From positions 1 through 64,000 of the forward strand of contig CANRLS010000001.1 of NCBI GenBank assembly GCA_947631545.1: a stretch of DNA of 64,000 nucleotides. Reading direction: 5' to 3'. Under the pieces are notes generated by a model. The model saw only the letters and a program-made list of their open reading frames with translations, searched no databases and was not told the DNA's origin. Numbering within the stretch: the first letter of the stretch is position 1; every line of letters begins with the position of its first letter. The position numbers were made by a program, and so were the translations under genes. Source of the stretch: an uncultured Atopobiaceae bacterium. GTDB lineage: Bacteria; Actinomycetota; Coriobacteriia; Coriobacteriales; Atopobiaceae. Of this stretch, positions 1-64,000 are shown piece after piece.

Positions 1-288
1 CGAGATGGTGCATCGAACAGGGGCTCGCACATCGCTGGAGTGAGAGCACCGGACAGGAGCTCGGTCGAGGACGTGCGAGGCGAGAATCGACCTCGAGCTC
101 TCGCCCGAGGCAATCGATTCCCTCGAGGGCCCCTGCCAGCCGCATCCCCTCGCTGACGGCCTCGCAACCATCTGGCCGAATCCGTAGGTTCGTCTCCGGT
201 GGATCTGGGGGCCGCCGCAAGCCCTGTCAGTGGCGGCGCCTTTCATATGATTCGAATGAGTGCCTTCTGATCTCTTCCAGACGTTCGA
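1..288. other. Left-edge stretch without a supported gene
   Basis: I see no convincing gene here; open frames have no ribosome site and look like GC-driven noise. Near 201-224 the sequence GATCTGGGGG-CCGCCGC-AAGCCC resembles the right end of the structured repeat annotated at 19256-19346, so a decayed copy may end here. GCCGCC and GGCGGC can pair around 211-238 and are followed by TTTC on the plus strand, a weak terminator candidate for a gene lying left of the window. Confidence 0.4.
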
Positions 289-879
289 TCAGAGCTCGAC
301 GACCCTCGTGGCGATGCGGGTGCGAAGGGCATTCGAGTGGGTGACGAAGACGAGGCCCGCCCGCTCGCGGGCGCACCAGTCGAGGATGACGTGCCAGACG
401 CGGGCCTGGGTGACGGCGTCGAGCATCGTCGAGATCTCATCCGCCACGAGGAAGCGGGGCCTGGCCGAGAGGGTGCGGGCGACGCAGAGGCGCTGGAGCT
501 CGCCGCCGGAGAGCTCGGCGGGACGACGGTCGAGCCAAGCCGGGTCGGCGTCGAGGGCCTCCAGCAGATCCATCGAGACCTTCCCCGCCTCGGCGAGCGA
601 GTCTCCCAGACGCAGCCGGGGATCGAAGGCCAGCTCAGGGTGCTGGCTCACCAGCTGCACCGGGCAGACGCCCCGCTTGGGCAGCGGCTTGCCATCCACG
701 ATCACCTCGCCATGCTGGGGGCGCAGGTAGCCGCCGAGCACCTTGCAGAGGGTCGTCTTGCCCGTGCCCGAAGGGGCGTCCAGCGCGACGCGCTCGCCTG
801 GCGAGACCTCGAGCGAGAGATCGCGGAAGACGGGATCGCCCCCCTGGTAGTCGAAGGTGATGGAGCGGGCTTCGAGCAC
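289..879 (-). CDS. ABC transporter ATP-binding protein, second ATPase of a dipeptide/nickel-type importer
   Basis: 196 residues, short for the OppF/NikE class (usually 250 or more). The nucleotide-binding domain is complete: Walker A APSGTGKTT near residue 37, signature LSGGELQR near 123 and Walker B FLVADE near 143, with a switch His in FVTHS. The C-terminal extension typical of oligopeptide ATPases is absent. The start is GTG, preceded by AGGTAGGACC, 4 bases after the stop of the upstream ATPase gene, so the two are translationally linked. It is the last gene of a five-gene import operon. It should energise the permease pair from the cytoplasmic face as partner of the histidine-rich ATPase. 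Substrate is not proven; nickel or peptide is likely. Confidence 0.85.
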   Translation of the reverse strand: MLEARSITFDYQGGDPVFRDLSLEVSPGERVALDAPSGTGKTTLCKVLGGYLRPQHGEVIVDGKPLPKRGVCPVQLVSQHPELAFDPRLRLGDSLAEAGKVSMDLLEALDADPAWLDRRPAELSGGELQRLCVARTLSARPRFLVADEISTMLDAVTQARVWHVILDWCARERAGLVFVTHSNALRTRIATRVVEL

Positions 880-883
880 GGTC

Positions 884-1846
884 CTACCTCACCGATCTCG
901 ATGCGACGGCGAAGTCGTGCTCCGGCAGGGCGTGCCAGAGCTCGCGGCTGAAGGGGTGGCGAAGGAGCTCGGGCGATGCGAAGCTCGCGACCGACGTCTC
1001 CTCCACCACGGTGCCGTCGTGGAAGACGGCCACGCGGTCGGCCACGGCGAGGGCGAGCTCGATGTCGTGGGTGATGAGCATCACGGCGCCGCCCTCGTCG
1101 GCGAAGGCGCGGAGGTCCGCGAGGGCCGCTTCGGCCAGCTGGAGGTCGAGGCCCGGCGTGGGCTCGTCGGCGATGATGAGCCTCGGCTCGTCCACGAGGG
1201 CGCAGCAGAGAAGGACGCGCCTCGCCATGCCGCCGGAGAGCTCGTGCGGGTAGAGGCGCTCCACCGACTCGTCGAGGCGGTAGCGCCGGAAGAGCTCCCT
1301 CTGGCGCTCGATGCGACGAGCAACGTCGGCTTTCCGAGCGGCCCCTTTGCCACGGGGAATGCCCCGCACCTGCTCCCCCACCCGCATGAGCGGATCGAGG
1401 CAGGCGATGGACTGGGGCACGAAGGCGATCTCGCGCGAGCGGAGGCGCTCGATGCCGGCTTCGTCCTCAAGCTCGCCATCGAACCAGATCCGGCCGACGA
1501 TCCGCTCGTTCGGGGCCGCGATTCCCATGATGGCCTCGGCGAGGAGGCTCTTGCCGGCGCCCGAAGCCCCCACGACGGCCAGCACCTCCCCCTCGTGGAC
1601 GCCGAGGGAGACGTCGCGGATGACGGGAACGAGCCGGCGTTCGGCCTCGAAGAACGGCGCGCCCGGCGCGTACATCTCGAAGGCCGCGGAGAGCCCCTCC
1701 ACCTGCAACAAGTGGTGGTGCCCGGGATGGCGGGAGTTGGCCGCATGGGTGTGATGGTGATGCGCCTCGCCGCTCCTGTGGGGCGGCGCCTCATGGGGCG
1801 CCGTTGCCGACGATCGTATGGCTTTCTCGCGCGGCTCCTCGCTCAC
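884..1846 (-). CDS. ABC transporter ATP-binding protein with histidine-rich N-terminus (NikD/DppD-like)
   Basis: 320 residues, first ATPase of the importer. The GTG start overlaps the stop of the upstream permease gene (GTGA), which indicates translational coupling; longer readings upstream run antisense-like through the permease gene and are rejected. Residues 18-45 hold eleven histidines, including HHHHTH and HPGHHH, before the ATPase domain begins near residue 47. Walker A GASGAGKS, signature LSGGMARR and Walker B LIIADEPTPGLD are all present. Histidine-rich tracts are common in nickel- and cobalt-handling proteins (UreE, HypB, CooJ), so the tract suggests metal binding or storage and supports nickel as the substrate. 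That is inference; a peptide importer is the alternative. Confidence 0.85.
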   Translation of the reverse strand: MSEEPREKAIRSSATAPHEAPPHRSGEAHHHHTHAANSRHPGHHHLLQVEGLSAAFEMYAPGAPFFEAERRLVPVIRDVSLGVHEGEVLAVVGASGAGKSLLAEAIMGIAAPNERIVGRIWFDGELEDEAGIERLRSREIAFVPQSIACLDPLMRVGEQVRGIPRGKGAARKADVARRIERQRELFRRYRLDESVERLYPHELSGGMARRVLLCCALVDEPRLIIADEPTPGLDLQLAEAALADLRAFADEGGAVMLITHDIELALAVADRVAVFHDGTVVEETSVASFASPELLRHPFSRELWHALPEHDFAVASRSVR

Positions 1847-2730
1847 AGTCCATCGCCCCTTATGAGGAGACGGGCCAGGGAACGGCCGAGCATGTCGAAG
1901 CCGAGGACGCAGAGGACGAGCGAGAGGCCGGGCCAGAGGACGAGCCACCACTCCCCTCCCACGAGGTAGCCCATGGACTCCGAGAGGATGGAGCCGATGG
2001 CGGGCACCTCCGGCGGAAGGCCGAAGCCGAGGAAGGTGAGCGAGGCCTCGTGAAGTATCGCATGGGGGAAGAGCAGGACGAGGCCCACCGCGAACTGGGG
2101 CAGGACGTAGGGCACGAGATGATGCGTCGCCACCTTGACGGGGCCTTGGCCGAGCTTGCGCGCCGCCATGACGTAATCGGACTCGCGGCACTGGAGCATC
2201 TCCGCCCGGACGACCCGCGCGAGCCGCGGCCATTCCGTGAGCGCGATGGCGCCGACGACGCCCGTGAACCCCTTGCCGAAGGCGAAGGAGACGAGGATGA
2301 GCAGCACGATGTGCGGCAATCCCATCACGACGTCGATGGCCCCAGAGACCATCGCATCGGCCTTGGGACCTCCGAGGGCGGCGACGCAGCCGAGGACGAG
2401 GGAGACGCCGGCCGCGGCGAGGGCGGCCCCGAGCCCGAGCGATGCCGAGATCGAGAGACCGGCGATGGTCCGGCAGAGCATATCGCGCCCCATCCAGTCC
2501 GTCCCGAAGGGGTGCCCGATCGAGGGCGGAAGGTTCTTGGCCATGAAGTCAGCCTCTTGGGCGACCGGGACGAGGATGGCCCCGGCGACGAGGACCAGCG
2601 CGAGCGCCGCGCCGATGGAGATGACCCGCGCGAGGTCTCCACGGCGCGAGGGCAGGGCACGGGCCCCTGGCGCCGCGATGACGGGAATCGACGCCGCGTT
2701 CGCGCGAGCCACGTCAAGCGGAGCCGCCAC
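1843..2730 (-). CDS. ABC transporter permease, DppC/NikC-like
   Basis: 295 residues, inner-membrane permease of the importer. An N-terminal hydrophobic helix (about residues 30-57) is followed by the binding-protein-dependent transport domain with about five more membrane segments. The coupling loop lies around EMLQCRESDYVMAARKLG, typical of the Dpp/Opp/Nik C family, and the segment HPFGTDWMGRDML is a family hallmark. I chose the GTG at 2730 because GGGGGAGG sits 6 bases before it, while the upstream ATG at 2748 lies ahead of that ribosome site. The gene overlaps the end of the other permease by 17 bases and overlaps the downstream ATPase start by 4, giving a tightly coupled operon. Confidence 0.88.
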   Translation of the reverse strand: MAAPLDVARANAASIPVIAAPGARALPSRRGDLARVISIGAALALVLVAGAILVPVAQEADFMAKNLPPSIGHPFGTDWMGRDMLCRTIAGLSISASLGLGAALAAAGVSLVLGCVAALGGPKADAMVSGAIDVVMGLPHIVLLILVSFAFGKGFTGVVGAIALTEWPRLARVVRAEMLQCRESDYVMAARKLGQGPVKVATHHLVPYVLPQFAVGLVLLFPHAILHEASLTFLGFGLPPEVPAIGSILSESMGYLVGGEWWLVLWPGLSLVLCVLGFDMLGRSLARLLIRGDGL

Positions 2731-3799
2731 GTTCCACCTCCCCCGCATCCGGAAGCGGCTCGTCGTAATCCTCGGGCCGGTTCACGAGCCAGCCGAGCAC
2801 GCCGCCACGGGCCGCGCGCTTCGCCGCCCGCGCCTCGCGCATGCGAGGATCGATGACGCCGTAGAGCAGGTCGGCCGCGAAGTTCCCGCCGAAGACGAGG
2901 AGCGCCGTCACCACGGCGATGCCCGCGAGCAGGCAGACGTCGGAGCCGAGGCCCGCCGTCACCGCCGCCTGGCCGAGCCCCGGATAGGAGAAGACCTCCT
3001 CCACGAGCACGGCGCCGCCGAAGATCTCGCCGATGCTCGCGCACTGGAGCGTGAGCGCTGGGAGGGCGACGTTGCGGAGCCCATGGCGCCAGAAGCGCTG
3101 CCATGGCCCCTCGCCACGCAACTTCGCGAAGCCGGCCACGTCGCCGGCCTCGAACTCGACGACCTTCTCGCGCGTGTGGAGGCAGACGGGCGCCACGCCC
3201 GCGAGCGTGAGGCAGATCGCCGGAAGCGCAAGGTGATGGATCGCGTCGGCCCAGGTGACGTCCGCACTCGCCACCCCGATGGAGGCGGCGAAGCCGATGG
3301 GGAACCAGCCGAGGGCGACGGCGAAGACCATGAGCAGGATGAGGGCCAGCCAGAAGGACGGGATCGAGGTCATAACGAAGCACCAGCCCCGGATGATCCG
3401 ATCCGGCCAGCGGCGCTCGGCCATGCCGGCGCCGACGCCCAGGACGAAGCCGAGGATCCCGCTCCCCGCCCAGGCGATGGAGAGCAATGCGAGCGATGGG
3501 GCCGCCCGCTCGGCGATGACCTGGGTCACGGGCTCGTTGTAGCGAAGGGACATCCCGAGGTCGCCCTGCAAGAGCCCGGCGAGCCAGCGGCCATAGCGCA
3601 CGGGGAGCGGCTCGCCCGCGCCCCAATAGGCCTCCAACTGGGCCCGTTTGGCCTCGGACATGGTGAGGTAGGCCGCCTGGCCGACGTTGGCTTGCACCGG
3701 ATCCACCGGCGACAGGTCCACGAGGCAGAAGACGACGAAGCTCACGACCACGACGAGGAGGCAGGCCTTGAGCAGGTTCTTGAGAATGAACCGGACCAT
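2714..3799 (-). CDS. ABC transporter permease, DppB/NikB-like
   Basis: 361 residues, partner permease. The N-terminal helix (residues 4-27) is followed by the periplasm-facing segment of the DppB family, with the typical PDxxRxx-like DLSPVDPVQANVG stretch, then a six-helix transport domain with the motif EEVFSYPGLG near the end. The C-terminus carries a charged tail of about 50 residues after the last helix, longer than usual. The ATG at 3799 follows AAAGGGAGGGGGCGG, a strong ribosome site; longer readings run into the repeat region upstream and are not supported. It lies 336 bases downstream of the binding-protein gene, separated by structured repeats that may set the ratio of binding protein to permease. 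Confidence 0.88.
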   Translation of the reverse strand: MVRFILKNLLKACLLVVVVSFVVFCLVDLSPVDPVQANVGQAAYLTMSEAKRAQLEAYWGAGEPLPVRYGRWLAGLLQGDLGMSLRYNEPVTQVIAERAAPSLALLSIAWAGSGILGFVLGVGAGMAERRWPDRIIRGWCFVMTSIPSFWLALILLMVFAVALGWFPIGFAASIGVASADVTWADAIHHLALPAICLTLAGVAPVCLHTREKVVEFEAGDVAGFAKLRGEGPWQRFWRHGLRNVALPALTLQCASIGEIFGGAVLVEEVFSYPGLGQAAVTAGLGSDVCLLAGIAVVTALLVFGGNFAADLLYGVIDPRMREARAAKRAARGGVLGWLVNRPEDYDEPLPDAGEVERGGSA

Positions 3800-4135
3800 C
3801 CGCCCCCTCCCTTTGGGATCGCGGTTCCACGGCCGCACGACGCGACGACTCGATGGTACAGATTGGGCGAGGGCCCTTGGGGCGCTCCGGATCGCTGGGG
3901 CTGCGGGCGTATGGCGTGCCGAGCATGCGAGCGATTCGCAGATCCGGCGGCGCAGATCCAGCGTGGGTTCCTGAGGCACCCCAGATTGTGGGGATCGCGG
4001 ACGCGTGGCGTACCGAGCATACGAGCGATTCGCAGATCCGGCGAGGGTTCCTGAGGTGCCCGAGGTTGGCGCGCTCGCGGAGACGTGGCGTACGAAGGTA
4101 CGTGAGTCTCCGGGAGCGCGCCAAGATCGGGTGCA
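3800..4135 (-). repeat. Intergenic structured repeats between binding-protein and permease genes
   Basis: This 336-base gap within the importer operon holds about two and a half imperfect direct copies with a 94-base period: GAGCAT-CGAGCGATTCGCAGATCC occurs at 3921-3949 and 4015-4043, and GGGTTCCTGAGG at 3965-3976 and 4045-4056. The copy nearest the binding-protein gene folds into a long palindrome (4066-4124). The unit is related to a repeat at 19256-19346. I see no gene. It probably acts as a stabilising or partial terminator structure in the mRNA, as REP-like elements do between binding-protein and permease genes in other importers; that role is inferred. Confidence 0.75.
4045..4134 (-). 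repeat. 90-nt structured repeat unit with long palindrome
   Basis: Read on the minus strand, this 90-base unit runs from GCACCCGATCTTGG to CTCAGGAACCC. TTGGCGCGCTC at 4066 pairs perfectly with GAGCGCGCCAA ending at 4124. Inside it, GGAGAC pairs with GTCTCC and GTAC with GTAC, so nearly the whole unit forms one hairpin. It aligns without gaps, at roughly two-thirds identity by eye, with 19256-19346. Confidence 0.75.
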
Positions 4136-5803
4136 TCAGGAACCCGCAGCCGCCCACGTCCATTGGTCGACGTTATTCAGGATCGACCAGCCGTGCCCAT
4201 GGGGGTGCGGCTTCTGGGGCGCCACCTCGAGCCCGTCCCTCTGGAAGTAGAGGTGGTCGACGTTGCAGATCCAGACCCAGGTCGAAGCGCCCTTGGGGCA
4301 GATTCCCTCTGTGCCATCCCATTGCGACTCCTTCCAGTACTCGTAGGAGTCGTCGACCGTCGGCTGCGCCAGGGCCTCGTCCATGTAGCCGTCGAGGGTC
4401 GCGTTCTCGTAGCAGGGGAAGTTGCCCCATCCCGTGGCGTAGTAGAGGTTGTAGTACTCGGAGGGGGAGTTCGAGCCCCAACCCCAGAGCACGGGATCTG
4501 TGTACTGGTGCGGGTAGATGTCCTCGAAGGAGGCGCCGGAGACCTCGATCTCCATGCCGATCTCGCCCATCTGCTGCGCGAACTGGGTGGCGAGGGCCTG
4601 GCGGACCGAATCCCCCGCCGTATACCAGAGCGTGAGCGCGAGCGGCCTGCCATCCTTGGCCCGGCGCTCGGGAATGCCGTCATCCGCCACCCAGCCCGCC
4701 TCATCGAGGAGCCGCTTGGCCTCTTCGGGGTCGTAGGCGCACTGCATGTCCTCCGAGATCCACGGCATGCCCTGGCTCACGCTGTAGGTTGCGTCACCGT
4801 AGCCGTTGAGCACGGCCCTCACGGCCGCATCGCGATCGCAGGCGAGGTTCATCGCGCGGCGCACGGCCACATCGCTCGTGATGGCGTTGCCCACGGCATA
4901 GCTGACGTCGCCGTCCTGCTTGCTCGGGCTCCCCTCTGGCTGGGTCGGAAGCGAAATGCCCCGGGAGTCCACGGATTTCGCGTTCAGGAGCTTGAACCCC
5001 TCGGGCACCTGGTCGGCATAGGTCGCCGCGGTGTAGGCGAGGTCGGCCTCCTTCGCCTTGGCGGCCGCGAGCGATGCGGTCTCGTCCATGAAGAGCACCA
5101 CGACGCGCTCCATCTTGGCCGGCTCGCCGTAGTAGTCGGGATTGGCTTTCAGAATCACCTGCTGGCCCTTGTCCCATTGCTCGAGCATGTAGCGGCCGCT
5201 TCCGATGGGGTGCTCGCCGTAGTCGGGCCCGTAGGCGTGCTCCGGCACGATGCCCACGACGGCGAGCGTGTAGAGGATCGCGTTGTAGGGCTTGTTCAGA
5301 TGGAGGACGCACGTGGTGGAGTCGGTGGCCTCGGCCCCGTCGACCATGGTGAGGTCGGCCTCGGCGGCGTCGTTTCCGATGATGCCGTTCACCGTGAAGG
5401 CCACGTCGGAGGCCGTGAGGGGCTCGCCGTCGGTGAACTTGACATCGTCGCGTATGTGGAAGGTCCAGGTGAGGCCGTCCCCTGAGCTCTCGTAGGACGT
5501 GGCGAGGTCGTTCACGAAGTTCATCTCGGCATCCGTGACGAAGAGCGTCGACTGGATGAGCGGTTCGTGGACGTGCTCGCCATCGCCCCACGCGTAGAGC
5601 GGATCGAAGCCCTTGGCGGGCTCCGCCTCCTTGGTGAGGGTCACGACCACCTGCGAGGTGTCCGCACCGGCGGCATCGCCCGTACCGCCTGCGGAGTCCC
5701 CATGGGCGGTCTGCCCGCACCCTGCGAGGGCGAGGGCGCCGAGGCCAGCGCTCCCAGCGATGAAGGCCCTGCGGGTCACCGTGTTCGCACGACTCGATGC
5801 CAT
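4136..5803 (-). CDS. ABC transporter substrate-binding lipoprotein, family 5 (peptide/nickel type)
   Basis: 555 residues, a solute-binding protein of the SBP_bac_5 class. The N-terminus has a twin-arginine TRRAFI motif followed by a hydrophobic stretch and lipobox LAGC (Cys near residue 29), so it is exported, probably by Tat, and lipid-anchored. A Ser/Gly/Ala/Asp linker precedes the folded domain, which shows family features such as TWTFHIRDDVKFTDGEPLTA and the YDPEEAKRLLDEAGW segment. The C-terminus has HPHGHGW, a possible metal contact. I prefer the ATG at 5803, which has GGGAGCAGGG just upstream, over the ATG at 5848, which lacks a ribosome site. First gene of the importer operon; nickel or peptide specificity cannot be settled by reading. 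Confidence 0.88.
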   Translation of the reverse strand: MASSRANTVTRRAFIAGSAGLGALALAGCGQTAHGDSAGGTGDAAGADTSQVVVTLTKEAEPAKGFDPLYAWGDGEHVHEPLIQSTLFVTDAEMNFVNDLATSYESSGDGLTWTFHIRDDVKFTDGEPLTASDVAFTVNGIIGNDAAEADLTMVDGAEATDSTTCVLHLNKPYNAILYTLAVVGIVPEHAYGPDYGEHPIGSGRYMLEQWDKGQQVILKANPDYYGEPAKMERVVVLFMDETASLAAAKAKEADLAYTAATYADQVPEGFKLLNAKSVDSRGISLPTQPEGSPSKQDGDVSYAVGNAITSDVAVRRAMNLACDRDAAVRAVLNGYGDATYSVSQGMPWISEDMQCAYDPEEAKRLLDEAGWVADDGIPERRAKDGRPLALTLWYTAGDSVRQALATQFAQQMGEIGMEIEVSGASFEDIYPHQYTDPVLWGWGSNSPSEYYNLYYATGWGNFPCYENATLDGYMDEALAQPTVDDSYEYWKESQWDGTEGICPKGASTWVWICNVDHLYFQRDGLEVAPQKPHPHGHGWSILNNVDQWTWAAAGS

Positions 5804-5870
5804 CCCTGCTCCCAACTCGCGACGGATCCCGACATTCAACCGCTCCATGCTAAGGGAGTCGCCAAAGGGA

Positions 5871-5894
5871 AACGTCCGCCTTTCGACGGACGTT
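5871..5894 (-). terminator. Hairpin terminator after the four-helix membrane protein gene
   Basis: On the minus strand AACGTCCG pairs with CGGACGTT around an 8-base loop and is followed by TTTCCCTTTGG. It lies downstream of the membrane protein gene at 5981-6511 and upstream of the binding-protein gene, so it separates the two transcripts. Confidence 0.6.
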
Positions 5895-5980
5895 CGACGA
5901 ATCTATGTCGCTCGAAGCACCGGTGAGGCGACGAGCTGGCGATCCGGCTTCCCTGAAGGCCTGCGCCGCTGGACGCGCTC

Positions 5981-6511
5981 CTACTGGCCGTACTTCACGA
6001 GGCCATGGATCTTCGTGGAGAAGTAGAGGCAGAAGGCGCTGAGCAGGATGGAGAGGCCGTTGGAGACGATGGACGTGACGATGCCGTTGCCGATGCCGCC
6101 ACCGCCCATGGCCGTCATCACGATCGAGGTGACCGTGGATCCGATGGCGAGGACGAATCCGACGATGGAGAGCACCCAGAAGGGGCCGATCTTCGTCGCA
6201 TCGTTGGCGCCGCGGAAACCGAGTACGGCCATGATGATGTCGACGAGCGAGGTCACGAGCGAGACGACGCCAAGGATCGTGAAGGTGAGACCGAGGACCG
6301 CGAGGCCGCCGGCGGCGTTGGCGGACGTGTCGCCGATATCCGTCGCCACATCCTGAGCCACGCTCGGATCGGTCGCGGCGACGCCGAAGATCGGACCGAG
6401 GACGATCACCAGCAAGCTCGCGACGATGCCGAGAATGCCGATGATGAGGATGATCACCGAGCAGATCTTCACGCCCCTCTGGTAGCCCTGCATCTCATAG
6501 CTCTCTGCCAT
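5981..6511 (-). CDS. Four-helix membrane protein of unknown function (paralogue of 7635-8180)
   Basis: 176 residues with four predicted membrane helices: about 12-40, 64-88, 102-128 and 140-162. The first hydrophobic block follows a short cytoplasmic MAESYEMQGYQRGVK start, and the first pair of helices is separated by an Asp/Ala-rich loop. AAGGAG lies 5 bases before the ATG at 6511. The protein shares its architecture and segments such as FWVLSI, IGS-VTSIVMTA and a GVKxC start of helix 1 with the product at 7635-8180, so the two are paralogues. They flank a metallopeptidase gene in divergent orientation. I do not recognise a named family and do not assign a function. Confidence 0.75.
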   Translation of the reverse strand: MAESYEMQGYQRGVKICSVIILIIGILGIVASLLVIVLGPIFGVAATDPSVAQDVATDIGDTSANAAGGLAVLGLTFTILGVVSLVTSLVDIIMAVLGFRGANDATKIGPFWVLSIVGFVLAIGSTVTSIVMTAMGGGGIGNGIVTSIVSNGLSILLSAFCLYFSTKIHGLVKYGQ

Positions 6512-6629
6512 TTCTGCTCCTTTCCAAGGAGATCGATTCCGGCTCCTGTGGATTTGTACCCAGCATTGCGCGGATTCCTCGCTAGATGCCATGCCAATGG
6601 GCGTTCGCGCGCTGTGGGAGACTGATGCC

Positions 6630-7388
6630 ATGCCGTCGCCCGTGTCATTCGCCGTCCCGCTCGAGGGCGCCGATGGGAGCCTGGAAGTCCAGGTGACCCG
6701 TCGGCGCAGGTCCGGCGTGGTGATCCGAGCCTATCCGGACGGCCACGTGACGCTCTCCGTCCCCACGTGGTTCACCAAGGCGCAGGCGGAGGAGTTCGTG
6801 GCGTCCCATCGCGACCGGATCCTCGCTCAAGCGGCATCGGTCGAGCCGTCCTCGGAGGAACGCCGGCTGAGGGAGGCCATCCGGCGCCTCGCCGAGGGCG
6901 ACCGGGTGCCCGTCTGGGGCCGTGACGCCACCGTCATCTACCGCGATGCCGCCTCGAGAGCCCAAGCGCGCCTCGAGCGGGGCGCGGTCGTCCTCGCGCT
7001 GCCGCCCGCCGCCCAGCGAGACGGCGCCGACGCCCGGGCGGTGCGGCTCAGGGCCTACGAGACGCTCCTTCGCCGCGAGCTGGATGGCGCCCTGCCGGAC
7101 GTCATCGACCTGTGCGAGCGGTCGCTCGACGTGAGGACGGGCCAATGGACCGTTCGGAAGATGAGGAGCCGCTGGGGTTCATGCCGGTGGCAGACGGGGA
7201 GCATCTCCATCAATCTCGACCTCGCCACCCATGCCCCGGAGCACCTGAGGAACGTCTCGCTCCATGAGACCTGCCATATGCTCGCCCACGACCATGGCCC
7301 GGCATTCAAGGCGCTCATGGATCGGGTCTCGCCCCAGTGGAGGGAGCTCGACCGCAAGCTGGAAGCCGAGGGCGTACGGCTTCCCTAG
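6630..7388 (+). CDS. YgjP-like zinc metallopeptidase domain protein (DUF45)
   Basis: 252 residues. The C-terminal half carries the WLM/YgjP motif: LHETCHMLAHDHGPAF near residue 211, giving the HExxH-type site with a further His, preceded by the family signature MRSRWGSCRWQTGSISINLDL. The N-terminus is a beta-rich domain with the RRRRSGVVIRAYPDGHVTLSVP stretch usual for this family. In HETCH, His-Glu and the second His bind zinc and catalyse hydrolysis; the substrate of this family is unknown. I use the ATG at 6630 because GGGAG lies 9 bases upstream; earlier ATG codons lack that spacing. It is transcribed away from one membrane paralogue and toward the other. Confidence 0.85.
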   Translation: MPSPVSFAVPLEGADGSLEVQVTRRRRSGVVIRAYPDGHVTLSVPTWFTKAQAEEFVASHRDRILAQAASVEPSSEERRLREAIRRLAEGDRVPVWGRDATVIYRDAASRAQARLERGAVVLALPPAAQRDGADARAVRLRAYETLLRRELDGALPDVIDLCERSLDVRTGQWTVRKMRSRWGSCRWQTGSISINLDLATHAPEHLRNVSLHETCHMLAHDHGPAFKALMDRVSPQWRELDRKLEAEGVRLP

Positions 7389-7634
7389 CCGCCGTCCGCG
7401 AAGCGCTGCAGTGCATGAATTGACGGTTTTATCGCATGAAGACGCGCATATGGCGCGCTGCCCGATTCGGCTCCCCCCGAGGCGACGTTAGGCCCATCCG
7501 CTGCTCTATCATGCAGGCCGTTTGGCGATGCGCCAGACGGCGTAGCCCGTCGATCCGAGGGCTATGCCATAGGGAAGGGCCGTTCGCACGGGGCCATGCG
7601 AGCCGTCGCGGACATCCATCGGGAAGGAGTCCCC
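7389..7634. other. Intergenic region upstream of the second membrane paralogue
   Basis: 246 bases with no gene. A TTGACG hexamer at about 7420, followed by an AT-rich stretch to CATATG, is a possible promoter but its spacing is poor. Nothing else stands out. Confidence 0.3.
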
Positions 7635-8180
7635 GTGACTCAGAAGAGCGCATTCGAAAAGGACCTGACCGGCGTCAAGGTCTGCGGCATCATCCTGCTC
7701 GTCATCGGGATCATCGCCGCCATCCTGAGCATCCTCATCGTCATCGCCGGGCCGTTGCTGAGCGCGGGCGCCTCTATGCCCGGCTACTCCGGTGAACTCG
7801 CCGAAGGTCTGGGCTTCGCGCCCACCGACACGATGAGCGTCGCCGTCGTGGGCGTATTCCTCACCGTCATGGGCATCGTCATGCTCGTGGCCTCGATTCT
7901 CGACATCGTCACCGGCTGCTTCGGCATCCACGGCGCCAAGCACCCCGACCACATCACCCCGTTCTGGGTGCTCTCCATCATCAGCCTCGTGATCTCGATC
8001 GGCTCGGGCGTCACGTCGATCGTGATGACGGCCCTCGGCGGCAGCGACCTCTACGGGAATCTCGTGACCTGCATCAGCTCGAATGCGGCATCCATCGTCT
8101 TCGCCGCCTGCTGCGTCTTCTACGCCGGAAGGGTTCGCACCCTCGAGCGCTCGGGCGCTGCCGGAAGGCATGCCGCCTGA
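7635..8180 (+). CDS. Four-helix membrane protein of unknown function (paralogue of 5981-6511)
   Basis: 181 residues starting at GTG, preceded by GGAAGGAG. Four hydrophobic segments lie at about 14-40, 70-95, 108-133 and 147-165, with the same order and several of the same short segments as the minus-strand paralogue, including FWVLSIISL and GSGVTSIVMTALGG. The first extracytoplasmic loop (MPGYSGELAEGLGFAPTD) differs most from its paralogue. The C-terminus is short, basic and cytoplasmic. The two probably arose by duplication and later inversion around the metallopeptidase gene. Function unknown. Confidence 0.75.
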   Translation: MTQKSAFEKDLTGVKVCGIILLVIGIIAAILSILIVIAGPLLSAGASMPGYSGELAEGLGFAPTDTMSVAVVGVFLTVMGIVMLVASILDIVTGCFGIHGAKHPDHITPFWVLSIISLVISIGSGVTSIVMTALGGSDLYGNLVTCISSNAASIVFAACCVFYAGRVRTLERSGAAGRHAA

Positions 8181-8210
8181 GCGGATCTCCACAAGCGGAT
8201 TCGCCTTTGG

Positions 8211-8237
8211 GAGGGGCCTCGCGTCGCGGGGCCCCTC
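8211..8237. terminator. Hairpin between convergent genes
   Basis: GAGGGGCC and GGCCCCTC pair around an 11-base loop between two convergent genes. There is no clear T-run on either side, so it is a weak terminator candidate. Confidence 0.35.
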
Positions 8238-8306
8238 CTCCCATGTCGCGGGAAGGAGCGGCGGGGGCGAGCGGCCTGCGCGTGCGCTCTCAGAGCGACG
8301 CGCCGC

Positions 8307-10136
8307 CTACCCTGCGCGTGCGAACTGGCTTCGATAGAGCTCCGCGTAGAAACCGTCCTTGGCGAGGAGCCCCTCATGGTCGCCGGACTCCACGACGTCG
8401 CCCTGGTCCATGACGACGATGCGGTCGGCCGATCGGATGGTGGAGAGCCGATGGGCGATGACGAAGGACGTGCGCCCTGCGCGAAGGCGGTCCATGGCCT
8501 CTTGGATGAGCTCCTCCGTCATGGTATCGACGTTGGAGGTGGCCTCATCGAGGATGAGGATGGGGCGATCCGCGAGCACCGCCCTCGCGATGGTGATGAG
8601 CTGGCGCTGGCCCTGGGAGATGTTCGACGCCTCCTCGTCGATCGCGAAGTCGTAGCCGCCGTCGAGCGTCTGGATGAAGCGATCGCAGCGCGCGATCCGG
8701 CAGGCCTCCTCCACCTCGGCGTCCGTGGCATCCAACCGTCCATAGCGCACGTTCTCGCGGATCGTGCCCTCGAAGAGCCAGGCATCCTGGAGCACCATCG
8801 CGAAGTCGCCCCGGAGGCCCTCGAGCGAGCGGTCGCGCACATCGACGCCGCCCACGGCGAGACGGCCCCCATCGACGTCCCAGAAGCGCAGGAGGAGCTT
8901 CATGAGGGTCGTCTTGCCGGCTCCGGTGGGCCCCACGATCGCCACGGTCTCGCCCGGCTCCACGGCGAGCGTGAAGTCGTGGATGACGGGCTCGTCCGGC
9001 GCGTAGCCGAAGCGCACGTGCTCGAAGGCCACCCGATCGCGCGACCCCGTGGGCTCGACCGGGCGCTCGGGGCCCCTCTCCTCCTCGCCATCGAGGAAGG
9101 CGAAGATGCGCTCGGCGGCGGCCGCCATGGACTGCAGGAGGTTCGAGACGTTCGCGAGCGAGGCGATGGGTTGGGTGAAGTTCCGCACGTACTGCATGAA
9201 GGCCTGCACATCGCCGACCGTGACCGACCCGGCGAGCACGAAGGCCGCTCCGGCCACCACGACGGCCACATAGCCCATGTTCGAGACGAAGCCCATGAGC
9301 GGCTGCATGAGCCCGGAGAGGTACTGGCTCTTCCAACCGGCCGTGTAGAGCTCGCCATTGGCCTCGTCGAAGCGCCGGCGCGCGCTCTCCCCCTCGTCGA
9401 AGACCTGGATGACCAGCTGCCCCGTGAAATCCTCCTCCACGATGGCGTTCACCTCGCCGAGGATGTTCTGCTGGGCGACGAAGTACTTCTGGGAAGCGCC
9501 CAGCATGACGAGCACGATGACGAGCGAGACGGGAAGCGTGAGGAGCGTGATGCCCGCGAGCGGGGCGGAGACGGCGAACATCATCGCGCAGACGCCCGCC
9601 ACCTGGGTGGCGGAGCTCACCACCTGGTTCACGACCTGGTTCAGGCTCTGGCCCACCGTGTCCACGTCGTTGGTGATGCGGGAGAGGACATCCCCTCGCT
9701 GGTGGTCTTCGAAATAGCCCATGGCGATCGTGGCGACCTTAGCGCAGAGGGCGTTCCTCAACCGATAGCAGATGCGCTGGTTGACGCCCGTCATCACGAA
9801 TCCCTGAACGGCCGAGCAGGCGCTCGAGGCGCAGTAGATGGCGATGAGCCAGAGGATGGTGCGGCCTATGCCGGCGAAATCGATGCCGCCCGTCCCCGCC
9901 ACCTGGGCCTCCACACCCTCGAAGAGCCGCGTGGTGACGAGGCCGAGCACGTAGGGGCCGATGACCGAGAAGGCCACGCTCGCCATGGAGAGGACGACGC
10001 CGAGGAGGAGCGCCGGCAGATGGGGCCGGGCGAAGGCGAGGAGCCCGGCCATGGCTCGACGGAAGTCCCGGGGCTTGTCGTAGCGGCTCAGGCGGCGATT
10101 GCGCTTGCCCGGAACCTCGGTGCGCCCCTCAGCCAC
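8307..10136 (-). CDS. ABC exporter subunit (membrane domain plus ATPase), second of a heterodimer
   Basis: 609 residues: about six membrane helices over residues 35-335, then an ATPase domain from about 365. Walker A GPTGAGKTT, Q-loop, signature ISQGQRQ and Walker B ILILDEATSNVD are intact, with His in IAHRLS. It matches the MdlB/LmrA multidrug-type exporters of the ABCB class. The signature ISQGQ deviates slightly from LSGGQ, as often in one partner of heterodimeric exporters. The GTG start lies inside the end of the upstream exporter gene (8-base overlap), so the pair is co-translated. Role: ATP-driven export of lipids, peptides or drugs across the cytoplasmic membrane; the substrate cannot be read from the sequence. 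Confidence 0.9.
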   Translation of the reverse strand: MAEGRTEVPGKRNRRLSRYDKPRDFRRAMAGLLAFARPHLPALLLGVVLSMASVAFSVIGPYVLGLVTTRLFEGVEAQVAGTGGIDFAGIGRTILWLIAIYCASSACSAVQGFVMTGVNQRICYRLRNALCAKVATIAMGYFEDHQRGDVLSRITNDVDTVGQSLNQVVNQVVSSATQVAGVCAMMFAVSAPLAGITLLTLPVSLVIVLVMLGASQKYFVAQQNILGEVNAIVEEDFTGQLVIQVFDEGESARRRFDEANGELYTAGWKSQYLSGLMQPLMGFVSNMGYVAVVVAGAAFVLAGSVTVGDVQAFMQYVRNFTQPIASLANVSNLLQSMAAAAERIFAFLDGEEERGPERPVEPTGSRDRVAFEHVRFGYAPDEPVIHDFTLAVEPGETVAIVGPTGAGKTTLMKLLLRFWDVDGGRLAVGGVDVRDRSLEGLRGDFAMVLQDAWLFEGTIRENVRYGRLDATDAEVEEACRIARCDRFIQTLDGGYDFAIDEEASNISQGQRQLITIARAVLADRPILILDEATSNVDTMTEELIQEAMDRLRAGRTSFVIAHRLSTIRSADRIVVMDQGDVVESGDHEGLLAKDGFYAELYRSQFARAG

Positions 10137-12348
10137 GGCTCGCCATCCCTGCGCTGCGAGACGAACCGCCCGTCGAAGCCGGTGGCTCTATGGGACGGGC
10201 GGAAGATGCGGAGCCTCGCGTGCGCCCTTCCCGTCCGAAGGCGGTGCCCGCGAGGACGGCCTCGAGCTCGGCCTCGCTCATGCCCAGCTCTTCCGGTGCC
10301 AATTGCGAGGCTGCGATGCGCAGATAGGCAGGGCAGCATCGCAGGAGCTCCGCGTGCGTTCCCTTGCCCGCGACCCCGCCCTCATCCAGGACCACGATCT
10401 CATCGGCTCCCATGATCGTGGCCACTCGCTGGGCGACGACGAGCACCGTGGTGTCGGATACCTCTTCGGCGAGGGCCTTGCGCAGCGCCGCATCGGTCCG
10501 GTAATCGAGTGCGCTGAAGGCATCGTCGAGGATGAGGATCTCGGGCTTCACGGCCAGGGCGCGGGCGATGGCAAGCCGCTGGCGCTGCCCGCCGGAGACG
10601 TTGGCGCCCCGCTCGGAGATCGGGGCGTCGAAGCCGCCCTCCCGCTCTTCGATGAAGCCCTTCGCCTGGGCGATGTCGGCGGAGCGCTCGATGGTCGCGG
10701 CCGATGCGCCATCCTTTCCGAAGGCGATGTTCGAGGCGATGGTCCCCTTGAACAGGAGTCCCTGCTGGGGAACGTAGCCGATGCGGCCGCGAAGGTCGGA
10801 GAGCGAGAGCCTCCTCACATCGACGCCGTCGACCGTGACCGAGCCCGCGGTGACGTCCCAGAGCCTCGGCACGAGCGAGACGAGCGTCGATTTGCCCGCG
10901 CCCGTGGCCCCGATGATGGCCACCGTCTCGCCGCGCTCGCAGGTGAAGTCCACATGGGAGAGCACGGGCTCCTGCGCGCCCGGGTAGGCGAAGGTCACAT
11001 CGTGGAATCCCACCGTGCCCCGAACGCCTTCGACCGGCTTCTCCGCATCCTCGGGACTCGCGATCGAGGGCTCCGTCTCGAGCACCTCGTGTATGCGCTG
11101 GGCCGCCACCTGGGCTCTGGGCAGCATGACCGCGACCATCGCGAGCACCATGAAGGCGCTCACGATGAGCATGGCGTAGGAGATGAAGGCCATCATCGTG
11201 CCCACGAGCAGGTCGCCCCGGGCGATGACATCGGCGCCGAACCAGACGATGGCCACCGTCACGAGGTTCATGACGAGCATGATCGCAGGGCTCACGAGGC
11301 CCATGACGCGGCCCGTGAAGAGCTGCGCATCGCGGAGCTCGGCCGAGGCGCCATCGAATCGCTCCAGCTCGAAGCCCTCGCGATTGAAGGCGCGGATGGG
11401 CATGAGACCGTCCAACAGGTCGCGAGCGACGAAGTTCACCCGATCCACGAGCCTCTGCATGAGGCGGAAGCGCGGCATGGTGAGTCCGAACATGATCCCC
11501 ATGAGCGCGAGGACCGCGACCACGGCCACCGGGATCACCCATTCGAGGCCCGTGGCGGCCATCGTCACCTCGACGATGGCGACGATTCCCATGATGGGGG
11601 CGAAGAGCACCATGCGAAGGCTCATCGTGATGACGAATTGGATCTGCTGCACGTCGTTCGTGGAACGGGTGATGAGCGAGGCCTGGGAGAAGCGGCCCAC
11701 CTCGGCGGGCGAGAAGTCCATGACCTTCGAGAAGAGCTCGCGGCGCGTGTCCCGGGCGATGGCGGCGCCGGTGCGGCTCGCGATGTAGCCCACGCAGAGC
11801 GTCGAGGCGAACGACCCCGCGGTGACGCCGAACATGAGCCAGGCCATCTTCGCAAGATAGGCGTTCTGGAGGGCGACGAGATCGGTGCCCTGGGCGCGGT
11901 ACTCCTCGCGGACGAACGCGACGGCGCGAAGCCCCTCGACATCGGCCTCGGAGGCGTACGCCGATACCTCCCGGGCTCCCGCAGCCTCCTCCAGCTCGCC
12001 GCCCATGGCGGCTTCGGGCGCTTCAAGGGCTCTGGCGAGCGCTCCCCCTGCCCCGGCATCCGCATCGGGCAGGAGCGTGCGGATGCCCGCGGCATCCGGC
12101 GGAGCGTAGGAGCTCTCGACGAGCGCTCGCTCCGATGGCGCCATCATCGCCGTGAGCTCGGAGAGCGTGTCCGCGCGCACGGTCACGGGCACGCAGCTCT
12201 CGATGCCTCCCCGCTGGATGCCCACGTCCACGATGTCGCTCATGAACCCGGGCAACGCGAGCTCGAAGAGGGCCTGCACCACCAGGAGCGCGAGACAGGC
12301 GATGAGCGAGGGCACGTGGCCCTTGAAGAATCTCAGGATCTGGAGCAT
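10129..12348 (-). CDS. ABC exporter subunit with large extracytoplasmic insert, first of a heterodimer
   Basis: 739 residues. Helix 1 (about 14-40) is followed by an insert of about 120 residues, rich in Ala, Glu and Asp, before helix 2 near residue 168. Most ABCB-type exporters have only a short loop there. The remaining membrane helices and an ATPase domain with Walker A GATGAGKS, signature VSGGQRQR and an ILDDAF Walker B follow. In Walker B the catalytic Glu is replaced by Asp, so this subunit probably carries the degenerate site typical of heterodimeric exporters, and the partner gene downstream supplies the competent one. The C-terminal 60 residues are Ser/Arg/Gly-rich and look unstructured. 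No strong ribosome site is visible before the ATG. Confidence 0.88.
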   Translation of the reverse strand: MLQILRFFKGHVPSLIACLALLVVQALFELALPGFMSDIVDVGIQRGGIESCVPVTVRADTLSELTAMMAPSERALVESSYAPPDAAGIRTLLPDADAGAGGALARALEAPEAAMGGELEEAAGAREVSAYASEADVEGLRAVAFVREEYRAQGTDLVALQNAYLAKMAWLMFGVTAGSFASTLCVGYIASRTGAAIARDTRRELFSKVMDFSPAEVGRFSQASLITRSTNDVQQIQFVITMSLRMVLFAPIMGIVAIVEVTMAATGLEWVIPVAVVAVLALMGIMFGLTMPRFRLMQRLVDRVNFVARDLLDGLMPIRAFNREGFELERFDGASAELRDAQLFTGRVMGLVSPAIMLVMNLVTVAIVWFGADVIARGDLLVGTMMAFISYAMLIVSAFMVLAMVAVMLPRAQVAAQRIHEVLETEPSIASPEDAEKPVEGVRGTVGFHDVTFAYPGAQEPVLSHVDFTCERGETVAIIGATGAGKSTLVSLVPRLWDVTAGSVTVDGVDVRRLSLSDLRGRIGYVPQQGLLFKGTIASNIAFGKDGASAATIERSADIAQAKGFIEEREGGFDAPISERGANVSGGQRQRLAIARALAVKPEILILDDAFSALDYRTDAALRKALAEEVSDTTVLVVAQRVATIMGADEIVVLDEGGVAGKGTHAELLRCCPAYLRIAASQLAPEELGMSEAELEAVLAGTAFGREGRTRGSASSARPIEPPASTGGSSRSAGMASRG

Positions 12349-12384
12349 GAGCGGATTCTACGCTCGCCTCGAACGGCGCTGGGG

Positions 12385-12978
12385 CTAGTCCACGGGGCCG
12401 CCCTCCTCGGCGATGGCTCGCATGGCCTCGAGGCCAAGCGATAGGAGCTCGTCCGTGGGGATGCCGAGGAGCTCCGCGCCGAGGGCGATGTCGTCTCGGC
12501 TGCAGCCGGCGGCGAAGCTCCTCTGCTTGAACTTCTTCTTGAGCGACTTCAGGCTCATGTCACGCACGCTCTTGGAGGGCCTCACGAGGATCGCCGCGTT
12601 GATGAGCCCGGAGAGCTCGTCCATGGCGAAGAGCATCCTCTCCATCTTCGCCTGGGGGCGAGGCGCCGTCTCGTCGTGGGAGAAGATGTGGGTGCGGATG
12701 GCGCGGGCGAGCTCGGGCGAGGCGCCGGCTTCGGCGAGGAGCTCCTCGGTCTTCAGCGTGTGCTCCTCGGGGAACCGCTCCCAATCGAGGTCGTGGAGAA
12801 GGCCCACCTGGCCCCAGAACTCGACGTTCGAAGGGTCGCATTCGGCGGCGAAGCGCCGCATGAGGGCCTCGAGCGTGAGGGCGTGCTTCACGTGGTAGGG
12901 ATCCTCGTTGTACTGCGTGAGCAGGGCGAAGGCCTCATCACGGGTGAGCCCGCTCTCCAGGGTCGTCGTCTCTTCCAC
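12385..12978 (-). CDS. HD-domain phosphohydrolase
   Basis: 197 residues. VKHALTLEALMR, LLHDLDWERFPEEH and THIFSHDE supply the His and HD residues of the metal-binding HD superfamily, whose members hydrolyse phosphate esters of nucleotides or related compounds. It resembles the small stand-alone HDIG-type hydrolases rather than RelA or dGTPase. The GTG start follows GAGGAGGCACC. It is 36 bases upstream of the exporter genes on the same strand and may be co-transcribed with them. Substrate unknown. Confidence 0.8.
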   Translation of the reverse strand: MEETTTLESGLTRDEAFALLTQYNEDPYHVKHALTLEALMRRFAAECDPSNVEFWGQVGLLHDLDWERFPEEHTLKTEELLAEAGASPELARAIRTHIFSHDETAPRPQAKMERMLFAMDELSGLINAAILVRPSKSVRDMSLKSLKKKFKQRSFAAGCSRDDIALGAELLGIPTDELLSLGLEAMRAIAEEGGPVD

Positions 12979-13051
12979 GGTGCCTCCTCGCTCCGAGAGA
13001 TGGTCCTGCGATGCGCTGCGGCGCGCGGTCCGTTACCGAGAATCGCCCCGG

Positions 13052-13663
13052 CTAGTCTTCCCCGTCCGCGTCCCTTGGGGGGCGCCTCCGGTAGGCCACG
13101 TAGGAGAGAATGGCCGGGATGCCGAGCCAGCAGGCGATGAAGAGCGCCGTGAGCGCCCAGAAGTCGAGGCCCGAGGGCAGGCAGGCGATGTAGCAGATGG
13201 CGAGCGGGCAGGAGCCGTAGCCCAAGAGCCGGTTGGTGAGCAGCCATTGCCCACCGTCCACCATCGTGTAGACGGGCCGCGAGCGGGCGTAACGACTGTA
13301 GGGGAGGATCGGCGCGATGGTGCCGATGGTGAGCGCCGCCGTTGCGATGACGACGGCCAGGATGAACCACATGGCGTCCTCGGGGAGTCCGAAGGATTCG
13401 GGCCAGAGGAAGAACGCCAGTCCCACGCAGAGCACGTAGATGACCTGATCGGTCACGGGGATGATGGTCGGCCCCTTCGCCGGATCCGCGGCATCCCCTT
13501 CGGAGAGCTCTCCCAGCTTGGTCAGGAAGAGGAAGAGGAAGGCGGCCGCGCAGTCGAAGGCGAAGAAGAGGGACGAGACGAAGGTCCCGGGGATGATGGC
13601 GAAGGCGTAGGCGAAGAGCGAGATCGCCATGAGCAGACGCCGTATGCCGACGGGACCGATCAT
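13052..13663 (-). CDS. Membrane protein of unknown function, six predicted helices
   Basis: 203 residues. Hydrophobic segments occur at about 8-28, 30-45, 68-88, 96-118, 138-160 and 165-190. A loop holds PYSRYARSRPVYTMVDGGQWLLTNRLLG, whose layout (Arg/Thr-rich turn, then Trp, then TNRLLG) is faintly like the SdpI-type immunity/signalling proteins, but I do not consider that assignment safe. The ATG at 13663 has GGGGGG 7 bases upstream; the much longer reading upstream is antisense to larE. It sits between larE and the HD gene on the same strand. Confidence 0.65.
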   Translation of the reverse strand: MIGPVGIRRLLMAISLFAYAFAIIPGTFVSSLFFAFDCAAAFLFLFLTKLGELSEGDAADPAKGPTIIPVTDQVIYVLCVGLAFFLWPESFGLPEDAMWFILAVVIATAALTIGTIAPILPYSRYARSRPVYTMVDGGQWLLTNRLLGYGSCPLAICYIACLPSGLDFWALTALFIACWLGIPAILSYVAYRRRPPRDADGED

Positions 13664-13703
13664 GGGCGCACCCCCCGTGCATGGCCGTTGACTTCGATGC
13701 CGA

Positions 13704-14591
13704 TCAGGCATCCGTCCTCTCGGCGTCGATTCTACGGTCCATGGAACCGGAGGCAAAGCCGCCCAGATCGAGGGTCGCGTAGCTGAAGCCGAGCTCTCGA
13801 AGGTCCGCATCGATGGCGCGAGCCGTGTCGCCATCGAGGAGCCTCGGGAACTCCCGGGGCAGGAGCTCGATGCGCGCGAGGCCGCCGTGATCGCGCACGC
13901 GCACCTGACTGAAGCCCGCCTCGCGAAGGAGCGCCTCCGCTCGCTCCACGCGGGCAAGGCCCTCGCGCGTGAGGCGCGTGCCGTAGGGGAATCGCGTGGC
14001 GAGGCAGGCGGCGGCGGGCTTGTCCCATACGGGGAGTCCCATCTCACGGGCGAGGGCGCGCACGTCCCGCTTGGCGAGGCCCGCCTCGGCGAGCGGGCTT
14101 GCGAAGCCCAGCTCCTCGAGCGCCCTCAAACCCGGGCGATCAACGGCTCCCGAGATATCGTCCGCATTCGTGCCGTCGGCGAAGGCGGTGGCGCCATGCT
14201 CTGCGGCGGCGGCCCTCACCCTCCCCATGATCTCGCGCTTGCAGAGGTAGCAGCGATCCCGCGGGTTGCTCTCGATCGCCTCCATGGAGAGCGGATCGAA
14301 GTCGATGACGACGGACTCGATCCCGCGCCCACGGCAGAAGTCCCGGGCTTCGTCGACGTCCGAGACGGGAACGAACGGCGAGGCCACGGTGAGGGCGAGC
14401 GCCCCTGCGCCCAGCACGTCATGGGCGACGGCCAAAAGGAGCGTGGAGTCCACGCCCGCCGAGAACGCCACCGCCAAGCGACCGGATGCCCCGAGTTCGG
14501 CGACCCGATCCTCGAGCGCCGCGCGCTTCTCGGCGAGGACCTCTCCGTCCGCGACTGCCGAAGCTCGGCGCCGCCCGTCATCTCCCGCCAT
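13704..14591 (-). CDS. larE: ATP-dependent sacrificial sulfur transferase LarE (nickel-pincer cofactor synthesis)
   Basis: 295 residues. The PP-loop SAGVDSTLLL near residue 44 binds ATP, and NPRDRCYLCK, ADGTNADD and DKPAAACLATRFPYG are LarE family segments. The Cys in ACLATR matches the conserved Cys that LarE proteins give up as sulfur donor (others use a persulfide or Fe-S cluster). LarE adds sulfur to the pyridinium dicarboxylate precursor of the nickel-pincer nucleotide, the cofactor of lactate racemase and other LarA-family enzymes. No larA, larB or larC is in this window. The gene starts 5 bases after nrdG. A nickel-type importer lies 8 kb away, which fits a nickel need but does not prove a link. 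Confidence 0.88.
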   Translation of the reverse strand: MAGDDGRRRASAVADGEVLAEKRAALEDRVAELGASGRLAVAFSAGVDSTLLLAVAHDVLGAGALALTVASPFVPVSDVDEARDFCRGRGIESVVIDFDPLSMEAIESNPRDRCYLCKREIMGRVRAAAAEHGATAFADGTNADDISGAVDRPGLRALEELGFASPLAEAGLAKRDVRALAREMGLPVWDKPAAACLATRFPYGTRLTREGLARVERAEALLREAGFSQVRVRDHGGLARIELLPREFPRLLDGDTARAIDADLRELGFSYATLDLGGFASGSMDRRIDAERTDA

Positions 14592-14596
14592 GATCG

Positions 14597-15196
14597 CTAG
14601 CCCTTCGCCGCGGCCATCTTCGAATGGGTCGGCAGGTCATGGGAGCCCACCCAGCTGTCGGCACCGCGCGTGGCGAAGACGGGATCGTCCTGCCATTCCA
14701 CGACCTCGCCCGCGGCCAGGGAGGAGGGCACGTCGATGACGCGCTGGTTCGAGGAGCCATGGAAGCGGAGCGTGATGTCGTGGAGCTCGTCCACGTACGG
14801 GCCGTCCACGAGCACGTCCACAAGGGAGAGGACGTCGCCCGTGAGGGGCCCGGCCTCCCCCGCTTGGAGCTCCTCCCAGGTGAAGCCCGAGAAGACCCAA
14901 AGGTCCTTCTCCGGGAGCTCTTTCTTGAAGCGCCGGAGGAAGGGCAGGAGCGCCTCCTGGTTCTCGGGCTCGAGGGGCTCGCCGCCCAGAAGCGAGAGCC
15001 CGGCGATATAGCTCGGGCGCAGGGACTCGATGAGCTCGTCCTGGACGGCCTCGTCGAAGTCGTAGCCATAGTCGAAGTCCCAGGCCACCAGGTTGAAGCA
15101 CCCGGGGCAGCGCCTCCGGCAGCCGCTCACGAAGAGGCTCGTGCGCACTCCCGTGCCGTTGGCGATGTCGCAGCGCTTGATCTCGGCGTAATGCAT
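14597..15196 (-). CDS. nrdG: Anaerobic ribonucleotide reductase activating protein
   Basis: 199 residues, a radical SAM protein. CRRRCPGC near residue 31 is the CxxxCxxC motif that binds the 4Fe-4S cluster with S-adenosylmethionine; LSLLGGEPL is the GGEP motif that helps bind SAM. NrdG creates the glycyl radical on NrdD by hydrogen abstraction. The family usually has about 155-175 residues, so the C-terminal 30 residues, ending near SWVGSHDLPTHSKM, are an extension. GGGAG lies before the ATG. The gene follows nrdD by 149 bases, with strong overlapping hairpins between, and precedes larE. Confidence 0.93.
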   Translation of the reverse strand: MHYAEIKRCDIANGTGVRTSLFVSGCRRRCPGCFNLVAWDFDYGYDFDEAVQDELIESLRPSYIAGLSLLGGEPLEPENQEALLPFLRRFKKELPEKDLWVFSGFTWEELQAGEAGPLTGDVLSLVDVLVDGPYVDELHDITLRFHGSSNQRVIDVPSSLAAGEVVEWQDDPVFATRGADSWVGSHDLPTHSKMAAAKG

Positions 15197-15274
15197 GGTT
15201 CATCTCCCGCTCGGTCGCGTCCCGGCCCGCACTCCGACAGACGGCGCGATGGCGGCCAATCCGCCGTGCCCATC

Positions 15275-15329
15275 GGCCCCGAATGGGGCCGGTCGCCCAA
15301 CCTCATCGCGCGTGGTTGGGCGACCGGCC
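15275..15329 (-). promoter_or_regulatory. Mutually exclusive hairpins between nrdD and nrdG
   Basis: GGCCGGTCGCCCAACC (15287-15302) pairs perfectly with GGTTGGGCGACCGGCC (15314-15329) around an 11-base loop. CGGCCCC (15275-15281) can instead pair with GGGGCCG (15285-15291), which uses part of the same bases. Neither is followed by a T-run on the minus strand, so this looks like an mRNA processing, stability or attenuation element that tunes nrdG relative to nrdD, rather than a simple terminator. Confidence 0.55.
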
Positions 15330-15345
15330 GTACGTGCAGGGGATC

Positions 15346-17568
15346 CTAGAGGTGCAGCACCCGGTCGCGGATCTCCTCGGTGCGGCCCTGGTTCCAGAAC
15401 TGCGTGCCGATGTAGCCGCAGGTGCGGCGCGCCACGTTCAGCTTGGCCTGGTCGCGGTTCCCGCAGTGCGGGCACTCCCACACGAGCTTGCCGTCGTCCT
15501 CGACGATCTGGATCTCGCCGTCGAAGCCGCACGCCTGGCAGTAGTCGCTCTTGGTGTTGAGCTCCGCGTACATGATGTTGTCGTAGATGAAGCGCAGCAC
15601 GCTCATCACGGCCTCGAGGTTGTCCTGCATGTCGGGCACCTCGACGTAGGAGATGGCGCCGCCGGGCGAGAGCTGCTGGAACTCGCTCTCGAACTTGAGC
15701 TTCGTGAAGGCGTCGATCTGCTCGCTCACGTGGACGTGGTAGCTGTTGGTGATGTAGCCGTGGTCGGTGACGCCGGGCACGATGCCGAAGCGGCGCTGGA
15801 GGCACTTGGCGAACTTGTAGGTCGTGGACTCCAGCGGCGTGCCGTAGAGCGAGAAGTCGATGTCCTCCTTGGCCTTCCATTCGGCGCACTTGTCGTTCAT
15901 CTTCTGCATGACGGCGAGGGCGAAGTCCGTGGCCTCGCGATCGGTGTGCGAGTGGCCGGTCATGTAGCGCACGCACTCGTAGAGGCCGGCGAAGCCGAGG
16001 CTGATGGTGGAGTAGCCGCTGTGGAGGAGCCTGTCGATGGTCTCGCCCTTCTCGAGGCGCGCCAGGGCCCCGTACTGCCAGAGGATGGGCGCGGCGTCGG
16101 AGAGCGTGCCGGAGAGCCGCTCGTGGCGGCACATGAGGGCGCGGTAGCAGAGCTCCAGGCGCTCGTCGAAGATCTTCCAGAACTCGTCCATGTCGCCGCC
16201 GGAGGAGAGAGCCACGTCGGGCAGGTTGATGGTGACGACGCCCTGGTTGAAGCGACCGTAGTACTTGGGCTTGCCCGGCTCGTAGTTGCCGGCGTTGGCG
16301 ATGTTGCCGTAGCCGTTGCCCGAGCGGTCGGGGGTGAGGAAGCTCCGGCAGCCCATGCAGGTGTAGACGTCGCCCTCTCCCGGCTCCTCGCCCTTTGAGA
16401 GCTTGAGCTCGCGCATGATCTTCTCGGAGATGTAATCGGGCACCATGCGCTTGGCGGTGCACTTGGCGGCGAGCTTGGTGAGGTAGTAGTAGGGCTGGCC
16501 CGGCTCGATGTTGTCCTCCTCGAGGACGTAGATGAGCTTGGGGAAGGCGGGGGTGATCCAGACGCCGGCCTCGTTCTTGACCCCCTCGTAGCGTTGGCGG
16601 AGCGTCTCCTCGATGATGAGGGCGAGGTCGTGCCTCTCCCGCTCGTCGCGCGCCTCGCCGACGTACATGAAGACGGAGAGGAAGGGCGCCTGACCGTTGG
16701 TGGTCATGAGGGTGACCACCTGGTACTGGATGGTCTGCACGCCCTTGCGGATCTCGTTCAGGAGCCGCTCCTCGACGATGCGGTCCTGCTTCTCTTCCGC
16801 CACCTCGAGGCCGAGCTCCTCGAACTCGCGGGCCACCTCGGCGCGGATGCGCTGGCGCGAGACGTCGACGAAGGGCGCGAGGTGCGTGAGCGAGATGGAC
16901 TGGCCGCCGTACTGGTTGGAGGCCACCTGGGCGATGATCTGCGTGGCGATGTTGCAGGCCGTCGAGAAGGAGTGGGGCTTCTCGATGAGGGTGCCGGAGA
17001 TGACGGTGCCGTTCTGCAGCATGTCCTCGAGGTTCACGAGGTCGCAGTTGTGCATGCGCTGCGCGTAGTAATCGGCGTCATGGAAGTGGAGGATGCCGTC
17101 GTTGTGGGCATCGACGACCTCTTGCGGGAGGAGGAGGCGCATGGCCAGGTCCTTGGAGACCTCGCCCGCCATATAGTCGCGCTGCACCGAGTTCACGGTG
17201 GGGTTCTTGTTCGAGTTCTCCTGCTTGACGTCCTCGTTGTTGCAGTCGATGAGGGAGATGATGCGGTCGTCCGTGGTGTTGGACTGGCGCTTGAGGTTCT
17301 GGACGTAGCGATAGGTGATGTAGTTGCGGGCCACCGCGAAGTGCCCCTTGGCCATGATCTGATCCTCGACCATGTCCTGGATCTCCTCCACCGTGGCGGT
17401 ATGGCCGCAGGCGGCGCACTCGGCCTCGACGGCGGTGGCGATGTCGTCGACGTAATCCTCGGGGAGGCGCTCGGAGAGGGCCACGGTGTCGTTGGCCTTG
17501 CCCACGGCATCGATGATCTTCTGCGCATCGAAGGTGACCTCGGAACCGTTGCGCTTGATGATCTTCAT
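15346..17568 (-). CDS. nrdD: Anaerobic (class III) ribonucleoside-triphosphate reductase
   Basis: 740 residues, the oxygen-sensitive enzyme that reduces ribonucleoside triphosphates to deoxyribonucleotides. An ATP-cone allosteric domain occupies about residues 1-90 (MKIIKRNGSEVTFD start). The catalytic barrel follows. The C-terminus has the zinc site CQACGF...CPHCGN and the glycyl radical site RRTCGYIG with Gly near residue 718. The ATG at 17568 has GGGAGGATCGAGGG upstream; the longer reading to 17688 is not supported. It is followed by nrdG and larE. Two NrdR-type boxes lie about 190-240 bases upstream, so repression by NrdR with ATP/dATP sensing is likely. Confidence 0.95.
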   Translation of the reverse strand: MKIIKRNGSEVTFDAQKIIDAVGKANDTVALSERLPEDYVDDIATAVEAECAACGHTATVEEIQDMVEDQIMAKGHFAVARNYITYRYVQNLKRQSNTTDDRIISLIDCNNEDVKQENSNKNPTVNSVQRDYMAGEVSKDLAMRLLLPQEVVDAHNDGILHFHDADYYAQRMHNCDLVNLEDMLQNGTVISGTLIEKPHSFSTACNIATQIIAQVASNQYGGQSISLTHLAPFVDVSRQRIRAEVAREFEELGLEVAEEKQDRIVEERLLNEIRKGVQTIQYQVVTLMTTNGQAPFLSVFMYVGEARDERERHDLALIIEETLRQRYEGVKNEAGVWITPAFPKLIYVLEEDNIEPGQPYYYLTKLAAKCTAKRMVPDYISEKIMRELKLSKGEEPGEGDVYTCMGCRSFLTPDRSGNGYGNIANAGNYEPGKPKYYGRFNQGVVTINLPDVALSSGGDMDEFWKIFDERLELCYRALMCRHERLSGTLSDAAPILWQYGALARLEKGETIDRLLHSGYSTISLGFAGLYECVRYMTGHSHTDREATDFALAVMQKMNDKCAEWKAKEDIDFSLYGTPLESTTYKFAKCLQRRFGIVPGVTDHGYITNSYHVHVSEQIDAFTKLKFESEFQQLSPGGAISYVEVPDMQDNLEAVMSVLRFIYDNIMYAELNTKSDYCQACGFDGEIQIVEDDGKLVWECPHCGNRDQAKLNVARRTCGYIGTQFWNQGRTEEIRDRVLHL

Positions 17569-17760
17569 GACCCTCGATCCTCCCTGTGCGCGGCGTCCGC
17601 ACGTCGTCGTGGCCCGTATGAGCGCGTTGTGTCTGCGGCATCCGCGTCGGGATGCCATGGGTGCGCGATGTCCCGTTCCCAGTGGCATGCTAGGGGTTGA
17701 ATCTGGCCGATTGCAGTCTTGATTTTCATTCCCCGTTGTGGTGCCTCAAGACCGGTCGGA

Positions 17761-17776
17761 TAACAACCGATTGCGC
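17761..17776 (-). promoter_or_regulatory. NrdR box, distal member of tandem pair
   Basis: TAACAACCGATTGCGC keeps the CAA...TTG core of the 16-base NrdR palindrome but lacks the central AT. Its centre is 32 bases from the better box, about three helical turns, which is the usual tandem spacing for NrdR sites upstream of nrd operons. Confidence 0.6.
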
Positions 17777-17792
17777 AACAGAACCAACGTTC

Positions 17793-17808
17793 CCACAACA
17801 TCTTGTGG
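17793..17808 (-). promoter_or_regulatory. NrdR box, best-match member of tandem pair
   Basis: CCACAACATCTTGTGG is an inverted repeat (CCACAA-4-TTGTGG) that fits the NrdR consensus ACACWATATATWGTGT at its conserved core positions. It lies upstream of nrdD. NrdR represses ribonucleotide reductase genes; the nrdR gene itself is not in the window. Confidence 0.75.
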
Positions 17809-17944
17809 CTGTCAATTCCTTGAGCGGCAAGCCTGAAGTGCTGGTAGAGCCCCCGTCACCAGCCCCGCGCGAAGCCTCCGCCCGCCACGCACGCGCAAGA
17901 GCCGCAGCGTAGAGGGCCCGTTCCGCGAATCCCGCCCGGCATCG

Positions 17945-17993
17945 GCCGCTCGCCCGTCCCCCACCCCAACATGTTGGGGCATCGGCGAGCGGC
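17945..17993. promoter_or_regulatory. Nested palindrome upstream of trpS
   Basis: A perfect 16-base palindrome CCCCAACATGTTGGGG (17964-17979) lies within a 10-base inverted repeat (GCCGCTCGCC at 17945, GGCGAGCGGC ending 17993). The core CAACATGTTG resembles the NrdR core, so it may be a third, weaker NrdR-like site, or an operator or hairpin for trpS. Confidence 0.5.
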
Positions 17994-18060
17994 AGGCTCT
18001 TTCCCTTGTGGCGAGGCGAGCCGGGTCGCGAAGAGCCGCGCCCCGTTCGGCGAACGGTCG

Positions 18061-18110
18061 CAACCCTCGGCTGAACTTGAGGCTCGTCCCTCCCCTCAAC
18101 ATGAGGGTTG
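18061..18110 (+). promoter_or_regulatory. Hairpin in the trpS leader
   Basis: CAACCCTC (18061-18068) pairs with GAGGGTTG (18103-18110). An alternative inner pairing is CCCTC-AACAT-GAGGG at 18093-18107. The switch between the two could matter for trpS expression, but no codon-specific or T-box element is visible. Confidence 0.35.
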
Positions 18111-18184
18111 CGATGCACGGGCAAGCGCTACCATGGGGATTCGTTTCGAAAGTCATCGTGGAGCCTTAGGTCGAGGAGGTCCCC

Positions 18185-19234
18185 ATGCCCAACGAAGGCA
18201 GCTTCCAAGAGGCCCAGCGTCGCTCGGACGAGGCCTGGAGGGACCTCCGGGAGCATCCCGAGAGGCACGTCATGCTCTCCGGCGATCGCCCTACGGGCCG
18301 CTTGCATCTCGGCCATTACTTCGGCACCGAGGCCCAGCGCGTGGAGCTCCAGGACATGGGCGCCACCTGCTACATCCTCGTCGCCGACTACCAGGTGATC
18401 ACCGATCGCGACACCACGGAGCACATCCGCGAGAACACCTGCAACATGGTGCTCGACTACCTCGCCATCGGCATCGATCCGGCCAAGACCACCATATTCG
18501 CCCATTCCCAGGTGCCGGCGCTGAACCAGCTCATGCTGCCCTTCCTCTCGCTCGTCACCGAAGCGGAGCTCCTGAGGAACCCCACCGTCAAGAGCGAGCA
18601 GGAGGCCTCGGGCCACGCCCTCACCGGGCTCTTGCTCACCTACCCCGTGCACCAGGCCTGCGACATCCTCTTCTGCAAGGGCACGCTCGTGCCCGTCGGC
18701 ATGGACCAGCTCCCCCACATCGAGCAGACCCGCCAGATCGCCCACCGCTTCAATCGGCGATTCGGCGAGGTCTTCCCGGAGCCTGTGGCGCTCCTCTCCG
18801 ACGTGAAGCTCCTCCCCGGCCTCGACGGACGCAAGATGTCGAAGTCCTACGGCAACGCCATCGACATCTCCATGACGGCCGAGGAGACGGCGAAGCTCAT
18901 CAGGAAGTCCAGGACCGACAGCGAGCGGAAGATCACCTTCGACCCGGAGAACCGGCCCGGCGTCTCGGCGCTCCTCACGACCGCCGCCATCTGCTCGGGG
19001 CGCAGTCCCGAGGAGATCGCCGACGAGATCGGCGACGCCGGCGCGGGCGCCCTCAAGGCCTATGTGACCGAAGCGGTGAACGCCTTCTTCGCCCCGATCC
19101 GCGAGCGCAGGGCCGAACTCGAGCGCGACATGGACTACGTGAGGGACGTCCTCCACGAGGGCAACGCGAAGGCCAACCGGGTGGCCGACGAGACACTCGG
19201 CCAGGTTCTCGAGGCTATGGGCATGGTCTACTGA
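18185..19234 (+). CDS. trpS: Tryptophanyl-tRNA synthetase
   Basis: 349 residues, class I aminoacyl-tRNA synthetase that charges tRNA(Trp). SGDRPTGRLHLGHYFG holds the HIGH-type motif (HLGH, residues 41-44) and GRKMSKSYGN holds the KMSKS loop (217-221). The GDRPTG...HLGH form is the branch found in many anaerobes and Deinococcus-type auxiliary enzymes rather than the SGxxPSGxLTIGNY form. GAGGAGG precedes the ATG. It stands alone, convergent with arcB, behind a long structured leader. Confidence 0.95.
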   Translation: MPNEGSFQEAQRRSDEAWRDLREHPERHVMLSGDRPTGRLHLGHYFGTEAQRVELQDMGATCYILVADYQVITDRDTTEHIRENTCNMVLDYLAIGIDPAKTTIFAHSQVPALNQLMLPFLSLVTEAELLRNPTVKSEQEASGHALTGLLLTYPVHQACDILFCKGTLVPVGMDQLPHIEQTRQIAHRFNRRFGEVFPEPVALLSDVKLLPGLDGRKMSKSYGNAIDISMTAEETAKLIRKSRTDSERKITFDPENRPGVSALLTTAAICSGRSPEEIADEIGDAGAGALKAYVTEAVNAFFAPIRERRAELERDMDYVRDVLHEGNAKANRVADETLGQVLEAMGMVY

Positions 19235-19255
19235 TCGTCGCTGCGGCCCTCCGTC

Positions 19256-19346
19256 GCACCCCATCTCGCCACGATCTCGGGACCTCACGTACCTCAGTGC
19301 GCTTCGGCCTTGAGATCCCGTCGATCTGGGGCACCGCGGAAGCCCT
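19256..19346 (+). repeat. Structured intergenic repeat, second locus of the 90-nt family
   Basis: From GCACCCCATCTCGCC to CGCGGAAGCCC the sequence aligns without gaps to the minus strand of 4134-4045, sharing the block CTCACGTACCT and both ends. GATCTC and GAGATC pair around the centre. It sits in the trpS/arcB convergent gap. Confidence 0.65.
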
Positions 19347-19362
19347 CTCCGTCCCGGTTAGA

Positions 19363-19386
19363 GCCTGTCGTGCAGAGACGACAGGC
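19363..19386. terminator. Hairpin between convergent trpS and arcB
   Basis: GCCTGTCGT pairs with ACGACAGGC around a 6-base loop. No T-run follows on either strand, but its position between convergent genes suits a shared terminator. Confidence 0.45.
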
Positions 19387-19398
19387 GAAGTCGGCGCG

Positions 19399-20394
19399 TT
19401 ATCTCAGCGTCTCGTACATGACGGCCTTGATGCTGTGCATGCGGTTCTCGGCCTCGTCGAAGACGCGGCTCCGGGGGCCCCTGAAGACCTCGTCCGCCAC
19501 CTCCATCTCAGTGAGGCCGAAGCGCTCGTAGATCTCCTCTCCCACCTTCGTCTCGCGATCGTGGAACGAGGGCAGGCAGTGGAGGAAGATCGCGTCCGCG
19601 CTCGCATTGCCCATGACCTCGCTCGTCACGCGATAGGGCTCGAGGAGCCGGATGCGCTCGCCCCAGAGCTCGGCGGGCTCGCCCATCGAGAGCCAGATGT
19701 CGGTGTAGATGACGTCGGCCTCGCGGGTGGCCGCGGCCACGTCCTCCGTGAGCTCGATGGAGGAGCCCGTCTCGGAGGCGATGGCGCGGCAGGTCTTTAC
19801 GAGCCCCGCCGCCGGTGCGAGCGCCGCGGGGCCGCAGGCGACGTAGTCGAGGCCGAGCTTGGCCGAGGCCACCATGAGGGAGTTCGCCACGTTGTTGCGC
19901 GCGTCCCCCATGAAGACGAGCTTCAGGCCCTGGAGCCTGCCGAAGGCCTCCCGCACCGTGAGGAAGTCGGCGATCATCTGGGTGGGATGGAAGTCGTCGG
20001 TGAGGGCGTTCCACACCGGCACGCCCGAGACCTCGGCCATCTTCTCCACCGTGGCCTGGGCGAAGCCGCGGTAGCAGATGCCATCGAAGATGCGGCCCAG
20101 CACCCGCGCCGTGTCCTCCACCGACTCCTTGGCTCCCATCTGGGAGGAGCCGGGATCGAGCGTCGTCGAGCCCATGCCGAGGTCGGCGGCCGCCACCTCG
20201 AAGGATGAGCGGGTGCGCGTGGAGGTCTTCTCGAAGACGAGGGCGACGTCGAGCCCCTCGAGCCAGCGATGGGGGGTCCTCGCGCGCTTGAGCGCCTTGA
20301 AGCGCGCCGACGAGTCGATGAGGAAGAGGATCTCCTCCGGCGTGAAGTCGAGGAGGGTGAGGAAGCTCCTGCCGGAGAGGTTCACGGGGGCCAT
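19399..20394 (-). CDS. arcB: Ornithine carbamoyltransferase (catabolic, arginine deiminase pathway)
   Basis: 331 residues. STRTRSSFE is the carbamoyl-phosphate loop, FHPTQMIADF and HCLPSFHD (catalytic Cys) are family motifs, and MGEP...SM is the ornithine-binding SMG-like region. The enzyme converts citrulline and phosphate to carbamoyl phosphate and ornithine in arginine fermentation, or the reverse in arginine synthesis. Its position 43 bases downstream of arcA on the same strand argues for the catabolic role. GGAAAGGAGCCGCCC precedes the ATG at 20394; the longer reading is not needed. No carbamate kinase or arginine/ornithine antiporter is in the window. Confidence 0.93.
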   Translation of the reverse strand: MAPVNLSGRSFLTLLDFTPEEILFLIDSSARFKALKRARTPHRWLEGLDVALVFEKTSTRTRSSFEVAAADLGMGSTTLDPGSSQMGAKESVEDTARVLGRIFDGICYRGFAQATVEKMAEVSGVPVWNALTDDFHPTQMIADFLTVREAFGRLQGLKLVFMGDARNNVANSLMVASAKLGLDYVACGPAALAPAAGLVKTCRAIASETGSSIELTEDVAAATREADVIYTDIWLSMGEPAELWGERIRLLEPYRVTSEVMGNASADAIFLHCLPSFHDRETKVGEEIYERFGLTEMEVADEVFRGPRSRVFDEAENRMHSIKAVMYETLR

Positions 20395-20437
20395 GGGCGG
20401 CTCCTTTCCGATGGGATCTGAAGGGAAGCGAACGGGA

Positions 20438-21712
20438 TCAGGCGCCGATGGGATCGCGCGCGAAGGGCATGGACATGCAGCGAGGGCCGCCCCGGCCTCG
20501 CGAGAGCTCGGCCGAGGGCACCACGAGAAGCTCGGCCCCGGCATCGGCGAGCGCCTCGTTGGTGAGGACGTTTCGCTGGTAGACCACCACGCGCCCCGGC
20601 GCCACGGCGAGGGTGTTGGAGCCGTCCGACCACTGCTCCCGCGAGGCGGCGATGGAGTCTCCGTTCCCGCAGGGGATGAGCCGAACCGAATCGAGCCCCA
20701 TGATGGAGGCGAGGATCTCCTCGAGCTTTCCCGTGTGCTCGACGATGCGCACGTCCCCCCTCGCGCGCCCCGGCGTCATCTGGTAGACCGTGAGGGCGCC
20801 GAGAATGGCCGGGTGGATCGTGAAGGCATCGACGTCCACCTGGGTGAAGACCGTATCGAGATGCATGAAGGCCCGGGTGTCGGGGATGTCGAAGGCGTAG
20901 ATCGAGCGCACGGGCGACTCCGTCTCGCCCCAGAAGAGCCGCTGGCAGAGGAGGTCGACGGCCGAGGCCTCCGTCCTCTGCGAGACGCCGATCGCGAGCG
21001 TCGAGGCGTCGAGTACGAGAACGTCGCCGCCCTCCACGAAGTAGGCGTCGCTCCGGTCGTACCAGCGGGGCACTCTGGCGTAGTCCGGGTGGTAGGTGAA
21101 GAGGTACTCGGCGTAGATGGTCTCCCGGCGCCGGATGCTGAAGCGCATTCGGTCGATCATGACCCCCTGCCCCACGCAGGCGAAGGGATCGCGGGTGAAG
21201 TAGAGGCTCGGCATGGGGTCGACGAGCAGGTTCGACTCGGTGTCGGCGACGGTGCCGAGGATGGCGGCCAGGGTGTGGGTCGCCCCCTTGGGGATCTCAA
21301 CGTCCTCCTTGGTCACGCCCGCCATGGTCTTCTCCACGAGCGCTTGGGTGTCCTCGATGGAGAGGAGATAGTCGCGGATGAGCTGCGGAGCCTCGAGGCC
21401 GGCGACGCCGCTCTCGGCGAGCCACTGGTCCACGAAGACCTCCCGGAGCCCCGGATGGGCGTCCAATGCCTCCGCCACGAGCCTCTCGAGATAGCAGACC
21501 TCGACGCCCTCGTTTCGGAGCACCTCGGCGAAGGCGTCGTGCTCCTGTCGCGCCACCTCGAGGAAGGGCACGTCGTCGAAGAGCAGGCGCCGCAGGTCTT
21601 CGGGCGGGAGGTTGTCGAGCTCCTCCCCCGGCCGGTGGACGAGCACCTTCTCGAGCTTTCCGATCTCGCTCTCCACGCGGATGGGGCTCTGCGCGCGATT
21701 CGGTTCGGCCAT
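20438..21712 (-). CDS. arcA: Arginine deiminase
   Basis: 424 residues. It hydrolyses arginine to citrulline and ammonia, the first step of the arginine deiminase pathway that yields ATP and raises pH. Guanidino-modifying family motifs are all seen: FTRDPFA near residue 170, FVEGGDVLVL near 223, MHLDTVFTQVD near 284, and the catalytic Cys in RGGPRCMSMPF (Cys412). Length is normal (about 410). AAGGGAG lies before the ATG. It is the first gene of the arcA-arcB pair. Confidence 0.95.
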   Translation of the reverse strand: MAEPNRAQSPIRVESEIGKLEKVLVHRPGEELDNLPPEDLRRLLFDDVPFLEVARQEHDAFAEVLRNEGVEVCYLERLVAEALDAHPGLREVFVDQWLAESGVAGLEAPQLIRDYLLSIEDTQALVEKTMAGVTKEDVEIPKGATHTLAAILGTVADTESNLLVDPMPSLYFTRDPFACVGQGVMIDRMRFSIRRRETIYAEYLFTYHPDYARVPRWYDRSDAYFVEGGDVLVLDASTLAIGVSQRTEASAVDLLCQRLFWGETESPVRSIYAFDIPDTRAFMHLDTVFTQVDVDAFTIHPAILGALTVYQMTPGRARGDVRIVEHTGKLEEILASIMGLDSVRLIPCGNGDSIAASREQWSDGSNTLAVAPGRVVVYQRNVLTNEALADAGAELLVVPSAELSRGRGGPRCMSMPFARDPIGA

Positions 21713-21900
21713 GGCAGCTCCCTTCCGTAGGCGATGGCGGACACGTTCCAGCCCCTAGCCTACCTGAGCCCTGCGATCCGGGGCTCGGAAGCCGGGGAAG
21801 TCCGCCAGGGACCTGGGCACGGAACCGCCCCCGTCGACGAGCCGACTCCGCCCGCCGGCCCTACAATGGCCGGAGCCCGCCCGTCCATCGTTGGAGTCCC

Positions 21901-23241
21901 ATGCGCCTCACCATCGAATCCATGGCCTACGGGCCCGAGGCCATCGCCCGCGAGGCCGATGGCAAGACGGTCCTCGTCGAGGGGGCCGTGGCGGGTGACG
22001 TCGTCGAGGCCGAGGTCACGCATACGGGCAGGCGCTTCGACAGGGCCCGGGCGACCAAGGTCCTTGAGCCCTCGCCCTCGCGGGTCGAACCTCCCTGCCC
22101 CTACGTGGGCATCTGCGGGGGCTGCCCGTGGGGCTTCCTCGACTACTCAGCTCAGGCGAAGGCCAAGCGGGCGAACGTCGAGGCCGCCCTCGCGAGGACG
22201 GCCGGGCTCGGTGCTGAACGCGTCGCCGGACTCCTCGCGAGCACCGTCTCGCCGAGCGGGCCCTGGGGCTACCGGAACAAGGTGGAGCTTGCCGTGGCCG
22301 CAACGGGCGATCGCGAGCGGCTCGGCTTCCATGGCGCGAGGGGATCCGGCATCGTCGCCATCGATGCCTGCCCGCTCTTGCCGAAGCGCTTCGCGCGTCT
22401 GCCCAAGCAGGTGGCGGGCGCCGTCTCGTACCTGGCCCACGGCAAGGGCCTGGGGATCTTTCGCGTGGGCATCCGCGCCTCCGAGACCACGGGCGATGTG
22501 GAGGTCTCCCTCTGGACGCGCCCGTCTCGCTTCCCGCGCGCCCTCGCCGCCAAGGTCATCGCCGAGGGCGCCAAGGCCACGGGCGTCGTCCGCGTCATGC
22601 TCAAGGGGCCCGAGAAGGCGCGCAGGCTCGCGGGATTCGAGGTGCTCGGCGGGAGGTCGCGCTGGCGGGAGCGCCTGGACGATCATGCGATGGCCGTCTC
22701 CGCGCCCTCGTTCTTCCAGGTGAACGCCAAAGGGGCCGAGGAGCTGGTGCGCCGCGTGGTCGAAGCGGCCGAGGGCCTCGCCTCGGAAGCGGATGGTCTC
22801 TCGGCGCTCGAGGCCTGGGACCTCTACTCGGGCGCCGGCACCTTCACGCTCCCGCTCGCCCGGCGCCTCGGCTGGGTTGAGGCCGTGGAATCCTACGGTC
22901 CCGCCGTGCGCGATCTCAGGGCGAACCTCGAGCGCGCCGGCCTGGAGAACGTCGAGGCCACGGGCGGTGACGCCGCCAGGGAGATGCCGGAGGGCCCCAC
23001 CGACCTCATCGTCTGCGACCCGCCGAGGGCCGGGCTCTCAAAAGACGCCGTCGCGGGCCTCTCCGAGACCCGTGCCCAGCGCTTCGCCTACGTGTCCTGC
23101 GATCCGCAGACCCTCGCGCGAGACGTCAGGCGGCTCGAGGAGCGCGGTCGCTGGCGCCTCGGCTCCGTGACGCCCATCGACCTCTTCCCCCAGAGCTACC
23201 ACGTGGAATGCGTGGCCCTCTTCTCGCCGGGGCGCGCATAG
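21901..23241 (+). CDS. RNA (uracil-5-)-methyltransferase of the RlmD/TrmA family
   Basis: 446 residues. An N-terminal TRAM-like domain (residues 1-58) is followed by the cysteine cluster CPYVGICGGCPW (with an earlier Cys) that holds a 4Fe-4S cluster in this family, then a Rossmann methyltransferase domain with DLYSGAGTFTLPLA, the CDPPRAGL motif and the catalytic YVSCDPQTLARD. Such enzymes make 5-methyluridine in 23S rRNA or tRNA; which one cannot be told by reading. The ATG at 21901 is chosen because the TRAM domain starts there; longer readings upstream overlap the arcA start region antisense. Single gene, divergent from arcA. Confidence 0.9.
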   Translation: MRLTIESMAYGPEAIAREADGKTVLVEGAVAGDVVEAEVTHTGRRFDRARATKVLEPSPSRVEPPCPYVGICGGCPWGFLDYSAQAKAKRANVEAALARTAGLGAERVAGLLASTVSPSGPWGYRNKVELAVAATGDRERLGFHGARGSGIVAIDACPLLPKRFARLPKQVAGAVSYLAHGKGLGIFRVGIRASETTGDVEVSLWTRPSRFPRALAAKVIAEGAKATGVVRVMLKGPEKARRLAGFEVLGGRSRWRERLDDHAMAVSAPSFFQVNAKGAEELVRRVVEAAEGLASEADGLSALEAWDLYSGAGTFTLPLARRLGWVEAVESYGPAVRDLRANLERAGLENVEATGGDAAREMPEGPTDLIVCDPPRAGLSKDAVAGLSETRAQRFAYVSCDPQTLARDVRRLEERGRWRLGSVTPIDLFPQSYHVECVALFSPGRA

Positions 23242-23320
23242 GGGCCGCCCGGAGATCTGCCGGCGGCATGCGCTCGAGCGATGGGATCCGATGCCGGTCG
23301 CAGCGAGGCGCCTTCCGTCC

Positions 23321-23336
23321 CGGCAGGGCTCTGCCG
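23321..23336. terminator. Hairpin between convergent genes
   Basis: CGGCAG and CTGCCG pair around GGCT between the methyltransferase and flavodoxin genes. A second hairpin (GCCG-CCCGG...CCGG-CGGC) lies at 23245-23268. No T-run follows either one. Confidence 0.4.
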
Positions 23337-23346
23337 GCTCGCCCCG

Positions 23347-24030
23347 CTACGCCTCGATGCCGAGGGCGTCGACCCACTCCTTGACCTCGTCGGCTGTGGC
23401 CGAGCTTGGGAAGCGCCTTCCCTCCTGCCATTCGCCGGTGCCGCACATCTCGGCGAGGTCGGCGGCGCTCGTGCCGATGCCCGAGCTCGCCGAGGTGCAG
23501 AAGGGATAGACGGTCTTGCCGTTGAAGTCGTTGCCGGTGACGAAGCGATCCACCGGCCAGGCGGCGCCTCCCCACCAGATGGGATAGCCGACGAAGACGG
23601 TCGTGTAGGCGCTGAAGCCATCCGGCGTCTCCTGCACGAGCTCCACATCCCGCTGGGACGAGTCATCGTGCTCGGCGTTCACTCGCGACGAGTCATCGGT
23701 CCAGTCGAGCTCCTCCTCGGTGTAGGGCTTGACCGGTTCGATCTCGAAGAGGTCCGCCCCGAGGTCGGAGGCGATGTCCTCGGCCACCCTCTTCGTATTG
23801 CCCGTCGCCGAGTAGTAGGCGACGAGGACGGGGCTCGCGGGCGAGGTCTCGGCACCCGCCGCTTCGCCGCTGGATCCTTCGGCGGTCTCGGCCGTCGCCT
23901 CGGCGCCGTCCGCCGAGCCCATCGAAGCGCCAGACGCCCCGCACCCTGCGAGCATGAACGTGCCGGCAAGGGCCGAGATTCCGAAGAAGCCCCTGCGCGA
24001 CAGGATCTTGTCCCTCGTCAGATCAGCCAT
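23347..24030 (-). CDS. Exported flavodoxin-like lipoprotein
   Basis: 227 residues. The N-terminus has a Tat-type SRRGFFG motif, a hydrophobic stretch and lipobox LAGC (Cys near residue 30), then a linker rich in Ala, Glu, Ser and Gly. The flavodoxin fold starts at VLVAYYSATGNTKRVAE, whose T/S/N loop binds FMN phosphate, and GYPIWWG is the second FMN loop. This is the flavodoxin_4 type found in many anaerobes, here anchored outside the membrane, where it probably carries electrons to or from partner reductases. I choose the ATG at 24030, which follows GGAGGGGCATCCCC. A shared operator lies 40-61 bases upstream. Confidence 0.85.
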   Translation of the reverse strand: MADLTRDKILSRRGFFGISALAGTFMLAGCGASGASMGSADGAEATAETAEGSSGEAAGAETSPASPVLVAYYSATGNTKRVAEDIASDLGADLFEIEPVKPYTEEELDWTDDSSRVNAEHDDSSQRDVELVQETPDGFSAYTTVFVGYPIWWGGAAWPVDRFVTGNDFNGKTVYPFCTSASSGIGTSAADLAEMCGTGEWQEGRRFPSSATADEVKEWVDALGIEA

Positions 24031-24069
24031 GGGGATGCCCCTCCACTCCATTCCGATGCATATCTGCGG

Positions 24070-24091
24070 ATAGATTGCCGACGTTACGTCA
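24070..24091 (-). promoter_or_regulatory. Shared redox-gene operator, copy A
   Basis: ATAGATTGCC followed by the inverted repeat GACG-TTA-CGTC and an A. The same pattern occurs at 25843-25863 and 26736-26757, each just upstream of a minus-strand redox gene. Read on the minus strand, ATCTATCC after the repeat can serve as the -10, so the repeat would overlap the -35 position. Confidence 0.7.
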
Positions 24092-24276
24092 CCTATGGTA
24101 CAGGCTTCGACGCCCGGGCACGACCCTCATGCCGCTCAGGAGCACCGAATCGATGGTGGCCGTCGAGCCGACGACGCCCTCCCTCGAAGCCCTTCGCCTC
24201 AGCGCTGCGACGTCATCTGTGCACGGTTCGTCCAGATGGCTCATCATCGAGGGGAATCGCGATGAGAGGAGCTCCC

Positions 24277-24906
24277 ATGCACGTTCTCATGATCTGCGGC
24301 AGCCCCAAGCCCCGCGGAAACACCATGCGCTTGCTCCAGACGGTGGCGTCCGAGCTCGAGGCCCTCGGCGTGACGAGCGAGATCGCGAGCATCGGCCGCG
24401 ATCCCATCGCCGGCTGCATGGGCTGCGGCGCCTGCAGCCGAAACGGCCACCACTGCATCGTGGGCGACGAGCTGGTGGAGGGCCTGAAGGAGCGGATGGC
24501 CTCCGCCGACGCGCTCGTCGTGGGCACGCCCGTCTACTACGCGCACCCCAACGGCGCGCTCCTCGCCTGCCTCGACCGATTCTTCTATTCGGCCGACTCG
24601 GCGATCTTCCGCACCAAGCCCTATGCGGCCATCGCCGTCGCGCGACGGGCGGGCACCGTCGCCAGCTTCGACGTGCTGAACAAGTACCCCACCATCATGG
24701 ATATGCCCGTCGTGGGCAACCGCTACTGGAACGATGCCTTCGGACGCGCGCCCGGTGAGGTCGAGGCCGACGAGGAGGGTATGGCCATCATGCGCCAGCT
24801 CGCCCGGAACCTCGCCTGGCTCCTTCGCTGCATCGAGGCCGGGCGGGCCGCGGGCGTTCCCGATCCCGCCCCGCACGATCCCGTCATGACGAACTTCGTG
24901 CGCTAG
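24277..24906 (+). CDS. NADPH-dependent FMN reductase / iron-sulfur flavoprotein
   Basis: 209 residues, flavodoxin-like fold. MICGSPKPRGNTMRLL is the phosphate-binding start, GCMGCGACSRNGHHCI (Cys 48, 51, 54 and 61 approximately) is the cluster seen in iron-sulfur flavoproteins of anaerobes, and GTPVYYAHPNGALLACLDR the second flavin loop. Such proteins pass electrons between ferredoxin-type donors and flavins, often in defence against oxygen. The ATG at 24277 has GAGAGGAG 7 bases upstream. It is divergent from the flavodoxin gene with the shared operator between them. Confidence 0.87.
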   Translation: MHVLMICGSPKPRGNTMRLLQTVASELEALGVTSEIASIGRDPIAGCMGCGACSRNGHHCIVGDELVEGLKERMASADALVVGTPVYYAHPNGALLACLDRFFYSADSAIFRTKPYAAIAVARRAGTVASFDVLNKYPTIMDMPVVGNRYWNDAFGRAPGEVEADEEGMAIMRQLARNLAWLLRCIEAGRAAGVPDPAPHDPVMTNFVR

Positions 24907-25079
24907 CAGAGAGCGCGGAGCCGGCTGCGCCGCGAGGCGTCCCTTCGCCTACTCCCAAGCAAGGCGCTGCCCCGACGAGTGCGGCGGATGTGGGCGTTCG
25001 TCGACCCGAGCCTACGAATGGGCCCGGTTGGGCATCTTCCCCATGAGCGATCGCGGGATCCATCGAGGAAGGATTCGCC

Positions 25080-25382
25080 ATGGCATACGACGACGAGCTG
25101 GAGCAGAGCCCCGAGCAGGAGCACGAGGGCCAGATCTACGACCGAAAGACGGGCGAATGGGTCACGGAGCGCCAGATGAAGCACCGTCGCCACCAGCGCC
25201 AGGTGAAGACGGCCGAGAAGATCGGCGCCGAGGTGGGCAAGGGCATGGGATTCGTGGCGAGCGAGACCTTCGACGCCGCCGAGCACGTGGCCAAGGCGGC
25301 CGCGAAGCTCGAACGGCGCCGTGAGGCGTTCGACACCCGCGAGGAGCTGCGCCGCGAGCAGGAAGGCGATGGGGCCGAGTAG
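25080..25382 (+). CDS. Small charged protein of unknown function
   Basis: 100 residues, highly charged and probably helical: EQEHEGQIYDRKTGEWV at the start, then a basic MKHRRHQRQVK stretch, an Ala/Glu helix, and an Arg/Glu-rich C-terminal helix (KLERRREAFDTREELRREQ). No membrane segment or Cys. GAGGAAGGATTCGCC precedes the ATG, so it is likely a real gene. I do not recognise a family. Confidence 0.65.
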   Translation: MAYDDELEQSPEQEHEGQIYDRKTGEWVTERQMKHRRHQRQVKTAEKIGAEVGKGMGFVASETFDAAEHVAKAAAKLERRREAFDTREELRREQEGDGAE

Positions 25383-25397
25383 ATCCTTCCGCTTGGG

Positions 25398-25817
25398 TTA
25401 GGCGAGCGACTCGTAGGACTCGGCGTCCACGGGCTCCAACCACTCGGTGGAGAAGTTCTCGCCCGGCACCTCGACGGAGAGATGCGCGAACCAGCTGGTG
25501 GGCGAGGCGCCATGCCAATGCTTGACCTCGGGCGGGATGTTGACGACGTCGCCCGGGCCCATGGCGATCGCGTCCTCCCCCTCGGCCTGGTAGTAGCCGC
25601 GGCCGCCGACGCAGACGAGGATCTGGCCGCCGCCGGTATCGGCGTGGTGGATATGCCAATGGTTGCGGCAGCCCGGCTCGAAGGTCACGTTGGCGATGCC
25701 CACCTGCTCCTCCGAGAGCCGGGCGAGGTAGCTCTGCCCGTCGAAGTACTCGCCGAAGGGGTTGGGCTCGCCGATGGGGAAGATGATCGTCTTCTGGAAC
25801 TCGTCCTTGGTCATCAT
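25398..25817 (-). CDS. Cupin-domain protein
   Basis: 139 residues forming a single cupin barrel. Motif 1 is CRNHWHIHHADTGGGQILVCVGG, with three His as metal ligands and a Gln or Glu position, and motif 2 is GDVVNIPPEVKHWHGA. This small class often sits with aldo/keto reductases, flavodoxins and metallo-hydrolases in anaerobes, where its substrate is undefined. GAGGAGCAGACC precedes the ATG. The shared operator lies only 26 bases upstream of its start, overlapping the end of the metallo-hydrolase gene, so it has its own promoter. Confidence 0.85.
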   Translation of the reverse strand: MMTKDEFQKTIIFPIGEPNPFGEYFDGQSYLARLSEEQVGIANVTFEPGCRNHWHIHHADTGGGQILVCVGGRGYYQAEGEDAIAMGPGDVVNIPPEVKHWHGASPTSWFAHLSVEVPGENFSTEWLEPVDAESYESLA

Positions 25818-25842
25818 GGTCTGCTCCTCGCTCTCTCTCCGC

Positions 25843-25863
25843 TAGATAAGCGACATTGTGTCA
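25843..25863 (-). promoter_or_regulatory. Shared redox-gene operator, copy B
   Basis: TAGATAAGC followed by GACA-TTG-TGTC and an A. It keeps the flank and the spacing of copies A and C but with a changed half-site (GACA instead of GACG), altered symmetrically on both arms. Such paired change supports a real dimer-binding site. Confidence 0.6.
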
Positions 25864-26718
25864 TATCGCAACGGAATCGCCATCAGGATTCGAATCCAAA
25901 GCGAGCGCCTCGCCCGGCGCCAGCGCATGGACGCGCCCGGCGTTGACCACCGCCCCGGCGAGCTTCACCGGATCGCCGTTAAAGGTGTTCCAATCCGGCG
26001 CATCGACGGAACCCCAGTGGATGAGGACGAGCTCGGCCTCGGGATAGGCGTTCGCGAGCTCGACCGCGCCGTCGAAAGTGATGTGCCAACCGTTGTCGGC
26101 GAAGTCCATGAAGATGAGGTCGGGCTGGGAGGGCATGGCCAGCTGCTCGGGCAAGAGCCGCGAGTCGCCGGGGGTCCATACGGTGCCGTCGGGCGTCTCG
26201 ACCCAGAAGCCGCAGTAATCCTCGAGCTTCCATTCGCGATAGGCCCACTTGGCCACCTCGTTCTGCCAGTTGTGCTCGGCCGGCGTGAGGGTCACCCGGA
26301 GATCGCCCACGGCGAAGGCCTCGCCGATGTCGTGGCCGACGGCGTCGAGGCCCTCCTCTCGCATGACCTCGGCCACGTACTGCGGGGCGTGGAAGACGTC
26401 GCAGACGCCCTTGAGGTCTCCGCAGGTGTCCCGCGAGAAATGGTCGTTGTCGATGTGGGTGATGAGGATGGCGTCCACATGGGGCACGTCCGCGACCGCG
26501 AGCGGCGGCTCGAAGAGGAGCGGCATGTCGAAGCCCTCGAGCAGAGGATCGATGAGGATGGTCGTGCCGCGGCTGTTCACCATGAGGCTCGCGCTCCCGA
26601 GCCAGCGCACCTCGGTACGGTCGATCGGCCCGAAGGCCTCGGGCCCCACCTGCCTCACGACGGCCGGCATGGCCTGTCCCTTCTCGCTGTACGCCACGGA
26701 CTCCCTGATGTCGCCCAT
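25861..26718 (-). CDS. Metallo-beta-lactamase-fold hydrolase (UlaG-like)
   Basis: 285 residues. THIDNDHFSRD is the HxxxDH zinc motif; further ligands are likely in PAEHNW and TPGDSRL. The protein belongs to the L-ascorbate-6-phosphate lactonase-like group, whose members hydrolyse diverse substrates in the cytoplasm; no signal peptide is present. GGAAGCGGAGGGCGA precedes the ATG. The shared operator begins 18 bases upstream. It is divergent from the CDGSH gene, and the cupin gene follows on the same strand. Confidence 0.85.
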   Translation of the reverse strand: MGDIRESVAYSEKGQAMPAVVRQVGPEAFGPIDRTEVRWLGSASLMVNSRGTTILIDPLLEGFDMPLLFEPPLAVADVPHVDAILITHIDNDHFSRDTCGDLKGVCDVFHAPQYVAEVMREEGLDAVGHDIGEAFAVGDLRVTLTPAEHNWQNEVAKWAYREWKLEDYCGFWVETPDGTVWTPGDSRLLPEQLAMPSQPDLIFMDFADNGWHITFDGAVELANAYPEAELVLIHWGSVDAPDWNTFNGDPVKLAGAVVNAGRVHALAPGEALALDSNPDGDSVAI

Positions 26719-26735
26719 TCGCCCTCCGCTTCCGT

Positions 26736-26757
26736 ATAGATTGCTGACGTAGCGTCA
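26736..26757. promoter_or_regulatory. Shared redox-gene operator, copy C
   Basis: ATAGATTGC followed by the perfect inverted repeat TGACG-TAG-CGTCA. It lies between the divergent metallo-hydrolase and CDGSH genes and could control both. On the minus strand it is followed by ATCTATACGG, a plausible -10. Confidence 0.7.
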
Positions 26758-26830
26758 TTATGACGGTCGGTCCCATTTGGTTCATCATGAACCGAGACGG
26801 CAGCGCGCTCCGCACGGGAAGGGAGCGAAC

Positions 26831-27655
26831 ATGGCGAGCGGACCCCGCATCACCATCATCGAGGGCGGCCCCTACAAGGTGGAGGGCCACGTGCCCCTCA
26901 GCGAGGACGCCATCGTCTCCACCCACGGGCGCTACCCCATGCAATACCGCCGGGTGCGCGACTACGCCACCGAAGGCAGGGACGGCTACCTGCTCTGCCG
27001 CTGCGGGCGCTCCAAGGCCATGCCCTTCTGCGACGGCACCCACGCCGCCATCGGCTTCACGGGCGAGGAGACGGCCTCCCGCGAGCCCTATGCCGAGCGC
27101 GCCGAGCGCTACAGCGGCCCCAGGCTCGCGCTCCTGGATGACGATCGCTGCGCCTACGCCCGCTTCTGCCATCGGCTGGGCTCCGAGGTGTGGACGCTCA
27201 CCGAGCGCGCGGCGGACGAGCGCACCGAGAGGAGCGCCATCGCAGCCGCCTGGGAGTGCCCCACGGGGCGCCTCACCAGCTTCGACCGCCTGACGGGCGA
27301 GCCCTACGAGCAGGGGTTCGAACCGGGCATCGTCATCCTGGAGGATGTGGAGGAGAGGGCGAGCGGACCCCTCTTCGTGCGCGGGGGCATCCCGCTCATC
27401 GGCGCCGACGGCTTCGAGTACGAGGTGCGGAACCGCTACGCCCTCTGCCGCTGCGGACACTCGAGGGACGTGCCCTTCTGCGACGCCTACCACATCAGCT
27501 ACCGCTTCTACGACGGAAGCGAGAGCTTCGAGGGGCTCTGGGGAGGCGAGGATCCCACCATCGAGGCGCTTCCCGGCGAAGGCGAGCTCGTCGAGCCGCC
27601 CCACATGCGGCGGGGCGGTTCGGTTGCGAGTGATGCGAAGCGGCCGGAGGGCTGA
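26831..27655 (+). CDS. Twin CDGSH-type iron-sulfur protein
   Basis: 274 residues with two CDGSH-type 2Fe-2S sites: CRCGRSKAMPFCDGTH near residue 56 and CRCGHSRDVPFCDAYH near 216. Each has the three Cys plus one His ligand pattern. The first has the CDG of the family and the second reads CDA. Between them lies a domain with DDDRCAYARFCH and EVWTLTE, related to the Fer4_19-like domain often found with CDGSH proteins. Function: electron transfer or redox sensing in the cytoplasm; exact role unknown. GGGAGCGAAC precedes the ATG. The shared redox operator lies 74-95 bases upstream. Confidence 0.88.
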   Translation: MASGPRITIIEGGPYKVEGHVPLSEDAIVSTHGRYPMQYRRVRDYATEGRDGYLLCRCGRSKAMPFCDGTHAAIGFTGEETASREPYAERAERYSGPRLALLDDDRCAYARFCHRLGSEVWTLTERAADERTERSAIAAAWECPTGRLTSFDRLTGEPYEQGFEPGIVILEDVEERASGPLFVRGGIPLIGADGFEYEVRNRYALCRCGHSRDVPFCDAYHISYRFYDGSESFEGLWGGEDPTIEALPGEGELVEPPHMRRGGSVASDAKRPEG

Positions 27656-27684
27656 GCGGCGGCTGCGCCCTTTGCTCGGGCGGC

Positions 27685-28803
27685 CTATTCGAAGTGCTCG
27701 GCCACCAGCTGCAGGTCCTCGATGATGGGCAGGTGCTGGGGGCAGACGCTCTCGCACTGGCCGCAGGCGATGCAGTCCGAGGCCTTGCCGGCGTTTTGGG
27801 CCACGATCTCGTAGTTGGTGAAGTTCACCGTCCAGCCCTTCTGATCCAGATCCTCGCGCATGTCCTCGTTGTAGAGCGAGAAGTACTCGGGGATCGCGAT
27901 CTGCATGGGACAGCCCTCGGTGCAGTAGTGGCAGGCCGTGCAGGGGATGGCCGTCTGGTCGTTGATGATCCGCGCCGCCTCGAAGCACATCTCCCTCTCA
28001 TCCTCGGTGAGGGGCGTGAAGCGCTCCATGAAGGAGAGGTTGTCCTCCATCTGCTCGAGGTTCGACATGCCGCTGAGCACCACCTCGACGCCCTCGAGGC
28101 TCGCAGCGAAGCGTATGGCCCAGCTCGCGGGGCTCATGGACGGATCATGGGCGCGGAAGAGCGCCTCCACCTCGGCAGGCACGTTGGCGAGCGTCCCTCC
28201 CTTCACGGGCTCCATGACGATGATGGGCTTGCCGTGGGCGCGCGCGACCTCGTAGACCTCGCGGGAGTGAACCCACGGGCTCTCCCAGTCGAGGTAGTTC
28301 AGCTGCAGCTGCACGAACTCCATCTCGGGATGGATGGTGAGGATCTGGTCCAGGAGCTCCGGAGTGTCGTGGAACGAGAAGCCCGCGTGGCGCACGAGCC
28401 CCTGGGCCTTCTTCTCGAGCACCCAGTCGAAGACCTTGAACTCCTCGTACTTGGGGTACATCGCGGCCTCGACGCCGTGGAGGAGGTAGTAGTCGAAGTA
28501 GCCGGCGCCGGTCTTCTCCAGCTGCTCGTCGAAGACCTTGTCGCGGTCTTCGAAGGAGTCGAAGAACCCGGCATGGAGCTTCGTGGCCAGGGTGAAGCTA
28601 TCGCGCGGGTGACGCTCGACGATCGCCTCCTTGGCCACGCGCTCGCTCGCGAAGCCGTTGTACATCCATGCCGTGTCGAAGTAGGTGAAGCCGGCCTCCA
28701 AGAAGCGATCCACCATGGCCTCCACCTGCGGCACGTCGACGGCCGCGGCATCGGCGGGGTCGGTCTGGGGCAGTCGCATGAGTCCGAATCCGAGCTTGGC
28801 CAT
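27685..28803 (-). CDS. Aldo/keto reductase with C-terminal ferredoxin domain
   Basis: 372 residues. An aldo/keto reductase barrel (residues 1-270) with FDTAWMYNG (catalytic Asp, Tyr) and KLHAGFF (Lys) is followed by two 4Fe-4S motifs, CTACHYCTEGCP near 290 and CIACGQCESVCP near 345. This fused form is common in anaerobes and probably links carbonyl reduction or the reverse to ferredoxin-type electron flow. GAGAGGAATGACC places the ribosome site before the ATG at 28803 rather than the one 6 bases earlier. It lies 68 bases downstream of the DUF3737 gene. Confidence 0.9.
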   Translation of the reverse strand: MAKLGFGLMRLPQTDPADAAAVDVPQVEAMVDRFLEAGFTYFDTAWMYNGFASERVAKEAIVERHPRDSFTLATKLHAGFFDSFEDRDKVFDEQLEKTGAGYFDYYLLHGVEAAMYPKYEEFKVFDWVLEKKAQGLVRHAGFSFHDTPELLDQILTIHPEMEFVQLQLNYLDWESPWVHSREVYEVARAHGKPIIVMEPVKGGTLANVPAEVEALFRAHDPSMSPASWAIRFAASLEGVEVVLSGMSNLEQMEDNLSFMERFTPLTEDEREMCFEAARIINDQTAIPCTACHYCTEGCPMQIAIPEYFSLYNEDMREDLDQKGWTVNFTNYEIVAQNAGKASDCIACGQCESVCPQHLPIIEDLQLVAEHFE

Positions 28804-28871
28804 GGTCATTCCTCTCTCGCGTGCCGGCTCCGCGTCGGAGCCCTCGGCGCAGGCGACGCGCCGTCTCTCCC

Positions 28872-29777
28872 CTATCCTACAAGGGCCAGGCGCTGGGCAT
28901 CGCCCGCCTTCCCATCGGCCTTCCCACAGGCCGCATCGCCGACCACGACGATCTCCACCCGGCTGGCATCGATCTGGGGGTCGTCCTGGATGAGCTCGCC
29001 CACGCCGCCCACGCGGATCGTGCCCGAACCGGGGTTGGCGATGGAATCCACGGAGCCCATCACCTCGGCATCGATGCCGTGGCAGCGCTCGAAGGCGAGG
29101 GTCGTGTTCACGAGCCGGCAGTCCACGAGCGTGAGCCCCTCGATGTAGCAGAGCCCCTGGAGGCTCTCGACGGTGCAGTGCTCGAGGGTGAGGTTCCGCG
29201 TGTTCCAGCCAAGGTACTCGCCTGAGATGAGGGAGTTCCGCACCACCACGTCCTCGCAGTTCCAGAAGGCGTCCTTCGTGACCATGCGGGCGTTCTCCAC
29301 CACCACATGGCGGCAACCGTCGAAGGGGTACTTCCCGGTGAGGTCGAGTCCGTCGATATGGACGTTCTCGCAATCCTTGGCGAAGTAGTCGCCGTTCACG
29401 CTGATATGGCTGGCCGTCACATCCGAGCAGTTCCAGAGCGTCTCCTGGGCGTTGGGGAAGTTCGTATCGCGGATGACGACGTTCTGGCAGCGACGGATGC
29501 CCTTGGGCGCCTGGAAGGAGCCGTTGGCGATGGTGAGGCCGTCCGTGTACCAGATCGGGGCCCGGCAGGTGTCGAGCCAAAGCGACCCTTCCACCGTCAC
29601 GTCAGCGCAGTACCAGAGCGGATAGCGCCAGCGGAAGACGGAATCCGCGACCTCGATGCCGCGGGATTCCTTGAGCGGCGATTCGCCATCGTTGAAGACG
29701 CAGCGCTCGATGCGCACGCCATCGCTTTGGTAGAGGGCGCGCTCGCCCTCGAAGGTCTGGTCCTGGATGAGCGTCAT
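28872..29777 (-). CDS. DUF3737 family right-handed beta-helix protein
   Basis: 301 residues. The start MTLIQDQTFEGERALY and repeated short strands with DCxxVxI and WNCxDVxxxx patterns match the DUF3737 family, which folds as a single-stranded right-handed beta helix like pectate lyases. No signal peptide, so it is cytoplasmic. Its activity is unknown; in many gut bacteria it lies next to aldo/keto reductases or sugar genes, as here. A perfect 8-base inverted repeat in AT-rich DNA upstream suggests an operator. Confidence 0.88.
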   Translation of the reverse strand: MTLIQDQTFEGERALYQSDGVRIERCVFNDGESPLKESRGIEVADSVFRWRYPLWYCADVTVEGSLWLDTCRAPIWYTDGLTIANGSFQAPKGIRRCQNVVIRDTNFPNAQETLWNCSDVTASHISVNGDYFAKDCENVHIDGLDLTGKYPFDGCRHVVVENARMVTKDAFWNCEDVVVRNSLISGEYLGWNTRNLTLEHCTVESLQGLCYIEGLTLVDCRLVNTTLAFERCHGIDAEVMGSVDSIANPGSGTIRVGGVGELIQDDPQIDASRVEIVVVGDAACGKADGKAGDAQRLALVG

Positions 29778-29832
29778 GGCAAGTCCTTTGGGTCGTCCCG
29801 ATGCCTCGAGAAGACTCTAGAACCGCTGGAAG

Positions 29833-29860
29833 CATATGTTAAATGCTCATTCAACATATG
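29833..29860 (-). promoter_or_regulatory. Operator-like inverted repeat upstream of the DUF3737 gene
   Basis: CATATGTT (29833-29840) and AACATATG (29853-29860) form a perfect inverted repeat with a 12-base gap, in the most AT-rich stretch nearby. It lies 56 bases upstream of the DUF3737 start. It could be a regulator site overlapping the promoter. Confidence 0.55.
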
Positions 29861-29963
29861 GTTCCATACATGAATCGAATGGATTTGCCGAGCGGAGCGG
29901 ACGCGATCGCCGCTCGCTGCGAGGCATCGCCTGAAGACCCGTACGCCGCTCCCGCGCTTTCGG

Positions 29964-31403
29964 CTACTCCTCCATCCCCATCAGGGCGAGGACGAACGTG
30001 CCGAGGAACGTGCGCTCCCTCTCATGGGTCACCTGGATGAGCTCCGGCACGTAGGCGGACGGCATGTGCCTCTCCACCTCGGAGCGGAGCGCCTCCATGT
30101 CGGGCACCATCTCCATGGCGATGAAGCAGGCCTCGGGGGCCACGAGCGACGAGACGGCCACGACGTGGGCGGCCGCGATCTTGAGCATGGCCTCGGGGCT
30201 CCAGCGAACCTCCTCTTCGTCGGTCGGGAGCCCGTAGAACTGCTGGATGGCCTTTATCTCGCCGGCGTAACCCCGCCTGCCCTTGACGAGCCGACCACCG
30301 ACGATGGTTCCCGCGCCGCCCACGAGATGGCCCGCGTGCTGGACGAGGAGCGACACGTCCGCGTACTCGTCCTGCGATACGTAGCAGCCCACGCACGCGG
30401 CGTTGGCATCGTTCTCGACGAAGGCGGGCACGCCGAAGCGCTCACGGATCGCGGCGGCGAGGTCGTACTCCTGCTTGTGGGCCCAGGGAAGGGTCGCCAC
30501 GCCGCCCTCGACGATCCCCGGCACCGAGATGCCGATGGCATCGAGCTCCCTCACATCGACCTCATCGCACGCGAGGCCCGCGATGAGCTCCTCCACGTCG
30601 CGGTAATCGACCGTGCACTTCACCACATGGCCGCTCTTGGTCACGCCATCGCGCTCGTAGAGGCGCCAGGCGATCCTCGTCTCCCTGCTGAAATGCCCGA
30701 GGAGGATGACGAGCACGTTCGATGCCCGCGCCAGATCCAGGATCGGCTCGATGGCGATCTTGTCCTCGGAGGTGTCGTCCTCCTCGAAGACCCGCTCCAG
30801 AGCGTCCATGACGAGGCGGAAGGCCCCGAGGGCATCGTAGGTGCCGAAGGTCTTGGCCGGCACCTCGAAGACGGGGATCCCCGGGAAGGCGGCCGCCGCC
30901 TCTGCCCGCTGGTAGCCCACCTGAGGGGCGAGCATCACGCAGGCGTAGCCCTCATCGCCCTCGGCGATGGCCCGCTCGAGGCCCTTCGCCTCGAAGACGT
31001 AGTCCTGATGGAAGCTCTTCGCCGTGCGCGTGAGGGCATCGGCGAACATCGTCGTGGTGAGGCCGCCCGAGCAGCAGAGGAGCACCTTCGTGGGCTCGGG
31101 ATGCTCCAGGCGAACGAAGACGTCGAGCATCTCGCCGAAGAGCTCCTGGGCCCGTGCGAGGTCGAGGAGCTCGAAGTGCAGATGGAAGGCCGGATCGTCC
31201 TCGTAGCCGGCCCGCACGATGCGGAACTCGACGATGTCGGGCGTCGACTGCCCGAGGTCGTAGACGTTGACCGTCCCCGTGGCCCGATCCGTTCGGATGG
31301 AGACGGTCGCGGCGATGGGCCCGTCGGAGCGCCCGTGGGTGGCCTCCCCGGGAAGCGGTTGCTCGAGGATCCATGAGATGAAGGCTTCGCCGAGGTCTGT
31401 CAC
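29964..31403 (-). CDS. Fusion of a PTS EIIB (cellobiose-type) domain with a ROK domain
   Basis: 479 residues in three parts. Residues 1-104 form a domain I do not recognise. Residues 105-205 match PTS IIB of the lactose/cellobiose class: TKVLLCCSGGLTTTMF has the phospho-accepting Cys (110 or 111), and VMLAPQVGYQ and PVFEVPAKTFGTYDA follow the family pattern. Residues 215-479 form a ROK domain with GISVPGIVEGG, the catalytic-type VENDANAACVG (Asp332) and GRRGYAGEI, but no Cys zinc site. No helix-turn-helix is present, so it is more like a kinase or sensor than a NagC-type repressor. The GTG at 31403 follows AAGGAGCCAGC. It may sense PTS phosphorylation and couple it to sugar phosphorylation; that is inference. 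Confidence 0.8.
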   Translation of the reverse strand: MTDLGEAFISWILEQPLPGEATHGRSDGPIAATVSIRTDRATGTVNVYDLGQSTPDIVEFRIVRAGYEDDPAFHLHFELLDLARAQELFGEMLDVFVRLEHPEPTKVLLCCSGGLTTTMFADALTRTAKSFHQDYVFEAKGLERAIAEGDEGYACVMLAPQVGYQRAEAAAAFPGIPVFEVPAKTFGTYDALGAFRLVMDALERVFEEDDTSEDKIAIEPILDLARASNVLVILLGHFSRETRIAWRLYERDGVTKSGHVVKCTVDYRDVEELIAGLACDEVDVRELDAIGISVPGIVEGGVATLPWAHKQEYDLAAAIRERFGVPAFVENDANAACVGCYVSQDEYADVSLLVQHAGHLVGGAGTIVGGRLVKGRRGYAGEIKAIQQFYGLPTDEEEVRWSPEAMLKIAAAHVVAVSSLVAPEACFIAMEMVPDMEALRSEVERHMPSAYVPELIQVTHERERTFLGTFVLALMGMEE

Positions 31404-31448
31404 GCTGGCTCCTTGCGGCACGATAGCTGCGGGTTGCGGGAATCTTCC

Positions 31449-32306
31449 CTAGGATACGCCGCCCGCCTGGCCCACGGACTCCCGCACCACGCGATCCCCC
31501 TCGATGATGCCGAGGTCGACGAGCGCGTTCCAGATCCCGCCGGCGTCGCAGGCGTCGCTCACATGGTCGGCGTGGGCCTTCACCTCGTCGGAGGCGTTGC
31601 CCATGGCGACGCCGATCCCCGCGGTCTCGAGCATGGGGATGTCGTTCGCGCCGTCCCCGAAGGCGATGGTCTGCTCGGGCGCGATGCCGAGGTAGTCGAA
31701 GTAGGCCTCCATGGCTCGGCGCTTTCCGCCGCCCTCCTGGATGATGTCCACGGCCGTGGGCTCCCAGCGCTGGGTGATGAGGTGCTTCGTGAGCGCCTGG
31801 ATGCGCTCGTCCTCCTCGGGGGCGGCGTTCAGGACGAACTGGTAGATGGGCCGATCGGTGTCGATCTCGTCGATCGCCTTGTGGGGCGTCATGATCCAGC
31901 GGTCCTGGACCTCCTCGAGCCTCTCCGGCGTCCCCGTGACGAAGAGCTCGTCGGAGAAGTTCACGATGCCCACGATCTCGCCAGCGCGCAGGAGGCCGAG
32001 CATCGTCGCCTTGTCCTCCTCGTTCACCGGCACCTCGCGCACCACCTCGTCATCCTCGCCGATGAGGCAGTACTGGCCGTTCAGCGTGGCGTAGCCGTCC
32101 ATGGGGAAGTGCTCCTCAACCATCTTGGCGAAGCGGACGAAGCGCCCCGTGCAGACGATGAGCGCCACGCCCTGGGAGCGAAGCGCCATGAGCGCCGCCA
32201 CGGTGTCGTTGGGCACGCTCCTCTTGCCCTTGGGGCCGAAGGGGATGAGCGTCCCGTCGATGTCGAAGAACGCCGCCTTGATCTGGGGTCTCTCCATTGC
32301 AGCCAT
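31449..32306 (-). CDS. HAD-superfamily phosphatase, Cof type
   Basis: 285 residues. FFDIDGTLI holds the nucleophilic Asp, VCTGR the second motif, and FGDGANDIPMLE the acidic motif IV; the C2-type cap lies between. Cof-type HADs dephosphorylate sugar phosphates, FMN or pyridoxal phosphate in the cytoplasm. It lies 45 bases upstream of the EIIB-ROK gene on the same strand, which fits a role in sugar phosphate balance. Substrate unknown. Confidence 0.88.
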   Translation of the reverse strand: MAAMERPQIKAAFFDIDGTLIPFGPKGKRSVPNDTVAALMALRSQGVALIVCTGRFVRFAKMVEEHFPMDGYATLNGQYCLIGEDDEVVREVPVNEEDKATMLGLLRAGEIVGIVNFSDELFVTGTPERLEEVQDRWIMTPHKAIDEIDTDRPIYQFVLNAAPEEDERIQALTKHLITQRWEPTAVDIIQEGGGKRRAMEAYFDYLGIAPEQTIAFGDGANDIPMLETAGIGVAMGNASDEVKAHADHVSDACDAGGIWNALVDLGIIEGDRVVRESVGQAGGVS

Positions 32307-32364
32307 GCTCTGGACTCCTATTCATCTCCGTTGCGCGTTCGATTCCGTACGAGATGGGCCGCTG

Positions 32365-33102
32365 TCAGAGGTCGATGGCCTTCGCGAGCTTCCCCTCCGG
32401 CACATCCGGGAGCACGCTCGCGAGGTGCGCCATGAGGGACTCCCTCGATGCATCCCCAGAGCGGTTCCTCGCCACGTCCCGAGGATCGGATCCGAAATGG
32501 TCCTCCGCGAGGGCATGGCGCGCCACGGGCCAGCCATAGGGCCTGCCATCTCGGCGAATCTTGTACTCGTAGCCGCAGACGACGACGTAGCACCGCATCG
32601 AGAGCCACGTGAGGGCCGCTTCCAGACCGGAACGTGCGCCCCTGCCCCTGCGGCCGATGTCGAGTCTCAGCCGGATCTCGGTCGTTGTGAGCGGCCCCTC
32701 CTCGCGCAGGAGATCGAAGATGCGCCGGCATGCGATGCTCGCCTGGCCCTCCGCGTAGCGCTCATCGAAGCTGCGGCCGCCGTTCCGCACGTTCGCAAGG
32801 TCGCCGAACCACTCTGCCGAGACGAAGCCGGCGCGCCCCGAGAAGAACTTGCCGTAGGCGGCTCCCGTGGCCTCGATGACCGGATTCTTCCACTCCCACG
32901 GTCCCTCGACGCCGGTGAACCACACGTCGGGCGAGGCCATCTCCTCTATCGAGTAGCCGTAGCCGGGAAAGGCGCTCTCCAGGAAGGGCAGGAGGCCGAA
33001 GCGCTCCACCGCCTCCTCCATGCTCTTCTCGGAGTCGATGGCGAACCGCGGCGACCAATCGCCAGAGATCGGCTTCATCCGCCCCTCGCGTCTCGGGCTC
33101 AT
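32365..33102 (-). CDS. AlkZ-related winged-helix protein
   Basis: 245 residues. WKNPVIEATGAAYGKFFSGRAGFVS and EWFGDLANVRN follow the pattern of the short AlkZ-related proteins, distant relatives of the YcaQ/AlkZ crosslink glycosylases, and the segment ILLREEGPLTTTEIR-like RIFDLLREEGPLTTTEIR reads as a winged helix. DNA binding is likely; glycosylase activity is not shown because the QxQ/QxD catalytic motif of AlkZ is not evident. AGGAAGCG precedes the ATG at 33102; a second ATG at 33078 is also possible. It starts 6 bases after the acetyltransferase gene. Confidence 0.75.
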   Translation of the reverse strand: MSPRREGRMKPISGDWSPRFAIDSEKSMEEAVERFGLLPFLESAFPGYGYSIEEMASPDVWFTGVEGPWEWKNPVIEATGAAYGKFFSGRAGFVSAEWFGDLANVRNGGRSFDERYAEGQASIACRRIFDLLREEGPLTTTEIRLRLDIGRRGRGARSGLEAALTWLSMRCYVVVCGYEYKIRRDGRPYGWPVARHALAEDHFGSDPRDVARNRSGDASRESLMAHLASVLPDVPEGKLAKAIDL

Positions 33103-33108
33103 CGCTTC

Positions 33109-33678
33109 CTAGCCCTCCACATCGTTCTCGAGGTCGCGGATCCTCTTGGCGGGGACGCCGCCGACGAGGGTGTTCGAGGGAACGTCCTTCGTGACGACGG
33201 CGCCGGCGGCGACGACCACGTTGTCGCCGATGGTCACGCCCGGCAGCACGACGACGTTCGCGCCCATCCAGACGTCGTCGCCGATGGTGACGGGCTTGGC
33301 GATGCCGAGATGCCTCCGGCGCCCCAAGGGCGTGAGAGGGTGGTTCACGGTGATGATCTTCGTCCCCGGCCCGAGCCAGACGTGATCGCCCATGCGCACG
33401 GGCGCGATATCGAGGATCGTGACGTTGTAGTTGGCGAGGAACTCGTCCCCCACATGGATGTTCAGCCCGTAGTCGCAGTTGAAGACCGGGAGCACCGTCG
33501 GGTCGCTCCCGCACGAGCCGAAGAGCCGCCGGATGATGGGCTCCACGACGCCGTTGCCGTGCTGGTCGGCCGCATTGAGCTCCGCGCAGAGGTCGATGGC
33601 GCGGAGCTTTCGCGCGTTCACATCCCTGTCCCAGAAGTCGTATTCGAGCCCCGCGTCGAGCTTCTCGAGTTCGGTCAT
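33109..33678 (-). CDS. Hexapeptide-repeat sugar O-acetyltransferase (maltose/galactoside type)
   Basis: 189 residues. The left-handed beta-helix hexapeptides (VTIGDDVWMGANVVVLPGVTIGDNVVVAAGAVV) and the catalytic His in ITVNHPL mark the maltose/galactoside O-acetyltransferase family, which transfers acetyl from acetyl-CoA to sugars. The N-terminal helical region with KLRAIDLCAELNA matches the Mac domain. GAAGGG lies upstream of the ATG at 33678. It is divergent from an AraC-type regulator and starts an apparent operon with the AlkZ-like and HAD genes. Confidence 0.88.
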   Translation of the reverse strand: MTELEKLDAGLEYDFWDRDVNARKLRAIDLCAELNAADQHGNGVVEPIIRRLFGSCGSDPTVLPVFNCDYGLNIHVGDEFLANYNVTILDIAPVRMGDHVWLGPGTKIITVNHPLTPLGRRRHLGIAKPVTIGDDVWMGANVVVLPGVTIGDNVVVAAGAVVTKDVPSNTLVGGVPAKRIRDLENDVEG

Positions 33679-33837
33679 GGTCGATGGATCCCTTCGGATG
33701 GAGACGTTTTGCGGATAGGCGAATCGATCAGGCGTCGAGGATCGCCGAAGCCTCCTTGGAAAGACGGTGCTACCTGCACCTATTCTCCCGATTGGGTTCT
33801 CGCTTGTCTCCATCGATTCCTATGTTTCAATGTGACT

Positions 33838-33850
33838 GATTCTAAGAATC
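33838..33850 (+). promoter_or_regulatory. Small inverted repeat before the AraC-family gene
   Basis: GATTC-TAA-GAATC lies 18 bases upstream of the regulator start, where an autoregulatory site could bind. The half-sites are short, so this is tentative. Confidence 0.3.
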
Positions 33851-33868
33851 CCAACGAGAGGCGAACCG

Positions 33869-34828
33869 ATGGCGCTCTCCATCGACGAGGCGATCGAGAT
33901 CCTGGCGGAGCGGTTCGCCACCTACGATTGGACCTACCGGCCCGAGGATGCCGGCGTTCCCGGCGAGACGTACTTCCGGTGGTTCGGCGAGCCCGACGAG
34001 ATGGTCATGGTCTTGGTGCTCAAGGACGTGCCGATCCATGAGCACTTCCACCGTCACGGGTTCTTCTTCTACAACTTCGCCTACCAAAACGATTACGAGG
34101 CGCTCTCCGGCTCCCCGGACGACCTCATCACCATCCACGAGGGCGAGTGCTACGTCGGCCAGCCCCACACCGGCTACGCGCTCCGCCCGACGGGCGAGCA
34201 TCCCTACACCGTCGTCGGCGTCCTCATCCAACGGGAGGCCTTCGTTCACGAGTTCCTTCCCACGCTCGCCTACGACGACCACATGCTGCGCTTCTTCCTG
34301 GAGCCCGAGACCGATCGGCTCTCCGACGAGGCGATCCACCTCTGCTTCGGCGAGGACGACTCCCGGGTGCGGGCGCTCCTCGACCAGATGATCATCGAGT
34401 ACGCCGATCCCAAGCCCGACACCCAGGCGATCCTGAAGCCCATGGCGCTCGCGCTCATGATGCAGGTGGCCAGGAGCTTCCGGGCGAGCGGGGGCAGCGA
34501 CGAGGAGCCGACGCTCTCGGCGAAGATCCTCGCCTATGTGGCCGAGCAACCGGACGCGCCCAGCCTCGCCCAAGCGGCCCGCCACTTCAGCTACCACCCG
34601 AACTACCTCTCGACCCTTATCCGCAAGGAGACGGGACGCACCTTCACCGAGCTCGTGGCCGAGCACCGCATGGAGCGTGCCGTGGCGCTCCTTCGCGAGA
34701 CGTCGCTATCCATAGAGGAGGTGGCCCAGATGCTCGGCTATCGCAACAGCTCCAACTTCTACCGCGCCTTCCGGGCGAGATACGGGATGGCGCCGAGGGC
34801 CTACCTCGAAGGACGCTCTGCGAATTGA
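33869..34828 (+). CDS. AraC-family transcriptional regulator
   Basis: 319 residues. The N-terminal half (1-190) is a cupin-like sensing domain with HEHFHRHGFFFYNF, HEGECYVGQPHTGYAL typical of AraC regulators that sense small ligands. The C-terminal double helix-turn-helix (about 215-315) has the conserved FSYHPNYLSTLIRKETGRTFTELV and the second-helix pattern EEVAQMLGYRNSSNFYRAFRARYGMAPRAY. It probably controls the divergent acetyltransferase operon and itself. Ligand unknown. Confidence 0.92.
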   Translation: MALSIDEAIEILAERFATYDWTYRPEDAGVPGETYFRWFGEPDEMVMVLVLKDVPIHEHFHRHGFFFYNFAYQNDYEALSGSPDDLITIHEGECYVGQPHTGYALRPTGEHPYTVVGVLIQREAFVHEFLPTLAYDDHMLRFFLEPETDRLSDEAIHLCFGEDDSRVRALLDQMIIEYADPKPDTQAILKPMALALMMQVARSFRASGGSDEEPTLSAKILAYVAEQPDAPSLAQAARHFSYHPNYLSTLIRKETGRTFTELVAEHRMERAVALLRETSLSIEEVAQMLGYRNSSNFYRAFRARYGMAPRAYLEGRSAN

Positions 34829-34839
34829 TGCTGGAGGGG

Positions 34840-35118
34840 CTAGCGGTTGGACCAGGACTGGCTTTCGAGCTCGGCGCTCCGCTCGCAGACCGACATCGCC
34901 TCGTTCAGCGCCCAGCCCACGCCCTTCTCGTCGATGTAGACGACCCCGCGGTCGGAGTCCTCATCGCTCTCCCAGTGCCATTTGACGGCTCGATCGTCCT
35001 CTTCCTCGGGCGTGAGGCCGACCCAGGCCTCGATGCAGCTCTCCGCGTCATAGCCCTCGAACATGTTGTGAGAGCCGATGCGCGTTTCCTTCCACTCGAA
35101 CACGTTGCATCCCCCCAT
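34840..35118 (-). CDS. Small acidic protein of unknown function
   Basis: About 92 residues, acidic (TPEEEDDRAVKW, ESDEDSD), with three Cys and several Trp. The start is uncertain: an ATG at 35118 or a GTG at 35103, which has GGGGG 7 bases upstream. No membrane segment. It lies convergent to the AraC gene with only 11 bases between stops. I do not recognise a family. Confidence 0.55.
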   Translation of the reverse strand: MGGCNVFEWKETRIGSHNMFEGYDAESCIEAWVGLTPEEEDDRAVKWHWESDEDSDRGVVYIDEKGVGWALNEAMSVCERSAELESQSWSNR

Positions 35119-35234
35119 CCATAGCCAAGGCGATGCTAGCGCCCCGCGCCCGCCCATTTGGCATATCTTTTGAGTTCATCGCCGAGCGAGCCGAGGCAGT
35201 CCGCGAGATGCGGCGGAGGATCCCCTCCCCTCTC

Positions 35235-36239
35235 TCAGCGGCCGGGATCCTGGAGGTTGATGCCGGCGCCCTCCACCTCTTCGTAATCGGTGGTCTCGGT
35301 GTCGGGCACGCCGATGCGCTGCCCGATCACGGCGGCGATGGTGGCCTGGTAGAGAAGGCCGGTCAGAATGGGCAGGTTCGCCCCAGCCGGCAGGTAGGCG
35401 GTGGCCAGCGTCGATGCCGACGAGATGTTCTTCATGCCGATGGAGAAGCTCATGGCCACACGGTTCTTGACATCGAGACCGAGCAGCAGGGAGATGGCGA
35501 GGCCCAGCAGGTAGAAGAGGACGGTGACGCCGAGCATGTAGAGGAAGACGAAGACGTCCGTGAGGCCGATTCCCCAGACGATGTCCGCGAGCGTCGAGGC
35601 GTTGGCCATGTTGATGATGAGCATGAAGGCGAAGGCCACGGGCGCCAGCTTGGGCGCGAGCACGTCCTCTCCCCAACCGTCCGTCCTCTCGGTGATGGCC
35701 ATGCCGATGATGACCGGGATCACCACCATGAAGAGGAGCTGCAGCATCATGGGCACCGCATCGATGTGCACGGCGGCGCCCACGAGGAGCTGGAGCGTGA
35801 GGGGCACCGTGAAGGGCGCGAGAAAGGACGTGAGGAGCGTCGCCGTGAGCCCGAGCGCCACGTTGCCGCCGTAAAGACCCGTCCAGATCATGCAGGTGGT
35901 GGCCACAGGCGCCGCAGTGACGGCCACGATGCCGCTCATGATGGCCGGATCGTCTCCGAAGAGCGCATGGGCGCCGAGATAGGCGAGCACGGGGAACGCG
36001 AACTGGCTCATGAGGTAGGCGATGACCAGGAGGGCGGGCTTGGTGAAGACGCCCTTGACGTCGCGTAGGTGGTTGGAGAGCGCCCCCTGGAAGGCCATGC
36101 AGGCGAACATGGCCGGCGCCAGGTTATTCAGGGGCCCGAAGATCTGCGGCAGGAGGATGCCCGGGAAGATCGAGAGCGGGACGAGCCAGGCGAGGTTATC
36201 TCCGATGAAGGCGCCTATGGCGAAATAGGCCCTGCGCAA
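35235..36239 (-). CDS. Bile acid:sodium symporter family protein (SBF)
   Basis: 334 residues with about ten membrane helices. FQGALSNHL, ITAAPVATT-like VTAAPVATTCM and the crossover region SFSIGMKNISSASTLATAYLP match the SBF/BASS fold, whose crossover helices bind sodium. Members carry bile acids, pantoate, pyruvate or other organic anions. The C-terminal tail (TETTDYEEVEGAG) is acidic and cytoplasmic. The best start is TTG at 36239, since an in-frame stop lies 15 bases upstream; GGGAG is close to it, so the start is not certain. It is divergent from the glycyl radical enzyme operon. A BaiA-like dehydrogenase gene lies 9 kb away. Confidence 0.85.
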   Translation of the reverse strand: MRRAYFAIGAFIGDNLAWLVPLSIFPGILLPQIFGPLNNLAPAMFACMAFQGALSNHLRDVKGVFTKPALLVIAYLMSQFAFPVLAYLGAHALFGDDPAIMSGIVAVTAAPVATTCMIWTGLYGGNVALGLTATLLTSFLAPFTVPLTLQLLVGAAVHIDAVPMMLQLLFMVVIPVIIGMAITERTDGWGEDVLAPKLAPVAFAFMLIINMANASTLADIVWGIGLTDVFVFLYMLGVTVLFYLLGLAISLLLGLDVKNRVAMSFSIGMKNISSASTLATAYLPAGANLPILTGLLYQATIAAVIGQRIGVPDTETTDYEEVEGAGINLQDPGR

Positions 36240-36468
36240 CGCTCCCGTACGTCACCATCTCCCCCCCCGAGGCCCCCGCTCGGGGACACGATTCGACACG
36301 GCACGATCAGAGGATAGCGCGTCCCTCGATTCCCCTGACGTGCGAGTGGCCGATTCGCAGCCGCCGAGGACCCTGCTCCGCAGGCCGTTCGACGCTCGCG
36401 GCGGACAGCGGGACGCGACCGGTTCGGCCGGTGCTAAGGTCGAGGGCGGTCGAATGGGGGGAGGCGCC

Positions 36469-38802
36469 ATGCTCACCGAGCGCACGCGGGCCATCAAGGA
36501 GGGCATCTTCGCGCCCGGTCGGCGCGTCTCCCTCGAGCGCGCGCTCCTCTGGACTGAGAGCTACCGGGAAACCGAGGGCGAGCCGCCCGTGATGCGCCGC
36601 GCCAAGGCCTTTCGCCATGTGCTGGAGCATCATCGCATCGTCATCGACGGGCTCGACCTCCTCGTGGGCAACCGCAGCGAGCTCCCGAGGATGGGCGTGC
36701 TCTCGCCCGAGATGAGCCCCTATTGGATCCTCGAGGAGCTGGACGAATTCGCCAGGCGCCCCCAGGACACCTTCGAGATCTCGGAGGCCGACAAGGAGAC
36801 CTTCCGCGAGGAGCTCTACCCCTACTGGGCAGGGCGATCGCTGAACGATCGGTACCGGTCGCACCTTGACGAGGACGTGGCGCGAGCCGAGGCCGACCGC
36901 GTCTTCGCCGTCGCCCAGACGGACAAGGGCCAGGGCCACATCATCGCGGATCTTTCCGAGGTGCTCGAGCGGGGCCTCGGCGCCATCCGCTCGGACGTGC
37001 GCGCCCTTGCGAAGGCCCATCCGGAGAACGACTTCTACCGCGCGGGGGCGATCTGCCTCGATGCCGTGGTCGCCTACGCGCTCCGCTACGAGGCGATCGT
37101 CAGGTCGGCCGCGGAGGGGCGACGGCCCGAGGACCCGCATGCCTCCGTCGCGCTACCCGAGACCGGGAGGCGCGCACGGGAGCTCGAGCGCATCGCCGAC
37201 GTGCTGGCCCATGTGGCCACGGAGCCGGCCCGCGACCTCTACGACGCGCTCCAGCTCGTCTGGCTCCTCTCCGTGGCGCTCCAGCACGAGTCCAACGCGA
37301 GCTCGCTCAGCCTCGGGCGGGCCGACCAGTACCTCCTGCCCTATTACCGGGCGACGGTGGCCTCGGGCGCCTCGGCAGACGAGATCCGCGAGCTCCTGCA
37401 GTGCTTCTACCTGAAGTTCAACACCATCGTCGCCATCCGCTCCACCGAGAGCGCTCGCTTCTTCGCCGGCTTTCCCATCGGCTACAACCTCGTGGTGGGG
37501 GGCGTGGACGCCGGGGGGAGCGACGCCTCGAACGAGCTCTCGGAGCTGTTGCTCGACCTCCAGAGGGACACGCGGCTCACCCAGCCGAACCTCTCGCTCC
37601 GCATCCACGCGGGCACGCCCGAGGTGCTCCTGCGCAAGGCGACCGAGGTCATCCGCCTGGGAGACGGGCTCCCCCAGTGCTTCAACGACGAGGTGAACGT
37701 CGAGAGCTTCGCGCGCCGAGGCGTCTCGCTCGAAGATGCGAGGGACTACGCCGTCGTCGGCTGCGTGGAGCTCTCGATCCCGGGCCGCATGTACGGGCTC
37801 CACGACATCAGCATGTTCAACATGCTCCGCTGCCTGGAGATCGCGATGGGCGACCATCCCGAGGGCTTCGCGAGCTTCGAGGGCCTCTGCCTGGAGGTGG
37901 AGCGGACCATCGACCGCTACGTGGCGCTCATGGTGCGCGGCTGCGACGCCTGCGACCTCGCCCACCGCGAGACGAGCCCGACGCCCTTCCTTTCGACGCT
38001 TGTCCACGACTCGCTCGAGAAGGGCGCCGACATCACGGGTGGCGGGGCCCGCTACAACCCCTCCGGCGTCCAGGGCGTTGGCACGGCCAACCTCGCGGAC
38101 TCGCTCTATGCGATCAAGCGCGCCGTCTTCGATGAGAGGCTCCTCACTTGGGACGAGCTGCGCCAGATGCTGGAGCGCGATTGGCGGGGCGAGGGCGACG
38201 AGGCGCTCCGCCGGCGCTTCGTCGAGGGCTATCCCAAGTACGGGAACGACGTCGACGAGGTGGACGAGCTGGGCGCGCGGTTCCTGCGCCACTACGGCCA
38301 TGAGGTGGAGCGCTATGGCAACGTCCGAGGCGGCCGGTTCCAGCCGGGGAGCTACACCGTGAGCGCCCACGTGCCGCTGGGTGCGGCGGTCGGCGCCACG
38401 CCGGACGGTCGCCATGCCGGCGAGCAGCTGGCGGACGGCGGGCTTTCCCCCATGGCCGGGCGCGACGTCCACGGGCCCACGGCGAGCCTGAAGTCGGTGA
38501 GCAAGCTCGAGAACGTGCTCGACACCAACGGAAGCCTCCTGAACGTGAAGTTCTCCCCCGCCACGCTCGCCGGCGAGAGGGGCCTCGGCAACCTGGCCGC
38601 CTACCTGCGCACCTTCTCCAAGCTGGGCATCCAGCACATCCAGTTCAACGTGGTGGATCGGGCGACACTGCTCGAAGCCCAGACCCATCCCGAGAACCAC
38701 CGGGACCTCGTGGTTCGCGTCGCCGGCTACTCGGCGTTGTTCGTCGACCTCTCCAAAGCCATCCAAGACGACATCATCAACCGCACGGAGCACGTGCTCT
38801 GA
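36469..38802 (+). CDS. Glycyl radical enzyme of the PFL2 / diol-dehydratase type
   Basis: 777 residues. The active-site Cys and Glu lie in VVGCVELS (Cys432, Glu434), and the glycyl radical motif RVAGYSALF has Gly753. The GCVE pattern places it with dehydratase, decarboxylase and lyase members rather than pyruvate formate-lyase, which has adjacent Cys-Cys. The C-terminal 50 residues (SRETLL-like VDRATLLEAQTHPENHRDLVVR) resemble YbiW/PflD proteins. GGGGGGAGGCGCC precedes the ATG. It is followed after 15 bases by a ROK kinase and then a PfkB kinase, which suggests a phosphorylated sugar or polyol substrate. No activating radical SAM enzyme is nearby, so activation must come from elsewhere. Confidence 0.88.
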   Translation: MLTERTRAIKEGIFAPGRRVSLERALLWTESYRETEGEPPVMRRAKAFRHVLEHHRIVIDGLDLLVGNRSELPRMGVLSPEMSPYWILEELDEFARRPQDTFEISEADKETFREELYPYWAGRSLNDRYRSHLDEDVARAEADRVFAVAQTDKGQGHIIADLSEVLERGLGAIRSDVRALAKAHPENDFYRAGAICLDAVVAYALRYEAIVRSAAEGRRPEDPHASVALPETGRRARELERIADVLAHVATEPARDLYDALQLVWLLSVALQHESNASSLSLGRADQYLLPYYRATVASGASADEIRELLQCFYLKFNTIVAIRSTESARFFAGFPIGYNLVVGGVDAGGSDASNELSELLLDLQRDTRLTQPNLSLRIHAGTPEVLLRKATEVIRLGDGLPQCFNDEVNVESFARRGVSLEDARDYAVVGCVELSIPGRMYGLHDISMFNMLRCLEIAMGDHPEGFASFEGLCLEVERTIDRYVALMVRGCDACDLAHRETSPTPFLSTLVHDSLEKGADITGGGARYNPSGVQGVGTANLADSLYAIKRAVFDERLLTWDELRQMLERDWRGEGDEALRRRFVEGYPKYGNDVDEVDELGARFLRHYGHEVERYGNVRGGRFQPGSYTVSAHVPLGAAVGATPDGRHAGEQLADGGLSPMAGRDVHGPTASLKSVSKLENVLDTNGSLLNVKFSPATLAGERGLGNLAAYLRTFSKLGIQHIQFNVVDRATLLEAQTHPENHRDLVVRVAGYSALFVDLSKAIQDDIINRTEHVL

Positions 38803-38817
38803 CGGGAAGGGGCAGCC

Positions 38818-39795
38818 ATGGAGCGCATCGGCATCGACATCGGCGGCACGCAGCTGCGCGTGGCGCTCGTCGACGAGGGCTACCGCATCGTCGAGGTCAT
38901 GAAGACGGTCAACGACCGCACCGAGACGGCGGCGGAGAACTGCGCGCCCCTCGTGGACTTCATCCTCCGGCAACGGGAGACGGGCCACGAGCTCCGGGGC
39001 ATCGGCATCGGGAGCCCCGGCCCGCTGGACATGCGCGCCGGCACGGTGCTGAACCCGCCGAACCTCGTGGGCTGGCAGAACTTCGAGATCGTGAGGTTCT
39101 TCGAGGACGCGACCGGACTTCCCGCCCACCTCAACAACGATGCCAACGTCGCCGGCCTCGCCGAGGCGCTCCTCGGCGGCGGCAAGGGCTATGAGTCGGT
39201 CATCTTCGTCGGGCTCTCCACGGGCTTCGGCGGTGCCTACGTCTACCGGGGCGAGTTGGTGAACGGCGCCCATGGCTATGCGGCCGAGTACTGGAACATG
39301 ATCGTGAACGACGATCCCCACGGACGCGGGAGCGCCAACCCCGGCTCGCTCAACGAGAACGCCGGCGGCACGGGGCTAGAGCGCCTGGCGACGCTCGCCT
39401 TCGGCCGCCCCGTGGCCCCGAGGGAGCTCTTCGAGCGCTGGTACGCGCAAGATCCCGTGGCCACGGACGTCATCGAACGCGCGAGCGAGGCCCTGGCGCG
39501 CGGGCTCTCGAACATCTTCTGGTGCTATGACCCCGACGTCATCGTGGTGGGCGGCTCCATCGCCCGCTACCATCCGGCCTACCTGGAGCGGGCGCTCCAG
39601 AAGGCCGCTCGCTACGTGCCGTCGCTCGACCTGCTTCATATCGAGGAAGCCCGCTTCGGAGACGATGCCGGCCTCATCGGGGCGGCGCTCCTCGTGCCGA
39701 ACGGGGAATCGAATCCGGACGCGATCCATCTGCCTCCGCCCCCGCGAGCCGCCTCTCCAACAGAGCGCGCCCGTTCCGACAAGGAGCGCCCATGA
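38818..39795 (+). CDS. ROK-family sugar kinase
   Basis: 325 residues. IDIGGTQLRVA is the ATP phosphate loop, IGIGSPGPLD the second motif, LNNDANVAG holds the catalytic Asp, and GLSTGFGGAYVYRGELVNGAHGYAAEYWN the sugar-binding region. The usual ROK zinc cluster (CxCGxxGCxE) is missing, so metal-independent binding is likely. No helix-turn-helix, so it is a kinase. The C-terminal 30 residues are Pro/Arg-rich and probably disordered. Its stop overlaps the ATG of the PfkB gene (ATGA), so the two are co-translated. It would phosphorylate the sugar or polyol used by the neighbouring radical enzyme; that is inferred. Confidence 0.88.
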   Translation: MERIGIDIGGTQLRVALVDEGYRIVEVMKTVNDRTETAAENCAPLVDFILRQRETGHELRGIGIGSPGPLDMRAGTVLNPPNLVGWQNFEIVRFFEDATGLPAHLNNDANVAGLAEALLGGGKGYESVIFVGLSTGFGGAYVYRGELVNGAHGYAAEYWNMIVNDDPHGRGSANPGSLNENAGGTGLERLATLAFGRPVAPRELFERWYAQDPVATDVIERASEALARGLSNIFWCYDPDVIVVGGSIARYHPAYLERALQKAARYVPSLDLLHIEEARFGDDAGLIGAALLVPNGESNPDAIHLPPPPRAASPTERARSDKERP

Positions 39796-40721
39796 TCCAC
39801 ACCGTCACGCTGAACCCCTCCCTCGACCGCACCGTCATCGTGGACGAACTCGTGGTCGGGGGCTTGAACCGCATCCGAGCCGAGCGCTCCGACGCCGCCG
39901 GCAAGGGCGCGAACGTCTCGAAGGCGATTCGCGTCCTCGGCGACACGTCCATCGCCTGGGTGCTCTTGGCGGGGCAGATGGGAAGGACCATCGAGAGCGG
40001 CCTGGAGGGTCAGGGACTCGTGCTCAGGACGTTTCGGTGCGAGGGCGAGAACCGCGTCAACACGAAGATCCTCGACCGGTCGACGGACACGATGACCGAG
40101 GTCAACGGCGCAGGACCTGCCGCGAGCAGCGAGGTCCTCGCCGAGATGCTGACGGCGCTCGTGGACGAGGTCGCAACCGGCGACCTCGTCGTCCTCGCCG
40201 GAAGCCTCTGCCCCGACGCGCCGGCGAGCACCTATCGCGACTGGGCCGAGCGGCTCGCCGCCAAGGGCGCCCGCATCTATCTCGACGCCGGCGAAGAGGC
40301 GCTGCGATTCGGCATAGAGGCCCACCCGGCGCTCATCAAGCCGAACGCCTTCGAGCTCTCTCGGCTGCTCGACCGCGAGCTGGCCGACCTCGACGCCATC
40401 GTCGACGGCGCCAAGGAGCTCGCGGCCACCGGCGTCGGCCGCGTCGTGGTCACCTTGGGCGGGGACGGTGCCGTCCTGGTGGACGACGAGGATGTCATCT
40501 TCGCGTCGGCACCGCATATCGAGGTGGGCTCCCCCGCCGGCGCCGGTGACTCCGTCGTGGCCGCCCTCGCCTATGCGGACGTGCAGGGCCTCCCGGCCGA
40601 CGAGGCCCTCGCCCTCGCCATGGCCTGCGGCGCCGCCAACGCCTCGGTTCCGGGAAGCGAACCCGCCGACCTCGCCACCATCGAAGCGCTGCTGCCAGCC
40701 GTCAAGGTCCGTGAGCTCTAG
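39792..40721 (+). CDS. PfkB-family sugar-phosphate kinase (1-phosphofructokinase / tagatose-6-phosphate kinase type)
   Basis: 309 residues. MIHTVTLNPSLDRTV and AAGKGANVSKAIRVLG are typical of 1-phosphofructokinase and LacC-type kinases, and GSPAGAGDSVVAAL carries the anion hole and catalytic Asp of PfkB. These enzymes phosphorylate fructose-1-phosphate, tagatose-6-phosphate or fructose-6-phosphate in the cytoplasm. No fructose PTS gene is nearby, so the context favours a role with the glycyl radical enzyme and ROK kinase. Last gene of that operon. Confidence 0.88.
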   Translation: MIHTVTLNPSLDRTVIVDELVVGGLNRIRAERSDAAGKGANVSKAIRVLGDTSIAWVLLAGQMGRTIESGLEGQGLVLRTFRCEGENRVNTKILDRSTDTMTEVNGAGPAASSEVLAEMLTALVDEVATGDLVVLAGSLCPDAPASTYRDWAERLAAKGARIYLDAGEEALRFGIEAHPALIKPNAFELSRLLDRELADLDAIVDGAKELAATGVGRVVVTLGGDGAVLVDDEDVIFASAPHIEVGSPAGAGDSVVAALAYADVQGLPADEALALAMACGAANASVPGSEPADLATIEALLPAVKVREL

Positions 40722-40854
40722 CCGGGCGCCAACCCACCGAACTCGCCGCCGCAAGCCGGTCTCGGTCGAGCTGGCGGAGCCGAAACATCAAGACCGCCGA
40801 TCGAACGACGGGATGGAATCCACGTCGCGTTCGAATCTCGAGCTCGATGGAAAA
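40722..40854. other. Convergent gap before the terminator
   Basis: 133 bases without a gene between the PfkB stop and the terminator hairpin. A GTTCGAATC element at 40829-40837 looks like a tRNA T-loop but no tRNA fold surrounds it. Confidence 0.4.
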
Positions 40855-40885
40855 GCGGGCAGAGCCTCCGTTCGGCCCTGCCCGC
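40855..40885 (-). terminator. Terminator of the DUF362 gene
   Basis: On the minus strand GCGGGCAGGGCC pairs with GGCTCTGCCCGC around a short loop and is followed by TTTT. It terminates the DUF362 transcript and may also stop the convergent PfkB operon. Confidence 0.75.
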
Positions 40886-40915
40886 CTGCACGCGATGGAC
40901 TTCCGGCGCTGAACG

Positions 40916-41929
40916 CTAGCCCTCCCAAGGCGTGACGCTGTCAAGGGCCTCATCGAGCGTGATCCGCTTGCCGCCGTTGTTGAGGTCGATGAGCACGTAG
41001 CGGTCGTTGCCCATGCCGAGCTCCTTCATATACGAGAGCTGGCGGAGGCCATGGCGGCTCTGCATGCGCTCCTTGAGGTCGTCGGGGTACTGCTCCGGCA
41101 GCGCGTAGACGAGGTCCACGCAAGCCTGGTCGGCCGCGAGGATGTCCGTCGAGGAGACGATGCCGACGTTGGGCATGACGACCGGCGTGGCCCCGACGCC
41201 CGCGCAGTCGCAGTCCACGCTCATGTTGCGCATGACGTTCACGTAGCAGATCTTCTTGCCGAAGTGCCCCACCACGGATTTGCAGGACTCGGTCATGCGC
41301 TCCATGAGCTCCTCTTCGTCGATGTCCCACATGTCATCCGAGCCGGGCGTCGTGTGGATCCACTTCTTGCCCTCTTTGCCGTCGGCGCAGCCGATGCCGA
41401 TGTTCTTGTTGGAGCCCCCGAAGCCGCCCAGCACATGGCCCTTGAAGTGGGTGAGCGCGACGAAGGAGTCGTAGTCGAGGAGGTTCTTGCCGACGCTCAT
41501 CTCCTCGAAGAAGTTGCCGTCCCCGACGGGGAGCATCGCGGTGCCCTCGGCGTCCATGATGTCCACGGGGCAGAAGGTCCAGCCGTTCACCTTCAGCGTC
41601 TCGAGGTGCTTCTCGGTGGTGTCGCGATCGCCCACGTAGTAGGTGTTGGTCTCGACGATGGTGCCGTCGGGGATGTCGGTCTCCATGAGCGCCTGGACCC
41701 AGGCGTGGGGGATGATGTTGGGCCCGTGCTTCTCGCCGGTGTGGAGCTTCACGGCCACCTTGCCGTCGATCTCGCCGGAGACCGCCTCGTAGGCCTTCTT
41801 CAGTCCCTCAGCCGAGAGGTCGCGGGTGAAGTAGACGATGGACTCGTTGCCGGTGCGCCCCTCGGGACCCTGGTACTGGTCGCCGCCGGTCGCAGGCTGG
41901 TAGTCGGGCTTGATGGCGCTGGCACCCAT
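40916..41929 (-). CDS. DUF362 domain-containing protein
   Basis: 337 residues. The core (residues 40-310) has the DUF362 pattern, with VAVKLHTGEKHGPN, ETNTYYVGDRDTT, THFKGHVLGGFGGSNKNIGIGCA and a Cys pair in VDCDCAGVG. The ferredoxin domain that many DUF362 proteins carry is absent. The family is widespread in anaerobes with an unproven redox role, possibly binding an iron-sulfur cluster by its Cys residues. GGGGAGGGGAGAATCC lies before the ATG at 41929. Single gene with its own terminator. Confidence 0.85.
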   Translation of the reverse strand: MGASAIKPDYQPATGGDQYQGPEGRTGNESIVYFTRDLSAEGLKKAYEAVSGEIDGKVAVKLHTGEKHGPNIIPHAWVQALMETDIPDGTIVETNTYYVGDRDTTEKHLETLKVNGWTFCPVDIMDAEGTAMLPVGDGNFFEEMSVGKNLLDYDSFVALTHFKGHVLGGFGGSNKNIGIGCADGKEGKKWIHTTPGSDDMWDIDEEELMERMTESCKSVVGHFGKKICYVNVMRNMSVDCDCAGVGATPVVMPNVGIVSSTDILAADQACVDLVYALPEQYPDDLKERMQSRHGLRQLSYMKELGMGNDRYVLIDLNNGGKRITLDEALDSVTPWEG

Positions 41930-42251
41930 GGATTCTCCCCTCCCCGGCACCCCGTTCGGAGTCCCGGGCAACGTCTCGTCATTAAGAGAAGTATGTCATA
42001 GACCTCTGCCGAAGACGGCTATCCACAGGGTTCGGCTATGGGCATGCGACGCACTCGCGCCCCCTCCCGGGCAACCTCGCTGGCTGCAACAAGATCGAGC
42101 ACCGCGAGCTCGGCCTCCGCATCGTGTTCCGAGCTGTGGGCGATCGCATCGAGGTGGTCGAGAGCGTTGCGATAGGTCGACGTGCCGATGGCGAGGTCTG
42201 CCGGCAGGCGTCTCGAAGACTCGGTTCCACGTCATCGCGTGATTAGTCTGG
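41930..42251. other. Degenerate region with gene remnants
   Basis: 322 bases between DUF362 and the broken hydrolase. Apart from the remnant reading frame at 42019-42231 I find no gene. The proximal part may hold the DUF362 promoter: GTCATTAAGAG...ATGTCATAGAC near 41979-42005 contains two GTCAT half-sites. Confidence 0.4.
42019..42231 (-). pseudogene. Possible remnant of a helical protein gene
   Basis: One minus-strand frame from about 42231 to the TAG at 42019 reads as plausible protein of about 70 residues, including ADLAIGTSTYRNALDHLDAI and AEAELAVLDLVAASEVAREG, with codon use like its neighbours. It has no start codon with a ribosome site, and an in-frame TGA closes it upstream. It looks like the 3' end of a decayed gene. 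I cannot name the family. Confidence 0.35.
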
Positions 42252-42776
42252 CTATCCGTTGAAATTGACCGGAATTGGAGTAAGTTGCCGTTGAGAATGT
42301 GACGTTCTGGCTAAAATCAACGGATACGCGGCCATGGCGCCTCCGAGGGAGTGGCCCATGAGGATCCACTCGTCGATGTCAGGGAACTGCGCCTGGATGC
42401 CGTCGGCGCCGTTCACGTCGAAGACCGCGAGGTTGAAGGGCATGGGGACGAGGACGCAGAGGAATCCCTCCTCGGCGAGGTCGCGCAAGAGCGGTGCGTA
42501 GGCCCCCGCCTGCACCTTCCCGCCCGGGTAGAAGACGATGCCCGCCTCGGGGTCCTCGGGGCTGAAGACGACGTCGCCATCCGAGAGCGTGGACACCTGG
42601 ACGGTGGAACCGGAGGTCAAGGCCGCCATAGCGGTGCCGTCGGCGTGGTAATAGTCGCCCACGTAGATGGCGAAGGCGATGACGACGACGGCGAGGATGC
42701 CCGCCACGATGCACATGGCGATCTTCAGGCCTCGATGCCTCGACGTTGTCCTCATCTCGTCCCGCTGCTCGGTCAT
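42252..42776 (-). pseudogene. Truncated alpha/beta hydrolase with N-terminal membrane anchor
   Basis: The frame encodes a membrane helix (about residues 15-38 from the ATG at 42776) and the first half of an alpha/beta hydrolase of the type with VFYPGGKVQAGAYAPLL, a strand-turn VLVPMPFNLAVFD and nucleophile elbow MGHSLGGAMAA. Real members continue for about 130 residues with the acid and His of the triad. Here the frame runs into TATCCGTTGA directly after AMAA and stops 28 codons later, so the enzyme is cut off and lacks its triad. The break coincides with a 74-base segment flanked by inverted repeats. An ATG at 42755 is an alternative start. Confidence 0.7.
42253..42326. repeat. 74-base segment with 10-base terminal inverted repeats
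   Basis: TATCCGTTGA at 42253 and TCAACGGATA ending at 42326 are exact reverse complements. The segment begins exactly where the hydrolase coding sequence loses homology, so it resembles a very small insertion (MITE-like) or the scar of one. No target duplication is obvious. Confidence 0.5.
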
Positions 42777-42851
42777 AGCCCAAATCAGCAGTGTCTCCGA
42801 TCTTGGCGCGATGGGTTCAAGGGTTGTGGACGCGCGGTGGGAACGCAGGGA

Positions 42852-42884
42852 GAGGGCGGTAGCCGCAACCACTCGCCCTCTTTT
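42852..42884 (+). terminator. Plus-strand hairpin with T-run
   Basis: GAGGGCG (42852-42858) pairs with CGCCCTC (42874-42880) and is followed by TTTTC. It reads as a terminator on the plus strand, although no plus-strand gene precedes it. It may protect the minus-strand genes from antisense transcription or be a relic. Confidence 0.5.
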
Positions 42885-42971
42885 CTAATAGTGTCGCCCG
42901 CTCAACCCCCTGAGTCAGTCGGGGCGGGTGTCGCCGTCACCTCTGATTCTAGCCGAGCCGCCGAGGAGTCG

Positions 42972-43055
42972 TTATCCCGCTGCGGCGACGCAGTATTGTA
43001 TGAAATTATCTTGGCAATAGCTGCACCCGCCGGCGACGAGCGCCAGCGGCTCATC
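42972..43055 (-). pseudogene. Leaderless third RiPP core, remnant precursor
   Basis: A frame ending at TAA (42972-42974) reads DEPLALVAGG and then CSYCQDNFIQYCVAAAG. The first part matches the end of the leader in the two complete precursors upstream (DEELAAVSGG, DEELAVVAGG), and the core again begins with Cys right after GG. The core has three Cys. The rest of the leader and any start codon are missing: going upstream the frame is open but has no ATG, GTG or ribosome site and runs into the preceding gene out of frame. It is best read as the 3' end of a third precursor whose leader was deleted. Confidence 0.6.
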
Positions 43056-43092
43056 CCTATCAATCGGTTTTGGAGCAGAACCAGCCCAGACG

Positions 43093-43380
43093 TCAATAGG
43101 CTAGGCTGCCGCAGTATTCGTGGAGATCGTCGGTGCAGCCGCCGGAGACCGCCGCCAGCTCCTCGTCCACGAGCTCGCCCTCGGCGGGAACCTCGAAGAC
43201 GAGGTCGTCCTCGGTGAGCGTGAAGCCGTTGTCGTTCGCGAGGGCGACGATTCGAGCGGCTACCTCGGGGCGATCCGCCTCGCTGGCGGCGTTCAGCTCG
43301 TTCACGAGGGCGGTCGCCTCGCCCATCAGCTCGTCGTCTTCGGAGGCGGCCTTCAGGATGGCCTTGAGGTTCTCGTTCAT
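43093..43380 (-). CDS. Nif11-type RiPP precursor peptide A
   Basis: 95 residues. The leader (1-81) is acidic and helical: NENLKAILKAASEDDELM, then AARIVALANDNGFTLTEDDL, the alternating pattern of Nif11-like leader peptides, ending VDEELAAVSGG. The GG is the expected cleavage site of a C39-type peptidase. The core is CTDDLHEYCGSLAY: 14 residues with two Cys. GAAGGGA lies 6 bases before the ATG at 43380; an ATG six bases earlier and a TTG are less well placed. The leader, ribosome site and upstream hairpin are identical to those of precursor B, but the core is not. No modifying enzyme or exporter lies next to it. Confidence 0.8.
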   Translation of the reverse strand: MNENLKAILKAASEDDELMGEATALVNELNAASEADRPEVAARIVALANDNGFTLTEDDLVFEVPAEGELVDEELAAVSGGCTDDLHEYCGSLAY

Positions 43381-43512
43381 GGTCATTCCCTTCAATGGTA
43401 CCTAGCGGGATGCGGTGGAGATCCTGGGCCGGATGGGAACCGGGAGGGCGCCACCGCATCCCCCTCTTGCTGATAGAGGATAGTTATTCACTATCCTGCA
43501 CGTCGATGATGA
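43152..43512. repeat. Direct repeat copy 1 (450-base period)
   Basis: This 361-base stretch matches 43602-43962 with only three differences that I can find, all in the last 30 bases. It covers the leader-coding part of precursor A, its 5' region and hairpin, and a relic of the last codons of the zinc dehydrogenase gene (the TATCCTGCA-CGTCGATGATGA end). The relic shows that the duplicated unit began in the 3' end of that gene. Confidence 0.9.
43407..43462 (-). promoter_or_regulatory. Leader hairpin upstream of precursor A
   Basis: GGGATGCGGTGG and CCACCGCATCCC form a perfect 12-base stem around a 32-base loop, ending 26 bases before the precursor start codon. There is no T-run after the stem. 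It could stabilise the mRNA, act as an attenuator or mark a transcript start region. Confidence 0.6.
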
Positions 43513-43539
43513 TTGGGTGCTATCTATTCGAACGAATAC

Positions 43540-43830
43540 TCAAAAGACCAATCCTTCGTGGATTTGTTCGCAGTGATCACCGCATCCGCCGCCAGCGACG
43601 ACCGCCAGCTCCTCGTCCACGAGCTCGCCCTCGGCGGGAACCTCGAAGACGAGGTCGTCCTCGGTGAGCGTGAAGCCGTTGTCGTTCGCGAGGGCGACGA
43701 TTCGAGCGGCTACCTCGGGGCGATCCGCCTCGCTGGCGGCGTTCAGCTCGTTCACGAGGGCGGTCGCCTCGCCCATCAGCTCGTCGTCTTCGGAGGCGGC
43801 CTTCAGGATGGCCTTGAGGTTCTCGTTCAT
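43540..43830 (-). CDS. Nif11-type RiPP precursor peptide B
   Basis: 96 residues. The leader is identical to that of precursor A up to VDEELA, then VVAGG. The core after GG is GCGDHCEQIHEGLVF: two Cys, two His and no Ser or Thr, so lanthionine formation from its own core is excluded. Thioether bonds made by radical SAM enzymes, disulfides or metal binding remain possible. The start ATG at 43830 has the same GAAGGGA ribosome site. In transcript order the zinc dehydrogenase comes first, then B, then A, then the leaderless remnant. Confidence 0.8.
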   Translation of the reverse strand: MNENLKAILKAASEDDELMGEATALVNELNAASEADRPEVAARIVALANDNGFTLTEDDLVFEVPAEGELVDEELAVVAGGGCGDHCEQIHEGLVF

Positions 43831-43962
43831 GGTCATTCCCTTCAATGGTACCTAGCGGGATGCGGTGGAGATCCTGGGCCGGATGGGAACCGGGAGGGCG
43901 CCACCGCATCCCCCTCTTGCTGATAGAGGATAGTCATTCGCTATCCTGCACATCGATGATGA
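43602..43962. repeat. Direct repeat copy 2 (450-base period)
   Basis: Counterpart of 43152-43512. Its last 29 bases are the genuine 3' end of the zinc dehydrogenase gene. Identity between the copies stops a few codons before the GG motif, so the core-coding parts are outside the conserved block. Confidence 0.9.
43857..43912 (-). promoter_or_regulatory. Leader hairpin upstream of precursor B
   Basis: Identical to the hairpin at 43407-43462: a 12-base perfect stem GGGATGCGGTGG/CCACCGCATCCC with a 32-base loop, lying between the zinc dehydrogenase stop and the precursor start. A smaller hairpin GGATAG-CTATCC spans the dehydrogenase stop codon at 43929-43947. Confidence 0.6.
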
Positions 43963-44977
43963 CCTTCATCGTCGATTCGCGGTTGTCATCGATGTACTTG
44001 TAGGCGTCGAGGTAGCGCTCGAACGGGAAGTGCTTCGACACGAGCGGCGCCAGATGGACCTTGCCCTCCTCGACGAGGCGGATGGCCTCCACGTAGTCCG
44101 GATGGCGATACATCATCGAGGTCTTGAGATCGAGCTCGTGGTCGTTCAGCACGGCGAGGTCGACCGTGGCCATGCCGGCGAAGACCGCCACGAGCACGAT
44201 GACGGAGCCCTTGCGGGCGTTGGCGATGGCCTGGCCCATGGTGACGTCGTTGCCGGCGCAGTCGTAGATGACGTCGGCCTTGTCGGGCCCGAAGGCCTCG
44301 ACGAGCGCCTCGCCGAAGTCCTTGTCCCGGGTGTTCACGGCCTCGTCAACGCCGCACTCGCGGGCGATGGAGAGGCGCAGGTCCGAGACGTCGGTGATGA
44401 GCACCTTGCGCGCGCCGAGGCCCTTGGCCACCTGCGCGACGAGGTTCCCGATGGGGCCGGCGCCGATGACGCAGACGTCAAGGCCCTCGACGTCGCCCAT
44501 CTGGCGCACGGCGTGGACGGCCACGGCGAGGGGCTCGATCATGGCGCCGTGCTCGTAGGACATGGTCTCCGGGAGCGGCGTCACCTTCGATGCGTCGACC
44601 ACGAAGTAGCGCGAGGCCGTCCCCGTGGTCTGAAAGCCCATGACCTTCAGGTTCTCGCAGAGGTTGTACTTGCCATGGGTGCAGGGATGGCATTCGCCGC
44701 AGGTGACCTGCGGCTCGATGGTCACCTTCTGGCCCACCTCGAGGTCATGCACGTCGGAGCCCACCTCGACGACCTCGCCGGAGACCTCGTGGCCCTGGGT
44801 CACAGGATAGGAGGTGAAGGGGTGCGTGCCGTGGTAGACGTGGATGTCGGAGCCGCAGACCCCGATGTTCATGATCTTGACCTTGACCTGGTCCGAGGCG
44901 ACCTCTGGCACCTCCACCTCGTGGAACTCGATCTCTCCCGGCGCGGTCATGACCTCTTGCAGCATCTTCTCGGCCAT
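43934..44977 (-). CDS. Zinc-dependent medium-chain alcohol dehydrogenase (polyol/threonine dehydrogenase type)
   Basis: 347 residues. Catalytic zinc ligands are in GVCGSDIH and GHEVSG; the structural zinc site is CGECHPCTHGKYNLC; the cofactor fold has VIGAGPIGNLVAQVAKGLGA, followed by an Asp (ITDVSD) that favours NAD(H). It resembles sorbitol, L-iditol or threonine dehydrogenases. GGGGAGGAGCGCCTG precedes the ATG at 44977. The RiPP precursors follow on the same strand, and its 3' end is part of the duplicated unit, but nothing shows it acts on the peptides. Substrate unknown. Confidence 0.88.
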   Translation of the reverse strand: MAEKMLQEVMTAPGEIEFHEVEVPEVASDQVKVKIMNIGVCGSDIHVYHGTHPFTSYPVTQGHEVSGEVVEVGSDVHDLEVGQKVTIEPQVTCGECHPCTHGKYNLCENLKVMGFQTTGTASRYFVVDASKVTPLPETMSYEHGAMIEPLAVAVHAVRQMGDVEGLDVCVIGAGPIGNLVAQVAKGLGARKVLITDVSDLRLSIARECGVDEAVNTRDKDFGEALVEAFGPDKADVIYDCAGNDVTMGQAIANARKGSVIVLVAVFAGMATVDLAVLNDHELDLKTSMMYRHPDYVEAIRLVEEGKVHLAPLVSKHFPFERYLDAYKYIDDNRESTMKVIIDVQDSE

Positions 44978-45106
44978 CAGGCGCTCCTCCCCATCCGCGG
45001 CACGCGCCTCACGCGCATGCGAACATGCCAAATCTAGCGCATGCGCGCCACGGCCATCGAGGAGATCGAGCGACCGGGGGAACGGCGATCTCCCATGTGG
45101 GGGTGT

Positions 45107-45307
45107 CTAGTTCGCCGGGACCTCCGAGTCACTCGAAGTCGCCTGGCACAAGGGGCAATCGATCCCGTGCTCTCCCAGCCACGCCTTCACCTGGTCGCCA
45201 TGGCGCTCCCAGATGACCGCGCCGCACACGATGCCGACCATCACGCTGAAGAGGACGAGCTTGAGCTCGCCGCCGACGATCCTCGTCACGATTCCCCGAT
45301 GTCCCAT
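45107..45307 (-). CDS. Small single-helix membrane protein with C-terminal CPLC
   Basis: 66 residues. After a short basic start (MGHRGIVTRIVGGELK) comes one hydrophobic helix (about 17-34), then a charged segment WERHGDQVKAWLGEHGID and CPLC, ending in a Ser/Asp-rich tail. GGGAG lies 5 bases before the ATG at 45307, which supports translation. CPLC could bind a metal or form a redox pair on one face of the membrane. I do not recognise a family. It lies between the SDR and zinc dehydrogenase genes. Confidence 0.6.
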   Translation of the reverse strand: MGHRGIVTRIVGGELKLVLFSVMVGIVCGAVIWERHGDQVKAWLGEHGIDCPLCQATSSDSEVPAN

Positions 45308-45556
45308 TGCGGCTCCCATCTCGAGTGCTTCGTTACCGGGAACGTACCCAACCTCAGGGCGCAGGCAGCGGACGGCGCCGAGTTCGAGCGCTAGGGCGAG
45401 ATTTCCTCGAGGCCGCTCGCGGTCTCGAAGCCCATGCGCGCCCGAGTGCCCGCGTTGGCGGAGCGCCCCTGCGCCTCCGCCGCCTTGGGACGCCGCTTCA
45501 GACCGGAAACGGTCATAGTCGAGGCGTCGCATACCACTCCGTCGAAAGGATCCCCC

Positions 45557-46303
45557 ATGCTCTTGGAAGGCAAGGTCGCCGTCGTCACCGGCGGTACCCG
45601 CGGCATCGGGCTCGCCATCGTCAAGTCGTTCCTGCGCCATGGCGCGAGCGTCACCCTCTGCGGCTCGCGAAAGGAGACCGTCGAGAAGGCCCTCGCGACG
45701 ATCGAGGACTTCATGCCCGGCGCCCCCGTGCGCGGCGCCCACCCCGACCTCACCGACGAGGCCGAGGTGAGGGCCTGCCTCGACGAGACCATCGGCGCCT
45801 TCGGGCACCTCGACATCATGGTCAACAACGCCGGCATCTCCCAGTCGACGCCGCTCCTTTCCTATACGGCCGAGGAGTTCCAGAAGGTGCTCGACCTGAA
45901 CATCCTCGCCGTCTTCAACGGCTGCCAGGCCGCCGCGAAGGTCTTCTCGGAGCAGGGTTCGGGCGTCATCCTCAACACGAGCTCCGTCGTGTCGCTCTAC
46001 GGCCAGGCTGCGGGCGTGGGCTATCCCGCCTCGAAGTTCGCCGTGAACGGCATGACCAAGTCGCTCGCCCGCGAGCTCGGGCCCAAGGGCATCCGCGTGA
46101 ACGCCGTGGCCCCCGGCGTCACCGCCACCGATATGGTGGCCGCGCTTCCGGAGGAGATGATCGCGCGCGTCTCGGCCGGCATCCCGCTCGGGCGCCCCGG
46201 CGAGCCCGAGGAGGTGGCCAACGTCTTCAGCTTCCTCGCCTCCGACAAGGCCTCCTACGTGACGGGCTGCGTCGTCTCGGTCGATGGCGGCGCGGTCATC
46301 TAG
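45557..46303 (+). CDS. Short-chain dehydrogenase/reductase, BaiA-like
   Basis: 248 residues, classical SDR. TGGTRGIG (residues 11-18) binds the cofactor, NNAGI is at 90-94, Ser142-143 with Tyr156-x3-Lys160 (YPASK) form the catalytic site. Segments such as HPDLTD, FNGCQAAAKVF, GVGYPASKFAV, VAPGVTATDM and EPEEVANVFSFLASD follow the 3-alpha-hydroxysteroid dehydrogenase BaiA of bile-acid 7-dehydroxylating clostridia closely. Steroid or bile-acid oxidation is thus a real possibility; 3-oxoacyl-ACP reductase (FabG-like) activity is the alternative. AAAGGA precedes the ATG at 45557. Single gene. Confidence 0.82.
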   Translation: MLLEGKVAVVTGGTRGIGLAIVKSFLRHGASVTLCGSRKETVEKALATIEDFMPGAPVRGAHPDLTDEAEVRACLDETIGAFGHLDIMVNNAGISQSTPLLSYTAEEFQKVLDLNILAVFNGCQAAAKVFSEQGSGVILNTSSVVSLYGQAAGVGYPASKFAVNGMTKSLARELGPKGIRVNAVAPGVTATDMVAALPEEMIARVSAGIPLGRPGEPEEVANVFSFLASDKASYVTGCVVSVDGGAVI

Positions 46304-46503
46304 GCCCATCGGTCCGGCTGGATCGCGCCAATCGACCGCGTCCGCAACCGTCGCGTCCCCATAGCCGCCGTCCGGCCCTTCGCCTTCCGTGAGGGGCCGG
46401 CGCGTTGGACGGGGAGCATGACCGTCGGGCCATCGGGGGTTGCGGGCCCGGCCCTTCGGGAAGAACATTGAGCGTCGGACTGCATTCGGAGAAAGGGGTT
46501 CCC

Positions 46504-47058
46504 ATGGCCAAGACCTGTGCCGTCATGCTCGGAGAGGGCTTCGAGGAAGTCGAGGCGCTCGCCTCCGTCGACGCCCTCCGACGCGCCGGCGTGGAGGTGA
46601 CGACGGTCTCCGTCATGCACGATCAGATCGTCCAGGGCTCCCACAGGATCCCCGTCATCGCCGATGCCAAGGTGGGCGAGGTCGACCTCGGGGACTTCGA
46701 CCTCGTCGTGCTCCCCGGCGGCATGCCCGGCACCACCAACCTCGGCGAATGCGAAGAGCTGCACCGCGCCATCGTGAACCGCATGGCAGCCGGCCTCAAG
46801 GTCTCGGCGATCTGCGCGGCGCCGAGCCTCCTCGCCACGTGGGGGCTCCTCGACGGCCGCACGGCCACCTGCTATCCCGGGTTCGAGACGGAGTTCCCCG
46901 AGGGCGTGCGCCCGGACGAGCCCGGCGTCTTCTGGGACGACAACCTCATCACGGCGAGCGGCCCGGGCTTCGCCATCCCCTTCGCCCTCGCCAACGTGAA
47001 GACCCTCATGGGCGAGGAGGCGGCCGAGAAGGTGGCCGCTGGCATGCTCGTCAAGTAA
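46504..47058 (+). CDS. DJ-1/PfpI family protein
   Basis: 184 residues. EGFEEVEALASVD at the start (with the conserved Glu) and the nucleophile elbow SAICAAPSLL (Cys near residue 103) identify the DJ-1/ThiJ/PfpI family. Members act as glyoxalases, deglycases or chaperones in the cytoplasm; the DJ-1/YajL branch fits the length and motifs best. GGAGAAAGGGG precedes the ATG. The maf gene follows after 9 bases. Confidence 0.9.
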   Translation: MAKTCAVMLGEGFEEVEALASVDALRRAGVEVTTVSVMHDQIVQGSHRIPVIADAKVGEVDLGDFDLVVLPGGMPGTTNLGECEELHRAIVNRMAAGLKVSAICAAPSLLATWGLLDGRTATCYPGFETEFPEGVRPDEPGVFWDDNLITASGPGFAIPFALANVKTLMGEEAAEKVAAGMLVK

Positions 47059-47067
47059 GGCGCGCCG

Positions 47068-47649
<582 letters not shown>

Positions 47650-47698
47650 GCGCGAGGGTACCGACGCCCTCGCGACCGCGCAGAGGAAAGGCCATCCC

Positions 47699-48664
47699 AT
47701 GCCAGACATCCGCCGTATTCCCGGCTTCTTCCTCGGCCACGCCACACTCGCGGAGGCCGGGACCGGCTGCACGGCCATCGTCTGCCCCGAGGGCGCGACG
47801 GGCGCGGTCGACGTCCGCGGCGGCGCCCCCGCCACCCGCGAGACCGACCTCCTCCGCCCCGAGGAGACGGTGGACGCCGTCCATGCGGTGGTGCTCTCGG
47901 GCGGATCGGCCTTCGGACTCGCCGCCGCCTCCGGAGCGGCCGAGGAGCTGGAGCGAAGGGGCCTCGGACTCGACATGGGCGTCTGCAGGGTGCCCATCGT
48001 GAGCTCGGCCTGCCTCTTCGACCTCACCGTGGGAAGCGCCTCGGTGCGCCCAGGGATCGCCGAAGGACGAGCGGCCGTGGCGGATGCCCTGGAGGCCGAT
48101 GCGGAGGAGCCGCTCCCCGTGGGCAACGTCGGCGCCGGCACTGGCTGCACCGTGGGCAAGTTCCTGGGACCGGAGCGGTCGATGAAGGGCGGCCTCGGCA
48201 CGGCCGTCGCCTGCGCAGGAGAGCTCCTCGTGGGCGCCGTGGCGGCCGTGAACGCCGTGGGCGACGTCCTGGACGCCTCTGGCACGGTCGTCGCCGGAGC
48301 GAGGTCGACGGGCGATGCGAAGGCGCCCCTCCCGCTTGCGGATGCCCTCGGCGCCATGGCCGCGGGCGCGGCCGATCTGGCGCCCCGCGCGAACACGACC
48401 ATCAGCTGCATCGTCACCAACGCCCGGCTCGCCAAGCCCCAAGCGCTTCGCGTGGCCCAGATGGCGGCCGACGCCTACGCCATGGCGATCGTGCCCGCCC
48501 ATACCTCCATGGATGGCGACAGCATCTTCTGCCTGGCATCGGGAAGGGTGGCGGCGGAGCAGGACCTGGTGGGCCTCCTCGCCGTCCAGGCGCTCTCGGA
48601 GGCCATCGTCTGCGCCTGCGCCCGTGCGAAGGGCGCCTTCGGGCTCCCCGGCGCGGGCGATTGA
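47699..48664 (+). CDS. P1 family peptidase (DmpA-like aminopeptidase)
   Basis: 321 residues. GFFLGHATLAEAGTGCTAIVCP, VHAVVLSGGSAFGLAAASG, VGNVGAGTGCTVGK and ANTTISCIVTNARL match the P1/DmpA family, which self-cleaves just before a Ser or Thr to make an active Ntn-type enzyme; the Thr in ANTT is the likely new N-terminus (near residue 239). These enzymes release N-terminal residues from peptides or beta-amino acids. GAGGAAAGGCCATCCC precedes the ATG. It follows maf by 49 bases. Confidence 0.9.
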   Translation: MPDIRRIPGFFLGHATLAEAGTGCTAIVCPEGATGAVDVRGGAPATRETDLLRPEETVDAVHAVVLSGGSAFGLAAASGAAEELERRGLGLDMGVCRVPIVSSACLFDLTVGSASVRPGIAEGRAAVADALEADAEEPLPVGNVGAGTGCTVGKFLGPERSMKGGLGTAVACAGELLVGAVAAVNAVGDVLDASGTVVAGARSTGDAKAPLPLADALGAMAAGAADLAPRANTTISCIVTNARLAKPQALRVAQMAADAYAMAIVPAHTSMDGDSIFCLASGRVAAEQDLVGLLAVQALSEAIVCACARAKGAFGLPGAGD

Positions 48665-48799
48665 TCGAGGGGGCCGCCCGCTCGCCCGCCTGGCGCCGGG
48701 CCTCCTCGAAGAGCGCGCTCCCCGTCTCGCCACGCGGCCCAACCGGTCGGCGGGCTCGGTATAAGCTTCTCCTCGGGCCACAGATCGGGAGGAGAGGCA

Positions 48800-49627
48800 A
48801 TGTACAGGATCGTCGCCTGCGACATGGATGAGACCTTCATCGGCCGCGACCACCTCGTGAACCCAGGGAACTACCGGGCCGTGCGCCTCATGCGCGAGGC
48901 CGGGGTCAAGTTCGTGGTGGCCACGGGGCGGCCCTTCTACTCGGTCCTGGGCACCCTCGCCGCCCTCGGCACCAGGGACGCTCCCGACGAGTACACGATC
49001 ACCTTCAACGGCGGCTACGTCTGCGCGAACGACGGCACGCCCCTCGCGAGCCATACCCTCACGGTCGCCCAGGCCCAAGATCTCTACGATTTCGGCTCCG
49101 AACTGGGGCTCTGCCAGCACATCTACCTCTTGGACCGGACGCTCGTGGCGAACATCACCGACTACGAGAAGAGCTACCTCAACGGCCGCATGGAGGTCGA
49201 GGATCTGCCCGCGGAAGACCTCGCAGCCCTCGACGAGCCCATCTACAAGCTCCTCTACCACAGCGACGACTTCGCCTACCTGCACGATGTGAAAGATCGC
49301 ATGGATGCGGAGCTCCCGGATCTCATGGCCGGCCTCGAGGTCTCCTTCTCGGCCGAGCGCTACCTGGAGTTCAACCCCAAGGGCGTGGACAAGGGCACGG
49401 GCCTCGCCGACGTGGCTAACTACCTCGGCGTTCCGATGGCGGAGACCATCGGCGTCGGCGACTCGGCGAACGACCTCGCCATGCTCCTCGATGCCGGGCT
49501 CGGGCTCGCCGTGGCCAACGTCTCGGAGACGATCCGCGACCGGGTCTCGACCGTGCTCAAGAGCGAATGCGAGGACGCGGCCCTCATGGAGGTCTACGAG
49601 CGCTTCATCGCGCCGGACATCGCCTAG
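48800..49627 (+). CDS. HAD-superfamily hydrolase, Cof type
   Basis: 275 residues. CDMDETFIG holds the nucleophilic Asp, VVATGRPF motif II, and IGVGDSANDLAMLLDAG motif IV; a C2B cap domain lies between. Motif I reads DMDET, in place of the usual DxDGT. A phosphatase for sugar phosphates or pyridoxal phosphate is likely. GGGAGGAGAGGCA precedes the ATG. It stands alone after the P1 peptidase gene, with 135 bases between. Confidence 0.88.
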   Translation: MYRIVACDMDETFIGRDHLVNPGNYRAVRLMREAGVKFVVATGRPFYSVLGTLAALGTRDAPDEYTITFNGGYVCANDGTPLASHTLTVAQAQDLYDFGSELGLCQHIYLLDRTLVANITDYEKSYLNGRMEVEDLPAEDLAALDEPIYKLLYHSDDFAYLHDVKDRMDAELPDLMAGLEVSFSAERYLEFNPKGVDKGTGLADVANYLGVPMAETIGVGDSANDLAMLLDAGLGLAVANVSETIRDRVSTVLKSECEDAALMEVYERFIAPDIA

Positions 49628-49680
49628 GACTGCGGAGGGGGAAAGGTCGCGAAGCGGCCCCGAAGGCGGGGGGCGGCTCC

Positions 49681-50736
49681 TTAGTTGAAGCCGAAGACGC
49701 TATGGGCGATGCGGTACATCCCGATCGTCACGGCCTCGCCCGCCTTGGTGGGCAGGTTGGCGAGGATCCCCAGGAGCGTCATGCGCGCGTGGCGGTACAT
49801 CCGGATGTCGTAGCTCTTGAAGTACTCCCAGAGCGCCGTCATGTCGTCCATGGCGCCCGGCACATCGGAAAGGCGCGCGAAGATCGCGCTCACCGTGAGC
49901 GTCATCGTGAGCGAATGGAGCATGTAGTTGCGAAGCTTCACGCTCTTCACGTCGTCATAGAGATGGTAGGCGTCGATGAGGATCTTCGAGACGCGCAGCT
50001 GATGGTCGATGCGGCTCGCCATGACCTTCTCGTTCACCGATTGGTCCTCGCGGCCGATGTAGTAGCGGTAGAGGTCCACATCGAGGTAGTAGAGGGTCTT
50101 GCAACGGGGCAGCGGCACGAAGGCGTAGATGTTGTCCACGTAGAACGTGTGGGGCGGCAGCGGCAGCCCGCCATGGGAGCGGAGGATCTCGGTCTTGTAG
50201 GTGAGGCTGTGCATGAGGATGTTCTGGGCGTAGCCGAAGTGGCCGATCTCGTCCCAGGTCATCACCTTGTTGGGCTTGAGGGCGCTCCGGTAGTCGATGG
50301 CCTTGGAGGAGCCGTCGTCGGCGTGCTCGTAGACGTAGTTGTTGATGACCAGATCAACCGGGTCGCCGCCCTCGATGAAGCCCCTGAGCGTGCCCAGGAG
50401 CTCGTGGAAGGCGTCGGTGCTGTACCAGTCGTCGGAGTCGCAGACCTTGTAGTAGACGCCGCGAGCGTTGGCGAGCGCCGTGAGCACCGCCGTGCCGTGG
50501 CCGCCGTTCTCCTGATGGACCGCCTTGACGATGTTGGGGAAGCGCCGCTCCCAGCCCTGGGCCTTCTCCCACGTATCGTCCTTTGTGGAGCCGTCATCGA
50601 CGATGACGATCTCGACGTCGTCGGCGTAGTCCGAACCCTCCAGGATCGCCGAGATGGCGTTGTCCATGTATTCGGACGAGTTGTAGCAGGGGATGCCGAT
50701 GGTGATCGTCTTCTGCAAGGTGCTCGTCCCTTCCAT
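49681..50736 (-). CDS. Family 2 glycosyltransferase
   Basis: 351 residues. The GT-A fold begins with TIGIPCYNSSEYM and has IVIVDDGSTKDDT, a donor-site HQENGGHGTAV and the metal-binding VCDSDDWYS. No membrane helix is clear, so it is a cytoplasmic or peripheral enzyme that transfers a sugar to a cell-wall or capsule acceptor. It follows glf by 16 bases, so the donor may be UDP-galactofuranose and the product a galactan or decorated polymer; that is inferred from context. Confidence 0.88.
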   Translation of the reverse strand: MEGTSTLQKTITIGIPCYNSSEYMDNAISAILEGSDYADDVEIVIVDDGSTKDDTWEKAQGWERRFPNIVKAVHQENGGHGTAVLTALANARGVYYKVCDSDDWYSTDAFHELLGTLRGFIEGGDPVDLVINNYVYEHADDGSSKAIDYRSALKPNKVMTWDEIGHFGYAQNILMHSLTYKTEILRSHGGLPLPPHTFYVDNIYAFVPLPRCKTLYYLDVDLYRYYIGREDQSVNEKVMASRIDHQLRVSKILIDAYHLYDDVKSVKLRNYMLHSLTMTLTVSAIFARLSDVPGAMDDMTALWEYFKSYDIRMYRHARMTLLGILANLPTKAGEAVTIGMYRIAHSVFGFN

Positions 50737-50752
50737 TCTTCGCCGAAGCGCC

Positions 50753-51967
50753 CTAGGCGGAGGCCAGAAGCTCGTCTGCGAGCTCGAGGGCCGAGGCGCA
50801 GACGCCGTCCATATCGTAGTAGCGATACTCGGCGAGTCTACCGACGGGATGGAAATTGCCGAGGCCGCTCACGCGCTCCAGGTACCTTCGGTGGAGCTCG
50901 AGGTTGGCGGGCTCGAGTATCGCGTAGTAGGGATCCATGCCGCATCCGCGCTCATAGGCTCGAGGATACTCGCGCATGATCGTCGTCGTGCCCTCGAGCT
51001 TTTGGCCCGTGAGGTTCTTGAACTCGGTGATGCGCGTGAAGTCCTCGGAGACGGTGTAGTTCACCGTCGCCACCGGCTGGAAGCGATCCATGGCGAGCGT
51101 CTCGAAGTCCATGCGGAGCGAACGGTAGGGCAAGGCGCCGAGGTCGCAGTCGAAGAGCTCGTCGAGGGGGCCGGTGTAGACGACGATGCCCTCATAGGGC
51201 CTTCCGCCCACGAGGAGCTCGCCCTCCCCCACCTCGAGGAACTCGCGGGCGTCCTGGCCAAGCGCCACATCGATGCGCTCGTGGTCGAGCATGCGCTCGA
51301 AGAGGGCCGTGTAGCCGTCGTGCGGCATGCCCTGCCAGGTGGCCTGGGGGAAGTAGCGGTCGTCGTCGCCGACGAAGACGGGCACGCGGCCCGTCACGGC
51401 GGGATCGATCTGGTCGGGGGTCTGGCCCCACTGCTTCATGGTGTAATGCAGGAAGACGTTCTCGTAGACGTAGTCGGCCACGCGGGCGAGGTCGGGATCG
51501 TCGGAGGCGCGGAGCTCGAGGATCGGCACCTTCACGTTCTCGCCGAAGGCGGCAACGAGCTTGGCGTAGAGGCGCTCGCCCTCCTCCTCGCCGAAGGCGA
51601 GCTTGAGCGATGCGTGGTTGAAGGGCACCGGCATGAGCGTGCCGTGGATGTCGGCGAGCACGCGGTGCTCGTAGGGATCCCACTCGGTGAAGCGCGAGAG
51701 GAACTCGTGGACCCGCTCGTCGGTGGTGTGGTAGATGTGCGGGCCGTAGAGGTGGATGAGGATGCCCGCCTCGTCGGGGCAGTCGTAGGCGTTCCCCGCG
51801 ATGTGCTCGCGCATCTCCACCACGAGCACCCGCATGCCGCCATCCTCGGCGAGGCGACGGGCCACCGTGGCCCCGGCATAGCCGGCGCCCACGCAGATGG
51901 CGTCGTAGGTCGATGGATCCACGGCGAGGCCCCCCTCAGGGGATCGGGCATCTATGAAACGGCCCAT
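50753..51967 (-). CDS. glf: UDP-galactopyranose mutase
   Basis: 404 residues. It converts UDP-galactopyranose to UDP-galactofuranose using reduced FAD. ICVGAGYAGATVARRL binds FAD; GPHIYHTTDERVHEFL, MPVPFNHASL and the YFPQATWQGMP segment belong to the Glf family, and MKQWG contains the conserved Trp next to substrate. The ATG at 51967 follows GTGGAGGTATCG; the reading upstream to 52024 is not needed. First gene of a pair with the glycosyltransferase. Confidence 0.93.
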   Translation of the reverse strand: MGRFIDARSPEGGLAVDPSTYDAICVGAGYAGATVARRLAEDGGMRVLVVEMREHIAGNAYDCPDEAGILIHLYGPHIYHTTDERVHEFLSRFTEWDPYEHRVLADIHGTLMPVPFNHASLKLAFGEEEGERLYAKLVAAFGENVKVPILELRASDDPDLARVADYVYENVFLHYTMKQWGQTPDQIDPAVTGRVPVFVGDDDRYFPQATWQGMPHDGYTALFERMLDHERIDVALGQDAREFLEVGEGELLVGGRPYEGIVVYTGPLDELFDCDLGALPYRSLRMDFETLAMDRFQPVATVNYTVSEDFTRITEFKNLTGQKLEGTTTIMREYPRAYERGCGMDPYYAILEPANLELHRRYLERVSGLGNFHPVGRLAEYRYYDMDGVCASALELADELLASA

Positions 51968-52029
51968 CGATACCTCCACATTCGAGGCGCCGGACATGGC
52001 TTCGCAGCGCCCGTGCGCCGCCACGACAA

Positions 52030-52055
52030 GGGCCGCTCTCGCGCGCGGCCCTTTT
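52030..52055 (+). terminator. Plus-strand terminator between divergent glf and pta
   Basis: GGGCCGC (52030-52036) pairs with GCGGCCC (52045-52051), followed by TTTT. It lies between divergent genes, so no plus-strand gene is directly before it. It may block antisense transcription from glf into pta or be used by a small RNA not seen here. Confidence 0.55.
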
Positions 52056-52081
52056 CATCCCGGGCCATTCTAGCATGCACC

Positions 52082-52087
52082 TATAAT
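52082..52087 (+). promoter_or_regulatory. Likely -10 of the pta promoter
   Basis: TATAAT matches the -10 consensus exactly and lies 86 bases upstream of the pta start. No good -35 is found 17 bases upstream, so an activator or extended -10 is possible. Confidence 0.45.
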
Positions 52088-52172
52088 GCCGAAGAGAGGG
52101 CCCTAACAAGCTGGGACTCGGTTTGCCTGGCGGAACCCGCCGGATCCCCTTCGAGAGAGACGAGGAGCATGG

Positions 52173-53150
52173 ATGAGCGACTTCCTTGAGCGCATGAAAG
52201 AGCACGCTAAGAGCGAGAAGATGACGATCGTGCTCCCCGAGGGCGAGGATCGGCGCACCATCGACGCCGCGCGCCAGATCGTGGCCGAGGATCTCGCCGA
52301 CCTCGTCATCCTCGGCGATCCCGATGCGATCCACGTCGATGGCGTCACGGTCATCGACCCCAAGAGCGCCGAGAAGCACGACGCGTATGCCCAGGAGCTC
52401 CAGAGACTCCGCGAGAAGAAGGGCATGACCATCGAGCAGGCCCTGGAGCTCATGGACGATGCCACGTACTTCGGCACCATGATGGTGAAGATGGGCGATG
52501 CCGACGGGCTCGTCTCGGGCGCCTGCCACTCCACGGCCAACACCCTGCGTCCCGCGCTCCAGATCCTGAAGACCGCGCCCGGCACCAAACTCGTGTCGAG
52601 CTTCATGGTGATGTGCGTGCCCGACTGCCCGCATGGCCAGGACGGCACGCTGATCTTCGCCGACATCGGGCTGAACGAGTATCCCGACGCCGAGGCCCTC
52701 TCCGAGATCGCCATCTCGAGCCACGCCTCATGGAAGGCCCTCATGGGCACCGAGCCCAAGATCGCGATGCTCTCGTACTCGAGCCACGGTTCGGCCAGCT
52801 CCGACCATGTGGACAAGGTGGCCGAGGCCACGAAGCTCGTCCACGAGAAGCGCCCCGACATCCTCTGCGATGGGGAGCTGCAGCTCGACGCCGCCCTCAT
52901 CGATGAGGTGGCCTGCCTGAAGGCCCCCGAGAGCGAAGTGGCGGGCGACGCCGACATCCTCATCTTCCCCAACCTCGACGCGGGAAACATCGGCTACAAG
53001 CTCGTGGAGCGCTTGGGCGATGCCCAGGCCTACGGCCCCATCCTCCAGGGCATCGCGAGGCCGGTGAACGACCTCTCCCGCGGCTGCTCAGCCGACGATA
53101 TCGTGGCCGTGGTGGCCATCACCGCCGTGCAGGCCCAGCTGACCGCATAG
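52173..53150 (+). CDS. pta: Phosphate acetyltransferase
   Basis: 325 residues, the short catalytic form without N-terminal DRTGG or AAA domains. It converts acetyl-CoA and phosphate to acetyl phosphate, which acetate kinase uses to make ATP. DGLVSGACHSTANTLRPALQIL, GTEPKIAMLSYSSHGSA and PDILCDGELQLDAAL are family signatures. GAGACGAGGAGC precedes the ATG at 52173. No ackA is in the window. A strong terminator follows. Confidence 0.95.
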   Translation: MSDFLERMKEHAKSEKMTIVLPEGEDRRTIDAARQIVAEDLADLVILGDPDAIHVDGVTVIDPKSAEKHDAYAQELQRLREKKGMTIEQALELMDDATYFGTMMVKMGDADGLVSGACHSTANTLRPALQILKTAPGTKLVSSFMVMCVPDCPHGQDGTLIFADIGLNEYPDAEALSEIAISSHASWKALMGTEPKIAMLSYSSHGSASSDHVDKVAEATKLVHEKRPDILCDGELQLDAALIDEVACLKAPESEVAGDADILIFPNLDAGNIGYKLVERLGDAQAYGPILQGIARPVNDLSRGCSADDIVAVVAITAVQAQLTA

Positions 53151-53175
53151 CCCCGGCACCCACGAAAAGGGCGAA

Positions 53176-53205
53176 GGGCCCGCGACTTCAGTCGCGGGCC
53201 CTTTT
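53176..53205 (+). terminator. Strong terminator after pta
   Basis: GGGCCCGCGAC pairs perfectly with GTCGCGGGCCC around TTCA, followed by TTTT. AAAAGGG upstream makes it partly usable on the minus strand for pckA too. Confidence 0.9.
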
Positions 53206-53251
53206 CAGCGCGGTCGGGCCCCTCGCGAAGGCGGTGTGCCCTGGGAAGCCG

Positions 53252-55060
53252 TCAGTCGCGCTTGGAGCGGCGCTTCTTCGACCCTGCCCTGCGGGCGCGG
53301 CCGGGCTTGGACGTACCGTGCCCGGAGGGCTCGTGGACCCGGGTGGGGTTGCGATGATGGGGCTTGGTGCTCCGCGTCGGCTTGGCCGAGCGATGGGTCG
53401 CCGGGACGGGCATCGTCTCCTGGGCCTGGGCGGCGCGGTTGGCCTGGTGGATCTGGGCGCCGGCGCCGGCGGGCACGTTCGGGCCTCCCAGGCGCGCGAT
53501 CTCGGAGAGGTCGGGGAAGCGCTTGGCGAAGTTCCTCTGGAACATGTGGGCGAGCTTCAGCGCCTGCTGGTCGTAAGCGACGGGATCCGCCCAGGTGGAG
53601 CGCGCGTCCAGGATCTGGGAGCTCACGCCGGGGCAGGTGAGCGGGACGTCGAAGTTGAAGAGGTCGTTGTGGACGAAGGTGCCCTCCTCGACCGATCCGT
53701 CGAGCGCCGCCTCGACGATGGCGCGGGTGGCGCCAAGGTCCATGCGGTGGCCGGTGCCGTAGGGGCCGCCGGTCCAGCCGGTGTTCACCAGGTAGCACCG
53801 CACGCGATGGCGCCCGATGCGCTCGCCGAGCATGTTGGCGTAGACCGTGGGGCGAAGCGGCATGAAGGGCTCGCCGAACATCGACGAGAACGTGGGCTGG
53901 GGCTCCGTGATGCCCTCCTCGGTGCCCGCCACCTTGGAGGTGAAGCCCGTGAGGAACTGGTACTTGGCGCTCTCGGGGGTGAGGCGCGCGATGGGCGGCA
54001 GGACGCCGAAGGCGTCGGCCGTGAGGAAGATGATCACCTCGGGGATGCCGTCCTGGCCCGTGAGCACGGCGTTGTCGATGAACTCCACCGGGTAGGAGAC
54101 GCGCGTGTTCTCGGTGATGGAGTCGTCGTTGTAGTCTGGGCGCCGGGTGTTGCGGTTGAGGACCACGTTCTCGCAGAGGCTGCCGAAGCGGATGGCGCCG
54201 TAGATCTCGGGCTCGCGGTAGCGCGTGAGGCCGATGGTCTTGGCGTAGCAGCCGCCCTCGAGGTTGAAGACGCCCTCGGCCGACCAGCCGTGCTCGTCGT
54301 CGCCGATGAGCTGGCGAGACGGGGCCGCGGAGAGCGTCGTCTTGCCCGTGCCGGAGAGGCCGAAGAAGACGGCCGAGGAGTTCGTGGTGGGATCGACGTT
54401 GGCCGAGCAGTGCATGGTGAGGACGTTGTCCTCCACAGGCAGCACGTAGTTCATCGCGCTGAAGATGGACTTCTTGATCTCGCCCGAATAGCCGGTGCCG
54501 GCGACGAGGATGACCCGCTCCTCGAAGTCGATGACCACCGCCGCCTCGGAATTGGTGCCGTGGGCCTTGGGATCGCAGTGGAAGCCGGGCGCCGCGAGAA
54601 CGATGAAGTCGGGGTCGCCGTAGCGCCAGAGCTCGAAGCGGTTGGGGCGCACCATCATCTGACGGGCGAAGAGCGCCTGATGCGCCTCCTCGGCGATGAC
54701 CATGAACTTGCGGGAATGCTTGCGGTCGGCGCCCACGAGGCCGCGAACCACGAAGGGGTCGCGCTCGGAGAGCCGCTCGCAGATGCCTCGCTTGATGCGG
54801 CGGAAGTGCTCGGGCGTCATCGGCTTGTTGACGTTGCCCCATGCGATGCGGTCATGGACGCCGGGGCTGTCCACGATGAAGCGGTCGTTGGGCGAGCGGC
54901 CGGTGCGCTCCCCGGTCTGCACCACGAGCGAGCCGTTGGAGGCCAGCTCGCCCTCGCCGCGAGCGAGGGCCTTCTCCACGAGCTCGGGGACGGAAAGGTC
55001 CCAGTGGACGTCCTCTTCCTGCACACGCACGCCGACTTCGGCGAGCTTCTCATCGAACAT
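53252..55060 (-). CDS. pckA: Phosphoenolpyruvate carboxykinase (ATP) with basic C-terminal tail
   Basis: 602 residues; the family usually has about 530-540. FFGLSGTGKTTLS is the kinase P-loop, SEAAVVIDFEERVILVAGT and GWSAEGVFNLEGGCYAKT hold metal and substrate residues, and the NTGWTGGPYGTGHRM segment is conserved. The enzyme interconverts oxaloacetate + ATP and PEP + CO2 + ADP; in anaerobes it often runs toward oxaloacetate to conserve ATP. After about residue 530 a tail of 70 residues rich in Lys, Arg, Pro, Ser and His, ending GSKKRRSKRD, is added. ACGGAGGGCGC precedes the ATG at 55060. On the minus strand TAAAAT at 55175-55180 may be its -10. Confidence 0.93.
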   Translation of the reverse strand: MFDEKLAEVGVRVQEEDVHWDLSVPELVEKALARGEGELASNGSLVVQTGERTGRSPNDRFIVDSPGVHDRIAWGNVNKPMTPEHFRRIKRGICERLSERDPFVVRGLVGADRKHSRKFMVIAEEAHQALFARQMMVRPNRFELWRYGDPDFIVLAAPGFHCDPKAHGTNSEAAVVIDFEERVILVAGTGYSGEIKKSIFSAMNYVLPVEDNVLTMHCSANVDPTTNSSAVFFGLSGTGKTTLSAAPSRQLIGDDEHGWSAEGVFNLEGGCYAKTIGLTRYREPEIYGAIRFGSLCENVVLNRNTRRPDYNDDSITENTRVSYPVEFIDNAVLTGQDGIPEVIIFLTADAFGVLPPIARLTPESAKYQFLTGFTSKVAGTEEGITEPQPTFSSMFGEPFMPLRPTVYANMLGERIGRHRVRCYLVNTGWTGGPYGTGHRMDLGATRAIVEAALDGSVEEGTFVHNDLFNFDVPLTCPGVSSQILDARSTWADPVAYDQQALKLAHMFQRNFAKRFPDLSEIARLGGPNVPAGAGAQIHQANRAAQAQETMPVPATHRSAKPTRSTKPHHRNPTRVHEPSGHGTSKPGRARRAGSKKRRSKRD

Positions 55061-55246
55061 GCGCCCTCCGTTCCGTGGGCTCAGTTGCGCCGCGGTTCGG
55101 ACCGCGGCGAATCGAGTCATGCAAAGCGCCCATGACGGGCGCGAGTCTCAGGGCTTCGTTTTGGCTGCGCACCCATTTTACCGATTGGACGATGGAGCGC
55201 CTATGGTCACCGCCAACGCGCAACGCTCTCGCAACGCTCGCCCGGC
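55061..55246 (-). promoter_or_regulatory. pckA upstream region
   Basis: 186 bases without a gene. TAAAAT (reverse complement of 55175-55180) is a good -10 candidate for pckA, about 115 bases before its start codon; a convincing -35 is not seen. Confidence 0.35.
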
Positions 55247-56626
55247 TCAGTCGCCGAGGACGTAGTCGGCGGCCGAGAGGGCCCGGGCGTCCTCGTCGTC
55301 ATGGGTGGCGAGGATGAGGGCGCGATCGCCCAGGCGCCTGTCGATGAAGGCGAGGGCCCGCTCGTGGTTGGCCTCGTCGAGCCCCTGGAAGGGCTCGTCG
55401 AGGAAGACCGCGGCGCTCGGGCAGAGGAGCGCCCGAACGAGCTCCAGGCGCCGCTTCTGACCGCCGGAGAGCTCGCCCGCGAGCTTCTCGGGCGCCACCT
55501 TCGGCAGCACCTCCCGAAGGACGGAGCGGACGAGCTCAGGCGAGGCGCCCTGCGCCACGAGGCTCACGTTGTCCTCGGCAGAGAGGGCCTCGACGAGACT
55601 CGGCTCCTGGAAGACCACCGAGACCGAGCGCGGGCGAAGGACGCTCCCCGCCGACGTCGGGATGAGGCCGAGGATGGCCGAGATGAGGGTCGTCTTGCCT
55701 ACGCCCGAGGGGCCGCGGAGGCAGAGCCTCTGGCCGGCCCCGACGGAGAAGGTGGCGCCCTCCACGACCAGCTCCCCCGAGCGCTCCACCGAAAGGTCCG
55801 TCACCTGGACCTCCGCATCGCTTTCGGCGTCCCTCGGCACGGCCCTCCGGGCGAGCGCCACCGCGCGACGGAGCCCCCATCCCTCGCTCGCGTCGAGGAG
55901 CGCCAGGAAGACCCTCTCGCAGGCGAAGGCGAGGGCGATGACGGCGAGCGTCCAGGCGAAGAGGTTCGCGGTCTCGAGCAGGAGCTTCGCCTGGTAGACC
56001 TTCTCCCCCATCGTGTTCAGCGCCATGGCGATGAGCTCGGCGGCGACGCCCGCCTTCCAGCTCATGCCCACGGCATTGCGGCTCGTGGCCTGCAGGTAGG
56101 GCAGGACGCCCGGCCAGGTGCTCACGAGGAAGAGCTTGCCCGGGCCCGCACCCATGACCTCCAGCGCCCGGCGCACCCGGCGGTCCACCTGCTCGGCGCC
56201 TTCGAGGGTCGAGAAGTAGTAGGCCGGGAAGACCATGAGCGCCACTGCGGCGCTCGGCACGCCCTCGGCGCCGAGCCAGAGGAGCAGGAGCACGACGACG
56301 CAGGCCACGGGCGTGGCCTTGAGCACGAGCGCGATGGGCCGGATGAGGTCCTGGAGCCACGGCCTCGGGGCCGCGAGGATGCCCAGGCCGAGCGCGACGG
56401 CGAAGGTGGCGACGAAGGCGCCGCAGATCGTGGCGAAGGAGGCCCAGACCGAGAGCCAGAACTCGCCCGTCATGACGAGCGAGGCGAAGGCGACGGCCGT
56501 CTGCCAGGGCGTGGGCAGGAGGAGCGGTTGGGCCACGAGCGCGGCCACGAGCCACCAGACGGCGATCCAGAAGGCGATCGCCGCCGCCCGCCTCGCGGTC
56601 CCGGAGGCTTCCCTGCCGCGCTCCAC
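55247..56626 (-). CDS. Fused permease-ATPase of a SsuBC/TauBC-type ABC importer
   Basis: 459 residues in one chain. Residues 12-250 form a permease of the nitrate/sulfonate/taurine class with about six helices and the EAA-type coupling loop RRALEVMGAGPGKLF; residues 275-459 form the ATPase with Walker A GPSGVGKTT, signature LSGGQKRR and Walker B AVFLDEPFQGLD, and His in LATHDD. Normally these are separate proteins. The GTG start lies 3 bases after the binding-protein stop, so expression is coupled. With the binding protein upstream this makes a complete two-gene importer. Confidence 0.88.
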   Translation of the reverse strand: MERGREASGTARRAAAIAFWIAVWWLVAALVAQPLLLPTPWQTAVAFASLVMTGEFWLSVWASFATICGAFVATFAVALGLGILAAPRPWLQDLIRPIALVLKATPVACVVVLLLLWLGAEGVPSAAVALMVFPAYYFSTLEGAEQVDRRVRRALEVMGAGPGKLFLVSTWPGVLPYLQATSRNAVGMSWKAGVAAELIAMALNTMGEKVYQAKLLLETANLFAWTLAVIALAFACERVFLALLDASEGWGLRRAVALARRAVPRDAESDAEVQVTDLSVERSGELVVEGATFSVGAGQRLCLRGPSGVGKTTLISAILGLIPTSAGSVLRPRSVSVVFQEPSLVEALSAEDNVSLVAQGASPELVRSVLREVLPKVAPEKLAGELSGGQKRRLELVRALLCPSAAVFLDEPFQGLDEANHERALAFIDRRLGDRALILATHDDEDARALSAADYVLGD

Positions 56627-56629
56627 GCC

Positions 56630-57709
56630 CTAGACGTCCAGGCGATAGAAGCTCGAGTCGGGGAGGCTCCCGCCCACGGACGCCGGATCGAAGCCGTGGA
56701 GCACGCCGAGATAGCCCTCGAGCGCCTTCTCCATGTCCTCGCCGGTGATGCAGACGAGCGAGCACTGGCCGATGGCCTTCTCGGCCACCGCGGCGCTCTG
56801 GATGATGCCCTTGTCGACGACCATCTGCGCGAAGGCGGCCGGATCGGCGAGCACGGCCTGGACGGAGGCGTCCTGGCCCTCGACGAAGCGCGTGACCGCG
56901 TCGGGGTGCTCGTCGGCGAAGTCGCTCCTCACGATGGTCACGCCCGTCACGAGCTCCGAGCCCGCAGGGGCCACCTCGCGCCACACGTCGCCCAGGTTGC
57001 AGACGGCCTTGAGGTCGGGGTTCTGGGTCGTCACGGCGCTCACGTAGGGCTGGGGCAGGATCGCGACGGCGGAGGGGTCGCTCGCGAGGAGCGTCCCCAC
57101 CTCGGTGGCCTCGCTCTTGAACTCGAGGCTCACGTCGGAGAGGCCCTTCTCTTCGATGAGGTACTGGGTGACGTACTCGGGCGTGGAGCCCTTGCCGGTG
57201 AGGTAGACGGTATGGCCCTGGAGGTCGTCGAAGCTCGCGATGGCGGCATCGCCCGTGACCACGTTCAGCACCGAGAGCGTGTTGATGTCGATGACGGAGA
57301 CGGCCCCCTCGGTCTTGTTCCAAAGGACGGAGGCCACGTTGGCGGGCACGAGCGCCACGTCGACGTCGCCGGAGACGACCTTGGCGACGACCTCATCGGC
57401 CGTACCGACGATGGAGAAGTCGTAGGTGTCGGCGGTCTCGCCCGCCTCGGCCCTCTCCATGAGGTCGAGGAGACCGATGGAGGTGGGCCCGGTCATGGAG
57501 ATGACCTTGACCTCGGTGGGATTCGACGGCTCGCTGGAAGCGGTGGCCTCGCTCGATTCCGCCGGCTCTTGCCCGCTCGCTCCCTGAGCCCCGCAGCCGC
57601 TGAGGACGAGCGTCGAGGCGAGGGCGCAGAGGATGCAGATGAGGAGCGCGAGCGCCCGGACGCGCCGGGCTGGCGACGGGGCGGTGCCGGTGCTTGGATT
57701 CACGGTCAT
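56630..57709 (-). CDS. Substrate-binding lipoprotein of the NMT1/SsuA class
   Basis: 359 residues. A hydrophobic signal helix (about 18-35) ends in lipobox LSGC, then a Ser/Glu/Ala-rich linker, then a two-lobe binding domain with VISMTGPTSIGLLDLME, GTADEVVAKVVSGDVDVALVPANVASVL and YLTGKGSTPEYVTQYLI, typical of nitrate/sulfonate/thiamine-precursor binding proteins (NMT1/THI5-like). The ligand could be a sulfonate, a pyrimidine or another small anion; it cannot be decided by reading. CCGAGAGGGAG precedes the ATG. The fused permease-ATPase follows. Confidence 0.87.
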   Translation of the reverse strand: MTVNPSTGTAPSPARRVRALALLICILCALASTLVLSGCGAQGASGQEPAESSEATASSEPSNPTEVKVISMTGPTSIGLLDLMERAEAGETADTYDFSIVGTADEVVAKVVSGDVDVALVPANVASVLWNKTEGAVSVIDINTLSVLNVVTGDAAIASFDDLQGHTVYLTGKGSTPEYVTQYLIEEKGLSDVSLEFKSEATEVGTLLASDPSAVAILPQPYVSAVTTQNPDLKAVCNLGDVWREVAPAGSELVTGVTIVRSDFADEHPDAVTRFVEGQDASVQAVLADPAAFAQMVVDKGIIQSAAVAEKAIGQCSLVCITGEDMEKALEGYLGVLHGFDPASVGGSLPDSSFYRLDV

Positions 57710-57798
57710 GGAACTCCCTCTCGGTCGAATCGCGCGGAGCGCTCTGATCGCCGCGCATGGTCGCGGCCGTGCGCCGGGCGCAGCCGCCGAAGGCCATC

Positions 57799-58827
57799 CT
57801 AGCCCCGGATCTCTTCGGGGTCGGAGGGGAAGACGATGCCCTCCCGATAGCGAATGGCCTCCATGATGCCGGCGACGATGGTGCTGTTCCCGTTCGCGGC
57901 CTCGAGGTCGTAGTCGCCGTGGATGGCGGCGACGAAGTCGGCCACCTCGTAAGCGAGGTTCAGCTCGCCCGAGACGGGGAGCGTCTCCTCGACCTCGACG
58001 ACCTCTTCGCCGCCGTGGGTGCCGATGAGGCGAAGGTGCCTTGGCTGGCCCACGCTCTCCCAGCTCAGCGTGGCTAGCTCGCCCTCGATGGAGCAGCCGA
58101 GCGCCCCGCGGAGGGCCTTGGAGTAGCAGACGTCGCAGATCATGCCGTCATAGGGAAGGAGCGCCGATCCGCAGATATCGATGAGGTCGCCCTGGCCGGT
58201 GACGTCGATGGTCACGGCGGTGCAGAGGAGGTCGTCCGGCGCCCCGAAGAGGTTCACCATCGCACTCAGCGGGTAGATGCCCAGATCCATGAGCGCCCCC
58301 GTGGCGAGCGAGGGATCGAAGATGTTCGACCGCTCCCCCTTGAGCACGAGGTCGTAGCGGGAGGAGTACTGGTCGTAGCGGAAGGTGGCCCGGCGGATGG
58401 GGCCGAGTCTGGGAAGGATCTCGCGCACGGCGCCGTAGCCCGGATCGTGCGCGAGCCGCATGGCCTCCATGGCGCAGACGCCCCTCTCCTTGGCGGCGGC
58501 GATGATGCTTCGCACCTCGGGGAGGTTCGTGCCGAAGGGCTTCTCGACGAGCACGTGCTTGCCGGCGGCGATCATCTGGAGCGCCTGGGGCGCATGGAGG
58601 AGGTTCGGCGAGGCGATGTAGACGGCATCGATGTCGGGGCAGGCCGCGAGGTCGTCGAGCGAATCGAAGAAGAGCCTGGCCCCCCTGGGCTCGCCGTAGG
58701 CCCTCGCCTTCTCGAGGCTCCGGGAATAGACGCCCTCGAGCCGGACGCCCTCCACCTGGGCCACGCCCTCGAGGAACTGCCCCGTGATCATCGACGTCCC
58801 GATGGTGCCGAACCGCACGTCGCCCAT
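57799..58827 (-). CDS. Gfo/Idh/MocA family oxidoreductase
   Basis: 342 residues. GTIGTSMITGQFLEG at the start binds NAD(P); VEKPFGTN holds the conserved EKP; ATGALMDLGIYPL is the C-terminal domain's DxGxY-type motif with DLGIYP. These enzymes oxidise or reduce sugars, inositols or amino sugars in the cytoplasm. GAGGAGGGCGGC precedes the ATG at 58827. Single gene upstream of a tandem repeat region. Confidence 0.9.
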   Translation of the reverse strand: MGDVRFGTIGTSMITGQFLEGVAQVEGVRLEGVYSRSLEKARAYGEPRGARLFFDSLDDLAACPDIDAVYIASPNLLHAPQALQMIAAGKHVLVEKPFGTNLPEVRSIIAAAKERGVCAMEAMRLAHDPGYGAVREILPRLGPIRRATFRYDQYSSRYDLVLKGERSNIFDPSLATGALMDLGIYPLSAMVNLFGAPDDLLCTAVTIDVTGQGDLIDICGSALLPYDGMICDVCYSKALRGALGCSIEGELATLSWESVGQPRHLRLIGTHGGEEVVEVEETLPVSGELNLAYEVADFVAAIHGDYDLEAANGNSTIVAGIMEAIRYREGIVFPSDPEEIRG

Positions 58828-58924
58828 GCCGCCCTCCTCTGTCGTCATCTCCATCGCCTGCATTCTACCCGCACGCCATGCGAGTCCACAGGAGCGCCGG
58901 ACATGCCCGGATTCGCCGAAACGA

Positions 58925-59110
58925 GGCCGGGGCGGGCGGGTTCCCGGCGAATCCGAGAGCCCGCGTGGGGAAGCGCGGACTTCGCCGTGCCCGAGGGCGA
59001 TGCACCCGGCGCCCGCCCTGTGGCCGTGGAAGTTGAGAGCGGCGAAATCCGCGCGTTCGAGCCGCATGGGCGCTGCGAGGCGAAGGCTGAGCCGGGAGCC
59101 TGCGAGTGAG
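58925..59110. repeat. 186-base direct repeat, copy 1
   Basis: Begins GGCCGGGGCGGGCGGG and runs to the start of copy 2 with no spacer. The copies differ at only a handful of positions. Confidence 0.9.
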
Positions 59111-59296
59111 GGCCGGGGCGGGCGGGTTCCCGGCGAATCCGAGAGCCCGCGTGGGGAAGCGCGGACTTCGCCGTGCCCGAGGGCGATGCTCCCGGCGCCC
59201 GCCCTGTGGCCGTGGGAGTTGAGAGCGGCGAAATCCGCGTGTTCGAGCCGCATGGGCGCTGCGAGGCGAAGGCTGAGCCGGGAGCCTGCCCGCCCC
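59111..59296. repeat. 186-base direct repeat, copy 2
   Basis: Begins with the same GGCCGGGGCGGGC. At its right end GCCCGCCCCGGCC (59288-59300) is the exact reverse complement of that start, so copy 2, and the whole tandem array, is bounded by 13-base inverted repeats. Confidence 0.9.
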
Positions 59297-59310
59297 GGCC
59301 GAAAGCGACG

Positions 59311-62300
59311 CTATTCGGTGCGCAGGGCCTCGACGGGATCCTTTCGCGAGGCGGAGCTCGCCGGGATGAGACCGGCTATGAAGGAGAGGAAGACGCTAAT
59401 CGCCACGAGCGCCAGGCCCGCGATGAACGGCAGCTGCATGATGTTCGGCACGTCGTAGATGTCATAGACGGCGATGTTCACGAAGATCGAGGCGAAGAGG
59501 GTCACGCCCACGCCGAGGAGGCCGGCGGCGAGGCCCTCGATCACCGTCTCGGCGTCGAAGATGCGCGATACGTCGCCCTTGGAGGCCCCCATGGCGCGCA
59601 GGATGCCGATCTCCTTCACGCGTTCGAGGACGCTGATGTAGGTGATGATGCCGATCATGATCGACGACACCACGAGCGAGATGGACACGAAGGCGATGAG
59701 CATCATCGAGATCATGTCGATGATGGTGGTTACCGACGTCATGAGCGTGCCCACGACGTCGGTGTAGGAGATGGCCTTGTCGTCCTCGCCCTCGTCGGCC
59801 ATCCTCTGGTTGTAGCCGTCGAGGATGTCGATGATCGACTGCTTGGCCTCGAAGTCCCTGGGATATATCTCGATCTGCGAGGGCTCAGCGAGGTCGGCGT
59901 AGCCGAGCTGGGCGAGGTTGCCTTCGTAGCTCGCCTGATCGGAGGAGAGCATCGCCAGGATGAGGTCGGAGAGGCTCTCCTCGTCCACGTTCATCTTGAA
60001 GGCGCCCGCGAAGGCGTCGGCATCGATGGAGATGGCGTTCTGCATGTTGGCTGCGAGCTGGGTGGTCACGTTCTGCATGAGGGTCGCCATCTGCTGCTGG
60101 ATCTGGGCCGAGATGGCGTCGGTGAGGAGCGTCATCTGGGCTTCCACCTGCTGCTGCACGGCAGTGGCGTACCGGGTCATGACCTCGTTCATGTACGTGC
60201 CCATGGCGGTGGTGAGCTTGCCCATCACCTCGGTCGTGACAGCGGCGGTGTAGGTGCTCACGAACTGGTTCACGATCGCTTGCGCGGGTTCCGTCTCGAG
60301 CCACTGGTCGAAGGTGAGCGGCTCCTCCCCGGCATCGCCTCCCGGGACGCCGCCGCCACCCTCGCCCCAGGCCACGAGGTAGGCCGCATAGCCCTGGGAG
60401 AGCGCCTGGGTCATCTGGTCGATCGTCTCGGGCGGCATCGGCTGCACGAGGTCCGAGGGGTCGATGCCGAGATCCTCCAGCGTGAAGTGCAGCTCGGGCA
60501 TCTCGGGCGCGCCCGGGCCGCCCATGCCCGACAGGTCGATGCCCGAGAGGTCGACGCCGTCCAGGTCGAGGGCGGAAGTGTCGATGGCGAGCGCCGCCTC
60601 ATCGAACTTGAAGGCGTCCTGCATGGCGTCCTCGTCGATGGAGAAGAGCGAGCTCGGGTCGAAGGCGTCCTCCCCTTGGCCCTCCTGCTCCTCCTCGAAG
60701 GTCTTGCCATTGAAGACGTCGACCTTTGGGTCGGCGAGCTGATCCCTCACCACCTGCGATTCGGCCGCCTGGTCGATGAGGCGCTCGACGAGGTCGGGCG
60801 TGTAGTAGACGCCCGCCGTGAGGAAGGCCGAGGTCGCCTCGTCGTTGGGGCGGATGACGCCCGTGATGTTCAGATCCTCGCCGTTGACGATGAGATCCCT
60901 CATGTAGGCCTCGTCGTCCTGCTTGTCGATCCAGACCTTGTGCTCGGCGTCGTACTCGTAGTAGTCGCAGGCGTCGACGAGCTTCATCTTCACGCCCATG
61001 AGGTCGTCGTAGGTGTAGGTGGCGTCGTCCTCGACCACCTCGACGGTCTCCTCGTTGGCGAGCTGGCGCACCATGGCGTCGAGCTGGTCGCCGTCGCGGA
61101 TGCCGAGCACGTAGAGCTCGAAGTCCGAGACCGTGGAATCGCGCCCGAGCACCATGACGAGGTCGGTGGGCTCCGTCGGCCACTCCCCCGCCACGAGGTC
61201 GTACTGCTCCTTCACGAGCGAGAGGTCGCTCGGGAGCTCGTTGAAGATGTCGGTGGAGACGAGCTGCGCCATGAACTGCGACTGTCCCATGCCGATGCCG
61301 AGGGCGCTGAAGGTCTCGTCGGGGTTGATCTTGTCGATGCCGTCCGTCGTATCGGCGTTGTAGACCTGCGGCGTCACGTCGTAGGCGTATTCCACCGTCC
61401 GCGCGTAGCGGTCGATCTCGGCGGCGTCGGCGTCGAGGAACTCCTTCAGCGAGGCGAGGTCGTTGTTGCCGAAGCTCGAGAACATGCGGTCGATCACGCC
61501 CACCTCTTTGAGCTGGTCGCCGCCGGCATCGTCCTCCCCATCTTCCTGGAGGTCCATGGAGATGCCCATCATCGAGGTCATGTCGAAGGAGGACGACGTG
61601 ATCTGGATGGGATAGGACGAGAGCGTGTCCTCCTCCACGGAGGTGATGTAGTCGTTCACGCCGTTGGCGAGGGCCAGGATGGCCGCGATGCCGATGATGC
61701 CGATCGACCCCGCGAAGGCCGTCATGATCGTGCGGCCCTTCTTGGTCATGAGGTTGTTGAACGAGAGCAAGAGCGCGGTGAGGAGCCCCATGCGCGCCGG
61801 CCGGATCTCCCTCTCGCGCGCCTCGGCCTCCTCATCGGGGCTCGGCGGGTTCGTATCGCCCTCGATGCGCCCGTCGGCGAGGGTCACGATGCGGGTGGCG
61901 TAGTCGTTGGCGAGCTCGGGGTTGTGGGTGACCATCACCACGAGCCGGTCGCTCGCGATCTCGCGCAGGAGGTCCATGATCTGGACCGACGTGGTGGAGT
62001 CGAGGGCGCCCGTGGGCTCGTCGGCGAGGACGATCTCCGGGTCGTTCACGAGGGCGCGGGCGATGGCCACGCGCTGGGCCTGGCCGCCCGAGAGCTGGTT
62101 GGGCCGCTTGTTCACGTGCTCGGCGAGTCCGACGCGCTCGAGCGCCTCGATGGCCCGCTTGCGACGCTCCTCCCGGCTCACGCCCGAGAGCGTGAGCGCC
62201 AGCTCCACGTTGGAGAGCACCGTCTGATGCGGGATGAGGTTGTAGCTCTGGAAGATGAACCCGACGCGGTTGTTGCGGTAGGTGTCCCAGTCCCGATCGC

Positions 62301-62517
62301 GGTAGTGGGTGGTGGAGATCCCATCGATGACGAGATCGCCGGAATCGGCATGGTCGAGGCCGCCGATCACGTTCAGGAGCGTCGTCTTGCCCGATCCCGA
62401 GGGCCCGAGGATCGCCACGAACTCGCTGTCGCGGAAGTCGAGAGAGACATCGTCCAAGGCCACCTGGGTGAAGCCGGCGGTCGTATAGGACTTGGAGAGA
62501 TGTTGCAACGAGAGCAT
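59311..62517 (-). CDS. MacB/FtsX-type ABC transporter, ATPase fused to permease with very large extracytoplasmic domain
   Basis: 1068 residues. Residues 1-225 are a LolD-type ATPase (Walker [10 protein letters not shown], signature LSGGQAQR, Walker [13 protein letters not shown]). A membrane helix near 265-288 is followed by about 600 residues outside the membrane, then three helices of an FtsX domain near 920-1060 with the [24 protein letters not shown] motif. The extracytoplasmic part contains DITSP-like Asp-rich segments and a long amphipathic helical region (about 780-880) with many Gln, Met and Thr residues. Members of this class do not move substrate through the membrane but transmit force to the outer face, in lipoprotein handling, peptide efflux or cell-wall hydrolase control. 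One polypeptide would form a homodimer. Confidence 0.87.
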
Positions 62518-62783
62518 CGCCCGCTCGATCCGCCCTCCCCCGATGGGCCCGAAGCCCCGACGCTATTCGCAGGATGATAGCTCACCTATGGGCGCGCTTC
62601 CGCCAGCCGATGGCTTCCGCGAGTGAACATACGCGGACTCTACACTTGGACGCATGCCCTCGCGGCAGCGCCCCTCCCGGCATCCCGTGCCCATTCGAGG
62701 TCAGGGCCCTCGTCTTCGCGCCGACCCTTCGGCATGCCGCGGCGGAGCCGTCCATCCCGCTCGCTGAAGCTTTGGAGGAACCC
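62518..62783. other. Divergent intergenic region
   Basis: 266 bases between divergent genes. I see no gene; GGAGGAACCC marks the ribosome site of the epimerase gene at its right end. No clear operator. Confidence 0.4.
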
Positions 62784-63677
62784 ATGGCAGATCCCACCCT
62801 GACCACCATCTCCCGCGGCGACCTCGAGGCCACGCTCTCCACCCAGGGCGGGCAGCTCATGAGCCTCAAGAAGGAGGGGCTGGAGTACGTCTGGCAGGGC
62901 GACGCGACCTGGTGGAAGTACCACGCGCCGTTGCTCTTCCCCATGGTGGGGCGCCTGAGGGGCAACAGGGCGCAGACCGCCCAGGGGCCCACCGAGATGG
63001 CCCAGCACGGCCTCGCGCGCATAAGCGTCTTCGAGCAGGTGGAGGCCGTGGAGGACCGCGCCTCCTACGTGCTGCGCGCCAACGACGACACCCGCGCGCT
63101 CTTTCCCTTCGACTTCGCGTTCTGGGTGAGCTACGCCCTCTCCGAGCGCGGCGGCCTCACGGTGGACCTCATGGTCGAGAACCCCGGCACGGTGGCGCTG
63201 CCCTTCGCCATCGGCGGCCATCCGGCCTTCAACGTGCCCGTGACGCCGGCCACGGGCGAGGACTTCTCCGATTACCGGATCCGCTTCGCGCGCCCCTGGA
63301 CTGCGACCTCGCCCACCCTTGACGACGACCACCTCTGGGATTTCGGCGATCCCATGACCGTCGTCGAGGAGAGCGACGTCCTTCCCCTCACCCACCGCAC
63401 CTTCGACGTGGACACGATCATGCTCACCGACGTGCCAGGCGACATGGCGACCCTCGAGGGGGCCAAGAGCCATCGCGGCGTGACGCTCCACTTCCCGGGG
63501 TTCAAGTACCTGGGCCTCTGGAGCGCCGCGGGCGATGCGCCATTCGTGGCCGTGGAGCCGTGGACGGGCATGGCCACCTGCGCCGACGAGTCCGACGAGT
63601 TCGAGGCCAAGCGCGGCATGGAGCTCTTGGCCCCCGGCGGCGTCTTCAGGCGGAGCTTCACGATCCAGCCGTTCTAG
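62784..63677 (+). CDS. Aldose 1-epimerase family protein (LacX-like)
   Basis: 297 residues. LLFPMVGRLRGNR, the AQHGLAR segment with the catalytic His, IGGHPAFNVP (second His) and FVAVEPWTGM with the catalytic Glu are those of the galactose mutarotase-like superfamily; the short LacX type fits best. It interconverts anomers of an aldose or aldose phosphate. GGAGGAACCC precedes the ATG at 62784. The manA gene follows on the same strand, which supports sugar metabolism. Confidence 0.9.
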   Translation: MADPTLTTISRGDLEATLSTQGGQLMSLKKEGLEYVWQGDATWWKYHAPLLFPMVGRLRGNRAQTAQGPTEMAQHGLARISVFEQVEAVEDRASYVLRANDDTRALFPFDFAFWVSYALSERGGLTVDLMVENPGTVALPFAIGGHPAFNVPVTPATGEDFSDYRIRFARPWTATSPTLDDDHLWDFGDPMTVVEESDVLPLTHRTFDVDTIMLTDVPGDMATLEGAKSHRGVTLHFPGFKYLGLWSAAGDAPFVAVEPWTGMATCADESDEFEAKRGMELLAPGGVFRRSFTIQPF

Positions 63678-63828
63678 GGGCGCCGACCGAGACGGGCCCT
63701 CAACCGGTCACGTCCCGGTCGCGGCTTCGGCGGGGCGCGATGAGGGAGTGGCGGACCCGGATCGCCGCATAAGGGGTCCGGGGTGCGGTATCAGTGCCAT
63801 AGGAGCCGGAACTCGCGAAGGGACGCGC

Positions 63829-64000
63829 ATGGACGCCACCGCCAGGGACCTCATCGTTCTCGAACCCGTCATTCACAACAACATCTGGGGAGGAAGGCGC
63901 CTCGCCAGCGAGTTCGGCTACGCGATCCCCGACGGCCCCGTGGGCGAGTGCTGGGCCATCAGCGCCCATCCCCATGGCGATTGCACGGTGAAGGAGGGTC
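63829..64000 (+). CDS. manA: Mannose-6-phosphate isomerase, partial (right edge)
   Basis: The first 57 codons are present and the gene runs off the window. LEPVIHNNIWGGRRLASEFGY and VGECWAISAHPHGDC match the start of type I phosphomannose isomerases of the short Firmicutes/Actinobacteria form; the EFGY, GE-W-S and HP elements come just before the zinc ligands. It interconverts mannose-6-phosphate and fructose-6-phosphate. GAAGGGACGCGC precedes the ATG. Confidence 0.88.
   Translation, partial: MDATARDLIVLEPVIHNNIWGGRRLASEFGYAIPDGPVGECWAISAHPHGDCTVKEG

Follow-up and report, generated by a model that had tools for sequence, protein, structure and literature searches.

The question raised by this locus is whether one short inverted repeat, present three times within 2.7 kb, is an operator through which a single regulator controls several redox genes, and which protein would bind it. 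The window analyzed here is the whole stretch of 64,000 nucleotides from an uncultured Atopobiaceae bacterium. A preliminary description had proposed one operator at the promoters of three minus-strand genes, encoding an exported flavodoxin, a metallo-hydrolase, and a cupin, and all three of its sequences were found in place (24070-24091, 25843-25863, and 26736-26757). The genes and the sites are collected in Table 1.

Table 1 Redox genes, dyad sites and adjoining sequences of the window, with the strict dyads found elsewhere in the same genome.
Feature	Coordinates	Strand	Remarks
Exported flavodoxin	23347..24030	-	Twin-arginine signal and lipobox; Flavodoxin_4, Pfam E 2e-40
NADPH-dependent FMN reductase	24277..24906	+	FMN_red, Pfam E 3e-26
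Cupin_2 protein, (R)-mandelonitrile lyase-like	25398..25817	-	
Metallo-beta-lactamase-fold hydrolase	25861..26718	-	Lactamase_B_2, Pfam E 9e-25
Twin CDGSH iron-sulphur protein with Fer4_19	26831..27655	+	zf-CDGSH, Pfam E 4e-32
Aldo/keto reductase (AKR), C-terminal ferredoxin domain	27685..28746	-	Syntenic in sister species
Extension after dyad 1	24070..24079	-	GGCAATCTAT; possible -10 region, outside the operator; absent at other dyads
Dyad site 1	24080..24091	-	TGACGTAACGTC; outer base G on one side; 5' of the exported flavodoxin
Dyad site 3	25852..25863	-	TGACACAATGTC; 5' of the cupin
Extension after dyad 2	26736..26744	-	GCAATCTAT; possible -10 region, outside the operator; absent at other dyads
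Dyad site 2	26745..26757	-	TGACGCTACGTCA; strict 13-bp dyad; between the hydrolase and CDGSH genes
Strict dyad, contig C43	C43:3827-3839		
Strict dyad, contig C59	C59:280-292		

Read on the minus strand, site 1 is TGACGTAACGTCGGCAATCTAT (24091-24070; TGACGTAACGTC-GGCAATCTAT), site 2 is TGACGCTACGTCAGCAATCTAT (26757-26736; TGACGCTACGTCA-GCAATCTAT), and site 3 is TGACACAATGTCGCTTATCTA (25863-25843; TGACACAATGTC-GCTTATCTA). Sites 1 and 2 are identical at 19 of 22 positions. The element shared by all three is the dyad TGAC[A/G]-N3-[C/T]GTC. An additional half-site, CGTCA, lies 3 bp further upstream of dyad site 2. The distance from site to start codon is 39 nt for the flavodoxin, 17 nt for the hydrolase, and 25 nt for the cupin, in agreement with the 17-40 bases first reported. 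The flavodoxin gap was measured from the ATG at 24030, which is preferred because GGAGGGG precedes it; a start at 24051 would shorten the gap to 18 nt. The divergent FMN reductase and twin-CDGSH genes are arranged at sites 1 and 2 as described, with site 1 at the far end of the region shared with the FMN reductase, and it also holds that no regulator gene adjoins the sites.

The preliminary description had read the symmetry as that of a dimer site, and this reading gained support. The two arms vary together, from GACG/CGTC to GACA/TGTC, across the sites and across species, and this covariation points to a symmetric protein site. The first three bases of site 3, TGA, are the stop codon of the hydrolase gene, so that arm is also under coding constraint. 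No recognizable -35 box is present at the window sites, which makes the promoter geometry guesswork. A -35/-10 reading of the sites was rejected on account of inconsistent spacing.

Other elements were noted in the window. A second perfect palindrome, GGTTCATCATGAACC, is located at 26779-26793, between the CDGSH and hydrolase genes. At the same place the sister species carry GGTGC-N4-GCACC (L138:4248 and L054:1432), with changes matched on both arms. The matched changes make this palindrome a candidate operator or hairpin, better conserved than dyad sites 1-3. Further along, 43093-43395 and 43540-43845 encode two near-identical Nif11-like leader peptides, which have GG motifs and cysteine in their tails. 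They are possibly precursors of a modified peptide, and small genes resembling them also occur in the sister loci L196 and L197.

The operator had originally been drawn to include the extension ATAGATTGC, and this part did not hold. The extension lies outside the dyad, is exact in sites 1 and 2 only, and is missing from all other copies found. The 22-base motif with the extension was rejected as the operator, as its matches in the own genome are sites 1 and 2 only; no further copy with up to 3 mismatches is present there. When its 20-base core was searched for in 140 genomes of the family, the two-mismatch matches were scattered and pointed to no conserved promoter site, and a reversed control also matched widely. 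Among all GTDB contigs, one match was found, within a Limnocylindrus gene. The extension may be promoter sequence, and the operator is better defined without it.

The likeness of sites 1 and 2 was compared with chance. For 51 window genes, the 120 bp upstream of each were put through 40 dinucleotide shuffles, and pairs alike at 19 or more of 22 positions arose in 3 of them. The unshuffled window holds another, unrelated pair that is equally alike. By itself, the likeness is only borderline above chance. Because it is not decisive, clustering is the better evidence. The dyad core TGACRNNNYGTC has 18 distinct copies in the 1.74-Mb assembly, and for 18 positions placed at random, the probability of finding any three in a 2.7-kb span is P = 0.006. 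Several of these 18 loose dyads lie outside genes or at their edges with no evident redox link, near argR, a channel, an antitoxin, and others.

The strict dyad TGACRNNNYGTCA is present in 3 copies in the assembly, every one outside genes. The preliminary description had proposed a genome scan for further sites upstream of redox genes, and both additional strict copies proved to be intergenic and near such genes. The copy on contig C43 lies 43 nt 5' of the ATG of an aldo/keto reductase with a ferredoxin domain, and the aldo/keto reductase of the window is a paralogue of this protein. The copy on contig C59 lies upstream of a Tat-exported DUF362 lipoprotein, whose N-terminus matches a sister-species DUF362 protein at 64%; a second aldo/keto reductase ends beside it. 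The description as a small local regulon needs some correction: at least two members, those on C43 and C59, are unlinked, and in the sister species the dyad is retained before the DUF362 operon but missing from the window genes.

A spacer control was performed on 952 kb of the own genome. Strict dyads were outside genes in 3 of 3 cases at the 3-bp spacer versus 8 of 34 at other spacers. The 12-base form was outside genes in 11 of 13 cases at the 3-bp spacer versus 77 of 479 at other spacers. The control is imperfect in that a 9-bp spacer likewise yields three intergenic strict dyads and spacers in codon phase 0 are generally depleted inside genes.

The sister species of the genus were then compared. 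Three genomes of the genus share the hydrolase-cupin pair in synteny, at 86-90% identity. No dyad is present at the hydrolase or cupin promoters in G011, G012, and G014, none is present 5' of the FMN reductase in four sister genomes, and 188 kb around the hydrolase and cupin orthologues from other genera within the family contain no strict dyad. The flavodoxin has an orthologue in G013 only (L114, contig C25), which has lost the exported N-terminal part. A PhD/VapC-like toxin-antitoxin pair is located directly 5' of that orthologue. The sister promoters of the window genes lack the dyad, which indicates that the window sites are species-specific. It is well established that regulons gain and lose members from one lineage to another (PMC5343134), so missing conservation at these promoters is not by itself evidence against function. 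It does reduce the confidence in function.

Conservation of the dyad is found at another promoter. In G012 and G014, two perfect dyads stand exactly 34 bp apart before a DUF362/AKR operon; no intact DUF362 gene was called between the tandem dyads and the AKR gene in G014. When the C59 promoter of the own genome was aligned with the sisters without gaps, dyad 1 was kept (GTTGACR...YGTCA), the differences between TGACGCAACGTCA and TGACACSGTGTCA being symmetric, and a second, degenerate dyad was seen at the spacing of the sister tandem pair.

One objection to an operator is that there is no regulon at all, and that similar promoter elements, with TGAC in a -35-like box and CAATCTAT as the -10 region, were combined with chance symmetry. 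The shuffled pairs agree with this objection, as do the loss of the sites at orthologous promoters in G011, G012, and G014 and the overlap of TGAC with -35 hexamers at some of the other loose dyads, for example that of argR. However, it does not account well for the clustering, for the position of both additional strict copies at redox promoters, or for tandem dyads kept across three species with symmetric changes. We regard the absence of a regulon as unlikely, a small redox regulon as likely, and sites 1-3 together with the C43 and C59 copies as probably a real operator set.

The candidate for the binding protein comes from the same conserved operon. In G012, the gene order downstream of the tandem dyads is DUF362 - AKR - TetR - FMN reductase. 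The TetR gene is at L196:5907-6548 in G012, where it is intact, and at L197:7426-8058 in G014. The two proteins are 91% identical, with TetR_N and TetR_C_34 above the cut-off in both. The palindromic operator candidate upstream of this operon is kept between species, in G012, in G014, and as counterpart dyads on the own contig C59. A search of 952 of the 1740 kb (55%) of the own genome gave no TetR orthologue, and the operon would continue beyond the point inside DUF362 at which C59 breaks off. The missing regulator may be located in this assembly gap. A further point against this candidate is that the sister species with the TetR gene have no dyad at their hydrolase, cupin, or FMN reductase promoters. 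The break (L198:1-167) is possibly due to the DUF362 paralogues at 40919-41929 of the window and at L286:10357-11241.

The mechanism that we infer has a single dimeric factor recognizing TGAC[A/G]-N3-[C/T]GTCA at all sites. The factor would be the TetR protein of the sister DUF362 - AKR - TetR - FMN reductase operon. Bound between the -35 region and the start codon, it would block the promoters, causing repression, and would be released by an electrophile or an oxidant, as with NemR. That the inducer is oxygen or an electrophile is a guess. The regulon would consist of flavin, iron-sulphur, and aldo/keto-reductase genes. The proposed targets are the exported flavodoxin, hydrolase, and cupin of the window, the C43 aldo/keto reductase, and the C59 Tat-exported DUF362 lipoprotein; the CDGSH protein and the FMN reductase are possible divergent targets. 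The claim that one dimeric TetR-family repressor binds all these sites and runs a small redox regulon is given slightly less than an even chance, and it is put forward tentatively.

Two other regulator families have to be weighed against the TetR protein. The regulator could be a MerR-family protein whose C-terminal part holds membrane segments and cysteines. Such a protein would untwist the promoters of the redox genes and so activate them. A dyad lies directly 5' of such a gene (MerR_1 domain, E 4e-23) in G011, G012, G013, and G014, and the proteins are 90-93% identical. A dyad within a -35/-10 spacer of 19-20 bp is the classical MerR promoter arrangement, and the merR promoter has the perfect dyad GTGACG-N3-CGTCAC within a 19-bp spacer (TTGCTC-19-TGGAAT in G011, G012, and G014). 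This dyad in the promoter of L168 is putatively autoregulatory. In G013, the core TGACGTTGCGTCA before the MerR gene is identical to the own C59 dyad. However, no MerR orthologue is present in the whole own assembly (98% completeness), where only distant MerR proteins resembling HspR and FtsR were found; the window sites 1-3 have no -35/-10 hexamers at MerR spacing; and the strict dyads at redox promoters in the four sisters occur only at the TetR-bearing operon. We consider control by this MerR protein unlikely. The domain arrangement of the MerR protein encoded at L168:1549-2304 is unusual: its sequence points to two membrane segments and, at the C-terminus, a CxxC-like cysteine region.

A LysR-type regulator acting on 13-bp T-N11-A dyads, now unlinked and once a neighbor of the redox cluster, appears less probable still. 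The T-N11-A pattern is matched by TGACG-N3-CGTCA, and a distance of 34 bp between tandem sites is suitable for a LysR tetramer. In G014, the redox cluster is flanked by two LysR genes (L138, contig C4), and in G012 one adjoins the FMN reductase; the LysR genes of the own genome number only three, on C61, C118, and C36. LysR proteins usually bind their own promoter region, yet for these three genes and for the G014 copies that region carries other palindromes. With no dyad in their promoters, the LysR genes are weaker candidates. Apparent own-genome counterparts of the flanking G014 genes are on the unlinked contigs C61 and C36, which indicates that the redox cluster has been rearranged.

The distribution of the dyads could reflect rewiring of one regulator within one genus. 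Its ancestral target would have been the operon of the exported DUF362 protein, the AKR, and its own gene, and in this species it would have newly taken over the neighboring cluster of exported flavodoxin, CDGSH, hydrolase, and cupin genes. We rate this as doubtful. If true, it would define an uncharacterized export-linked redox stress response. The regulon would tie the DUF362 lipoprotein, exported flavodoxin, CDGSH protein, cupin, and aldo/keto reductases to one signal. These genes are poorly understood, and the regulons of this bacterial group are little described in the literature searched. The sister TetR and MerR genes are concrete candidates for binding.

The system was compared with known regulators. 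The MerR-family regulators ZntR, MerR, CueR, SoxR, and NmlR resemble the sister merR case in the dyad placed in the 19-bp promoter spacer. The sister MerR differs in that it scores far below every named subfamily (for ZntR, 75.5 versus 168 bits), has C-terminal membrane segments, and is absent from the own assembly. RutR, a TetR-family protein of pyrimidine use with the half-site TTGAC, gives the highest family score with the sister TetR's DNA-binding domain (NCBIfam E 2.8e-9, residues 8-84). The score is only 37 bits against a cut-off of 368, the ligand domain is TetR_C_34, and no pyrimidine genes are nearby. The RutR site is a palindrome of about 16 bp (PMC10891134).

The likeness to NemR of Escherichia coli and AltR, both repressors of the TetR family acting in thiol stress, lies in a TetR gene co-transcribed with reductases, an inverted-repeat operator at its own promoter, and oxidoreductase targets. 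Acting through an inverted repeat, NemR represses both its own gene and a reductase transcribed with it, and for AltR of Pantoea ananatis additional imperfect boxes are found at other genes (PMC13178969). The NemR subfamily responds through a conserved redox-active cysteine, and no profile named NemR is among the NCBIfam matches of the sister TetR. The operator sequence is different, that of AltR being CAATCTAC-N6-GTAGATTG. The AltR/NemR half-site CAATCTAC was considered and rejected, for CAATCTAT is present at sites 1 and 2 but has no inverted partner, and the same holds for CAATCTA beside these two sites. The targets differ as well, as they include here a DUF362 lipoprotein and an exported flavodoxin. 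Nothing in this system is categorically new: it is an ordinary kind of bacterial regulon, and this kind of system is well known.
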